The notes under the pieces: model-generated
Told to the model about the DNA's origin: nothing
Database searches by the model: none
What the model saw: the letters and a program-made list of their open reading frames with translations, nothing else
DNA from: Manis javanica
Taxonomy: Eukaryota; Chordata; Mammalia; Pholidota; Manidae
Assembly: GCF_040802235.1 (NCBI RefSeq)
Contig: NC_133169.1
Coordinates: 45,887,034-45,951,033 of the forward strand
DNA length: 64,000 nucleotides
Direction of reading: 5' to 3'
Translations under genes and position numbers: made by a program
In this document: positions 1 to 64,000 of the stretch, piece by piece
Layout: each line of letters starts with the position of its first letter
How positions within the stretch are numbered: the stretch's first letter is position 1

Positions 1-269
1 AAAGACTTTCAACAGTAGAAATTATTTTTTTAGGAAGAAAACCTTCATCAGGAGTAATCCTTTACACATTAGTGCATCATTTATCTGCCAGTACCATGGA
101 GACTAATTAAGAAGTTACTAATTAATTTATTATTAATGAATCCCTGGGAACAATATGTAATTTGAATTTACAGTGGATTGACAATGGAACGTTTAGGTAT
201 AGGAATTATTGTGGAGAAATGGGGACACATAATTTATAATAGCATCATTTTCCCTAGCATTACTGAGAT
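1..269. other. AT-rich DNA, nothing recognised
   Basis: No coding exon, RNA gene or repeat family recognised by eye. Confidence 0.5.
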
Positions 270-1080
270 ATAGCCTATATAACACTGTGTAAGGCTTAGG
301 TGTAAAACATGATAGCTTGATACACATATATTCTGTGATATATTTGCCACCATCAGGTTGGCTAACATGTCCATCACCTCTATTATGACACTATCCTTTC
401 TCGGTCATGTTTCTTGGCTACCTTATCACACATTACCTGTTCATACATGTATGTTCATATCTGGCATCTTAATTCTATTCCATTGGTCTATGTGTCTGTT
501 ATATACACTTTTATAAAATGGTTCCATACTGTTTTGAATAACACAGCTTCATAATGTTGTTTGAATTAAAGAAGAATGATGTCTATTTTGATCTTTTCTC
601 AGTATTGCTTGTGATTTAAGTTTCTATTATATTCCATATGATGAGGAGAGTTTTGACTTCTATTTAAGTAAGCAAGGACACTGGAATTTTGATATGAATT
701 TCTTTGGATCTATAGATAGCTTTGGGTGGTATGGACATGTTAACAATATGAATTCTCCCAGTATATGAACATGGGATATCTTATGTATTTGTATGTTTAA
801 AATTTCTCTCACTAATGTCTTATACTTTTCAGTATGCAGATGTTACACTTTCTTGGTTAAACATATTCAAAATATATTTGTGATGCTATTGTAAATGGGA
901 ATATCACTTCCTTTATAGCTAGCTAATTATTTATTTATCAAAATGCATTAGATATTTATGTGTATTTGCACTCTCTGAGTTTACTTTATTAGTTTACTGA
1001 TTCAACAGTTTTTGGTTGAATCTTAAGGATTTTCTTTCTCTTGTTTATGTCTATTTATTGATGTGCATACAATAAAATGC
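270..1080 (-). mobile_element. Old L1 fragment, minus strand
   Basis: Read on the minus strand, roughly 470-900 resembles the reverse-transcriptase part of L1 ORF2; the plus strand shows the usual antisense phrases such as the stretch around 480-500 and a 'ccatactgttttga' motif near 521. The part at 270-470 resembles an old L1 3' UTR in antisense. It is heavily mutated with no usable frame. Subfamily not assigned. Confidence 0.75.
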
Positions 1081-1172
1081 ACACATCTTTATGTATAGGG
1101 TCTATATTGGATGGTCAGTTTGGTTTCTTGCTGTGGGATAAACACCTGAAACATAAAAGTAAATGTCTCATG

Positions 1173-1333
1173 GTTGATCTCTTGCATCTTGCTGCACTGA
1201 TGGACAGTGACTGCATTGGGGTGTGGGTGGGGACTTAATAATATGGGTAAATGTAGTGACCACATTGTTTTTTCATGTGAAACCTTCATAAGTGTGTATA
1301 TCAATCATATCTTAATAAAAAATTTAAAAAAAG
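1173..1333 (+). mobile_element. 5'-truncated L1 tail with perfect target-site duplication
   Basis: A 161-bp L1 3' end: the dispersed 'gatggacagtgactg' motif near 1200, a typical last-60-bp segment and a short A-rich tail. It is bracketed by identical 18-bp copies of AAAAGTAAATGTCTCATG at 1155-1172 and 1334-1351, the target-site duplication made by L1 target-primed reverse transcription. The perfect duplication suggests a fairly recent insertion. It sits just outside the left edge of OR duplicon copy A. Confidence 0.85.
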
Positions 1334-1592
1334 AAAAGTAAATGTCTCATGTTAATATGTTTGTTCTCATCTAATGGACCTCTCTCCATTTCCTTTTTGT
1401 AATTAACAAATCCATGTATTATTATTTTATATAATGAGAACTGGATTCTTTCATACCATATGCAAACTCTATGACAGGTAATAAAATGAGAAATAATACA
1501 AAGCAAATAAAAGATTTAAAATGCTAAAGTAGCACTATTACTTTACTTCTTTCTTAAGGACTATATGGATTTCAAATGACAGACAGTTGACC

Positions 1593-2039
1593 TGTCTGTA
1601 GATACCCCAGCAGTTAACCTTGCTGCAATTTAGTTCCTGCTTAAGCTTCATCTGTAGCCAAAACCAATCTGAGAGAAAAGAACAATAGGTGCTGCCTCTT
1701 GGAATCTGGTGTGAGTCATGAGCGGTGTGACAAGGACTGCAAGCAGTTCTCGGGATCCTTCCTGAGGCAAACCCAGATGAGGAGCACACCGTGAGGCTCA
1801 CGTTTCCAGATGACTTTACGGGACACGAGAAACTTTAAAAGGTGATTAGTTTACAGTTATTTAGCTTGATGAAAAAGCTCATCCTATATTCATGAATCGA
1901 TGCCTGTTTTTTTTGCTTGCTGTAACTTAGTTAAAGTGCAGGAGTGCGGACTTGGCTCTCAGTGTTCAGGGGTAGTCTAAGCCCTCTGCATTAAACATCA
2001 TTCTGACTCGGTTTCTCATTTTTGCGGTCCCCGACTGCA
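1593..2039. mobile_element. Solo LTR candidate, 447 bp, in copy A
   Basis: The block begins TGTCTG and ends ACTGCA, giving the TG...CA ends of a retroviral LTR, and interrupts sequence that is continuous in copy B (empty site near 22325-22335). The flanking bases (gacc / tacc) look like a diverged 4-5 bp target duplication. A poly(A)-signal-like ATTAAA lies near 1990. No internal retroviral genes flank it, so it reads as a solo LTR left by recombination. Retroviral class not assigned. It is absent from the matching point of B and C, so it probably arrived after the copies separated. Confidence 0.6.
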
Positions 2040-3373
2040 GTACCAGTCACTACTATGAGTATCCCTGGAATGCTGTACATGATGTATTTCAAAACAATGC
2101 TGACTTTTGGAAAGTGAAATTGTTTCCGAAGCATAGCCGGCAAGGTGCACACAGCCTTAGCTGATGTGATACAAGTACACATGATGAGGTGATTATTTCA
2201 TAAAGATTTGAAAATGACTTGGAAAATCAATTACAGTCCAGAGAGGGGATATAACAGTATGTCTTTGAGTAATGTAAGAACAATTCAGAAGTGATAAAGG
2301 AAGGACAGAATGCAGAAAAGTGGAGGAGAAAGATATTGAACCCAAAGAGTAAAAAGAGAAAGAGAAATGCAGAGAGAGATTATCTGACTGGGGACTAAAT
2401 CTTTAAGGTAATTGGGATTCCAGGGTTGAGGAAAACTCTGGAGAAAATGATCCATGATTGTAGATAAAAAATGTATCACATAAGAAGCATTGAGAGAAAA
2501 CATTCATATTTCCAGAGGTGACAGGAAAAGGGAATGGAGTGTGCAGGGTACACCGTCCACTCAGAGCCAACAGTTGTCTAGTCACACTGAACAGAATATC
2601 TGGTCTCAAGGCAAAGCAGAGTCTACTTTCAGGAATTTTAGTCTGTGTAGTTGGGGAAAATTGATATCAAAATTCATGGCAGCTGGTAAGGTGTGTGTGT
2701 GTTAGAAGATACTGTTTCTGATTTTGAGCATGTTGAAGGGAAGATGACAGTCATATACTGAACTGAAGTAGTTATCCAAATCCAGGATAAAGTAAGTCCT
2801 CTCTGGAGAGATAAGCATATCTGAGAATGTACAGGGTGACCAGAAAAGGGGGAAAAGCAGGTAAATAGTAAGTGGAAGCAAAAACTGAAAGACAGAATGA
2901 GTGAAATGATAATGTTATGTACACAAGGCATAGGCATTCACTCACATAAGGCAAAGAATTGAAGAAAATCTATGGATAGACATTTAGATAGAGATTTGAA
3001 AGTAGATATAAAAATTATAGATGGTATTGGTATAGCTATGGTTTTGGGTATGGATGTGAACATAAATCCAAATTAACTGAGAAAGCTCAGTTTATCTTTC
3101 TATATTAGTGTTCTCTGCTACTCATGAAAATTCCTGTTATGAGATGATATAGATTTAAGTTTCCACTGGATTGAGATAGACATATACATACATACATATG
3201 TAGACTAACAGATGAAATTTATGTCTATCTTTGCATCTGTATAAATTTCAATGTGCCTTTAAATATTTATTCTGTGTCAATTAAAATTATTTTATATGAA
3301 TTCTTTCTATAAATTTATTCTAAAATGAGTATTGAGTCATTACTTTTTACTCTTACACTCAATGTAAACATGC
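2040..3373. other. Region 3' of OR copy A
   Basis: Downstream flank of the minus-strand OR; it aligns with 21000-22330 (B, inverted) and 32540-33880 (C). AATAAA on the minus strand occurs about 55 bp (3314-3319) and 105 bp (3266-3271) past the stop and could serve as poly(A) signal. A short GT run at 2692-2701 corresponds to the longer CA tract in B. Short open frames here are not conserved in the sister copies. Confidence 0.6.
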
Positions 3374-4300
3374 TCAGTGACATAAGACCCTGCTGAGTGC
3401 CCCTTTCACCTCTGTGTTCCTCAAGCTGTAGATCATGGGGTTTAGCATTGGGGTGATAACCCCATAGAGCATGGCGATGAGTCTGTCCCTGTCTGGGGAG
3501 TGGTGACTTGAAGAGGGATGGACATAGGTGAAGATGGCTGTGCCATAGAATAAACAGACCACCAGGAGGTGGGAGGCACATTTGGAAAAGGCTTTGCACT
3601 TCCCTTCCACCGACTGGATCTTTAGGATGGTGGATATGATGTATACATAAGAGATGAAGGTGGTTAGGAAGGCACCAATTCCCGAGATACCTGCTACCAC
3701 TAAAACAAGCATTTCTGCCATGTAAGTGGATGAGCAGGAGAGGGCCACCACTGGGGGGATGTCACAGTAGTACTGGTTAACCAGATTGGACTTACAGAAA
3801 GACAGGCGGAAGGTGGACACCGTGTGGAGGAGGGAAATGAGAAACCCTGCTGCCCAGGTCCCAGCTGCCAGCTGGGCACAGCGAGCCTTGGTCATGATGA
3901 GGGTGTAACGGAGGGGGAAGCAGATGGCCACGTACCTGTCATAAGCCATGGCAGCGAGAAGGAAGACCTCAGTCCCCGCCAGGGCCACCAGGAAATAAAG
4001 CTGCAAAGGACAGCCCAGGAAAGAAATGCTGTGATTCCCAGTCAAGAGATTGTCCAGCATCTTGGGGACAGTAGCTGATGGGCAGAATATGTCTAAGAGG
4101 GACAGATTGGCCAGAAAGTAGTACACGTGTGTGTGCAGCGTTTTCTCTATCCCGATGGCCAAGAGAATGGCTCCATTTCCCACCAAAGTGACCTGGTAGG
4201 TGACGGCAAAGACCACAAAGAGAGAGTAGCGAACCTCGGGGAGGTCAGAGAGCCCCGGGAGGACAAAGTGAGTCACGGGGGAGAGATTGTAGCCGTCCAT
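3374..4300 (-). CDS. Class II olfactory receptor, intact (copy A)
   Basis: Single-exon 308-aa odorant receptor, a seven-transmembrane GPCR expected in olfactory cilia coupling through Golf/adenylyl cyclase. The ATG at 4298-4300 is chosen because it gives the normal short N-terminus with an N-glycosylation sequon (N5-L-S) followed by PVTHF; the longer open frame upstream has no ATG and crosses a good splice acceptor. Visible hallmarks: GN in TM1 (41-42), LH-T in the first loop, C97, MAYDRYVAIC at the end of TM3 (DRY 121-123), SCSSTY in the second outer loop, KAFS-CASHL in TM6, NPMIY in TM7 (287-291). Odd residues: LHTHVYYFL instead of the usual LHTPMYYFL, and SKCASHL instead of STCASHL. Length and motifs are normal, so it is probably functional. 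Family is uncertain; the pattern recalls OR13 or OR12 types, clearly different from the OR14-like gene in this window. Close paralogues lie at 20012-20955 and 33885-34811. Confidence 0.93.
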   Translation of the reverse strand: MDGYNLSPVTHFVLPGLSDLPEVRYSLFVVFAVTYQVTLVGNGAILLAIGIEKTLHTHVYYFLANLSLLDIFCPSATVPKMLDNLLTGNHSISFLGCPLQLYFLVALAGTEVFLLAAMAYDRYVAICFPLRYTLIMTKARCAQLAAGTWAAGFLISLLHTVSTFRLSFCKSNLVNQYYCDIPPVVALSCSSTYMAEMLVLVVAGISGIGAFLTTFISYVYIISTILKIQSVEGKCKAFSKCASHLLVVCLFYGTAIFTYVHPSSSHHSPDRDRLIAMLYGVITPMLNPMIYSLRNTEVKGALSRVLCH

Positions 4301-4323
4301 CTCCTCTCTCCACAGCAGTGTCT

Positions 4324-4325
4324 CT
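4324..4325 (-). promoter_or_regulatory. Splice acceptor of the OR copy A coding exon
   Basis: On the minus strand a pyrimidine tract ends CCTTCCTTCCAG, then exon AGACACTG, with the ATG 23 nt further on. OR genes usually have one or more 5' noncoding exons spliced just upstream of the coding exon, so this fits. The upstream exon is not identified. Confidence 0.6.
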
Positions 4326-4749
4326 GGAAGGAAGGCAAAAAATGGGTTGGAGACAAAAGCCAAGGGGACTATTGATTAAAAATTTGGTAAATCACTCTTG
4401 CATGGCTGATGATGATATGGTAGCCATGTTTAATTAGAGATTCCCAACTATTAGAACTACTAATAAAAACACCTACTCATTTCATGTCGTTTTTGGAATA
4501 CTCATCTTCAGTTCTTTATAATGAGTCAGCCCTCTGAGACCCTAAGGAAATGTTTAAATATTCATCTTCTCAGTAAAAATTCTTGTGAGCCTTTCACCAA
4601 TATTTGGGATTTCACAATTCAGTGAGAGCTACTTCTGTGTTCTTCACACCTAGTTGGTCATTTACCTTACTTTTTCCTTTGTAGTATCTCAGCATGAAAA
4701 TTTTATGCACTATCTTAATTTAAGTACCTCAAAGGCAGAAGCTATGTAT

Positions 4750-5040
4750 TTTACAAGGTATATAATTTTTTAATATACTTCTTTCACAATATTTTATTGG
4801 CTTTAGTTGCACAACGGAGTGACTCAATAGTAACACACATAGTAAGTGTAGATCCCCTGTTACCATACCACAATATTGCAATATTATAGGTTATATTCTC
4901 TATTTGTACTTCCATTCATATGACTAATTCATTTTATAATTTGAAGTTTTACCTCTTTATCCCCTTCACAATTTCTGCCATTTTTCACCTCCTGATTTCA
5001 CTTATATGTACAAAACAAACCCCACTAAATAATAAATAAA
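4750..5040 (-). mobile_element. Old L1 3' end, shared by all three duplicon copies
   Basis: Minus-strand L1 3' UTR/tail remnant with the antisense 'tttataattt...cctctttatcccc' pattern. The same piece is at 35250-35530 in C and, inverted, at 19300-19570 in B, so it predates the duplication. Confidence 0.7.
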
Positions 5041-5279
5041 TACATTTTATTTAATATTAATAACTGTTAGCAACTAGTAGACATAGACATATAACAAAAG
5101 AATATTTATTTGTGTGTGTAGAAGAATCAATGTTTTGTCTTCTGCTTAGACAAAATATATATGTTCATAATAATACATATGAAAATGCTTTTATGATTTA
5201 GAATTTTAATCATTTGAGTATTAATTTTAACAGATATTTTCCAGAATTAGTATAGTTTAATAAATTTAGTCTGTAAAAT

Positions 5280-5580
5280 TAAACAAAACAAAACAGAAAT
5301 AAACTCATAAACAGAAAATAGACTGCTGGTTACCATGATAGGCAAGTGAAATAGTTGCAGAAGATAAAGAGTCACAGACTTCAATTAATTTAGTCACAGT
5401 GATGAAATACAGCATAGGTAATATAACTAATAATATAGCAATATATTTATGGTGACCTGTGATAACTACACTTACTGTGATGAGCATTTCTTAATGTATA
5501 CAATTGTTGGATCACTTTATTGTTTTCTGCAACCAACATAATATAGTTAATCATCTATATTTCAGTAAGTTTTTTAGGAA
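5280..5580 (+). mobile_element. Old L1 3' end, shared by the duplicon copies
   Basis: Begins with the 'agaaataaactcataaac' pattern typical of L1 after ORF2, followed by a degraded 3' UTR and tail. Counterparts at 35810-36110 (C) and 18770-19060 inverted (B). Confidence 0.7.
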
Positions 5581-6269
5581 TAAAGGAGGAATAAAATGGT
5601 TGCTAGTGTCTAAATGTGAATGAAACTAAATGCAAATATATTCACATGACACTCAATGCCCACTCTCCTTAAAACAAACATTTCAACATGTGTCTATTCA
5701 AGGAAATATGAGACCACAAACATCATGGGTGATTAAAGCTCTTGTTCATATCAACTTGTTTAATTTTTAAATTGCTTTTGTATGTATTTAAAAAGTCCTC
5801 ATAATCATAAATGCAAGACCATGAATACAACCAAGCTGAAGGTCTCAAAATCCATACTTCTGTGGATGGTTCTGTCACATTGAAAACCATATGATTTTTA
5901 GTATCAGACATGGATGATGGAAATAGAGGAAGATGATTAGATAATAAAATGCAAACTTCATTTTCAATGGTTCCCCTCCACATTTATTTTGTCTACTGGA
6001 AATTGCTAATGATATATTTGCTCAGATAAAATGCATAGTATAAGTAAAAGAAATTATATATAATGATTTATTTTTACAAATGGAATGAAATCACTTTCTA
6101 CCAGCTTTCTTTAATGCAACATTTCTTTGTATCTCTTTTCTTTCTTCCTTTTTTTCCTTCCTTCCTTCCATCTGTCTTTTGAAACTTGCAGAACTCATTT
6201 TGGTTGGCAATCTTTTTAAAATCTTACTTTATCTGATGTAGCTTATAAGACTCCTAAACTATTGTATAT

Positions 6270-6560
6270 CTACCTGAGGGCTATTTCCCCTTAACTTTAT
6301 TTAATTGAAAAATAGTTAATCTACAATGTTATATTAGTCTCTGTGTCTAACATAGTGTTTTGACAATTCCATACTTTGCTAAATGCTCACCATGATAAAT
6401 GTAGATGATATCTGCAGGTAGTATCATACAAACATTCCACAATATTTTTTTACTATATTCCCTGTGCTGTACTTTTATCCCTGTGCCTAATTTATTTTAT
6501 AATTGGAAGCCTGCACCTCTTTACCCCCTTCACCCACTTTGATCACCTTCCCATCCCTCT
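6270..6560 (-). mobile_element. Old L1 3' end, shared by the duplicon copies
   Basis: Antisense L1 tail pattern with 'taactttatttaattga' near 6292 and 'gcctgcacctctttacccc' near 6510. Counterparts at 36820-37110 (C) and 17720-18010 inverted (B). Confidence 0.7.
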
Positions 6561-9500
6561 TCCCCATGTGATATTTAATGGAGGAACTCTGATGTTACTT
6601 GTGGGATGATTTTATTCTTTCCTCAATCCACAGCAGGTCTGTGTCATGCTTGGGAGGGAAAGAAAATGTAGTTTCATGATGTTAAAGTTGTGAAATTTAG
6701 AAAAGAAAATGACTGTAATAACCACAAAGTGCTTGGATATCATTATTCAATCAGCAGGTTTTTAGTGAGTGAATTAAAATGATTGAAACAAAACACAATC
6801 TACCTTGTCAATTTACATGTCAATTCACAAATTCTCAAATGTCAAAGTTCTATAGAGGAATACAATTTCATTTCTCTACATCTTTACAAATTCATTTTCT
6901 AAGAATATTTTAGAAAGTTTTGAAATTTTTCAAGGTACTTTCTATTACAAGAAAAATTAATATCTTGATACATTAAATATTAAGTTCTACATGAAATGCT
7001 AATTTTATTTTAAACCTCTACTTATTAATTTGACTCTTGGTTTTACAAGGATTATTAGAAATAAACCGAAACATTCTCAGAAATACGGAACTTAGTTCTA
7101 CATCAGGTTATATAATCAATATGCATTATTTCAAATAATATACTACTCTAAATTTTGTACGTTGTTACCGTAATTTTAAATCAAACTTCTGTTCTTGGCA
7201 TAAAATGTGCAGAGTTTGTTCATTTGGGGAAAAACTCGTGTTCACATTAACAGCACCTTTCTTGTGAATAAAATATAATGAAACAGGTGTTTGCCACCTC
7301 ATTAGAAAGACAATGGTGATAGTATTCTTAATAATGCATTAAAGAAGTTCTATAACACTCCTTATTAACCCGAGAGTGATAGCAAATATAATAAAGACTC
7401 AGAGAAATCCTTACGAAGAGTAATTACTCACCTTCTTTGTGTGACTAATTGGTGTAACTGTATTCATATATGTATATGAAGAATACATGTTAAAATCAGT
7501 TACTTTTTCTTTTCATAAACAGTCCAGCATAAGGAGAGTTATAGCAAGGGATATATGGCAAAGATCATGGTCCTCTTGGAAATTATCCATAAAACAAGCT
7601 CTTGTATGTACATAACTTACCAATTTGTATGTGGTCAAATCTGAATGGAACATATAAGAAGCCTTTTCCTTTAGTAAATAGTTACTTCAAGGATCTGCTA
7701 TTGAGAGAAAAAGAACATTAATTAATGAAGCAAAATTAATCATTGATTAGTCTTGGACCATAAGATAACAAAAATTTTATAATTATTTTGTCAATATCAC
7801 AGATAATTACATATTAAATTGCTTTAAAAATAGGAGGATGTTCTTACTAAATCTATATTTCTAAAGATGTTTATATTCTTCCTTTTGAAAAACTCAGTGG
7901 ATTGATTGCTTATAATGTAATCAAAATGTCTTTCTGTTATTATTGATTTATTATAAATTTAATGTCTCTTTTTGATTTGTAACATTTTCCTGTCTGTTAG
8001 GTCTCATGGACTAGTTTTCTAGGGAACATGCATTCACATCTATGGTTCAGAAGAATTCATTTGACACAGCAGAATTTTATAAACAGGATTTTGGATATGT
8101 ACCTGACTGGGCATGCACAATATTTAGGGCTCTAGTTAGACAATTTCAGGCATTAATTTATACATCAACTATCCAAAATTTTTTATTATTCCCTTTGTCT
8201 TACCCATTTGATAGTCAATGTTAACTATTTCTGAAATGTATATATTTTTGTACCATATTAACATCTTTACAAACACCTACTTATTTATCTTAGCTTTAAA
8301 AGTCCAGAAATTAAGACACCTGTATTGTCTTTTCAGTTTCACAGTACTCACTACTGATATAAAGCATTAAAAAAAAGTGAAATGGTCTAATCAATAAAAG
8401 GAAACATCAAAATTCAAACTGAAATCTCATGTATATATTGGATGAATGCTGTAATTTATTCTCAAGTTGATATTATAGCCATATTCCCCTTAGGGAGTAA
8501 GAATAATAATGAGGACTCTAGAGAGAATACTCTTGTCTTCTTCATAAATTCTACCAACCTAATGGGAAGAATTTATTATTAACAATAGGCACTTATTTTA
8601 TGTTTGGTCAAGTTAATGTAAATTTTTAAAAACTGAACTCTACAGGAGTGAAAATTTTGTTTGTTGTAATGTAGGGTTAGATTTATCAAAGGATGTTCAA
8701 GAATTGAATTTCAATATAAAATAAAGAGTAAAATAATGCTTTTTTCTGTAATCATTTGAATCATTCTTCAAAATTATAATTATACCATAGACTTATAAAA
8801 ATTTGCATTTTTCATTGTTAGACAAGTAAACTTTAGTACAATTTTTATGCATTATTACACATTTCTACTGTTTAGACTATGAACATGAAAGGTTTTGTTA
8901 ACAACAATCCTTCAGGCTCAAATTGAGTGGAATTACAAACTTATTTCCACCTACAATTTCTGACTATTTTTCTACCCGAATGATGGATTAATGTAAAAAA
9001 TTTATATCTATGAATTTTAAGAATAGATACATGTAGATCAAGCAATATATGTGCATTTAGTGAGTTCAGGTGAAGGGTATATAAATGTCCATTATACCAT
9101 TCCAATTTTCTGTAATTGGATAAATGTTCAAAATAAAATATTAGGAAAAATTTAAACATGAACCTACAAAAGACATTGAGAAAAATGACTTTCACAGTGC
9201 AGCTCCGTGCCCACATTTCCACTCAGTCTTTCCCATGGCTGTGAAACTCTGCTTTACCCACTGTTTTCACTGAGAAATACTCTATTCCTGATTATACCAA
9301 ATATAGATCTATATGGGCATTGATGTGAGCCATTTTTCATTTTTTAAATTTATTTATTCACACATTAATTTGAAACCTCTTTTTAGATCTTTAAATTTTT
9401 TCTATTGAAGTTATTAAACAGATTTTAACTTCATTTAGTGTTTTAGGTTACCTGTTAGGCCTACGGGCAACAGAAGTGGATACTGGGTTATAACCAGAAA

Positions 9501-9654
9501 ATCCCTGTATATTTCTTTCTACATCCTTTCAAATCCACTTTTCCTCTCCATTGCTAGCATTTGCTTGATTATTGCAATATTTGAAAATAATAATACCCAT
9601 GAATCAAAGAATGCCCCTGAAAAATATTGCTTAACCAACATAAAGAATATTGTC

Positions 9655-9775
9655 AATGGTTTTATAGTATCTTTCTACATTGATAGATGACAACTGCATT
9701 AGTTAGATGAGGATTTAACAATGTATATAATTGTCAAATATTATGTTGTATACTTGAAACCAATGTTTGAACTAC
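9655..9775 (+). mobile_element. L1 3' tail fragment
   Basis: Contains the L1 terminal motif 'gttgtatacttgaaacc' near 9744. It lies at the right edge of duplicon copy A, where the match to copy C stops. Confidence 0.6.
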
Positions 9776-9779
9776 TTTT

Positions 9780-11290
9780 TTACTGGTTGGTGTGTTTACT
9801 TTTTCCTCTGTGGTAAATGTGCTTTGTAGTTTTAGGGAACAGTCCCTTGTCAGCTATGTCTTTTGAAAATATTTTCTCCTAATTCATGGTTTGTCTTCTT
9901 ATTATCTTGACATTGTCTTTTGGAGAGCAGATGTTTAAATTTTAATAAAGTTGTGCTTACAACTACTACTTTCTTGGATTGTGCCTTTGCTGTTGTTAGA
10001 TCATTGAATTTTAATTTTGATAAAGTATGTTTTTTCAGTCATATTATCAATTTTTCTTTGGTGTCATTTTAGGCATTCTCTGTAATCAGGTAGTTAAAAT
10101 TTTATTTATGCTTTCTTTATAGAGTGTTATAATTTTATGATTTCTTTTCTCAATTAATTTGGTAACCAGTCTCCATTAAATTGCTTTATAGTATCTTTCT
10201 CAATGAACAAATGACCACACGTGCGTGGATCTTTTTCTGGACTATGTACATGTGTCCAGTGACCTATTTCTCTATCCATTCACTAATACCCCAAAGTTTT
10301 AATTGTACCCTCATAGTAAGTCTGAAATTGGATATACTGATACATCCAAACTTTTAATTTTTTGAATCTTTTCATATATTAGAGTTTCTCTGTCTAGTCC
10401 ACATAAGCATCACTGTCAGTTTGTCTAGAGGTATAAAAATCCAGTTGTGAACTGACTGTAACTATGAGAAAAGCATAGATTAATAGGATAAGAAATAAAA
10501 TATTTATTGTGTTTTCTTACGGTCCATGAACATGGTATGTCTTTCTGTTTAATTAATTGTTTCATATCTTTCACTGATATTTGGAGGTTTCCATCATACT
10601 TACTGATCCTGAACCTATTTACATAATTACCTGATATTTCAACTAGCTTTGGAGTTATTGCCAACTGTACTGTTTGCCTACCAAATACTTATTGCTACCA
10701 AGGAGAAATATGATGCACTTTCATGTTTAAAACCTATGTCCTGTGACTTTACTAAACTGACACTAATTCTAGGAGGTAATTTTGGTGCAGATTTCTCTTG
10801 ATTGTTTTACATTGAAAGTCATATTATCTCAGAACAGGCATGTTTATATTCTTCTTTATAATTCTATGGTTTTGTTCACAGTTCTAATATTATTAAATTG
10901 CTAGGACATATACTACACACTTCTGAATGCGGTTCATAAGGATTGACATCCTTACCTTGTTCCTTATTCTAGTATTTAGGTATTTCTGCATTTAGGTATT
11001 CTAGTATTGTTTAGTCTTTCTGCAATATGTCTGATATTAAATGTAGTTGTTTTCATGTAAATGATATTTGTCACCTTCTGTATGCTGGTGGATATGATTT
11101 GCTCATTGTTGAGGACATTTGTGCCTATACTTCTCATAGCCATTGTATGTTAACTTTTATGGTACTTTCTTTGTGGGATTTTTGTATTCAAAGAGAGCAA
11201 CATGTTATAATTCTCATATTTCACATACTTTTGACTTATTCTTCTGCTACTAGTAAAATAAAGTTCTCTTATTTTAAGTTATCATGAAAT
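9780..11290 (-). mobile_element. Old L1 ORF2 fragment, minus strand
   Basis: Antisense ORF2 order is recognisable: C-terminal region near 9850-10000, central region near 10200-10400, reverse-transcriptase region near 10740-11290 (the antisense of the catalytic FADD area near 10815). Heavily decayed, no long frame. Confidence 0.75.
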
Positions 11291-11419
11291 TCCTTTGATA
11301 ATACATAGCTAATGCAGGGTAATTTTCTCATCTTATGGTCAGTTGTGCCATATAAGATCACAATGTCATGGAATTGACATCTTATCATATTCACAGGTTT
11401 CAGTGATAGACACAGAAAT

Positions 11420-12045
11420 TTGAAGGAGAATTTTCAGAATATTCCTACCACTAATTCAAAATTACATACGTACTACTATGCTTATTGTGACATAATTTAC
11501 AATAACAAGATATGGAAGAAATATGTGTCCTTTGATAAATGAATGTAAGAAGAAAATAAGGGATGTGTGCAACTCAACAATATAAAATAAATCAATATTG
11601 TCATTTGCAGTAAAATAGGTGGACCTAGAGAGTATGTCAATTTAAATAAGTCAAATAGGAAAAGACAAATACCACATGATTTAACTTATATGTGGAATCA
11701 AAAAACAACAAACAAAACAGAAATAGACTAATGAACACAAAGAACAGTCTGTATAGTCTGAGCAGGGGGTTGGGGAGACTGCCGAAATTGGTGAAGAAAA
11801 TAAAAAGGTACAGCATTCTGATCATAAAATAAATTCATCACAAGAATGGAAATAAAGCGTGGGAAATAAAGTCAGTATTCTAATTCTGTTGTCTGTTGAC
11901 AGAAAACTACACTTTTCATGGTGAACATTAGGTATATACATTAACGTGCATATACATATGTGTGTGTGTTAAATCATTATGTTGCACATCTGAAATCAGT
12001 ATGATATTGTATATCAATTATATTTCAATAAGGATATAACAAAAC
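11420..12045 (+). mobile_element. Old L1 3' end
   Basis: Sense L1: end of ORF2 near 11490-11660, then 'tatgtggaatcaaaa', 3' UTR and a tail ending near 'tcaataagga'. Confidence 0.75.
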
Positions 12046-12429
12046 TAAAAGGAATATTTCTTTGCATGACATACGTTCATTTTTTCACAGATAACCTTGA
12101 AATAGTATTTTTCCATTTTAAGTTGAATGTAGAATTTTACCTAAAACTAAGCCATTTTACTTACCTCTCTGTGTTTTTCTGTTTTTAATATATAACCATT
12201 GTAAACCTACAGAAGAGACTTTAGCTCTTGAATTTTATCAACAACCTTATTTCAAGGAACTCAAGCAAATATAATCTCTCTAGCTTTTCTGCCACTCTTT
12301 CTTTCTTCTATTATTCCATATTTATTTTTGAAAAAAATTCCAATTTGTTTCAAATAATTTTACAATTGTTTTACAATAAGTCTTCTCATGATGAATAATT
12401 TTCCTTTATATGGGAATGTTTCATTTTAT
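12046..12429. other. AT-rich DNA, nothing recognised
   Basis: No gene or repeat family recognised between two L1 fragments. Confidence 0.4.
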
Positions 12430-13315
12430 TTTCATTCCTGACGGTTATTGGCACATTGTCAGTCACCAGGGAAATGCAAACCAAAGCACAGGAGCTCTAA
12501 CCTCACGCCAGTTAGAGTGGCCACTGTCTAAAAGACAGGAAACAAGCATTGGTGAGGATGTGGGGAAAAGCGAGCCTTCCTGCACTGCTGGTGGAAATGT
12601 AAATTGATGCAGACACTGTGGAAAGAAATATGCAGAGTCCTAAGCAACTAAAAATAGAAATTCCATATGACCCAGTAAGTCCACTTCCAGGTATTTATGA
12701 AAAGAATTCAAAATCCCTGTTTCATAATGATGCGTGCATCCCTGTGTTTACTTCTGTATTGTTTACAATAGCTGGTATATGGAAGCAACCTAAGTTAAGC
12801 ATCCATAACCAGATTAATGAATAAATAAGAGGTGGTACATATACACAATGGAATATTATTCATCCATAAAAAAGAAAAAAATCCTGCCATTTGCAACCAT
12901 TTGGATGGATCCAGAAAGTATTATGTTATATGAAATAAACTAGGTGGATAAAGGGAAATACCATATGATATCACTTATGTATGGAATTGAAAAAAAAGAA
13001 ATCAAAATTAAAATAAAAGTAGATTTATAGACACCGAGAGGGGTCTGGAAGTTACCATGGGGGAGAGGTTAGTGTGGGTGGGTAGTGTGGGTGAGGCAGA
13101 TAAATAGGCCCAAAATCTCAATCATAAGTTGATCACAAGTTGGAAGTGCAGTATGCAGAAGACAGTGATTCTTTAACGTCCTCCTATGTTGACACATAGT
13201 AAGCGTAGTAGTTGGGATGAGGTTTTAATAGTGGGTTTAACTGTAGAATCATTGTATAGCATAATTGAAACCAATATAATATTTTATTTCTGCTATAGTT
13301 TAATGAAAATAAATT
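12430..13315 (+). mobile_element. L1 ORF2 C-terminus and 3' UTR
   Basis: Sense L1 with the 'cactgctggtggaaatgtaa' motif near 12582 and a 'gacccagtaagtccacttcc' segment near 12669, a G-rich 3' UTR at 13040-13100 and a terminal 'tttaatgaaaataaatt'. 5'-truncated; broken frames. Confidence 0.85.
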
Positions 13316-13324
13316 AGAAAGAAA

Positions 13325-14095
13325 TCACCCAGTTATTCCAGTATAAACTAAATGACACAATTAAAAAAATGGATAGTCACTTCACTGATGTGATAAATGG
13401 CAAGTAAGGAAAAGAAGATGTTCAGGATCAATAGACATGGAAATGCAAATCAAGGTTACATATGGAATCAGCAGTAAAATACAACATACTGACCATTTCA
13501 AATGGGTTTGAGGATGAACAACTGAATCTCTCATGCACTGCTGGTGGCAATGTAAAATGCTGTACCTAATCTGAAAAAATGTGGCCAGTTTCTAATACAG
13601 TAAACATATACTCATGACCCAGAAATCATAGCCCTAGCTTTTTTGGAGAAGTAGAAAATTATATATACCAATCTGTATACAATATCAATCAATAGCCATT
13701 TATTTGGAATCATCAAAATCAGGAAATAATACAAATGTTCTTCAAAGATACATATATAAAAATTTACTGCTTGGCGATAAAAATTTACTACAATATGTGC
13801 AATAATTTGTATGAAATCCAAAATGATTATGCTGAGTGAAACAAGCAGTCTCAAAATTTACATATTGTTGATCCTATGTGTATAAATTCTCCACATGGCA
13901 AAACTATAATGAAGAAGAGACAATTCCCTGCTAGGAGCTAGGGACTGAGTGAGGATGTGGATACCAAGGAATATGAGAGGGATCTGGGAAAATCTTTATG
14001 TTTTTTATTGCAGTGGTAGCTCCAAGACTCTAAACAAGTGACAAAATTCATGGAACCATATACGAAAAAAGGATATTCATTTTCCTGTAACAGTA
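13325..14095 (+). mobile_element. Older, more diverged L1 fragment
   Basis: Same ORF2 C-terminal order as the preceding element ('tgcactgctggtggcaatgt' near 13533, 'tatgctgagtgaaac' near 13828) but much more diverged, so a separate older insertion. Confidence 0.65.
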
Positions 14096-14839
14096 AGGAA
14101 ACATAATTGAAAGAAGCGAGGAAAATCCGTGAGTTTATGTTTACATACTCTTTTTATGTACTTTTATTTTAATAGTTATTTTAATAGTGAAAATTGTTAT
14201 TATTTCTTAAACAAGAATTGCAACTTTAATGTTGCATTCATTGAGGGAGAAATTCAGAGAAACAGGTCCAAAAAACTAACAGTTGAATATATAATCATAG
14301 ATAAGGAACTGTTTATGAACAACTAAATGTTAATCATAGATGCATAAAAGCAATTATTTTGACAATATACAAATATTAACATATTACAAATAAGAATGTA
14401 GTGTTCAATTTCCTACCTTGTTTACTATTATGACATGGAATATATACATATCAAATTTGCTATATTGCATCAACTTGAACTTTTTATAAGACTGACCATC
14501 TAAGTACAGGATAATGGAACTTGTACCCATTATTCTGGATGTCTTTTTTGCTGATGAGGTTTACATAGATAATTCTACTTCTCCAACCATAAGCCCATCA
14601 TTAAAAAGAGAATAAATATTAGTGGATAACTCATAATTTACTAAAATAACAAATGAAAAGTCAGACTAAAGGATATTGTAATGTGTTACATAAGCCTGAT
14701 GGTTAATCAAATACTTCTGCCTGGATATGAATATATGCAGTTTAAAATTAAATATATATGTATAAGCATATGTATGTATATAGAGAGCATGCTAATTTTT
14801 TAGTGTAAATATATGAGAAAGAACTTAGAATATTTGCAG
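14096..14839. other. AT-rich DNA between the L1 cluster and duplicon copy B
   Basis: No gene seen. The end near 14750-14800 has TA/TG-rich repeats comparable to the TA tract at 39736-39782, and so may belong to the duplicon edge. Confidence 0.4.
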
Positions 14840-14989
14840 GTCTTGACACTGCTGGTCGCTTTACAAAGATTTGACTCAAATGAAAACCGTATGTCCAGGA
14901 CTCCTTGACATCTGAAGGTGTCCAGATAACACAACCTTTTCAAATATAGATTAATTAGAAATTTTTAGAACTGCTTCCACAAAACATTC

Positions 14990-15140
14990 TTCCAAGGGTC
15001 TCAGTGCAGCTCACATACCCTTCCCTCCTTGCAGGTGCCAGGACCCGGATGCAACGACTGGGGCTGCCGTCCACTGATTGCAAACGTTTGGAGTTACAGT
15101 GGATGGGTGCAGGGATGGATGCAGCTGCCAGGCTTTCTTT
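14990..15140 (+). promoter_or_regulatory. Conserved GC-richer block 5 kb upstream of OR copy B
   Basis: About 150 bp that stay visibly more similar between B and C than their surroundings, in otherwise AT-rich DNA, about 5 kb 5' of the OR coding exon. It contains CTTGCAG/GTGCCAG, a donor-like junction on the OR strand. A 5' noncoding exon or promoter of the OR is one reading; an old repeat is another. Copy A ends before this block. Confidence 0.3.
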
Positions 15141-17719
15141 GATTCCTGAGAATTAGAACCACGTTCTTAGAATGCTGAGGAGAAAAACCTATGGGAGCCC
15201 AGGTGCCCGGTCATGTTTGATGGTGGAATCTCACCCATTTCTTTACTGTGAAAGAAAATCTCTAATTTTGCCACATTTTTATGGGTTTCTTTTGATTCAA
15301 AGTTATGGTTTCCAAAGAATACATTAATCAAGCAACTTCCAACAAAGGAGAAAGAGGATTTGCGAGGATAGCAGAGAAAATATATAGGCAGTTCCTGATT
15401 ATAATAGGGTACCCATTTCTATCGTCTGAAGTTGTAAAAGGTGAAGGTAACAGAAAAAGCAATTGAAGTTAAAATCTATTTCATAAAGTACAGTAGAAAC
15501 CATGTAAAAACATAAAAAAGACTACAAATCTTCTAATGTATCAGTAGAGAAATTTAAAATAAAAGAAAAATGGTTAACATAGGATGCCCATGTAACTGAA
15601 TTACTTGGGGTAAATGGAAATAGCATGTTTCCAGATGTTTAGAATTTTACAATCACAGTGAGATAGAATAGGAATGCGGGCAAGGGGCTGGATTGTGAAA
15701 CACATTTTTGGCAGTGTAATTTTTATGTTCATGTTTATTTCTTCCTAATGTTTTATCTTGAACAGTTACACAGTTATAGAAAAAATGGAATGGCATAATA
15801 CACCATTTTGCCATAGGACATTTATATTCCCTTTGCCCGAACTCACTAAATGCACACATACATTGTATCATCTGCACACATGTATTTTTAAGTGAATATA
15901 AACTAGTTTTATATTAAATCATTATTCTGATAGAAAACAACTTAAGTATTATACTTTACAGGTTGAAATAAGTTTGAAGTTGTGCTCAATTTGACCTGAA
16001 GGGTTGTAACAAAACTCCATTTGGATAGTCCTAATGATATAAAGATATGTAATAATGAGTAAAGGTTGTGTTAAAGTTTACTTGTCTAGCATGACAAATA
16101 CAAATTTTTACAAGTGGATGGTATAATTATATTTTGAAAGAATGATTTAGCTGATTACAGAAAAAAATGTCATAACATTATTTTACTATTTACTTTTATC
16201 TTGCAATTCAATTCTTGAATATCCTCTGTTAAATTTTACCTAGACAGTTACAACAAACAAAATTTTACTCTTCTGTAATTTAGCTTTCTTTCAACTTACA
16301 TTAAATTGAATAAGTATAAAATAAGTAAGTGCTTATTATTTGAATATTCTAAGTGCCAATTATTAGGGTAGTAACAATTTACATTTATGAAGAAGCCAAT
16401 AATATTCTCCCTAGAGGAATTATTGTTTTTTCTAAGAAAAACATGGGTACTATAAACTATAAAATAAGTTGCAATATTCACACTGTATGTGGGTGAGGAG
16501 TTTGCTTTAGCTTTGGTTCCTCTTTTCCTTTAGGCAGATTATTTTACTTTCCCTTGGTTGAATGTTTTTATTGGGAATGAGCTCTCTGAAAAGGCAATGA
16601 AAGTGTGAAGTAAATTCTGCACTTTTTAAGCTAAAATCAGTAATTTGATATTGGTCAAGATGTTAGTATGGTATTAACATGTATAACTTAGATAAATTAG
16701 TTAAAATTTAATACTAAACAGGGAAGATAAAGGTTGTGGAATTTCTACTATTACAGAGTGTATGTGTAAATAAATGGTTATAATTGTTTAATTTCAGCCC
16801 TAGAAATTGTACATCCACATGCAAGTGTGTATCCAGATCCTCTGGCTGTGAGGTTCTCCTGTATCAAATGGATTCTCTGACCCGAAGACCTAAATGTGTG
16901 TCCTCTAAAATATCGGTCCATGAGACCTAACAGGCAGTAAGGATTCAACAAAGCAGGAAGAGTGATGAAATTTAGGACATTTTTGACTGCTTTAAATGAT
17001 TACTTATCTATCCACTGGGTTAAAGAGGAAGGATATGCATTTCTTTAACAGTAAAACCTTAATAAGAAACACCTTCCTGTTCATAATTTTTAATGTAATT
17101 TATTTGGTATTAATATACTAAAGAAATGATAATATTTTAATTATCTTAAAAAATTCAAGATTTATCAGAGATTATTTTTGCTTGATTAACTAATTTACTT
17201 TTTCTCCATATAGTGGATCCAAGAAATAAACATTTGATAAAAGAACAGAGCTTCAGATGAGTTTCATTTCATTTTAAATGCAGGCAAAGGGGTAAGGTAT
17301 ATAATTAAGAAAGCTGTTCTCTGGATAGTATCCATGAGAGAGCTAATCTTGGCCAATTTAATATTTAATGCCTCAAGACATTAATTTTTATTGTAATAGT
17401 ACCTTTTAAAATTTCATAAATTTACTACAACATTTTCTTAAACTGAATATATAAAGATGTAGAAAACTGAAATTGTGCTTCTGTAGAGCCTTGATCTTTG
17501 TGAACTGACAGGGTCGATGTTTTTTGTTTCACACTTTCTAACTCACTCACTAAACACCCACTGATTGAATAACTATATCCAAGTACATTGTTGTTAGTAT
17601 AACCATTTTCTTTCCTAAATTTCATGACTTTAATATGATGAAAAGACTTTCTATTTTTCTCGTTAGCATGGTACAGATCTTGGCTATGTGAAGGAAGAGT
17701 AAAATCATCCCACAATAAT

Positions 17720-18010
17720 ATCAGAGATTCTTATTAAATATTGTATGGGGAAGAGGGGTGGGAGTGTGGTCAGAGTGGGTCAAGGAGAGACAGAGGTGCA
17801 GGCTTCCAATTATAAAATAAATTAGCCATGGGATGAGAGTAAAGTATTTGGAATATAAAAAATGGTATTGTGGAATACTTGTATATTATCTACAAATAGT
17901 ATCTACATTTTTCATGGTGAGCATTTAGCAAAGGTTAGCATTGTCAGATCACTATGTTGTACACTGAAAACAATATAAAGTGTACACTAACTATATTTTA
18001 ACTAAGTAAG
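17720..18010 (+). mobile_element. Old L1 3' end shared by the duplicon copies
   Basis: Sense L1 tail with 'ttataaaataaattagcc' near 17813 and 'cactatgttgtacactgaaa' near 17950. Inverted counterpart of 6270-6560 and 36820-37110. Confidence 0.7.
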
Positions 18011-18769
18011 GCTAAGAAGCAGTAGCCCTCAGGTAGCTGTTCATGATTTTATTAGTTTTATGTAATATATAAGAAATAGTAAAATTTTTTAAAAGATAGA
18101 CATCCAGAATAATTTCTGCAGTTTTCAAAAGACAGACAGGCTGGCAGAAAGGCTGTGAGAAGGGAAGATACCAAGAAAGAATAGAAAGGAAAAGAAAAGA
18201 AGGAAGGATATAAAGAAATTCTGCATTACAAAAAACATGATTAATAATAATTTGATTCATCTGTATAAATAAATCTTTACAGGTAATTTGTATCATTTAT
18301 ATTATACATTTAATCTTACCAAATATATTGTTAATAATTTCCAGTAGATAAAATAAGTATGGAGGTTGAACCACTGAAAATGTTTATATTTTATTTTATA
18401 ATCATCTTACTGTTTCTCTATTATGCACATGTGGTATTTAAAAATATAGTTTTCAAAGTGACAGAAGCATATATAGAAGTAATGATTTTTAGACCTTCAG
18501 TTAAAATTATTGTAAGTACAAATACAATTCAAAAATTAAATTGTCTTACTAAGAACAAGGGCTTCAATCATTTAAAATTTTGTACCTTCATATACCCTTG
18601 AATAATTACACATATGATGACATTTGTTTTAAGGACAATGGGATTTGAATATCATGTGAATATATTTGTTCCTAGTTTCACTCACATTTAGACACTACTG
18701 ACCTAGTTTTATTTGATTTCTTAATTTAATTTTTTAAAGAAATATTGATGAGATTCAATATTATGTTGG

Positions 18770-19060
18770 TTTCACAGGAACACCCAAGTGACCCAAAAAT
18801 TGTACCCATGACCAAATGTTCACCACAGTGAGCGCAGCTCCTGTGTCCCCACGGAATTATATGACAGTATTGTGAACTCTACTGTCTGTGCCGTGCCTCC
18901 ATCTCTCTGATTAAATTATCTTAATATTAAAAGTTTGTACATCTCGTCCTACACATATTTACATCTGCATCGCCAGTGGTAAGCAGAGAAGCAGTCTGTT
19001 CTCTGGGTTTATGAGTCTATTTGTTTTCTTAGTTTACGTTTTATAAGATAATTAAAATTT
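18770..19060 (-). mobile_element. Old L1 3' end shared by the duplicon copies
   Basis: Antisense L1 tail ending with 'tttatgagtctatttgttt' near 19009. Inverted counterpart of 5280-5580 and 35810-36110. Confidence 0.65.
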
Positions 19061-19299
19061 TTAAAAAATACAGTCATTCTGGACATGTTAAAATTCATAC
19101 TTCAATGAATAGGATTCTAATTTATAAAAGCATTTCCATATTTATTCTCACCAATACATTTTGTGTAAGCAGGAGACATACTATTCATTATTTTCCACAC
19201 AAAATATTTTGGTAATTTTTCTTTTTTATATGTCTGCTCATTGGTACCAGCTATTAAAATATATACCAGTATTTATTTATTATTGTTTGTGGCCTTTTT

Positions 19300-19570
19300 G
19301 TGGTACATATAAGTGAAACCAGGGGTTAGGAGGAGGATTGAAAAAGGTGAAGGGGATACAAAGTTACAAACCTCAAATTATAAAATGAATTATTTATAGG
19401 AATGGAAGTGCAACATAGAAAATATGACCAATAATATAGCAATATTGGGGTAACAAGGGAATCTACATTTACTCCGGCAAGCACCTTGTGTTTGTGTAAT
19501 TATTGACTCACTTTGTTATACATCTAATATGAACATAATATTGTATAAAAAGTATATTGCAAAAAATATA
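19300..19570 (+). mobile_element. Old L1 3' end shared by the duplicon copies
   Basis: Sense L1 3' UTR/tail with 'attataaaatgaattattta' near 19378. Inverted counterpart of 4750-5040 and 35250-35530. Confidence 0.65.
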
Positions 19571-20009
19571 TATACCTTGGAAAATACATAGCTTCTGCCT
19601 TAGAGGTGCTTAGAATTGAGATAGTGCATAAAATTATACACACTGAGATACTACAAAGCAAAATAAGTAAATGACCAAGTAGGTGTGAAGAAAACACAGG
19701 TAGCTCTCACTGAATTGTGATACCCCAAACACTGGGAAAAGGTCCACAATGATTTTTACTGAGAAGGTGAATTGTTAAATGTCTCCTCAGGGTCTCAGAG
19801 GGCTTCCTTAGTGAGAGGATCTGAAGACGAATATTGAAAGAAACAGCATGAAATCAGAAGATGATTTTAACAACAGTTGTAATAATTGGAAACTTCAATT
19901 AAATAAGACTAACATATTCATCACCAACCACACACAGTGTTTTTCAAATTTCTAATAAATAGTTACCTTGATTTTTCTCTAACCTGTGCTTGTTGACTTC
20001 CTTCCCTCC

Positions 20010-20011
20010 AG
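20010..20011 (+). promoter_or_regulatory. Splice acceptor of OR copy B
   Basis: Pyrimidine tract CTTCCTTCCCTCCAG followed by AAAGACCCC, at the same place as the acceptors at 4324-4325 (A) and 34835-34836 (C). Confidence 0.55.
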
Positions 20012-20955
20012 AAAGACCCCTGTGGAGAGAGGGGATAGACAGCTACAATCTCATCCCCGTGACTCACTTTATCCTCACGGGGCTCTCTGACCTCCCCGAG
20101 GTGCGCTGTCCTCTCTCTGTGGTCTTTGCCGTCACCCACCAGGTCACCTTGGTGGGAAACGGGGCCATTCTCTTGGCCATCGGAATGGAGAAGAGGCTGC
20201 ACACACCCATGTATTACTTCCTGACCAATCTGTCCCTCTTAGACATATTCTGCCCATCAGCTACCGTCCCCAGGATGCTGGACAATCTCCTGACTGGGAA
20301 TCACAGCATTTCCTTCCTGGGCTGTGCTTTGCAGCTTTATTTCCTGGTGGCCCTGACGGGGACTGAGGTCTTCCTTCTCGCTGCCATGGCTTATGACCGC
20401 TACGTGGCCATCTGCTTCCCCATGCATTACACCTTCATCATGACAAAGGGTCACTGTGCACAGATAGAAGCTGGGACCTGGGCAACAGGGTTTCTCAATT
20501 CCCTCCTCCACACAGTGTCCACCTTCCGACTGTCTTTCTGCAAGTCCAATCGGGTTAACCAGTACTACTGTGACATCCCCCAACTGGTGACTCTCTCCTG
20601 CTCATCCACCTACATGGCAGAAATGCTCATTTTCATCATAGGAAGTATCTTGGCAATCAGTGCCTTCCTAATTACCATCATCTCTTACATTTACATCATA
20701 TCCACCATCCTAAAGATCCAGTCGGTGGAAGAGAAGTGCAAAGCCTTCTCCACATGTGCCTCCCACCTCCTGGTGTCTGTTCTATGGCACAGCCATCTTC
20801 ACCTACATTCGTCCCTCTTCACGTCACCACTCCCCAGACAGGGACAGACTCATCGCCATGCTCTACTGGGTTCTCACCCCAATGCCAAACCCCATGACCT
20901 AGAGCTTGAGGAACACAGAGGTGAAAGGGGCACTCGGCAGGGTCTTATGTCATAG
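20012..20955 (+). pseudogene. Class II olfactory receptor pseudogene (copy B)
   Basis: Homologue of the copy A and C receptors. The codon that is ATG in A is ATA here (20035-20037), and there is no in-frame ATG between it and the upstream in-frame stop, so the exon has no start of its own. The body is well preserved through TM6: GN in TM1, [35 protein letters not shown]. Then a net 5-bp loss near 20771-20781, compared with A, shifts the frame. In the ancestral frame TM7 also carries a TAG at 20900-20902 where A encodes the Tyr of NPMIY. The N-terminal glycosylation sequon is lost (NLI instead of NLS). With at least three independent defects it should not give a working receptor, though it may still be transcribed. 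Confidence 0.9.
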
Positions 20956-21635
20956 ACCATGTTTACATTAATTGTAGCACTAACAGAATGAGTCAATATT
21001 CATTTTAGAATACATTTATAAGAAAAATTTATAGAAAACATTTTTTGACAGAATAAATACCTACATATACACTGTATTTTATAAACATGCAAACATACAG
21101 ATAACTTTAATCATACCTATCTGTACGGTTATATGTCTATCTCTCTCAAAGGGGAACTTAATAATGGATTGTCCCCAAACGGACATTTCCGTAAGTAGCA
21201 TAGAACATTAATTACACTATTATAGGAGGTATAACATGAGCCCGTCTTTAAGTTAACTTGGGTCTTTGTTCATGTCTGTATCCATATCTGTAGCTATACC
21301 TATACTATCTTTATGTTTATATCCACTTTAAATCTATATCTAAACATCTGTCCATGATGTTTGTTTTATTTCTTTGCCTCGTGATAGACTGCCTATGCTG
21401 ATAAGTCTCTAGAATATTATCACTTCCCTTATCCTGTCTTTCAATTTTGGCTTCTACTTATTATATAGATCTCTGCTTTTCTCCTTTTTAAGATAACCCT
21501 GTCCATTCTCAGGACTACCTGTCTCTCCAAGAAGAGGACTTACTCTCTCTATGTCTGATTTAGTTATGTAATTCAGCTCACTATATTATGGTCTTCTTAA
21601 CTTTATATTTTCAAAACTGAAAGCAACATCTTCTA

Positions 21636-21639
21636 ACAC

Positions 21640-21670
<31 letters not shown>

Positions 21671-21684
21671 AACACACACACACC
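21636..21684. repeat. (CA)n microsatellite
   Basis: About 49 bp of mostly CA repeats with a few interruptions. Longer than the GT run at 2692-2701 in copy A, so it expanded in B. Confidence 0.95.
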
Positions 21685-22979
21685 TTATCAGCTGCCATGT
21701 ATTTTTGGTACCAGTTGTTCCCAATTACAGAGACTAAAATATCTGAAATTGTACTATGCCTCAAAGACTAGCCCTTCTGTTCAGTGTGATTAGAGAGCTG
21801 CTGTTTCTGATGGGATGGTGCACCTTTCTTACTTCATACCATTTCCCTGTCATCTCTAGATATGGGAATGTTTTCTCTGTTCACTAACACTTATGTGATT
21901 CTTTGCTTTATCTACAATCATGGATCATTTTCTCCAGAGGTTTCCTCAACCTGGGGATCCCAGTTACCTTCCAGGTTTAGTCTCCAGTCAGATGGTCTCT
22001 CTCTGCATTTCCAATTCTCTTTTCACTTTGGGATTCAATATCTTCTCTCCTCTTCTTTTCTGTGTTCTGTCCTTCCTTTATCAATACTGAATTCTTACAT
22101 TATTCAAAGACATCCTGTTAACTCCTTCTCTTGACTGTAATTAATTTTCCAAGTCATTTTCAAATCTTTATGAAATGATTGCCTCATCATATGTACTTGT
22201 ACCACATCAGCTAGGCTTTGTGCACGTCTCCTACCATACTTCGGAAACAATTCATTTCCCAAAGCTCAGCATTGCCCTGAAATACATCGTCTGCAGCATT
22301 CCAGAGCTCTTCATAGTAGTGGCAGGTCAACTGCCTGTCATTTGATTTTATACAGTGGGAAAATCCATAGCGTCCTGAGGAATGAAATAAAGTAATAGTA
22401 CTACTTTAGCATTATAAATCTTATATTTGTTTTGTTTTCTCATTTTATTTCCTATCATAGAGTTTGCATGTGGTATGAAGGAATCCATTCCACATTGTTT
22501 AAATGCATGAATATTTTTAAATATATTGCCATATAAAATTGAATAAAATCTTAAAAACTCAACCATTTGCTTATTTTAGTTTCCAAATACTCAAATAGTT
22601 GTTTAATATTTCACCCCTTATTAGAATGTAACACTCTTAGAACAACCACTCTGGAATCTAATTCTGATTTATCTTCTTGTCTTTGAAATTTAAGATCATC
22701 TGAGAGAAGTTGAGCAATTAGTTGACAAATTCCTGAACAAATTCTCATTTGACATTTCTGGCACTTGAACAGCCATGTGGATGCATATTCAAGTGTCAAA
22801 CAGTCCCCCTGTCAATAACAAGACACACTAGACAGTTGATGAATTCTTTGTTTCAGTAACTATTATGTATCTATAATACGGCATCTTATGTTGACTACTT
22901 TAAAACTAGACTGACAGCAACCATAATACATGAAAGAGGCATCAGGAAGTCAGAAATATAAAAATAATAAACCTGCTGG

Positions 22980-23215
22980 CAGTGGGGTATGTAGGACTCA
23001 GCAACAATGATGGCATCGGCTCTAATTCCAAAGAAACCATCATTTCAGTTGGCTGCTGCGGCTGCTGGCTGAGCGCTGCTTCTTCAACCCCAGAACAGGG
23101 GCGTGCGGTTGCCATGGCGTCCTGTAGCCAGGCAGACACGTTATTACTCTTGTACTTGGGTCTGTTGTATTCTGGGTACAAACCCTGACATTTCTGGGGG
23201 ATGGAGCAAACCACT
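22980..23215 (-). other. Conserved GC-richer block shared by B and C
   Basis: About 235 bp that match 28690-28915 in inverted orientation. On the minus strand both copies encode related open stretches (EEAALS-QPQQPTE). This is as likely to be nucleotide conservation through recent duplication as protein constraint. No known domain recognised. Confidence 0.35.
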
Positions 23216-23559
23216 CTAGATCGGTGATGTGCTGGAGGGTGACCGAGATGTTATAGTGCTGGAATCACTATTTTAAACTTTCTTCATAGTAGTGTGTATT
23301 CTAACACCACAAAATACATAGTAATGTCAATATTTCAGAATGGTGCTCATAAAATATGAGAGCATCCGACTTTTAATTACTTAAAGGAAAAAGGACATCA
23401 TCCATTAGATGAGAATAAATATAACATATGAGATATTTATTTTAACTTCTCACCTGTTTATCTCACAGCAGAGAAACAATTTTAAGCTATCCAATTATAG
23501 ACCTTTACACTAAGATTTGTGCATTTTATTGTATGTACATCAAAAAATTGGCAGGAACA

Positions 23560-24355
23560 ATAAAAAAATACCCAAGATTCAATCAAAAACCGTTGAACCC
23601 AAAACTAAGTAAACTCACAGAAATCAAATCTACATATAAGTATCCAATGCATTTTGATACATTAATAATTAGCTCTCTATAAAGGAAATGATATTCCCAT
23701 TTACAATTGCAACACAAACTTATTTTGAATAAGTTGAACCAAGGAAGTGTATGATCATTACTGAAAACTGTAAAACTTTGTAAAGTATAATACTGATGAA
23801 AGAAATTTAAAATATACAAATACATGTAAAATATCCAATGATAATATATTCAAGTAATTCATATTGCTAAAATGTACATACTACCCAAGGCTAACTATAG
23901 ATCCTATGCAATTCCTACCAGAATTCCGATGTCACTTTTCCCAGAAATAGAAGCAAAAACTCTCCTCATTGTATAGAATAAAATAGAACCTTAAACTCCA
24001 GAATACTGAGAAAAGATCAAAGAGGACATAACTCTTCTTCAACTCAAACTATATCACAAAACTACATTATTCAAAACATTATGGCACCAGTTTATGAAAA
24101 TGTGTAACAACAGTCACATAGGCCAATGGAAAGAATCAAGATTCCAGATATGAGCATACCTGGATGGACAGCTAATATCTGATAAAACAGCCAAGAAACA
24201 CGGTGGAGAAAGGATAGTGTCATAACTAGGGGTGATAGATATGTTAGCCCACCTTGTGATGGCAGATATTTCACAGCATGTGTGTGTATCAAGCTGTAAT
24301 TTTGTACACCTAAGCCTTATACAATGTTACACCAACTATACCTCAGTAACAGGAG
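23560..24355 (+). mobile_element. Old L1 fragment with internal deletion
   Basis: Sense L1: ORF2 reverse-transcriptase C-terminal part ('tacccaaggctaactatag' near 23882, 'tatgcaattcctaccagaat' near 23906), then the L1 order down to a diverged 3' end ('tacaccaactatacctcagt' near 24330). Confidence 0.7.
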
Positions 24356-25465
24356 GGAAAAATAATGCCATTATAAATTATGTGTTTCCATTTCTCCACA
24401 AAAATTCCTGTTTCTAAATGTTCCATTCTCAATCCACTGTAAATTCAAATTACATATTATTCCCAGGAATTTGTTAATTAGTAGCACTTTAATTTGTTTC
24501 CAGAGTGCTGGCAGAAATGATGTGGTATGTGTAAAGGATTGCCCTGATGAAGACTTTCTCTCTCAAAAAATAACTTCTACTGTTGATAGCATTTTATCCT
24601 TTCAATTTTATTGTTTATGGGAACTGTATCATATGGAGTGATAGACAGAGTAAGAAAGAAGCAAGAAAATGCTTGAGCAATAGGAGGTGGAGACGGTAGG
24701 AGCAAGTCCAAGGAACCGAGGGAGGAGGGGAAATATGTACCAGCAGGAGAAGAAACGGAAATTTTCACAGTTCTATACTAAATATTTCAACATCAAAGCT
24801 GATGCTCTTGGTGATTTTAATGTCTTTCCCTATTAGAATATGGACATGACAAACACCTGTGCTGTTTCTTAACATGAATTCTTTTGGTCACTTAAAAATA
24901 AGATAAGATTCTCCCATCAGAATTTTTTATGAATCATTATGTATCCTAGGACTTAACAGAGATAAAACTATGACCACAAAAATATGAACTGAAAAAAATT
25001 ATGTACTAATCATCTTAAAAGCAGTAACAAAGGAAATTTTTTAATGAAAGCTAAGTAAATTGCATTTAGCACTGGGATTTGGAAGAGTAATGGATGTGGA
25101 CATTCAAATCAGCCAATGCAGCATTCAGGTCATCTCCCTTGGGCATAAATGGAGTGGGATGTACAGCCTTACTTGCATTTAGGATGCAGACCCTCCATGT
25201 CATCCAAAAAAAAAAAAACAGTGAAGACTTCAGATTCAAAAACAAAATATAAATAGGTAAAAGAATAGGTCTCCAGTTAAGAGACAAAACAGCAAAATAA
25301 CATAGAGAGCTTTATATTGTGAGTGACATTCTTACTGGCAATTCATGATTTATTTCACGTGCCTAAACTGTGACAACTGCTGTCTGTCTTGTCCCCAAAT
25401 TAAGGTTACTATTCAAAATATAAACCGAAGTATAAAAAGCATATACACTCAAAAGGGCAGGAGTG
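24356..25465. other. Unassigned DNA
   Basis: AT-rich; no gene recognised. A 13-A run at 25206-25218 follows a slightly GC-richer 130-bp stretch and could be the tail of a short retroposed sequence, source unknown. Confidence 0.4.
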
Positions 25466-25475
25466 TATATGTGCG

Positions 25476-25531
<56 letters not shown>
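25466..25531. repeat. (CG)n(CA)n microsatellite
   Basis: TATGTGCGCGCGCGCG followed by about 24 CA units: a run of about 65 bp of strict purine-pyrimidine alternation. Confidence 0.95.
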
Positions 25532-25532
<1 letters not shown>

Positions 25533-26049
25533 CAGGGAAGCCGAAAGGCAGATTACTCCCATGTAAACACCACTTGATTTTCTTAGTTCCCACTCCCTGC
25601 ACCTGACTAATTAAAACTCCAGTTTCCTAAATTCCAGATCAGGGTCTCCAGTAGTATTTTTATTTCTCAGTTAAAAATAGCTTTAGATTTCCACAAGTTG
25701 GAAAAATTCTATTTAAAGTGGGGAAAATATAGTGGATTACTGATAAATTTTATATTTTGTTCACTTTTGTATTTACAAGCTGGATTATCTGAGATTTTAC
25801 CCAACAAATATGGATCAAAAAGTGAGAAAACTTCTTCTTAACCATATAAACTCAATCTCACTGGCGATTTCTGGGCAACACCTACAAGTCTCTCAGTTGC
25901 TTCACCCAGAGAGCAATGTACTCATTATTAGCCCTATTTGTCGTTGGGAGAAGTATTTTCCTAGGGCACTGAATCCCCAGTTTATGCTAACAATGCAACA
26001 AGCGTGTTCACAGGATTAGATGCAACTCTGAATGATACCCACTGGGATT
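25532..26049. other. Unassigned DNA
   Basis: No gene or repeat family recognised. Confidence 0.4.
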
Positions 26050-26560
26050 ATAGTAAGAGGTCATCATGCTGAAGCAGAATGGTGAACATACGTGGATGCG
26101 GGCAAGGGGTCAATAGCTTCAAATTCAGCATCGACCATCATTGTATGTCAGGAATTGCAGATTAAAACCACAATGACAAACCATTACATTTCTACCCAAA
26201 ATGTCAAATTTAATGACATTTTTGATATGTGATACATGGTGTGACGGATCTGAAGCAAACTGAACTTTCACATGCCAGTGGTAAGAAATATATTGATAAC
26301 CAACAACTTTGAATATATGCTTATCATAAATCAACAATTCCACCCTTGTACTTACCCAACTGAAATACCTGCATGTGGGTTACAAACACATTCCCAAGGA
26401 TGTTGAGAAACAACGTCACTTGTAAAGGGGAGACAGTAATCATTTCCAATGTTCATCAACATCAGAATGGAGAAATGCACTTTGGCACATTCATACAGGG
26501 AAAAAACAAACAACATTTAAAACGATAGACATAGAACTAGTGAAACAATTTGCGTTTGGG
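26050..26560 (+). mobile_element. Very old L1-like fragment
   Basis: Sense L1 order is just visible ('ttgcagattaaaaccacaat' near 26155, a counterpart of the 'caacaattccacccttgtac' segment near 26332, 'aatggagaaatgcac' near 26466). Strongly diverged. Confidence 0.55.
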
Positions 26561-27565
26561 TTAAACAGTTTTATTATGAACACCTCAATGTGTTTATGTA
26601 CTTTACTTGAATGGCATTTTATTATTAAAAACTTTGAAGAAATAAAACCATCCTCTACACAGTTCATACAAAAGGATAGATCAAATGATGAACTTTGGTG
26701 TCACCTCACTTTGTCAAAGTCATTTACCTCATATTGGCGCTCCAACCTTAACTGTTGAGCATTCAGTGCCCAAAGTTGACTTTCTAGATACCATTTATGA
26801 TATCTTCACTAAGTTCTACTATCAGGTATGCAAATGTCCAAAGCAAACATGTGTATTTTATGGATTCCATCCATACACCGCAAATTTCCATGATATTAAG
26901 GGTCAATTATTGCAGGCAGCAGGATAGAGCATATATCCAAGTGGGGTTCCCAGGCAGGAAACTTCCATGGTACCACAGTGTTGTCATGCAACACCTGGCA
27001 ACTGCACTTCCTGGTTTGATAAATGTCTCAAAAAGTTGAGAGCAGGTGTCAGACTGTTCCCCTATCCAGAGCATTCTTCAGATTACATTAGATAAAGGGA
27101 CAGTAGGAGCAGCCGATGGAATCTTGTAGCACAGCTCAGGTCTATTCCACTTCACCTGTACCACCTCACAACAGTTGCCATAGTGACAGAGTTACAAGTG
27201 TGCAAGCACATTCCAGGTTTCTCTTGGAAAAATGCAGCCTTAAGTAAGTAACTATGGAGTGAATGGAGGAGATATTTGAAGATTCTGGAAATTAAACAGT
27301 AGCAGGGAACTTTTGAGATGTACACCAGAAACTGAACTAACAATGAGAGAGCAGTAAGTTTTGAAATAAGAATGATGAAAAAATACAAGAGTTTGAATTT
27401 GTCCCATTGGTTTACAATGGTTGCAAAGATAAAAACATAGAAAAAAAGACATAAATAGAGATAATTCAAATGGCTTATTTATTGGTCAAATTCTATATTC
27501 TACTTAAAATTGAAAAATATTGATTCCAGTTTATCTGTGAAAAAAATGAGTGTATGTTGTTGTGT
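26561..27565. other. Unassigned DNA
   Basis: About 1 kb of moderate GC content with no supported gene. Short open frames at 26540-27039 overlap one another and have no recognisable domain. Confidence 0.4.
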
Positions 27566-27569
27566 TAGG

Positions 27570-27860
27570 AAATATTCCCTTTAGTTTTGCTATATATTGA
27601 GATATACTTGATGTCTGATACATTGATTTCATATGTACAACACAGTGATTTAACAAACACACATATATACACATATATATTCTTAAATATTCACCACACT
27701 GTTTAGTTACCTCTCTACATACAAATAAATTAAAACATTATTGACTTTATTTCCCATGCTTTATTTCCATTTTTGTGACTAATTTATTTTGTAATAAGAA
27801 CGTTGTACTTCTATATTCTCTTCACCAATTCTCCAGTCTCTATCCCACTGACCGTGACGC
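27570..27860 (-). mobile_element. L1 3' end, minus strand
   Basis: Antisense L1 tail pattern ('catatgtacaacacagtgat' near 27630, 'tgactaatttattttgtaat' near 27777). It borders the outer edge of duplicon copy C. Confidence 0.7.
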
Positions 27861-28022
27861 CCACACAAACACTGCTGTCCTTCTCCTTTATGTACTGAAA
27901 GGCAGATGCTCCGAAATGTCATGTGCTCCACTTTGAAATACTGACCTTATTATGTATTTTGTGGTGTTAGAATCCACAGTCCTGTGATGGAAGTTTAAAA
28001 TAGTGATTCCGGACTGTAACCC

Positions 28023-28628
28023 TGAGGTGGGGCAGAGACGTGGGAGAAGCAACACGATGAACTTTTCCTGCCTGTGAGGAAAATTGCTGAGATATAAACA
28101 GTATAGTAAGAGTAGGAAGACCTCCATTTTACGAGTAAGGTTCCATGTTAAAAAGCAGAGTTGAGAAGTAAGATCCCTAACATATTCTCTGGCAATCAGA
28201 CAATAGCCCAACAGCCTATCTCAAGGCAGAGCAGGCAGTCTTAACTGACATGTCCCCACTGCTTGAGGGTAACCACTATCTTGGAGAAGAACAGGACGAA
28301 TGAATTCCTTGTGTTGACTTTATTTAACAGAATTTGATGAAAGACTAATAAAAGAAGAGAGGGGACATGGTGTCTCAGCAGATATAAGCATTCTGGGACC
28401 ACTTAGCAAGTCTGCACCCCTAGCCCTTTTCCACATTCCTAAAAATCCTCAACTGCCTATAAATTCCCTAGACAGTGCACCACCACGGACTCACTTGTCC
28501 CCTCCTGGTATGCGCCAGGAGCTCTGTCCTCTCACTTTATCTCTAAATAAAAGCCTCTCCCTGGCTTTCCTATCCTGCATATTTGCAAAATTCACTCTTC
28601 AGCTCCCTGCACAAGAACGCTGGCATCA
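28023..28628 (+). mobile_element. Solo LTR candidate, 606 bp, in copy C
   Basis: Starts TGAGG and ends GCATCA, with a TATA-like TATAAATTCCC near 28458 and an AATAAA poly(A) signal near 28544 followed by CT-rich sequence, the usual U3-R-U5 layout of a class I (gammaretrovirus-like) LTR. The surrounding sequence is continuous in copy B (near 23240-23255, inverted), which serves as an empty site. No internal retroviral genes next to it. Insertion after the B/C duplication is the simplest reading. End points are good to a few bases. Confidence 0.7.
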
Positions 28629-28689
28629 GCATCTGGCCACGCTCCAGCACATCACCGATCCAAGCAGTTTGCTCGGTCACACAGAAATG

Positions 28690-28915
28690 TCAGGATTTGC
28701 ACACAGAATGCAAGAGACCCAAATAAAAGAGAAGTAACACATCTGCCTGGCCATAGGATACCATGGCAACTGCACACCCCTGTTCTAGCACTGAGGAAGC
28801 AGCGCTCAGCAAGCAGCCACAGCAGCCAACTGAAATCACTATTTCTTTGAATTTAGAGCCGGTGCGGCCATTTTTGTTGCCATGTCCTACATACCCTACT
28901 GCCACCAGGTTTAGT
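28690..28915 (+). other. Conserved GC-richer block shared by C and B
   Basis: Inverted counterpart of 22980-23215. Shares CAGCAGCC-type runs and a related open stretch (EEAALS-QPQQPTE). Function unknown. Confidence 0.35.
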
Positions 28916-29576
28916 CCTTCTGGCTTCCATCCAACTTCCTGGTGCCTCTTTCATGTATGATTGCTGTCAGTCTAATTTTACAGTAAACAACATAAAATGA
29001 CAAGTTATAGAGACATACTAATTAGCAAAACAAAAAATTAGTCCACCTGTCTGGTGTGTTTTGTCATCTACAGGGGGACTATTTTGCACTTGAATATGCA
29101 TCCACATGGCTGCTCAAGTGCCAGATACATCAAAAGAATTTGTTTAGGAATTTGTCAACTAATTGGGTCAGGTTTTCTCAGATTATCTTAAATTTCAAAG
29201 AAGAGAATATAGGTCAGAATTAGATTCCAGGGTGACTGTTTAACACAGTTATAACAGCAAGACCACAAAGAGTGTTACATTCTAATAAGGGGTGAAACAC
29301 CAAACAAATATTTGAGTATTTGGATTCTAAAATAAACAAATGATTGTTTTTTCAAGATTTTATTCCATTTTATACAGTAATCTATTTAACAAAATCCTGC
29401 ATTATTATTTTATAAAATGAGGACTGTGTTTTTCATACCACATGAAAATTATATGACAGATAATGAAAAAAAACACAAAACAAATAAAAAATTTATAATA
29501 CTAAAGTAGTACTATTACTTTATTTCCTTCATCAGAACTCTATGGATTTTCCCACTGTATAAAATCAAATGACAGG

Positions 29577-32534
29577 GAGAAAGGAAAAAATCACGATGGA
29601 CCCCACAAACACAAAGAATTATTAGAGAATACTATGAAAACGTATATGCTCACAAGCTGAAAAACCTATAACAAATGGACAACATCCTAGAAAAATATAA
29701 CCTTCCAAGACTGACCAAGGAAGAAACAGAAAATCTAAACAGACCAATTACCAGGAACGAAATTGAACTGGTAATCAAAAAACTACCCAAGAGCAAAACC
29801 CCCTGGCCAGATGGATTTACCATGGAATTTTATCAGACATACAGAGAAGACGTAACACCCATTCTCCTTAAAGTTTTCCAAAAAATAGAAGAGGAGTGAA
29901 TATTCCCAAACTCATTCAATGAAGCCAGCATAACCCTAATACCAAAACGAGGCAAAGACCGCACCAAAAAAGAAAATTAGAGACCAATATCCCTGATGAA
30001 TGTAGATGCAAATATACTCAACAAAATATTAGCAAACCGAATTAAAATATACATCAAGAGGATCATACACCATTACCAAGTGGGATTCATCCCAGGGATG
30101 CAAGGATAGTACAACATTTGGAAATCCATCAACATCACCCACAACATAAACAAAAAGGACAAAAACCACATGGTCATCTCCATAGACGCTGAAAAAGCAG
30201 TCACAAAATTCAACATCCATTCATGATAAAAACTCTTAACAAAATTCGTATATATAGAGGGCAAGTACCTCAACACAATAAAGGCCATATATGATAAATC
30301 CACAGCCAACATCATACTGAACAGCGAGAAGTTGAAAGCTTTTCCTTTGAGATTGGGCACAAGACAGGAATGCCCACTCTCCCCACTGTTATTCAACATA
30401 GTACTGGAGGTCCTAGCCACAGCAATTAGACAAAACAAAGAAATACAAGGAATCCAGATTGGTAAAGAATAACTTAAACAGTCAGTATTTGCAGATGACA
30501 TGATATTGTTCATAAAAAATCCTAAAGATTCCACTTCAAAACTACTAGAACTAATATTGGAATTCAGCAAAGTTGCAGGATAAAAAATTAACACACAGGA
30601 ATCTGTGGCTTTCCTCTACACTAACAATGAACTAATAGAAAGAGAAATCAGGAAAACAATTCCATTCAGAATTGCATCAAAAAGAATAAAATACCTAGGA
30701 ATAAACCTAACCATGGAAGTGAAAGACTTATACCCTGAAAACTATAAGACACTCTTCAGAGAAATTAAAGAGGACACTAACAAATGGAAACTCATCCCAT
30801 GTTCTTGGCTAGGAAGAATTTTTATTGTCAAAATGGCCATCTGCCTAAAGCAATATATAGATTCAATGCAATCCCTATCAAATTACCAAGAGCATTCTTC
30901 AACGAACTGAAACAAATAGTTCAAAAATTCATATGGAACCACCAAAGACCCCAATTAGTCAAAGCAATCCTGTGAAGGAAGAATAAAGTGGGGGGTGATC
31001 TCACACTCCAACATTAAGCTCTACTACAAAGACACAGTAATCAAGACAATTTGGTACTGGCACAAGAACAGAGCCACAGACCAGTGGAACAGAGTAGAGA
31101 CTCCAGACATTAACCCAAACATATATGGTCAATTAATAAATGATAAAGGAGCCATGGACATACAATGGGGAAATGACAGCCTCTTGAACAGTTGGTGTTG
31201 GGAAAAATGGACAGCTACATATAAGAGAATGAAACTAAACCATTGTCTAACCCCATACACCAAAGTAAATTCAAAAGGGATCAAAGACCTGAATGTAAAT
31301 CATGAAACCATAAAACTCTTACAAAAAAAACATAGGCAAAAATCTCTTGGACATAAACATGAGTGCCATCTTCATGAACATATCTCCTTGGGCAAGGGAA
31401 ACAAAATCAAAAATGAACAAGTGGGACTATATCTAGCTAAAAAGCTTCTGTACAGGAAAGGCCACCATCAATAGAACAGAAAGGTATCCTACAGTATGGG
31501 ACATCCGGTAAAGGGTTGACATCCAAAATATATAAAGAGCTCATGTACCTCAACAAACAAAAAGCAAATAATCCAATTAAGAAATGGGCAGAGGAGCTGA
31601 ATAGACAGCTCTCCAAAGAAGAAATTCAGATGGCCAACAGACACATGAAAAGATGCTCCACATCGCTGGTCATCAGAAAATGCAAATTAAAACCACAATG
31701 AGATATCTCCTCACACCGGTAAGGATTGCCACCATCCAAAAGACAAACAACAACAAATGTTGATGAGGTTGTGGAGAAAGGGGAACCCTCCTACACTGCT
31801 GGTGGGAATGCAAATTAGTTCAACCACTGTGGAAAGCAGTATGGAGGTTCCTCAAAAAGCTCAAAATAGAAATACCATTTGACCCAGGAATTCCATTTCT
31901 AGGAATTTACCCTAAGAATGCAGCATCCCAGTTTTAAAAAGACATATGCACCCCATGTTTATCGCAGCACTATTTACAATAGCCAAGAAATGGAAGCAAC
32001 CTAAGTGTCCATCAATAGATGAATGGATAAAGAAGTTGTGGTACACATACACAATGGAATATTGTTCAGCCATAAGATGAAAACAAATCCTACCATTTGC
32101 AAAAACATGGATGGAGCTAGAGGGTATTATGCTCAGTGAAATAAGCCAGGTGGAGAAAGACAAGTAACAAATGATTTCACTCATATGTGGAGTATAAGGA
32201 CAAAGAAAAAACTGAAGGAACAAAACAGCAGCAGAATCACAGAACCCAAGAATGGATTAACAGTTACCAAAGGGAAAGGGACTGGGCAGGAGGGGTGGGA
32301 AGGGAGGGTTAAGGTGGGGGGAGAAAGAGGGCATTACATTTAGCATGTATAATGTGGGGGGAGGCACAGGGAGGGTGGTGAACACAGATAAGACAAGTAG
32401 TGACTCTACTGCATCTTACTACGCTGATGGATAGTGATTGTAATGGCGTTTGTCCGGGGTCATGCGGAAGGGGGGAGCCTAGTAAACATAATATTCCTCA
32501 TGTAATTGTAGATTAATGATACAAAAAAATAATA
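29577..32534 (+). mobile_element. 5'-truncated L1, 2.96 kb, in copy C
   Basis: Begins inside ORF2 before the reverse-transcriptase core and runs to the 3' end. Visible parts: RT segment with the FADD catalytic motif near 30489-30500, the C-terminal ORF2 region to about 32190, a G-rich 3' UTR at 32270-32360, and a tail ending 'aaaaaaataataaa'. Several frameshifts and stops break ORF2 into open pieces at 29675-29899, 30605-30910, 30995-31474 and 31516-31701. Flanks AAATGACAGG (29567-29576) and AAATGATGGG (32535-32544) fit a diverged target-site duplication, and copy B (near 22335-22345) is the empty site. It belongs to the same young-looking family as 42132-43532. Confidence 0.92.
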
Positions 32535-33884
32535 AAATGATGGGCAGTGGACCTGCCACTTCTATGAAGAGCCCTGGAATGCTGCAGATGATGTATTTCA
32601 GTGCAATGCAGGGCTTTGGAAAATGAAATTGTTTCCAAAGTATGGCAGGAGATGTGCACACAGCCTAGCTGATGTGGTACAAGTATGTATGATGAGGCAT
32701 TCATTTCATAAATATTTGAAAATGACTTGGAAAATTAATTACATCCAGAGAAGGAGTTAACAGGATGTCTTTGAATAATGTAAGAACAATTCAGTAGTGA
32801 TAAAAGAAGGACAGGATGCAGAAAAGAGGAAGAGAGAAGACAGTGAATGCCAAGGAGTGCAAGGGGATCAGAAATGCAGAGAGAAACCATCTGACTGGGG
32901 ACGAAAACTGGAAGGTAATTGGGATCCCCAGGTTGGGGGAAACTATGAAGAAAATGATCCATGATTGTAGATAAAGCTAAGAATCACGTAAGTATTAGTG
33001 AACAGAGAAAATAATCCTATTTCTAGATGTGATAGGAAAAGTAAACAACATAAAATGGAGTGTTCAAGATGCACCATCCCCTCAGAACCAACAGCTGTCT
33101 GATCACACTTAGTCTGTGTGGTTGGGGAAAATTGACACCAAAAATTCATGGCAGCTGATAAGAATATGTGCATGTGTTAAAATATGGTGCTTTTAGTTTT
33201 GAAAATGATAAGTTAAAAAGGCAATAATATAGTGAACTGAATTAGATTACTAAATCACAGATTGAGAAAGTAAGTCCTCTTTTTGGAGACATAGATAGAT
33301 CTGAGAATGGACAGGGTTACCAAAAATGAAGAAAAGCAGAGAAATATACAGTAAGTGGAAGCAAAAACTGACAGACAGGTTGAGTGAAATGATGTTATAA
33401 AAGATTTATTGGTATAGGCAGTCAATCGCAAAAGGCTATTGCCATTTTCAAAAAAATGAAATAAAACAAGTATCAATGGAAATAGATTTAGATAGAGATT
33501 TAAAGTGTAGATAAAAGTAAAGATGATACAGGTATACCTACAGATATGGATATCTATGAATGTGAACAAAAGCCAAAGTTGACTTACATGATGGGCTCGC
33601 GTTATACCTCCTAATAGTGTGATTAATGTTCTCTGCTGCTTATGGAAATGTCTATTTGGGGACAATACATTTTAAATTCCCCTTTGAAAGAGATAGACAT
33701 ATAACCATACAGATAGGCATGGTTACACTTACCTGTATGTTCACATGTTTATAAATTACAATGTATATGTAAGTATATATTCTGTGTCGGTTAAAAATTA
33801 TTTTATATAAATTCTTCTCATCAATGTGTTCTAAAATGAATACAGACTTTTTCTGTTTTACTCTTACACTCAGTGTAAACATGC
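32535..33884. other. Region 3' of OR copy C
   Basis: Duplicon sequence matching 20960-22330 (B, inverted) and 2040-3370 (A). No gene. The first roughly 40-50 bp after the OR stop (to about 33840) resemble A, while the sequence further out resembles B. Confidence 0.6.
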
Positions 33885-34811
33885 TCAGTGACATAAGACC
33901 CTGCCGAGTGCCCCTTTCACCTCTGTGTTCCTCAAGCTGTAGATCATCGGGTTTAGTATTGGGGTGATAACCCCATAGAGCATGGCGATGAGTCTGTCCC
34001 TGTCTGGGGAGTGGTGACTTGAAGAGGGATGAATGTAGGTGAAGATGGCTGTGCCATAGAACAAACAGACCACCAGGAGGCGGGAGGCACATGTGGAGAA
34101 GGCTTTTTGCTTCCCTTCCAGTGACTGGATCTTTAGGATGGTGGATATGATGTAAATGTAAGAGATGAAGGTGGTTAGGAAGGCACCAATTCCCGAGACA
34201 CCTCCTACCACTAAAACAAGCATTTCTGCCATGTAGGTGGATGAGCAGGAGAGGGCCACCACTGGGGGGATGTCACAGTAGAACTGGTTAACCTGATTGG
34301 ATTTGCAGGAAGACAGGCGGAAGGTGGATAACGTATGGAGGAGGGAATGGAGAAACCCTGCTGCCCAGGTCCCAGCTGCCAGCTGGGCACAGCGAGCCTT
34401 GGTCATGATGAGGGTGTAATGGAGCGGGAAGCAGATGGCCACGTACTGGTCATAAGCCATGACAGTGAGAAGGAAGACCTCAGTCACCACCAGGGCCACC
34501 AGAAAATAAAGCTGCAAAGCACAGCCCAGGAAGGAAATGCTGTGATTCCCAGTCAAGAGGTTGTCCAGCATCCTGGGGATAGTAGCTGATGGGCAGAATA
34601 TGTCTAAGAGGGACAGATTGGCCAGGAAGTAATACATGGGTGTGTGCAGCCTCTTCTCCATTCCGATGGCCAAGAGAATGGCCCCGTTTCCCACCAAGGT
34701 GACCTGGTGGGTGACGGCAAAGACCACAGAGAGAGGACAGCGCACCTCGGGGAGGTCAGAGAGCCCCGTGAGGATAAAGTGAGTCACGGGGATGAGATTG
34801 TAGCCGTCTAT
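33885..34811 (-). pseudogene. Olfactory receptor with open frame but no ATG (copy C)
   Basis: The 309-codon frame is open from the splice acceptor to a stop at 33885-33887 and carries GN in TM1, LHTPMYYFL, C97, [14 protein letters not shown] and NPMIY. However, the codon that is ATG in copy A is ATA here (34809-34811), as in B, and no ATG lies upstream in the exon. The DRY motif reads MAYDQY (Arg to Gln at residue 122), a change expected to weaken G-protein coupling, and the N-terminal sequon is lost (NLI). So I call it a probable pseudogene. The alternative is that an upstream exon supplies the start, which would keep the protein expressible. Residues 1-98 are B-like and residues from about 139 on are A-like. 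Confidence 0.75.
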
Positions 34812-34834
34812 CCCCTCTCTCCACAGGGGTCTTT

Positions 34835-34836
34835 CT
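34835..34836 (-). promoter_or_regulatory. Splice acceptor of OR copy C
   Basis: Minus strand CTTCCTCCCCTCCAG then AAAGACCCC, nearly identical to copy B. The reading frame stays open through the exon side, so a spliced-in upstream ATG is possible. Confidence 0.55.
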
Positions 34837-35249
34837 GGAGGGGAGGAAGTCAACAAGCACAGGTTAGAGAAAAAACAAGGGAACTATTTATTAGAAATTT
34901 GAAAAATATTGTGTGTGGTTGGTGATGAATATGTTATCCATATATTAATTAAAAATTCCGATTATTAGAACTGTTGTTAAAACATCTTCTGATTTCATGT
35001 TGTTGCTTGTAATACTCATTCTCACATCCTTACACTAAGGAAGCCCTCTGCATCCCGAAGGAGATGTTAAAAATGCACCTTCTTCATAAAATTATTGTGT
35101 ATTCACCAGTGTTTGGGATTCCACAATTCAGTGAGAGCTACCTTTGTGTTCTCCACACTTAGTTGGTCATTTACCTTATTTTGCTTTGTAGTATCTCACT
35201 GTGTAGAATTTTATGCACTATCTCCAGTTTAACCACATCAATGGCAGAA

Positions 35250-35530
35250 GCTATGTATTTTTAAGGTATATAATTTCACGGTAAAAAAATTTTGCAGTAT
35301 ACTTCTTATACAATATTATATTGTTTTTAGCTGCATAACAGAATGACTCAATAATTACATTAATTGTTGCTCACCATAGTAAATGTACCCATTACTGCAA
35401 TTATGACATATTATTGGTCATATTCTCTACGTTGTACTTCCACTCTTACAGCTAATGCATTTTGTCATTTGTAGTTTGTACCTTTTTATCCTCTTCACCT
35501 TTTTTCACCCATCCTCCTCCCCCATGATTT
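35250..35530 (-). mobile_element. Old L1 3' end shared by the duplicon copies
   Basis: Counterpart of 4750-5040 (A) and 19300-19570 (B). Confidence 0.65.
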
Positions 35531-35809
35531 CACTTTCATGTACAACAACAAAAACCCACAAACGATAATAAATAAATACGTGATATATATTTTAATAACT
35601 GATAGCAATGAGCAGACATAAAAAGAATAATTATCAAGAGTTTGTACATTGAAAAGAATGAATGGTGTGTCTCCTGTTTATACAAATGTGTTGGTGAGAA
35701 TAAATATAGAAATGGTTTTATAACTTAGAATCATTATCATTGCAGTATGAATTTTAGCAGGTGTTTTCCAGAATTAGTATATTTTTAAAAAATATTTTAC
35801 CCTAAAAGA

Positions 35810-36110
35810 CATAAGCAAACAAATATAACAGAAATAGACTCATAAACAAAGAACAGATACTGGTTACCATTGGTGATCCAGATGCAAAGATGTCTTGAAT
35901 AAGAGGTATAAACTTGTCATATTAAAATAATTTAATCAGAAAGATGGAGGTACAGCATAGGCAAGAGAACTAACAACATTGTAGTATAATTTCGTGGTGA
36001 CACAGTCACTACCCTTACCGTGTTGAATATTTGGTCATGGCTACAATTTTTGGGTCACTTGGGTGTGAAACCAACATAGTATTGTATCTCATCAATATTT
36101 CATTAAAAAA
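35810..36110 (+). mobile_element. Old L1 3' end shared by the duplicon copies
   Basis: Contains 'cagaaatagactcataaac' near 35830. Counterpart of 5280-5580 (A) and 18770-19060 (B). Confidence 0.7.
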
Positions 36111-36819
36111 CTAAAATAAGAAAGGAAAATAAAACCAGTTCAATAGTGTCTAAATGTGAGTGAAACTGGAAAGTAATACATTGGCATGATATTCAAATCC
36201 CATTACCCTTAAAACAAACATGTCGTCATATGTGTAATTATTCAAGGAAGTGTGAGGGTACAAAATTATGTATGGCTTAAGCTTTTGACCATAGTAACAC
36301 ATTTAATTATTGAATTGCATTTGTATTTACAATAACTTTAACTGAATATCTAAATATCATTTCTATAGTCTTTTGGTCACTATGAAAACTATGTTTTTAA
36401 ATATCACATGTGTATGGTAGAAAAAGAGAAAGATGATTAGAAACTATAAATATTTTAAATGGTTCAACCTCAATACGTATTTCATCTACTGGAAATTATT
36501 AATGATATATCTGATGGGATTAAATGCATAGTATAAATAATACAAACTACCTGTAATGATTTATTTATACAAATGAAATGAAATTATTATCTATCATATT
36601 TTTTAATGTAGTGTTTCATTATATTCTTCCTTCTTTTCTTGGTCTTTTTCTTTTCTTTCCTATTCTTTCTCTCTTTCCTTCTCACTTCCATTCTTTCTGC
36701 CAGCCTATCTGTCTGTTTTTTGAAAACTGAAGGAATCATTATGGATGTCAATCTTTAATTTTACTATTTCATACATATTCCATAAAATGAATAAACTCTT
36801 TGATAGTTACCTGTGGGCA

Positions 36820-37110
36820 ACTACTCCTTAACTTTATTTAGTTGAAATATAATTAATGTACACTTTATATTGTTTTCAGTGTACAACTTAGTGATTTGAC
36901 AATGATATCCATTGCTAAAGGCTCACCATGACAAATGAAGATACTATCTGCAGATAATATACAATTATTCCACAATATTATTTATTATACTCCATATACT
37001 GTACTTTCATCTCCATGGCTAATTTATTTCATAATGGGAAGCCTGCACCTCTTTATCCCCTTCACCCATTCTGAGCACCCTCCCATCCCTCTTCCCCATG
37101 TAATACTTAA
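36820..37110 (-). mobile_element. Old L1 3' end shared by the duplicon copies
   Basis: Contains 'gcctgcacctctttatcccc' near 37043 in antisense. Counterpart of 6270-6560 (A) and 17720-18010 (B). Confidence 0.7.
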
Positions 37111-38596
37111 ATAGGAATCTCTGATGTCATTGTGGGATGATTTTATTCTTTCCACACATAGCCACAGATCTGTACTGTACTTCAGAGAAAAATAGAAGTA
37201 TTTTCATGATATTAAAGTCATGAATTTTAGGGAAGAAAATGATTGCATAACAACAATGTGCTTGGATATCATTATTCAATCAGTGGGTGTTTAGTGAGTG
37301 AATTAAAATATGTGAAACAAAAACCATCTACCCTGTCAGTTCACAAAATCAGAAAGATCAAGGCTCTACAGAAGCACAATTTCAGTTTTCTACATCTTTA
37401 TATATTCAGTTTAAGAAAATGTTGTAGTAAATTTATAAAATTTGAAAACGTACTATTACAGGAAAATTAATGTCTTGAGGCATTAAATATTAAATTGGCC
37501 AAGATTAGCTCTCTCATGGATACTATCCAGAAAACAGCTTTCTTAATTATATACCTTACCCCTTTGCCTGCATTTAAAAAGAAATGAACCTCATCTGAAG
37601 CTCTGTTCTTTATCAAATGTTTACTTCTTGGATTCACTATATGGAGAAAAAGTAAATTAGTTAATCAAGCAAAAATAATCTCTGATAAATCTTGAATTTT
37701 TTAAGATACTTAAAATATTATCATTTCTTTAGTATAGTAATATCAAATAAAATTACATTAAAAATTATGAACAGGAAGATGCTTCTTATTAAGGCTGTAT
37801 TGATAAAGAAGAAATGCATATCCTTCCTCTTTAACCCAGTGGATTGATAAGTAATCATTTAAAGCAGTCGAAAATGTCCTGAATTTCATCGGTCTTCCTG
37901 CTTGTTGAATCCTTACTGCCTGTTAGGTCTCATGGACCGATATTTTAGGGGACACACATTCAGGTCGTTGGGTCAGAGAAATCCGTTTGATGCAGCAGAA
38001 CTTCACAGTCAGAGGATCTGGATACACACTTGCGTGTGGATACACAATTTCTAGGGTTGAAAATAATTATAAGCATTTGTTTAAACACATACTCTGTGAT
38101 AGTAGAAATTGCACACCCTTCATCTTACCATTTTAGTATTCAACTTAACTGATTTATCCAAGGTATACATGTTCATACCATACTAACATCTTGACCAATA
38201 TCAAGTTATTGATTTTGTCTTAAAAAGTGCAGAATTTACTTCACACTTTCATTGTCTTTTCAGAGAGTTCATTCCCAGTAAAAACATTCAACAGAGAGAA
38301 AATAAAATAATCTTCCCAAAGAAAAATAAGAACGAAAATTAAAATAAACCTCACATATACAGTGTGAATATTGCAACTTATTTTAGAGTTTATTATACCC
38401 AATTTTCTCTTAGGAAAAAAATACTTCCCTAGAGAGAATATTATCGACTTCTTCAAAAGTACAAATTCCTACTAACCTAATAATTGGCACTTATAATAAT
38501 AATAGGCACATACTTATTTTATACTTATTCAACTTAATGTAAGTGAAAGAAATCTACACTATAGAAGAGTAAAACTTTTGTTTAGTATAACTTTCT

Positions 38597-38895
38597 TGAT
38601 GTAACTCTGGGGGAGGGGGAATGTTTTTCCAGCCTGGGACAAAATACCTTTGAAACCAAAATAAATCAAAAGAAGAAATAAAGTAGGAAAAACCTGTTTA
38701 TTACTTCCAAGTAGTCGTCCACTTCTACTTGCCAGAGTCTCTCCTGACCAGCCTGCAAAGAGGGGCCCTGCCCATCTGCTTGGGTCCAGATATTCCCTCA
38801 CTCCCCATTGTCATTACCTATTGATATGGAGACGGTCTACTTCTCTCCACCCCTTGGAAACACCTATTTATTTGGAGATGCACTGCAACCAGGCA
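38597..38895 (-). mobile_element. LTR-like insertion in copy C
   Basis: About 300 bp of GC-richer sequence, starting TGTAACTCTGGGG on the plus strand, without a clear counterpart in A. On the minus strand it contains an AATAAA signal followed by a T-rich segment, which resembles the R-U5 part of an LTR. Ends are approximate and the family is not assigned. Confidence 0.4.
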
Positions 38896-39379
38896 AGAGA
38901 TTCTGGAAATACTGCAATTTTACCCAAAATGGGCATCTATGTTAACTATTTCTCCATTTTTTAATTTCTTTACTCATACATTAGAAGATTTGTAATCTTT
39001 CTTTTAGGTCTTTACCTGGTTTCCATTGTACTTTATGAAACAGATTTTAACTTCAATTGCTTTACCTGTTACCTTCACCTTTTACAACTTCAGATAATAG
39101 AAATGGATACCCTATTATAATCAGGAACTGCCTAAACATTTCCCCCACCATCAATCCTCATTTCTTCTCCTCTGTTGGAAGTTGCTTGACTAATGTATTC
39201 ATTGGAAACCATAATTTTGAATCAAAACACACCCATAAAAAAAGTGACTTAAGCAAAATTAGAGATTTTCTTTCACAGTAAAGAAATAGGTGAGATTCCA
39301 CCATCAAACATGACCGGGCACCTGAGTTCCCATAGGTTTCTCCTCAGCATTCTAAGCACGTGACTCTAATTTTCAGAAG

Positions 39380-39520
39380 TCAAAGCAAGCCTGGCAGCTG
39401 CATCCATCCCTGCACCCATCCACTGTACCTCCAAACATTTGCAATCAGTGGACGGCAGCCCCAGTCATCGCATCCAGGTCCTGGCACCTGCAAGGAGGGA
39501 AGGGCATGTGAGCTGCACTG
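39380..39520 (-). promoter_or_regulatory. Conserved GC-richer block 4.6 kb upstream of OR copy C
   Basis: Inverted match of 14990-15140, about 90% similar by eye. Located at nearly the same distance 5' of the OR exon in both copies. Candidate 5' exon/promoter of this OR unit, or an old repeat. Confidence 0.3.
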
Positions 39521-39735
39521 AGACCCTTGGATGAATGGTTTGTGGAAGCAGATCTAAAAGTTTCTACTTAATCTATATTTGAAAGTGTTTTGTTATCTGG
39601 ACATATGCAGATGTCAAAGAGTCCTGGACATATGGTTTTCATTTGAGTCAAATCTTTGTAAAGCGACCAGTAGTGTCAAGACCAGCATATATTCTAAGTT
39701 CTTATTCATATGTTTGTATGAAAAATGTAGCTTGA

Positions 39736-39782
39736 TATGCATATATATATGTGTATATATATATATACATGTATATATAAAC
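39736..39782. repeat. TA/TG-rich tract at the outer edge of copy C
   Basis: Self-complementary run of TATATA with short TG/CA interruptions. It lies just past the point where B and C stop matching. Confidence 0.8.
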
Positions 39783-39849
39783 ATAATTTTTTGTGTATAC
39801 TCTCTTTTTCCTTGATATGTCTGGCTGGGGGTGTAATAAGTCTCACCAA

Positions 39850-42131
39850 GATGTGTAATAATTAAAATGGCAAGATCAAGGACAAGGCTCAATTATTGAA
39901 AGCAGTCAGAGAGAGAAAAAAGATCACCTACAAAGGAAAAAACATCAGGCTATCATCGGACTTCTCAATAGAAACCTTACAGGCCAGAGGGGATTGGCAT
40001 GATATATTTAAGGCAATGAAGTATAAGGGCCTCAAACAAAGAATACACTACCTGGCAAGATTATCATGTAAAGTTGAAGCAGGGATTAAACATTTTTCAA
40101 ATAAGCAAAAGTTGAGTGAATTTACCTTCCACAACCAATCTCTACAGTGTATTTTAAAGGGAATGCTCTAGATGAGAGTGCTCCTAAGGCTAAATAGCTG
40201 TTCTCAGAGAAAATAAAACCACAGTGAGGGAAGTAGACCAATGAATTACTAACCAAATAAAAAATTAAATCAGCTATCCCAAAAGTCAATCAAGGGATAC
40301 ACAAAGAGAACAGAATATGACACCTAACATATGAAGTGTGGACAGTGAAGAAAAAAGAAGGGAGAATAAAGTATCTTTAGATTGTTGTTGTAACAATTTA
40401 AGAAGCAAGTTAAGTTAGACTGTTAGAGAATAAAGAAGCTGCCATTGAACCTTTGGTAATCACAAATCTAAGCGTGCAATGGCAATAAGTACCAATCTGT
40501 CGATAATCACCTTAAATGTAAATGGACTGAATGCACCAATCAAAAGACATAGAGTTACAAAATGAATAAAATTCAAGACCCATCTATATGCTGCCTACAA
40601 GAGAGTCACACCAAACCCAAAGACATACATAGACTAAGAGTGAAGGGATAGAAAAAGATATTTTAGAAAACAATGGAGAGAATAAAGCAGTATTTGCAAT
40701 ACTTGTACCAGATAAAATAGAATTCAAAACAAAGAAATTAACAAGAGCCAATGAAGGACATTACATAATGATAAAAGGGTCAGAACAACAACAGTATATA
40801 ACCACTATAAATATCTATGCACCCAACATAGGAGCACCTACATATGTGAAAGAAATACAAACAGAACTAAATGGGGAAATAGAATTCAGTGCATTTATTT
40901 TAGGAGACTTCAACACACCACTTACTCCAAAGGACAGAGCAACCAGACAGAAATAGGCAAGGAGACAGAGGCACTGAACAACACATTAGCACAGATGGAC
41001 CAAACAGACATCTACAGAACACTCTACCCAAAAGCAGCAGGATATACATTCTTCTCAAGTGAACATGAAGCATTTTCTAGAATAGATCACATACTGGGAC
41101 ACTAAAGAGCCTTAGTAAATTCAAAAAGATTGAAATTCTACCAACCAACTTCTCAGACCACAAATGTATGCAACTAGCAATAACTTGTGCAAAGAAAACA
41201 AAAAATCCCACAAACACATGGAAGCTTAACAACATGCTCCTTAATAATTAACGGATCAATGACCAAATAAAAGCAGAGATCAACCATATATGGAGACAAA
41301 TGACAAAAACAGCTAAACACTCCAAATTCTGTGGGATGCAGTGAATGCAGTTCTAAGAAAAAAGCATATAGAAATACAGGCCTATCTCAAGAAAGAAGAA
41401 CAATCCCAAATGAACAGTTTAAACTCACAACTAATGAAACTAGAAAGAGAAGAAGAAATGAGGCCCAAAGTCAGTAGAAGGAGGAACATAATAAAGATCA
41501 GATCAGAAATAAATAAAATTGAGTAGAATAAAACAATAGAAAGAATTAATGAAACCAACAGCTAGTTCTTTGAGAAAAATAAAAAAATAAATAAACACCT
41601 AGAGAGATTTATCAAGAAAAAAGAGAGACTATACACATAAACAGAATCAGAAATGAGGAAGGAAAAATCACTATGGACACCACAGAAATACAAAAAATTA
41701 TTAGAGAATACTATGAAAAATCACATACTAACAAATTGGAGAATCTAGAAGAAATGACAACTTTCTAGAAAAATACAACCTTCCAAGACTGACCCAGGAA
41801 GAAACAGAAAATCTGAACAGACCAATTATCAACAATGAAATTTCATTGGTAATCAAAATACTTCTCAAAACCCCTGGACCAGATGGTTTCACCACTGAAT
41901 TTTATCAAACATTTAGAGATGACCTAATACCCATTCTCCTTAAAGTTTTACATAAAGTAGAAGAGGAGGGAATACTTCCAAACTCATTCTATGAGGCCAG
42001 CATCACTGTAATACCAAACCAGGCAAAGACACCACAAAAAAAGAAAATTCCAGACCAATATCCCTGATGAACATAGATGATAAAATATTCAACAAAATAT
42101 TAGTAAACTGGATTCAAAAATACATAAAGAG
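39850..42131 (+). mobile_element. Outer L1, 5' portion (interrupted)
   Basis: Starts in the C-terminal domain of ORF1 (the 39896-40171 reading has the IETLQARGDW motif seen in L1 ORF1), then the inter-ORF region, the ORF2 endonuclease (NIYAPN near 40810 and LGDFNTPL near 40900) and the start of the reverse transcriptase. Many stops. A younger L1 interrupts it at 42132; the element resumes at 43533. Confidence 0.9.
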
Positions 42132-43532
42132 TGGACATACAATGGAGATATGATAGCCTCTTCAACAGTTGGTGTTGGCACAACTGGATAGCTACATGTA
42201 AGAGAATGAAACTGGGTCATTGTCTAACCCCATACCCAAAAGTAAATTCGAAATGGATCAAGGACCTGAATGTAAGTCATGAAACCATAAGAGTCTTAGA
42301 AAAAAACATAGGCTAAAATCTCTTGGACATTAACATGAGCAACTTCTTCATGAACATATCTCCGCAGGCAAGGGAAACAAAAGCAAAATTGAACGAGTGA
42401 GACTATATCAAGCTGAAAAGCTTCTGTACATCAATGGACACTATCAATAGAACAAAAATGCATCCTACAGTATGGGAGAATATATTCATAAATGACAGAC
42501 CCTATAAAGGATCAACATCCAAAATATATAAAGAGCTCATGCACCTCAACAAACAAAAAGCAAATAATCCAATAAAAAATGGGCTGAGGATCTGAACAGA
42601 CAGTTCTGCAAAGAAGAAATTCAGATGGCCAACAGACATATGAAAAGATGCTCCACATCATTAGTCATCAGAGAAATGCAAATTAAAACCACAATGAGAT
42701 ATCACCTTACACTGGTAAGGATCACCACCATCCAAAAGACAAACAACAACAAATGTTGGTGAGGTTGTGGAGAAAGGGGAACCCTCCTACACTGCTGGTG
42801 GGAATGTAAATTAGTTTAACCATTGTGGAAAGCAGTATGGAGTTTCTTCAAAAAGCTCAAAGTAGAAATACCATTTGACCCAGGAATTCCATTTCTAGGA
42901 ATTTACCCTAGGAATACAGCAGCCCAGTTTGAAAAAGACAGATGCACCCCTATGTTTATTGCAGCATTATTTACAATAGCCAAGAAATGGAAGCAACCTA
43001 AATGTCCATCAGTAGATGAATGGATAAAGAAGATATGGTACATGTACACTATGGAATATTATTCAGCCACAAGAAGAAAATGAATCTTACCATTTGCAAC
43101 AATATGGATGGAGCTAGAGGGTATTATGCTCAGTGAAATAAGCCAGGTGGAGAAAGACAAGTACCAAATGATTTCACTCATATGTGGAGTATAAGGACAA
43201 AGAAAAAACTGAAGGAACAAAACAGCAGCAGACTCACAGAACCCACGAATGGACTAACAGTTATCAAAGGGAAAAGGACTGGGGAGGATGGGTGCGAAGG
43301 GAAGGATAAGGGAGGGGAAAAGAAAGGGGGCACTACCATTAGCATGTATAATGTTGGGGGACTCACACGGAGGGCTGTACAACACAGAGCAAACAAGTAG
43401 TGATTCTACAGCATCTTACAACACTGATTGACAGTGACTGTAATGGAGATTGTGGGGCGGGTGGGACTTGGTGAAGGGGAGAGCCTAGTAAACATAATAT
43501 TCCTCATGTAATTGTAGATTAATGAAACCAAA
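42132..43532 (+). mobile_element. Inner, younger L1 nested in the outer L1
   Basis: 1.4-kb 5'-truncated L1: ORF2 C-terminal region, then a G-rich 3' UTR (43270-43340) and a tail near 43525. The target duplication is visible as AAAAATACATAAAGAG at 42116-42131 and AAAAATACATCAAGAG at 43533-43548 (one mismatch). Removing the insert makes the outer L1 ORF2 continuous in the expected order. Its 3' end closely resembles that of the L1 at 29577-32534. Confidence 0.92.
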
Positions 43533-44582
43533 AAAAATACATCAAGAGGAATATACAACATGATCAAGTGGGATTCATCCTAGGGATGCAAGGGTGGTAT
43601 AACATTTGAAAAGCCATCAACATCATCCACCACATCAACAAAAAGGACAAAAACTACATGATTATCTCCATAGATGCTGAAAAAGCATTTGACAAAGTTC
43701 AACATTCATTTACAATAAAAACTCTCAACAAAATGGGTATATAGGGCAAGTAGCTCAACATAATAAAGGCCATATATGACAAACCCACAGCCAACATTAT
43801 ACTTAACAGTGAAAAGCTAAAAGCTTTTCCTCTAAGATTGGGAGCTAAGCAAGGATGCCTATTCTCCCCAATTTTTCAACATAATACTAGAGGTCCTAGG
43901 CATGGAAATCAGACAACACAAAGAAATAAAAGGCATCCAGATTGGTAAGGAAGAAGTTAAACTGTCACTGTTTGTAGATGACATGACATTGTAGATAAAA
44001 ACCCTAAAAAATCCACTCCAAAACTACTAGAACTAATAACTGAATTCTGTAAAGTTGCAAGATACAAAATTAATATACAGAAATTTGTGGCTTTCCTATA
44101 TACTAATGATAAACTTTCAGAAAGAGAAATCTGGAAAACAATTCCATTTACAATTGCATCAAAAAAGAAAAGTCAACCTAGGAATAAACCTAAGCAAGGA
44201 AGTGAAAGACCTATATCCTGAAAACTACAAGATACTCATGAGAGAAATTAAAAAGACACCAGTAAATGGAAATACATCCCATACTCATGGATAGGAAGAA
44301 TCAATATTGCCAAAATGGCCATCCTGCCTAAAGCAATATACAGATTCAAAGTAATCCCTATCAAAATACCAACAGCATTCTTCAATGAACTATATCAAAT
44401 AACTCTAAAATTCATATGGAACCACAAAGGACACCAAATAGCCAAAATATCCTTACAAGGAAGAATAAGGTGGGGGGAATTATACTCCCTAACTTCAAGT
44501 TCTGCTACAAAGCCACAGTAATGAAGACAATTTGTTACTGGCACAAGAACAGACCCAGTCCAGTGGAATAGAACAGAGACTG
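43533..44582 (+). mobile_element. Outer L1, 3' portion
   Basis: Continues the reverse-transcriptase region: the 'caagtgggattcatcctag' segment near 43566, a mutated catalytic region near 43970-43990, then the ORF2 middle to about 44580, where it ends abruptly against an older L1 tail. The 3' UTR of this element is not present. Confidence 0.88.
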
Positions 44583-44589
44583 GGTATTG

Positions 44590-44875
44590 GGGGGAAGAGA
44601 GCACAAACATCCCATTTTATCATGACTATGTTCTGATGGTCTAATGTACAGCATGGTGATTGTAGTTAAATAATACTGCTGTGTATACTTGAAATTTATA
44701 AAAAGTAGGTGTCAGTTATCCTTATAAACACACACAGAAAGTTAACTTTGTTAGGTGATGGATATGTTACCTTGGTATTGGTAAAGATATCACAATATAT
44801 ACATACTTAAACATCACATTGTAAACCTTAAATTTATAGTCTTTATCAATCATGCCTCAATATAGCTGTAAAAAA
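44590..44875 (+). mobile_element. Older L1 3' end
   Basis: Typical old L1 tail order: 'gtacagcatggtgattgtag' near 44646, 'gtgatggatatgttacc' near 44756, 'catcacattgtaaacctta' near 44812, then 'cctcaatatagctg'. Confidence 0.75.
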
Positions 44876-44879
44876 TATA

Positions 44880-45935
44880 GTGTCTATAATCATGATGTGC
44901 TGAATACAGACAGTACTCATACCACTATATTCTTGCAGTAATTGCCAAAGAAGAAATTACAATTATCTGGAAGCATCTATACAAAATTCAGGATATATTT
45001 TCCTCCTCTTTTATAAAGAGGTTTTCTGGACCGCAATCCCACCAACTCTTACAGGTGAAAACCATTTTTAAAGGCATGTTGCTTCCTGGAGAACATGAAT
45101 TACCTTATGCATAGGGTTTATAATCACTTATTTTAACTGCCAGGGGACAAAACCACCTTGCATTACTTTTATTAACAAAATACCCAGTTACTCTAGGGTC
45201 AGAAAATACAGGAACTTTCCTAATGGGAGTGCAAGTCTTGAGAGAGCTAATCATTGACTTATTTTTATTCAGTCCGAAAATACAATGCTGAATGAATTTT
45301 AAATATATCAATATGTATTAGTAAATCATTAGTAAAGCAAGCACTAGTGTATACAGTATAACAAATACAGGGGGATTAATATATTTTGTGACATATCAAC
45401 TTAATTTTGGGAAAGTGAAGAAATGAGCTAAAAAAATCATTGCATCATTGAGAAGCTTACCTTTTCTTTGAAAATTGTATAGAAATAGTTTAATTTACAG
45501 ATTAGTTGGGAAGGTAGAATTAATCCCTATGTCTTCCATTCTCAGTTTCTTGTATTAGTAACATTACAAATTAATATGAGAATTTGTTGAAATTAATGAA
45601 CCAATATTGACACATATTAGCTAATAAGCTAAAGTCTGTACTTTATCCAAATGTCCTTAGCGTTTACCTAATGCTCCTTTTCTTTTCAGAATAGTGCATC
45701 TATTTGTCATGTCACCAGGGTTACCCTGGCTGTAAAACATCATTGTTATGTCTCCTAGTGCAGTGATTTGATGGTAGTTATGTGACAAGGGTTCTTCAGT
45801 TCCTTCAAAGTTCAGATGAGAAAGCTAATAAATACAGATATCAATTATCCAAAAATTGATTTATATGTCTGATACTACTCCAATCAATATGACACCGTAG
45901 ACATAGACAACCTTATACTAAAATTTTAGTGGAAA
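44880..45935. other. Unassigned DNA
   Basis: About 1 kb, AT-rich, no gene or repeat family recognised. Confidence 0.4.
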
Positions 45936-45939
45936 GATA

Positions 45940-47075
45940 CATACATGAGAGTAGGTATAACAATTCTGGAACTAAAAATAATTTAGAAATAAGTACTTCA
46001 ACAATATTATTCTCTAGATACCATAAGACTGGCTTTGTTGTTTACACTGTAGGATAGGCACATGAATCAGTGGAACAGATGAGAGAATCCAGAAACAGAC
46101 TGTAGAATTATGACAGTGTTTTTTGACAAAGTTTAAAGCAATTGGTGGAGGAAAGATTGCTTTTTATGCAATTGGTGCTGGAGAAATTGGGCACGAATAG
46201 CTGAAGAAAAAATTACTACAGTTCACTCTATTGGTTCACATTAACACAAATTAATTCAACATGGATATCATAGGAATTCATTTATTTGTGGAATATAAAA
46301 ACAAAGCCAAACAGAATGAGCAAAATAGCAGTAGACTCATAGACACTCAGAAATGACTAGTGGTTCCTAAGGGGGAGGGTCTGGGGCGGGTGGGCAGTGA
46401 AGGTGAGGGAGATCAAGGGGCACAGAAATTCTTTATCATGATATAAGTTGGTCACGGTGATAGGAACACAGCACAGGAATACAGTCATGGTTCTGTAACA
46501 TCTCTCTGTGTTGACAGATAGTAACCACAACAGTGGGGGTGAGGGTTTAATAACATGGGTAACTGTGGAACCACTGTGTTGTATACTTGAAACCAACATG
46601 AGACTGTATATCAATGATACTTCAATAAAACCAATAAAAAATATTAAACTGGATCTTATCACAATTAAAATAATTTTCTCTGCAAAAGCTAACATAAAGA
46701 ATTTGAAAAGAGAAGGTATATGAACACAGTGAGATAACACTGGACAATTGTTAGAACTTCCAAAATAAGAATGCCAACAGCACTCAGGGCTCTCAGGGAT
46801 GCGAAGCGGCAGAAGCTCTCACCTCCGGCCCGTGAGAACGTGACCTGGTGCAGCTGTCACACTGGAAGGCAGTTTGGCCATTTCTTACAGGTCTAAGCAG
46901 ACCCTTAGCACATAATCCAGCAATTGCCAGTAAAATGATTGTTATATTTTAGTTTAGTTTTGCAGAATGTTACCATGGTGAGATACTGAGTGCAGTGTAC
47001 AATGTACATTTTTGGTGTTATTTCTTACATGTTAATTTTGTGACCTCAGTACCAGTTTCAATAAAAAAAATAAAC
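45940..47075 (+). mobile_element. Old L1 with a younger L1 inside
   Basis: Old sense L1 ORF2 ('cagtggaacagatgagagaa' near 46069, a C-terminal region at 46650-46930) ending in an old-type 3' tail ('gagatactgagtgcagtgta' near 46979). A younger tail occupies 46265-46645. Confidence 0.65.
46265..46645 (+). mobile_element. Younger L1 3' end nested in an old L1
   Basis: Sense L1 3' UTR with G-rich segment at 46370-46420 and the end motif 'gttgtatacttgaaacc' near 46578 plus 'tcaataaaaccaataaaaaa'. No clear target duplication; part of the old L1 seems to be missing at the insertion point. Confidence 0.75.
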
Positions 47076-47079
47076 TTGA

Positions 47080-48165
47080 ACACATGGAAAGCCAGCCCAT
47101 GTTCTAAGTTGGGAAATCTCACTAAGTGGTGAGTTCTGTCATTTTATTAAATTTAAAATAATATCAATAAAATTTCCAAGGAGCATTTTTATTGAGCTAG
47201 ATAAATGATCATAAATTTCCCATGGAAAGAAATGCGTAAGATAAGTTTGGAAAATACTGTTCAGGAAGAGTAATGAAGGGGGTTGTGCTCTAACACACAC
47301 TGAAAATATTGCAGCAACTGTAGTAAGAGAGTGAAGTATTCTTAGCTGCATTGAGAGCATAAGGGAATGGGAGCGCAGTGTCAGGTAAGGAAAGGGAGAG
47401 AGAAGGAAAAGGAGGGTCCAGGTGTTCCCGACAGGACGTTGTTCAGGCAGAGGAGCTGGACGTGACTACGGAGGGGTGGGCCATCCTATGAGATTGGTTT
47501 GGGGAGCATATCTGGCTTTCTCTGGTTGGTCCTTAAATGAAAATGGGGCAAAAAATTTGGAAACAGGTAGTTACTGACCGAGTCCTGGCCCTGCTGCTGA
47601 TGCTGCAGGGGCTGCGGTCTGACTCCCTGAGCTGACTGCTTGGGAGGTTGGAGTCAGAGCTCTGTTTCATCTGCGGTCAGGCCATAGTCTGTTTTTACGT
47701 TTAGTCTAAAAAATGAATGAGTCTTTGCTCACATGCAATCATCAATTGACTCTTCATTAAGAAACCTTCATTGAAAAGTGACGCTTTGAAAATTTAGAAG
47801 GTTGAACATTGTACGTCAGGAATCTGGAGACCCTGGAGGTGACAGAACTCTCACAAAGTTTGCTTGATTAGGTAGTAAAGGACCCAAATTATTAATTCAT
47901 TAACTTAATAAAGAAATAAATAACAGTAATTGAGGAGTAAGACAGAATAGTAAGGAATACAAAGAAAAGATGTTCAAGAGCAATAAATCCTAAATAATGG
48001 GTTTTACAAATTTATTAAACCTAATATGTAGCAACGTCTGAATCACTTATGGCCAACCAGTATATGTAAAAACAGTCTTCTAGTTCAAAATTGTTAATTT
48101 CTTTGGTGTTGTCCAGTTCTTTAAAACTGTAGTCAAGGAGCTGCCATGTAAATGTAAACTCCTAA
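47080..48165. other. Unassigned DNA with a GC-richer patch
   Basis: No gene seen. 47380-47660 is GC-richer than the surroundings, with no family recognised; an old LTR or other repeat is possible. Confidence 0.4.
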
Positions 48166-48169
48166 CAGC

Positions 48170-48385
48170 TAACAGTGAGGAACATATGACAAACGCTCAC
48201 TTGACGGTCATAGCCTACTATCTAACATGATCTTTGTGAGTCATTACTTTGGTTCTTACTGTTAAATAACTAGTTTTAAAGATGAGAAAACTGAAACACA
48301 GTGAAGCTAGAGAAGCTGTCCCAAGTGGAGCTATGATGATCAATTCAATGTCCAACCCCAGAGGCACGGACTTTGGACTTTCTGC
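48170..48385 (+). mobile_element. MIR SINE remnant
   Basis: The MIR core is recognisable: 'gatgagaaaactgaaacaca' at 48282 followed by a diverged 'agctagagaagctgtcccaa'. MIRs are tRNA-derived SINEs shared by all mammals, long inactive. Confidence 0.65.
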
Positions 48386-49009
48386 TTTAAGAGACATTTT
48401 TTTTCCACAGGTCTCTATGGTATCTGTTTGGTTGGTTCAAGCAAATGGTATTTTAATCAATTTTCAAACTCGTCAAAGCCTTTGCTAAAATATGCTAGTA
48501 TGAAATAATTCTATCCTAACTTGTGTAAGTAATGTGTATGACTATATATATAATTTCCCAATCTTAATGTTTTAAAATGGATTTGTGAGGACTTAAAAGT
48601 GGAGAGTAAATTGTATATCCACTACCAAATTAGGAGTGGCATTTTCAGATTTCACGTTCAATTACATTGTTTAATTTGTCAGATGCCATGGACAAACAAT
48701 ATTTGTTTTAAGCATGCAATGATTATGCCCCATATTTGAAAACCTGTATGTATTGCTATACATTTAAGTAGTTTCAGTATTAAGTCTAAGATGGTCTATA
48801 TGGGACTCTATGCATATGACTCAACAAGATTTTTAAAAACTGGAAAAATAATTTGATTTATTGATTTTGGATTAATAACCTTTTAGTTTTACAAATTACC
48901 TAATAGGTTGATCTTTATTATAAGAAAGAGTTCAAGTTTTTAACAATCTGCTGACTGGCAGCAGAATAAGAAAAGAATTAGAAAAAGTAAAGACAACTTA
49001 AGGGATATT
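48386..49009. other. AT-rich DNA, nothing recognised
   Basis: No gene or repeat family recognised. Confidence 0.4.
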
Positions 49010-49625
49010 TTGGACAACACCAAGTTGAGTAACATTCATATTATAGGGGTCTTACAGGGTGAAGAGAGAGAAAGGGTTGCAAAAATAATTTCAAGAAACA
49101 ATGAATGATTCAAGTGGGAAGTATTAAGTTCTGCCCTAATCTGGGGAAGGAATCAGGCACCCAGGTACAGGAAGCCCAGAGAGCTTCAAAAAGGATGATG
49201 CCAAAGATATCCACACCAAGATACATTATAATTGAACTGCACAAGTTGAAGACAAAAATAAAATATGGAAAACAACAAGAGAAAACAGCTTGTCACATAC
49301 AGGGGAAACCCCATAAATCTATAAGCAGATATTTTAGCAGAAACTTTACAGGCCAAAAGGAACAGCATTACATATTCAAAGTGCTGAAAGGAAGCAAACA
49401 AACAAACTCCCAATCAAAAATTCTCTACCCAGCAAGACTAATATTCAGAATTGAAGAAGGGATTAAGAGCATTTAAAGTTGGCAAAAGTTAAAGAAGTAG
49501 ATCACTACTAAAAACCCTACATGAAATTTTAGAGGCACTTCTTTAAGCCAAAAAGAACAGAAATTAGTTCATGATAAGAAAAAATACAAAAGTACCAACC
49601 TCCTGTAATAGATAACGAGGGGATA
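49010..49625 (+). mobile_element. HAL1-like element (L1 relative)
   Basis: 49105-49476 reads through a segment like the C-terminal part of L1/HAL1 ORF1 ('ctttacaggccaaaaggaac' near 49343; FTGQKEQHYIFKVL and ILYPARL in translation). No reverse-transcriptase region follows directly, as expected for HAL1, a non-autonomous L1 derivative. Confidence 0.6.
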
Positions 49626-49839
49626 AAGGTAGTGAATCAATCATTTACAAAGTAAGCATGACAGTTAAAAGGCAACAGTAGGACATTTAACTAAAATTGC
49701 AAAAATTAGATAAAGGAGGCATTGATAAAAAGAAAAATGCATCATTAAAATATAAAATGGGAGGAGTAGAAAGGTAACATGCTGGAATATGTTTAAATTC
49801 AGTGTTTGTAAGTTTAAAACAGTTATTTATGCAGAATAT

Positions 49840-50150
49840 TTTATGTGAACCTTACCTTAACCACAAAGAACAAAAACTTAACAGCAAATACAGAAATGAA
49901 AATTAGAAAGGAGTCTATACATAACAAGGAAGGTCATCAAACCACAGTGTTTTGCAACAGTGGAAGATACAGAGATGATCTACAAAAACAACCACAAAAA
50001 GGGGGAACAATAGTGACAATATTTGATATCTTGATCTGAGAGATGGTTACATAAGTGTATAAACACATCAAAATTTATGGAGTTAAACACTAAAATTTGT
50101 GTATTTTATTGTATGTACCTTAATATAAATACTTAAAAAAATAAATAAAA
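49840..50150 (+). mobile_element. Old L1 3' end
   Basis: Tail motif 'gtgtattttattgtatgtac' near 50099, preceded by an old 3' UTR pattern. Confidence 0.55.
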
Positions 50151-50189
50151 CCATTGATTCTGGGGGAAAAATAGCCACAGAACAATGAA

Positions 50190-50910
50190 CAGTGTGAATA
50201 AGTATATACTATTCATTATTGCTTTATTGTTTTAAATGTAAATGGACTATGTTTGCCAATCAAAAAAACGGGGAGTGCTTGTATGGATAAAAACACAAGA
50301 CATATCTATGTTGACTGCAAGAGACTCACTTGAGAAGTAAGGACATATATGCATCCCTATATTTACTGCTGCATTATTTACAATAGCCAAGATATGGGAG
50401 CTACCAAAATGCCCCACAATAGATGAATGGATGAAGAAGAAGTGATCCATATACACAATGGAATATGAGCCAGCCATAAAAAAGAAAGAAACCCTGTTAT
50501 TTGCAACAACATGGTTTGATCTAGCGGGTATGATGTTAAATGAAATCAGCCAGACAGTGAATGACAAATACCATGTGATTTCACTTACATGTAGGATATA
50601 AAAACAAAACAAAATGAAATGAAAACAGCAGTAGACTCACAAACACTGAGAAGTTACTGGTGGTTACCAAAGGGGAAGTGTTGACATGGGTGCGTGGGTG
50701 GGGTATGTGAGGGGGATAAAGAGGCAGAAAATCTCAATCACAGTATAAGTTGGTATTGGGGATGGAAAAGCAGTATGTAACACCTTTTTATGTTGGCAGA
50801 TAGTAACTACACTCTTTGGGGTGACAATTTAATAATGTGTGTAATTGTTCAATCACAAATTTCTATTCTTGAAACATAAGATTGTGTATTAACTAAACCT
50901 CAATGAAATA
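50190..50910 (+). mobile_element. L1 with internal deletion
   Basis: Start of the ORF2 endonuclease ('taaatgtaaatggact' near 50234), then a jump near 50340 to the ORF2 C-terminus ('atttacaatagccaagatat' near 50376), G-rich 3' UTR at 50680-50720 and a tail at 50905. Confidence 0.75.
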
Positions 50911-50911
50911 A

Positions 50912-51110
50912 AATAAAACATTCATAGAGATTTAAGTACAGCATAGGGAATATAGTCAGTAATATTATAATTTATTTGGTGACACGTGGTAACCACAGTT
51001 TTTTTTTTTGAACATGTGGTGATGTATATGTTGGTCAAATCACTATGTTGTACATCTGAAACCAACACAGCATTGTATACTAGCTAAATTTCAATTAAGA
51101 AATGCACTTC
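50912..51110 (+). mobile_element. L1 3' end
   Basis: 'gtacagcatagggaatatag' near 50936 and 'actatgttgtacatctgaaa' near 51042 mark a second L1 tail, directly following the previous one. Confidence 0.7.
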
Positions 51111-51139
51111 TCTGAAGGTTCTGAACCACTCTAAAAGAT

Positions 51140-51650
51140 AGCCAAAAGACATAGACAACCTCTCCCGATATCTGCCAGGATGAGTAGGATGTTACCTGTA
51201 GATGGGGTGTAGCTCACATTTCTCTCTGGCCGTATAATAAATAAAGCCCCCACTTGACAGCTGTCCTCCTGCACAGGCAAGAGAAGGCAGCTGGCGTCCG
51301 TGGTAGGAGGAAAAGAAAGACAAGTCCTCAAGAGCCACAGGAAAGGTGTGACTGTATATGAAAGAGGAAGGACCTGCAGAGCGCGTGGGCGCCCCCGAGT
51401 CACAGGGACGGGAGCCACAATGCACAGAACTTTTAAGGCAGAGATCCAGAAGAGCGGACTTGGATAACAGGTGTTAGCCTGTGCCGTCCTCTTCTAGTTT
51501 TCCCAGGAGCCTCTCTGCGGACTCTCCAGTGGGGTGTCCCGGCCATTCCTGCTGGGGTGCCGGAAACAGTAGTGGTAGAAAGTGCGTTTCCCTCCCCCCT
51601 TGAAGTGCTTGACCGGAACCTCTGTAACAAGATTATTTCATACACATTTA
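51140..51650. repeat. GC-rich diverged repeat, copy 1
   Basis: 51170-51440 resembles 63640-63900 in direct orientation: shared pieces include 'ctgtcctcctgcaca' / 'cggcctcctgcacac', 'ggtaggaggaaa', and 'gtcacagggac' / 'gtcccagggac'. Both copies directly follow an L1 tail. LTR-like composition (AATAAA near 51238), but the family is not recognised. Confidence 0.5.
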
Positions 51651-52130
51651 TTTATATAAGTTTTCCTCCATGGGAAAAAAAGACCCAAAGAAATGGTGAA
51701 ACCTGAGAGTCCTTATGCTCGGTTCGGTGAAGAGGAGGATACTGTGGAGAGGCGGGATGGGACAAAAGTTTGAGCTGACCGCACACTGGGAAGGACTTCG
51801 TGAGGCTGGTTTAACAGTTTCCTCCCGGTCTCTGGGAATAAAGAGGCTGGTGGTTACCAAGGGGGAAGGGTTGGCATGGGTGGGTGGGTGAGGGATGTAT
51901 ATCTCTGGGTGTAGAGAGGGCACCTTCTCATGTAAGTGTTTCATCATCTGCTTCATAGGAAGATCAGAAATTCCTTCCTGCCCTTGTCATTTCCTAAATT
52001 CCTTCTGTTTGAAAATCCAGAATTCCCAGTCGTCATCGTCACGTGAGAACCTAGTTCCCTCACAGGGCTCCCCCTGCCGTCGGGGTGCCCACTGCGGATC
52101 ACCGCTTGGATTAATCATGATATAGATGAT
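51651..52130. other. Mixed GC-rich DNA with a piece of L1 3' UTR
   Basis: 51850-51900 is L1 3' UTR ('ctggtggttaccaaggggg'). The rest is GC-richer and unassigned. Confidence 0.4.
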
Positions 52131-53644
52131 TAAACATTATGACTTTTCTAACTGTATCTTTGCTTCTCTATTTACCAGCTGCCACTCTTCTGAAGGAAAT
52201 ATAATAACTTTTAATCAGTGTTTTCTCTAGTAATAAAATATATTATAGACAATGAAGGAACTGAAGTATCTCCAAGGATTTTCATAAAGAATTCAAATTC
52301 TGAAATATTTAAACCAGTTCTACTTTATCACAACAAATTTAATTGAGGACAACCTAATAATCTTTTCTGTGGTGACAATCTTCCTTGACAGTAACCTTGA
52401 CACATGGTGAACCTTTACATGAAATTAATTAATATTTACATATGTCTTTCTTTAAGGAAAAAGAAAAAAATTTTTTGGTGTTTTATTTCCATTGACCATG
52501 GAAAATCTTAAGGATAATTTTATATGTAAGAGAAACAAAAATTTTATTTTATCTTATCATATTTTTACAATATCTAGTATTGGTATGGTAAGAATCAAAA
52601 GTTATCAGAGGGTATTTGGGAACATGTTAAATGATGTCGCATGACTGAGAAACAATGCAGAATCATACATTTACACCAAGTGATAATGAAACAAACACTG
52701 GCATCACATTGCAGAAAAACATAACATGATTGAAACAGTGTATTTTTTTATCTTAAGGAAAGAACAAAGTCAATGTTAAATACAAGAAAGTTACTTGATA
52801 ACACATAAAATAAATCATGGATTACATTTTGCATAATGAAAAATCTTTCGCATCGTAGGAATAATTAGCGAGTAGCTCATCTTCAATTGAACTACTTCCA
52901 TAATTTTAACACATATCCTATCTTCTTTCCAGACCTAGTTTAGATACCTTATCTATGGCTCAAGTAGAGGTAAAAGGCTCTCTGAATTATAGACAACTAA
53001 ACGCTCAGGCACACACACAGCTTCAGACCTCTGCCTGGTGTCTTCCAGGAAATAATATTCACCAGGAAGGGCACTATTTATCTTTGGTAACTGGATCACC
53101 TTCCTCTAGGGTGTTGTCTCTGCTTCAGGTGTCTCTCCAAAGGACTGTTTATTGATAGGGGCACAATCCTAAAGTGGCCCTGAGCACACCATGTTAATTT
53201 TGCCTGCTTTTTATTCTGCTTCAGCACTAGACAGTCAGATCCTTCAGGAAAGTCAGGAGTAAATTTAACCTTTGTAGATCAAATGCTTCATGTACTGTCC
53301 TCATTGAAGCACCCCAATATTTTTTTTGTTTTCAGTTAATGAAATAGAGAAAATGAGTTGAAAGATGACCAAAATCAAAACTTATAAAAAGAGAAACAAT
53401 TCTTTCAGAGCTGTGCCACAAAGGGAGGACCAATTTCTTGCAAATGACCAACTGAGCACACGCCCCCGTGTGTCAGCCTGACGGGATTCAATTCTCTGAA
53501 CTTTGCAACAGTCATTCAGGCTTTTGAGCACTTAGGACACTGTGTTCTTTCCTCAGTCTTTCCCAAATTTATGAATAAGTTAAATGATGAGAAAAAATGT
53601 CCAGCGATCTGAAAGCGCTCTGTCCCTGCGGATGTTTGGATGTA
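52131..53644. other. Region 3' of the OR14-like gene
   Basis: About 1.5 kb of mostly AT-rich, apparently unique DNA. No gene. A minus-strand AATAAA at about 53206-53212 is one possible distal poly(A) signal. Confidence 0.4.
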
Positions 53645-54589
53645 TCACATGAAGTGAGAGTCTTGGCCATGTGTCCTATGCAGCAATCCCAGCAGAGCCT
53701 GCTTCATGTCCTTGTTCCTGAGGCTGTAGATTACAGGGTTCACTGTTGGAGGTACCACAGTGTAGATCACAGAAAGCAGCCTCTCAGTAACTGAAGGTGA
53801 GTTTGAAGGTGGTTTGAGATCAACAAAACAGGCAGTTATAATAAAAATGGTGACAACAATGAGATGGGGAAGGCATGTAGAGAAAGCTCTAGACTGACTT
53901 TTCGTGGTAGGAATCTTCAGCACCGTGGAGAAAATATAAATGTAAGAGATCATGATACAGATAAAACAAGACATGCCTAAACACATACCTAGTCCAATAC
54001 TCACATAAACTATCATTGATGTTTCAGAGCAGGACATCCTTAGTAATGAGGAGACATCACAGAAAAACTGTGGAATCACATTGGAGCCACAGAAGGGCAT
54101 GGAAAATGTGCCAGCTGTGTACACAGCTCCAAATAACCCCCCAGTAACCCAGGAAACAGCAGCCATCAGGGCACAGGTGCCACTACTCATGAAGACCTCA
54201 TAGTGCAGGGGACAGCAAATCGCCACATAGCGGTCATAGGACATGGCAGTGAGCACAAATATCTCACCTGCTGAAAAGGAAGTCATTAAGAGTACTTGGG
54301 AAGCACATCCTAAAATGGAAATTGAAGTGTTGTGAGTTAGGTTGTTGACAATGAATTTTGGGATTGGGACAGACACGAGGAAGACATCCAGTAAGGACAA
54401 ATTCTTCAGGAAGAAGTACATGGGTGTTTGTAGCTGCAGGTCTAGGGTGATGAGAGTAATGATCAGAAGGTTACTCATTATAACAGCCAGGTAAACCACT
54501 AGGAAGAGCACACCGTGTACAATCTGGAGCTCCCAGACTTCAGAAAACCCCAGAAGAAAAAATACTGTTACAAAGGTGACATTGGCCAT
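53645..54589 (-). CDS. OR14-like olfactory receptor, intact
   Basis: Single-exon 314-aa class II odorant receptor. ATG at 54587-54589 gives a short N-terminus with an N-glycosylation sequon (N3-V-T), then FFLLGFSE. Family marks of OR14: GFSEVWELQ, MYFFLKNLSLLD (57-68), PMFCG-type second outer loop (FSMPFCGSNV) and FFCDVSSLLRMSC, KSQSRAFSTCLPHL in TM6, TVVPPTVNPVIYSLRNKDMK in TM7. DRY at 119-121 (MSYDRYVAIC), C95 in the first outer loop. Small oddities: SN instead of GN in TM1 (39-40) and LQTPMY instead of LHTPMY. Frame and length are normal, so it is likely a functional receptor. It is not part of the triplicated unit and shares only general OR similarity with the three copies. Exact orthologue not assigned. 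Confidence 0.95.
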   Translation of the reverse strand: MANVTFVTVFFLLGFSEVWELQIVHGVLFLVVYLAVIMSNLLIITLITLDLQLQTPMYFFLKNLSLLDVFLVSVPIPKFIVNNLTHNTSISILGCASQVLLMTSFSAGEIFVLTAMSYDRYVAICCPLHYEVFMSSGTCALMAAVSWVTGGLFGAVYTAGTFSMPFCGSNVIPQFFCDVSSLLRMSCSETSMIVYVSIGLGMCLGMSCFICIMISYIYIFSTVLKIPTTKSQSRAFSTCLPHLIVVTIFIITACFVDLKPPSNSPSVTERLLSVIYTVVPPTVNPVIYSLRNKDMKQALLGLLHRTHGQDSHFM

Positions 54590-54608
54590 GCTAGATTCTC
54601 CTCACTGT

Positions 54609-54610
54609 CT
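54609..54610 (-). promoter_or_regulatory. Splice acceptor of the OR14-like coding exon
   Basis: Minus strand CTCCTTGTCTTGACAG, then ACAGTGAGGAG, 19 nt before the ATG. It fits the usual OR layout of a noncoding 5' exon spliced to the coding exon. Confidence 0.55.
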
Positions 54611-55449
54611 GTCAAGACAAGGAGATATGCAAAGGAACATCAATTTACACTTTCTAACAAGAATCATGTTGTTACCCAGAATAACATCAGAGAAAAAGAG
54701 GCATATGCCTTCTTTAAATAACTCAAGAATTACTAACAAGTTCCTTTTTTAAAAAGTAATGGGATTCCATGAGTTATGTGTGCAGTCAAATAGTCTTTGT
54801 GTGAGTTACACATGCTCCTGTAGTCTCAACCTTAACTAGCCACCAGAAAATATAATTTGAGTAAATACAGGACTTTTACTGTATTATTTGTATCATAGTG
54901 ACATTGTTCTATGATTAATGAAAAATACTTTTGTTTTAAAACAATCCAAACTCCTGTCTTTAGGACTTTTATGGTATCATCCCTAATAGTATAACTGGAG
55001 CAATTTATCAATTCTCCTTTGTTCTAAGTATTATGACCTCACATTTGTGCTATTTAATACTCCAACATAGCCAAATAAATATTTTAACCTTATGGGTCTA
55101 AAGAAAGGAATATTAAAAATGATTCTATGTTCAATGATTGTATTGTCTTGAGATCATGTAATTCACATATGTTGAACATTTTATTTATGTGTGTGAAAGA
55201 ATAATTTAGGAAAATTTCAATTCCTTTGAATATGCACATGTGTAGAGAATGCTGTTATTAGGAAATGTTCCCAAAGGTTGATATTTTTATAAGGGTGTAT
55301 CTTAGAGTCACCGTAATAAAATTTCTTCCCCTATCTGAGTGAACATGTTTTCTTTGTCATGTGTTGTCTATTTTAATATCAGATATCTGCTTTCAGAGTT
55401 CAAAATGTTTCCTACATTATTATTTACTAGTACACATTTATTTATTTAT
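54611..55449. other. Region 5' of the OR14-like gene
   Basis: AT-rich, apparently unique DNA. No gene or repeat family recognised; no promoter could be identified by eye. Confidence 0.4.
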
Positions 55450-55595
55450 TCTCTATTGAAAATATCAGGAAGTGCTCCATATTTATTGGGCACCAAACTG
55501 TTTAGTAGAGATGTATTTTTTTTGAAAGGCTTATTACTGAGAGCTTCCTGTCAATGTAAGGGGACAGACAATGATGAATAAAAATACATATAAAA
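55450..55595 (+). mobile_element. Ancient L2/MIR-type remnant
   Basis: 'tttattgggcacca' near 55480 and 'gagcttcctgtc...acagacaatgatgaataaa' (55541-55581) follow the order of an ancient mammalian L2/MIR-type repeat. Strongly diverged. Confidence 0.4.
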
Positions 55596-55679
55596 AAGAA
55601 AGAAAACCAATGGTGATGGGTGTCTTTAAAATAAGAAAAATCTATTATTTTAGAGATCAACAAAGTATCTGAGATTGGA

Positions 55680-55890
55680 GGTGGATGATTCGATTGCTCC
55701 CTGTTGGGGTGACCTTGAAACCGACCCAAATGGGAAGAGAACGAGAAAACAGGCCAGAGACCAGCGGGGGAGCCTCTCGGGGAGCAGGGCTCAGGCGGCA
55801 GAGTAGGGCGATGGGCGTCCAGGGCGCATGCGGAGAGTCTGTGTGTGGTGAGTGGCAAGAACACACAGTGCAGACATCAGATGGCTTGGA
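55680..55890. repeat. GC-rich diverged repeat patch
   Basis: GC-rich block in AT-rich surroundings, similar in composition and in parts (GGGGGAGCCTCTC, GGCTCAGGCGGCAG) to 62800-62860 (GGGGGGCCTCTC, CTCCGAGGCGGCAG). Candidate second member of a GC-rich repeat family. Not recognised. Confidence 0.4.
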
Positions 55891-57289
55891 AGGCATTTAT
55901 CACTCTATTCCAATTTTCTGGAGAAATACCCAGAGACCTAGCAAAATAGGAACAAGAGTGAAAAAATATGTTGATGTCCTCCCTAAATTTCACAAAATTG
56001 TTTAAGACTCACAAATCATTATTTTGGAATAGTGTTTTAACAATAGAAACATTTTACCAATAGAAACTTGAAATGCATACCTCAAAATAATTCCAGTTCT
56101 TCAATCACCTGTGAAGGATTATTTTTAGATGATTCCACCAAGTGCTCTGGAAAGTGAAAATATTTAGTATATCACTTAAGCTCCTGGAATTAAAACAGAA
56201 CTGTATCTTCCTTTGGAATTTCTCTGTCATTAGAGCATATAGTTGTATTTCTAGTCTTCTGTGGAGGACTGAAAAATGACTGTTAAGATGTGGTAGTTTC
56301 TTAACATGGAAAGACAAAATTTAAGCAACCAGGAAATTCATTTGCTTCTTTTATTTTAAAATTGACATCATTGTTGTAGACAATAAGTGTCTACAACAAA
56401 TTATTTTTAATGTGACTGATGCTTAGAATTCCCCAAAGAAGAACGTCCTAAGAGTCCTCTGAGTAGACTTCATACATAATTACCTCTTAAGGCCTTAGAG
56501 TTATAATTACAGGTATTTTCCAGAGGCAGAACTGTTCACACCCCAGAAAACATTCTGGAATGCACCATGAAGGACATGAGTCAGACTTTGGGTAGAAAAA
56601 TAACAGAGTATTTAAATGGTCCCTTTAATTCCGCTTATTAATAGACTATAGGCTAGTGATTGCCACTTTATAATTGATGATTATCACTTGGGCATGTGGG
56701 CACTTGGCTAAAAATGATGATTGCTGTCAGATATTGCTAATTTATGACTCAGTGGGTCATGGCAAAGTTGGAGAACATAATTTAGTCTGTCAAATGGGCA
56801 AACCAGATGGATCTTATGCTTTGCATATCCTTGCTGTAGACCTATTCATCTAACACAAAAATCAAAAGACATTTTATTGTTCATCTGGTTAAGGCCCTCA
56901 GTGTAGAGTAATGGAACTGGACTAAATTTTAAAGAGAGAGAATTTGAAAATGAGGTGATTTTGGCTTATTTGTGAGGGTTTTTTTCTTTGGCTTTTAATG
57001 TGTCTTACTAGCATTAATCATTTTTAGTTATTTTATTTGAAAATACTTGCAACTACTTGAGTTATAATTAACAAAATGCCATTGTGTACTACATAGTTCC
57101 AGGAAATTATTTTAGTAATGAAACTGAATAAAATTCAGAGCACACTATATCCACCTATCTTTATTTTGTTAAATGGATTTTGAGCCATGGTTATTATTTG
57201 TTTGTGTGCCAGTTACCGTTTCTGGGAACAGACGCTTAGGTGGAGTAGTGCTGGAGAATGTTTCTTGGGTGATTAAGAATGTTGAATAG
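55891..57289. other. Unassigned DNA
   Basis: About 1.4 kb, AT-rich; no gene or repeat family recognised. Confidence 0.4.
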
Positions 57290-57390
57290 AAAAGAAAGAA
57301 AGCAAAAATGGTATTTAGAAACAATGACCTGGGCTCAAATTTTGGTCATGGCTACTGGGGATTCATTGATTTTATATATTTTTGGCAGAA
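57290..57390 (+). mobile_element. Possible MIR fragment
   Basis: 'acctgggctcaaattttggt' near 57326 resembles the MIR 'acctgggttcaaatcc' segment. Short and diverged. Confidence 0.3.
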
Positions 57391-59439
57391 TGTATATAAT
57401 AAGTTCATACTGGAGATTTTTCATTTCAATCCAACTCCAACTAGATTTTCCTGTTCTTCACTTCTTCCATTTTCTGTACTGACAACCTGGATCTCAAAAA
57501 TACTATTTCTGGATTTTCACAGTCTTAAAATGTGCATAACACAGTTAATCCCTAGTCACACCACTACAGTGACCAGTTTACATAAGATAGTTGAAGATTC
57601 TTTGTAGTCCTCTTTCTTTTCCTTCTACCTTAAGTATATATGTTCAAGATGCTCTGGCCAAAGTTATGCTGAATGAATTCCTTTTAAAAAAATCTATCTT
57701 CATAGCTTTGCTCTTCATCTGGTATAGTTATTTCATTTGATTCAGTCTGCACTCACTTAAAATTTTTCTTTACTTTTGATGACAACTTTTTAATGGGTGG
57801 AAAATTAACATGTCTTCCAAAAATAATGAAAAATATTTGAAAACAATATCTGTGATAACAATAACAAAATACATATCATTGAAATTCCACTTCCTTCCCA
57901 TACTTTTTACTCTAATCCTCAGTATCATCCAGGAAACGAGTCTCAAGGTTTAATGGACTATTTTCACGTTTTATTTTTTTGAAAAAAGAAGAGTGACATA
58001 TGTTTTCTTATTACATAGCATACTGTGAAAACTGTTTTGCCTTAGATATTTCACTTAATATTTTCTGGGAATCACTACAGATCAGTTCTAGAGATTGCCT
58101 TCCATCTCTTTTATAAACCAAAGAATAACTCATTTTATTATATGTGCCATAGCTTAAGTAATATCCTGTGTTTGGACATTGAGCTACTTTCTAAAATTTG
58201 GCAACTACAAATAATGGTGCAAATAAAAAGCCTGTGAAAATGTAGTACTGAATACAGGATTTGCATCTTCCAGGTATTATCTAACTGAGCTGATGATTGC
58301 CCCTGTTTATTGGCCCCTATTTTGTTACTTCGTCACTGCAGTCTATGACTATACTTCGAAGCCCAGTGACCCTAAACTCATTTTTACATATCCACTTGTT
58401 TTGAATACAGCAAAATAAATTAAGATGAAGTAAAAATTTTTGGTCTATAGAAATTTCCTACCTCATGTACCCCACAAATGGCACCACAATATCTCTTAAT
58501 AACAAAGACACAGTCTGAGACAATAAAGTTAGTGAGTCTGCCAGTTAATTTTCGTTTCCAACTCTTCTTTTTTTTTTCATTACCTCTATTTCAACTTTCC
58601 TGGCAATTTTTAGGGATTACCTATACATTTTTTTTATAATCTACTTATAAAATTTCATTGGATTTCTATTTTTATTTCCTATAGCAGTTCTAGGAATTAC
58701 ATGCTTGTCTTTGCTAAGTCACTTAAAATTATTATTCTACTATTCTTGAAAATATAATAATATTTGCAATCACATGGAATCACACATATTGTCAATCATA
58801 CTTCCATATGTGCTATAAACCCAACAAGGCCATGTTAAATATTTAGTTTTTAAACATTCATAAAGCTTATAAAGAAATGAAGTTGGAAATTGTCCAAAAA
58901 TTAAAAATGAATTATTGGCACTTATCCACATATTCATTTCTTATACTATTTAATAATTTTTCTCAGGAATGGAGTATACTTCTCATAACATTTTATTCAG
59001 TTTGAATAATTTACTTCAGCATATTTTGTACAACAATTCTTCCACCAACACATTCTCTTAGTCCTCTATAAAATGATGTCTTTATTTTTATTTCAATCTA
59101 TGTATGACACTCATCAATGCTGTGTTTACTGTGCAAATTACACACATCTAACTCTTAAAGCTGAGATGGATGAAACCTGTATGTTACTCCTGCAATTGAG
59201 CAGGATCTGCTTGCCAGGGTCTGCTACTGATCATTCTCCAACAATATCAGGTATTTACACCATAGATTAAGTTTGGGTTTTACATTTGTTTTCTATCAGA
59301 GAAGAGGAATGCTCAGAAAGTGTTCTTTCCTAGTCCATCATTTTCAGAAGTAAAACATTTCTTTCGACAAGACCAAACATGAATATATAATCTGATCAGT
59401 AAAACTTGTTTTCTGGTACTTACTAATGTCCAAACAAAC
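57391..59439. other. Unassigned DNA with a possible old repeat
   Basis: No gene seen. 57930-58240 resembles an ancient antisense interspersed repeat ('tttggacattgagctacttt' near 58171, 'aataatggtgcaaa' near 58210). The rest is AT-rich and unassigned. Confidence 0.4.
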
Positions 59440-59745
59440 CCTGCAAATGATTCAGTAGTTGTATCACCAAAGATGAAAGCAACTAAGGACTCCTTCAATA
59501 GGAGATCGGGTGAACAAAGCGTAGTCCAATCATACAATGAATACTATTCAGCAATATAAATGCATAAATTATTAAAGCATACAAAAACCATACATCAATT
59601 TTGAATGCCTCATGTGAAGTGAAAGAAGTCAACATGATTCTAATTACTTTTCTTTGGAGAAGCAAAATTATAGACACAGAACAAATCAGTGTTCTTTATG
59701 TTTTAAGGGGGAGTAGGTTGACTACCTCATAAGAGATTTCTTAAA
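59440..59745 (+). mobile_element. Old L1 ORF2 end and 3' UTR fragment
   Basis: 'gaatactattcagcaatata' near 59539 and the following segments fit a diverged sense L1 C-terminal region. Confidence 0.55.
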
Positions 59746-59759
59746 TAAACTTTTAAGAA

Positions 59760-60060
59760 TATACTTTAGATTATTTTATTTTGTAAAATACATATCACAT
59801 AAAATTTCTATTTTAGTCATTTTAAAGCTATAATTTGGTGGTATTAAATATATTCATAGTGTACAATCCTCACCAACATCCATTTCATGAACTCTTGTCA
59901 TATTCAAAACCAACTATATCCATTAGGTAGTTATCATATTGATCTTCTCACTCTGGCCCCTGGAAATCCCCATTCTACCCTTTTTATTATTACTGTCCTC
60001 AGCTTTTGCCCATGTCCAGCCTCTGGTAGTCACCATTCTACCCTCAGCTATTTTTATATA
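59760..60060 (-). mobile_element. Old L1 3' UTR, minus strand
   Basis: Antisense pattern 'cagtgtacaatcctcaccaa'-like near 59858 and 'cccctggaaatccccattct' near 59957 typical of old L1 3' UTR. Confidence 0.55.
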
Positions 60061-60069
60061 TGAAGAACA

Positions 60070-61700
60070 TTCCATCCAGAAACAGTAAAATATACATTCT
60101 TCTCACATGCACATGGCATATTCTTCAGGGTAGACTGCATGTTGGACCACAAAAGAAGTCTCAATAAATTCAAGATAATTAAAATTATGTCAAGCAACAT
60201 TTCCAGTTATAGTCACATGAAAACAGGAGTTTATTACAAGAAGGAAATGGTAAAATGCAATATTCACAAAGAAGAATAAAGCTGGAAGTATCACGCTCCC
60301 TGATTTCAAACTATATTACACACTTTAGTCATCAAAACTATTACAAAAATAGACACACAGGTCAATAGAAATGAGAGACCAGAACAAACCTACACATATA
60401 TGTACAATTAATCTAAGACAACGGAGCCAAGGGCATACAATGCAGAAAAGGCAGCTTTAGAGTAAACAGTGTTGAACAAACTGGAAAGATACATGTAAAA
60501 GAATGAAATAAGATCATTCAGAGAAAATTAATTCAAAATGGAGAGACTGAATGTAAGATCCAAATCCAGAAAGTTCCTAAAAGAACTCTTGGTAGTAAAT
60601 TGGCATTTGTCTTAAGGACATCTTTGTGGATATGACTCCAAAAGCGCAGGAAGTAAAAACAAATATAACAATAGGAGTGCATTAAACTGAAGTGCTCTTA
60701 TGCAGAACAGGAAAACATTATTAAATGAAGAAGCAACTTACTAAATACAAAGATATTTGAAAGCAAGTATTACATAGGTGGTTAGTATCCAAAATACATA
60801 AGGAACTCACACAATTCAACAGTAACAGCAAAAATCCCATACATTTCAGTTAAAAATGTACAAGAGATCAGGATAAATATTTCTACAGAGAATAGGTACA
60901 GATGGCTGACAGGCACATAAAAATACTCAAATCACTAATTAGAGGAATGAAAAAACAAATCACAGTGACATTGTCACTTAACTTCTGTTGAGTGTTTGTT
61001 ATGAAAAAGACAAGAAATAACAAATGTTGAAGAGGATGTGAATAAAAATTGTTCCCAGGATTGTTAATTGGTGTAGTCCCTAGGGAAAAGAGTATGGGAA
61101 TTCATCAAGCATTAAGAATAGAACTTCCATGTGACCCATCTATTCCACGTCTGGGTATTTGCTGAATGAAAACAAAAGCAGTAATTCGAAAAGATATATG
61201 GACCCCTGTATTAACTGCAGCATTATTTATAACAGGCAATAAATTGGAACAACCTACTTGACCATCAATAGGTGAATGAATAAAGTGTAAGGGTTTATGT
61301 ATAAAATGGAATACAACCAAGACAAAAAAAAGGAATAGAACCATGTCGTTTGTAACAAGGTCTATGTATGGATATGAAGTTATTACACTAAGTGAAATAA
61401 GTCAGATGTAAGATGAAATAATTCAGAAATAAGATGAATACCTTATGGTTTCACTCTTACTTGTAATCTAAAAAAACTGAAAATATTCAATAAATAAATA
61501 AAATAAAAACAACTTATAGATGCAGAGAATAGCCAACTAAATACCAGAAGGAAAGGGGTTAGGGGTGAGAAAAATGGGTGAAGGACGTCACATACTGTGA
61601 TAGATGGTAAATGAACTTGTAGTGATCACTGCAGTGTATACAGATATATAATTATAAGGCTATACAACTGAAAATTATGTAATGAAATAATCATACTTGA
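60070..61700 (+). mobile_element. Old L1 with internal deletion
   Basis: Endonuclease part of ORF2 (60070-60250, 'acattcttctcacatgcaca' near 60093), then a jump near 60250 to the reverse-transcriptase C-terminal region, ORF2 end and a 3' UTR/tail to about 61700. Many stops. Confidence 0.75.
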
Positions 61701-62639
61701 TTGCTCAAAGAAGATTCATGAGACATTAATCAACTCATGCCATCATCACAATTAACCATTTTTTGTTGAGAAATTAAGTAAATATTGCACAAAGAAAATC
61801 ACAGAAGGTAAAAGCCAAAAAAAGATGAGCATTTGATTATTTTTAGTGATGTGCCTGTCATGTATCATGAAATCAATTTTTTCAGTACATTTTGTTCAAA
61901 GGAATAATTTATAATTTTATAATTTTAAATATCAAGTAGAAATAACATAAGCCTGCTCATCTCCTAAACCTAGGGAAAAAATACTGTATGTTCACATTAT
62001 ATTTAATGCTGGCAAATCAAAGTTAAATGTGTTTTTATTTTACTAACAATTTTAAAACTGGTTTTATTTACCTAAGATCACTTCAGATAGTGTATACTTT
62101 AAAAATATTGGTTTAAATTCTTTATTTCTGAAAGATTTAGATACCTAATTTATGTAAATGCTCATTTATCTCTAGAAATTGTGAATATAACTTCTTTAAG
62201 AAAGTTTTTAAATTAATTTAGCAACACCACATGTGGATAGAAAGACATCACACAGATTTAACATACGTATAAGCAGACATACATGAACATGCATAAAGAT
62301 GGAAACAGAGCTTTTTCTACTTTGTGTTTCCAAATTTGCAGCCATGGGTCAATAGAACTTAGTAATAGAGACTCTGGTTTCTTTGAAATAATTAGTTCTT
62401 GTCTTTTCTCCACATAACATATCTTTTTCTGAATTGTGTTTCTGTCAAGTAGGAAAAATGAAGGGTACCTGTTTCCTAATATTTTCTGGAGGAGAATTTC
62501 AAGTCCCTCCCTTGACCTGAAATGTAATATTAAGGAGGCAGTGGACCAAATTTTAGGAGACTGACCAAGGAGACATCTATGGTCTGTCTGAATCTTACAA
62601 GAAAAACTAGTGGCCCAAGAATCCATTATATTTCCGATT
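61701..62639. other. Unassigned DNA
   Basis: AT-rich, no gene recognised. The open frame at 62258-62626 (minus) has no domain. Confidence 0.4.
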
Positions 62640-63140
62640 CATTTTTTTTCCTTCTCAGACGGTGGTTGGCCCTCCGGGGGAGTGTCTCTGGGTGCCTGAG
62701 AGTCCCCCCGTGAGGAGGGGCCCAGAGCTCAGGTGACGGTCAGGACTGCAGCAGGAAAGGATGAGACAGCGGGGAAAGGGTGACAGAGGAGCAGAGGTCC
62801 GAAGGGGGGCCTCTCAAGGAGAGCAGGGGAACTGGGTGAGAGCTCCGAGGCGGCAGGGAGGGAAGGGGGCAAAGCCCTCGGCGGGAGGCGGGCTTCCAGG
62901 GGTCACACTGGGGGGCATAAGTTTCACAAGGAAGCCAGTGAAACAGCAAATTGCCTTCAGCAAAATCATGCCAGTGAGGAGATGGTCAGAGCTGTCAGAT
63001 CACAGAGTCAGCGGGCATTCAGACAGGGGCTCAAGTCAGCGGGGACATTCCCACGGACAAAGCAGGCTCAGGCTGAGATGGAAGGAAAGAGGGCTTTAAA
63101 CCGACGGCTTCTGCGGGACTGTCATCATCCGCTTCCGATT
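62640..63140. repeat. GC-rich repeat patch, possibly LTR-like
   Basis: 500 bp of high GC with CpGs, partly similar to 55680-55890. The overlapping open frames at 62761-63099 and 62982-63275 look like by-products of GC content. Family not recognised; an LTR or a small CpG-island-like element are both possible. Confidence 0.4.
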
Positions 63141-63339
63141 AGGCCAACCTCTGACCACAGAGCTCTTTACAAATACAGTTCAGAAGTGGCGTCATCTAAT
63201 ATCATCTTGGACACAAAGACATTCCTGGGAATATTGAAGTCTTTTAAATTATTTTATCTTTTAAACCAGAAATAAACTTAGAAAGGTACTCAAGACTAAA
63301 ATAATAAGCCTTTTATTATATAACCATAGACTCTAGAGG

Positions 63340-63572
63340 CATCCCCAAAGGCAGGGTACAATATTACAATTTTAACATAAATTAGTCATGGGAGTGGAAG
63401 TCCAGAAATAGGATGATAGCCAATAATACTCTAATTCTTTAAGTGTTGCCAGGGGATAACTATGCTTGATGTGGTAAACATTTAGTAATGTATATATTTG
63501 TCAAATCAGTATGTTGTGCACCTGAAACCAATCTTATAAAGTATATCAACAATATTTTGAATAAAACAATGA
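63340..63572 (+). mobile_element. L1 3' end
   Basis: 'ttagtcatgggagtggaagt' near 63382, 'cagtatgttgtgcacctgaa' near 63507, ending in 'tttgaataaaacaatgaa'. Confidence 0.7.
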
Positions 63573-63599
63573 AGCCCTCTCAAAGTCCAGAACGCCTCC

Positions 63600-63920
63600 C
63601 AAAGCGAGCTGCAAGGCTGAGACAACTCACAGCCTCCCCTGAGATCCGGCAAAGGCCGGCAGGATGTCAGCTGCAGATGGGGCACGACTCACATCTCTCT
63701 CCAGCCTTGTGACGGGCCCCCAGTCTGACAGCCGGCCTCCTGCACACACAGAAGCAACGCCCTGGATCCTGGTAGGAGGAAAGCAAGGCAAGTTCTTAGG
63801 AGCAACAGGAAAGTAATGACTGTCCCAGGGACAGAGAAGATCTATGACCAGTTCCAGTGTGAGCAGAGTCACAGTGCAGAGAAAGCTTTTACAAGTAATT
63901 TTGTCCTGCTCATCTGAATG
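63600..63920. repeat. GC-rich diverged repeat, copy 2
   Basis: Resembles 51170-51440 in the same orientation and likewise follows an L1 tail. Truncated or diverging near 63900; the window ends at 64000 with unassigned sequence. Confidence 0.5.
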
Positions 63921-64000
63921 GGGAAAAGAAGAAAAATGGGACAAATTTATTTTTCTTTCTCTCTCACCCAGTCAGCACAGAGACCCAGGAGATCTGAGTC

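Follow-up and report, generated by a model that had tools for sequence, protein, structure and literature searches.

The window, i.e., the whole stretch of 64,000 nucleotides analyzed (contig C14, 45.89-45.95 Mb, in a 2.56 Gb genome of 63 contigs), contains three close olfactory receptor (OR) copies, A, B and C (Table 1), which alternate in orientation and sit within larger inverted duplications, with A and C spaced 30 kb apart; a distant OR is also present at 53645-54589. Copies A and C were scanned against profile PF13853 (Pfam 7tm_4, the seven-helix domain) and both matched (6.2e-52 and 6.4e-50, respectively). Copy B shows a 5-bp deletion near 20774 and a TAG near 20900, in the register of A and C. 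OR function needs a usable start codon and an intact arginine in the DRY motif; A begins with ATG, while both B and C have ATA at this position and C also has Gln in place of the DRY arginine. Because its start codon is missing, C is probably a pseudogene. The match between B and C is continuous and without rearrangement on both sides of the exon, and the flanks thus keep their order (i.e., no crossover).

Table 1. Coordinates of the OR copies and tracts (positions in the window) and of the further A-B-C units (Mb on contig C14)
Feature	Position	Strand or orientation	Description
OR copy A	3374..4300	-	308 codons, ATG start; A-type flanks (flank tree)
OR copy B	20035..20955 (end approximate)	+	start codon ATA; pseudogene; B-type flanks
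OR copy C	33885..34811	-	308-codon open frame, start codon ATA; C-type flanks; very probable mosaic
3' tract of C	33861..34446	-	A-side sequence within C-type flanks
5' tract in C	34573..34828	-	donor segment for the 5' tract in B; contains the lost start codon
5' tract in B	20018..20273	+	recipient: C-type sequence within B-type flanks; positions mapped via the C-B alignment
A-B-C unit 2	43.41-43.44 Mb		L012, L014, L009
A-B-C unit 3	44.87-44.90 Mb	reversed	L010, L045, L011
A-B-C unit 4	47.79-47.82 Mb	reversed	L038, L015, L016

Two further observations were made on these copies and their surroundings. Among the 40 copies of the family described below, the codon for the DRY arginine (C 34448-34446) is CGG in 20, CAG in 10 and TGG in 3, and is likely a CpG hot spot at which the motif has been broken repeatedly; the idea that the CAG codon of C was made at a breakpoint was dropped, as CGG is the commonest codon and CAG recurs across copies. 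In the C arm, the match to B is interrupted at 29580-32530 by an element that we take, from its open reading frames, to be L1-like; the BLAST segments have a 17-bp overlap in B, and a clean target-site duplication was looked for at this element and none was seen.

In a three-way alignment of A, B and C (about 5 kb), the flanks of B and C differ by 15.6%, as compared to about 25% for both A-B and A-C; by their flanks, B and C are sisters. Singleton sites were classified according to whether A alone (a), B alone (b) or C alone (c) differs, and the flanks yielded a:b:c counts of 524:231:240. The counts in the 3' tract were 19:50:21 (P about 1.6e-11 as compared to the flanks), and third codon positions together with the 3' UTR showed the same shift (a 11, b 22, c 11; P = 9e-5). 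The best A-C segment was C 34446-33861, in which A-C was favored at 50 of 65 two-way sites, and its log-likelihood gain of 28.8 was reached in none of 500 shuffles (shuffle maximum of 12.4). At third positions, A alone differs at 11 of 83 sites of the 5' part but at 8 of 187 sites of the 3' part, a decrease with P = 0.017; the corresponding drop in A-C differences, from 11 of 83 to 16 of 187, was not significant (P = 0.27). When the variable sites were segmented with a three-state hidden Markov model, the A-C-like state was assigned to C 34581-33777 and also to two short non-coding patches (35984-35951 and 33163-33012). The second of these patches is near a CA repeat in B, which alone differs at 20 of 44 variable sites there, and may represent an alignment effect.

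The 5' part of the exon departs from the flanks in its own way. Singletons in the 5' tract were distributed 48:6:2 (P = 6e-6 as compared to the flanks), B and C differ at 4 of 271 sites in this part of the exon versus 544 of 3481 in the flanks, and the two copies share an identical run of 182 bp (C 34804-34623), the longest run among 2000 shuffles being 91. The three-copy tests thus indicate that the switch in C is real and that the 182-bp identity between B and C is a second real anomaly. An initial annotation, made from the letters of the window, had proposed that C switches its nearest relative along the exon, had placed the breaks between 34397 and 34520 and near 33840, and had named a sliding nearest-neighbor comparison as a check; the switch is present and the ends of the best A-C segment match those breaks. 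Its residue counts were close for residues 1-98, where C matches B but not A at 14 sites and A but not B at 2 (about 13 and 2 had been claimed), and pointed the right way for residues 139-308, where C matches A but not B at 25 sites and B but not A at 5 (about 16 and 3 claimed). One weaker part was the A-like appearance of C just past the stop, where few sites are available (a 3, b 6, c 3).

As protein outgroups we used five PDB receptor sequences and the distant OR of the window; an outgroup was also sought in viral contigs, which gave 11 pattern matches and no relative. At the 25 sites in residues 139-308 where C equals A against B, the outgroups favored the shared state at 10 sites and B's state at 10 when scored by identity, with 5 undecided, and 14 and 10, respectively, when scored by BLOSUM. 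When change in B only was simulated, B's state was favored at 12-15% (identity) or 17-19% (BLOSUM) of the decidable sites, from which the observed split differed significantly (P = 4e-5 to 2e-4 and P = 0.003 to 0.009, respectively). With B's state being the old one at 10 of 20 sites, this comparison, also called for by the initial annotation, spoke against fast change in A and B alone. The splits at B-only sites (10:10) and C-only sites (9:2) differed in the same direction, although not significantly (P = 0.13). A weak lean towards transfer from A into C was seen with three copies (the proportion of bootstraps at or below the expectation for C into A was 0.009 for all sites and 0.125 for third positions), and was superseded by the test with 40 copies.

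A genome search, with 40 of 360 candidates scored, identified at least 40 copies of the family, each on C14; the 37 copies outside the window were taken with their flanks and aligned together with A, B and C. The flank tree comprised 21 chosen copies of the 40, the 5' trees 20 chosen copies (L038, in which most of the 5' half is absent, was left out), the 3'-tract tree 39 copies (all but L045, whose 3' half is broken) and the upstream-flank tree 37 copies (all but L034, L038 and L042). Counts of fixed sites leave out gapped sites and sites not fixed within a group. SH-aLRT values were 95 or more for 16 of the 18 inner branches of the flank tree, which placed A with L016, L011 and L012 (3-5% from A) and then L027 (20%); B with L013, L014 and L015 (5-6% from B) and a more distant outer trio of L019, L023 and L028; and C with L009, L010 and L038 (3-4% from C), L021 (6.7%) and L035 and L041 (10%). 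In the upstream-flank tree, L045 adjoins B as its nearest relative (support 100/98). The A-B-C unit was found four times on C14, including the one in the window.

In the 3' tract, the four C-types (C, L009, L010 and L038) differ from the four A-types (A, L011, L012 and L016) by 4.9-8.7%, versus 23.5-25.5% in the flanks, while they differ from L035 and L041 by 13.6-14.9%, versus 8.7-10.2% in the flanks. Fixed sites at which the C-types agree with the A-types rather than with L035 and L041 number 31:3 in the tract and 46:451 in the flanks (P about 1e-25); taking the outer B trio as a second, independent comparison group gave 16:3 and 90:274, respectively. Those common to the C-types and A-types span 34308 to 33863. 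Using groups from the flank tree and tract ends drawn from the same data as those tested, a 39-copy tract tree with the C-types held with their flank sisters was rejected (log-likelihood lower by 69; AU P = 2.6e-5), as was one with the C-types held within the whole B+C flank clade (P = 0.003). The A-side copy L027 differs from C by 8.2% in the tract and by 26.8% in the flanks; as L027 is near C in the tract only, the shift occurred in C, towards the A side. The other C-types differ from C by 2.4-3.9% in the tract and 3.0-3.9% in the flanks and, since all four carry the tract, the event is older than the triplet duplications. Tract 1 thus entered the C-type ancestor from the A side before the triplets multiplied, and the direction that the initial annotation had left undetermined can be determined by comparison with the family. 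The conversion between A and C that it had proposed holds for A-type and C-type sequence, but not for the particular A and C of the window.

The donor can be narrowed to the A side of the tree. Within this group, the backbone (i.e., the order of A, C, L027 and others) had bootstrap values of 27-34 and the four C-types were joined at 76/51; with branches this weak, the sequence may have come from an A-side copy that is extinct or absent from the sample. A single clade of A-types, L027 and L025 in the tract was not rejected (P = 0.45), yet is not the best tree, and an exclusive clade of A-types and C-types was 9.9 log units below the best tract tree and not rejected (P = 0.15). In the 3' tract, B, L014 and L015 (B 20400-20980) are likewise placed on the A side and apart from their outer flank sisters, and the ancestral state of B and C therefore rests on the outer copies. 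Holding these three with the outer trio was not rejected (AU P = 0.146), so that an earlier conversion of the B-types is possible, but not significant. From three copies, C 34162-34029 had looked B-like (a 9, b 3, c 6), as if the tract were patchy; in the two bins covering this sub-block (34250-33951), C differs from L011 by 4.0-4.7% and from L035 by about 18%, and the sub-block is therefore not a break in C.

One alternative would dispense with conversion altogether: the 3' half of pseudogene B and the 5' half of A would have evolved fast, with selection on the exon accounting for the rest. Rates may well differ, given that B is broken and that A and C have changed at conserved OR positions, and the part of the three-copy test that is free of B is moderate (a 19 versus c 21, P = 0.006; P = 0.068 for third positions and UTR); the outgroup comparison of B-only and C-only sites is non-significant. 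We nevertheless consider this explanation very unlikely, as the switch is also seen at third positions and in the UTR, simulated change in B alone makes B's state old at far fewer than half of the sites, and the grouping found in the flanks is rejected for the tract both by the 39-copy tree and by the fixed-site counts. That the A and C of the window exchanged sequence recently, as the likeness of these two neighbors in the tract would suggest, is scarcely credible, as the tract is shared by L009, L010 and L038, which are no further from C there than in the flanks.

A reversed polarity, in which the A-, B- and C-types keep the old 3' end and L035, L041, L019, L023 and L028 had theirs replaced from another lineage, appears improbable. 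The A-side placement of B, L014 and L015 would fit it, as would the fact that, in the 3' tract, six copies with other flanks (L018, L024, L029, L032, L043 and L044) cluster with the outer B and C copies (support 93/91); the upstream flanks of these six group with L026 and L030 (94/99) and fall weakly in the A half of the tree. Such a polarity, however, requires separate replacements in two flank lineages. Moreover, B, L014 and L015 differ from the A-types by 9.6-12.7% in the tract, more than the C-types do, whereas both are about 24-25% from them in the flanks; as the C-types are nearer to the A-types than B, L014 and L015 are, a transfer between A and C is needed even under reversed polarity. 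We thus retain a transfer with the A side as the source and the C-type ancestor as the recipient. The six copies are not explained by a simple history of two tracts and suggest more exchange within the family.

The initial annotation had read the 5' part of the C exon as B-like background; C is indeed near B there, but this part includes a second conversion, from C into B. At C 34850-34701, B differs by 1.3% from C, 9.3% from L014 and 12.0% from L015, whereas just upstream B differs by 9.4% from C and by 4.7% and 4.8% from L014 and L015, respectively. Fixed sites at which B agrees with the C-types rather than with L014 and L015 number 10:2 in the core (34850-34551), versus 31:394 in the flanks, and run from 34828 to 34573, a length of about 255 bp. 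L045 was absent from the B sisters in this main test and was added in a later recount: the counts were 13:2 (versus 30:294 upstream) with L045 alone as the B sister, 6:1 (versus 2:267) with L014, L015 and L045, and 7:1 (versus 4:252) with L013, L014 and L015. In the core tree, B grouped with the C-types (99/99) and its placement with its own sisters was rejected (AU P = 0.00051), a rejection that needs the 300-bp core, chosen after the profile had been seen; the same placement was not rejected when all 495 columns of the 5' segment were used (AU P = 0.126).

The codons at the start of the exon follow the same division. Only B, C, L009 and L010, i.e., 4 of the 40 copies, have Ile7 (ATC), and an ATA start is present in 5 of 40 (these four and L043); L038 is without this region. 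An ATG start and ACC at residue 7 are kept in L013, L014 and L015 as well as in L021, L035 and L041, while L045 has GTG and ACC, respectively. Tract 2 appears to have brought the ATG-to-ATA and Thr7-to-Ile changes into B from C, and this 5' event is younger than the 3' tract. It is likely that a start-codon loss from the C-type stem was written into the neighboring B by conversion in one of the four triplets, i.e., that pseudogenisation spread by copying within the OR cluster.

Two further candidate conversions were noted. L013 and L021 (42.21-42.24 Mb on C14) pair in the 3' tract on the A side (100/99); in the region matching C 34446-33861, L013, which has B-type flanks, shares 42 fixed sites with the C-type L021 versus 14 with the B-types, as compared to 17:344 in the flanks, and a third conversion is likely here. 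A non-coding stretch (17059-17540 in the B arm, 37304-37792 in the C arm) was the strongest B-C-rich segment in the three-copy scan, with about 94-98% identity against a background of about 85%, and probably marks another conversion, in this case outside the OR exons.

The nearest relatives of the 3' tract differ from those of both of its flanks, the pattern by which ectopic conversion is recognized, and we consider C very probably a start-less mosaic OR copy produced by ectopic (interlocus) gene conversion in three steps. About 0.4-0.6 kb in the C-type ancestor, spanning the exon's 3' half and reaching a few tens of bases beyond the stop, would have been overwritten by sequence from an A-type copy or from a near relative on the A side; the tract boundary lies close to the limit of exon similarity, which would fit the need of heteroduplex for well-matched DNA. 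The A-B-C unit would then have been copied to four places on C14, with the mosaic in each C-type. Later, and in the unit of the window only, about 255 bp of the 5' exon end of C would have been transferred to B together with the start-codon loss. The alignments and trees show the tracts, the copies that share them and their polarity; the molecular route could be break repair by copying from an inverted neighboring paralogue. A putative non-reciprocal transfer confined to the exon, with conserved flanks and inverted neighbors, is the pattern that such repair would leave.

In human CYP21A2 and CYP21A1P, conversion from pseudogene to gene copies the defect of one paralogue into its neighbor. The transfer from C to B resembles this system, but differs in that the recipient B is broken elsewhere too (the 5-bp deletion and TAG). 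For mammalian ORs, section 8 of the review PMC1995454, citing Sharon et al. 1999, describes how conversion and recombination make mosaic sequences in duplicated clusters, and states that these processes might help revive OR pseudogenes and that pseudogenes may take part; the portion of PMC10463633 considered adds nothing on OR exon mosaics. As OR conversion is already accepted in that review, the process reported here is not new, and the likeness to the clusters described there lies in mosaic receptors that arise from exchange between paralogues. What is unusual here is that four units serve as replicates and that a start-codon loss was passed between copies: one tract is readable in four units, so that the direction and order of two conversions can be read from one genome. 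A tree of the whole OR exon here mixes at least two histories. The four units show a start-codon defect moving between neighbors and, if the proposed spread of pseudogenisation is true, they represent a natural replicate experiment on conversion moving working and broken receptor segments.
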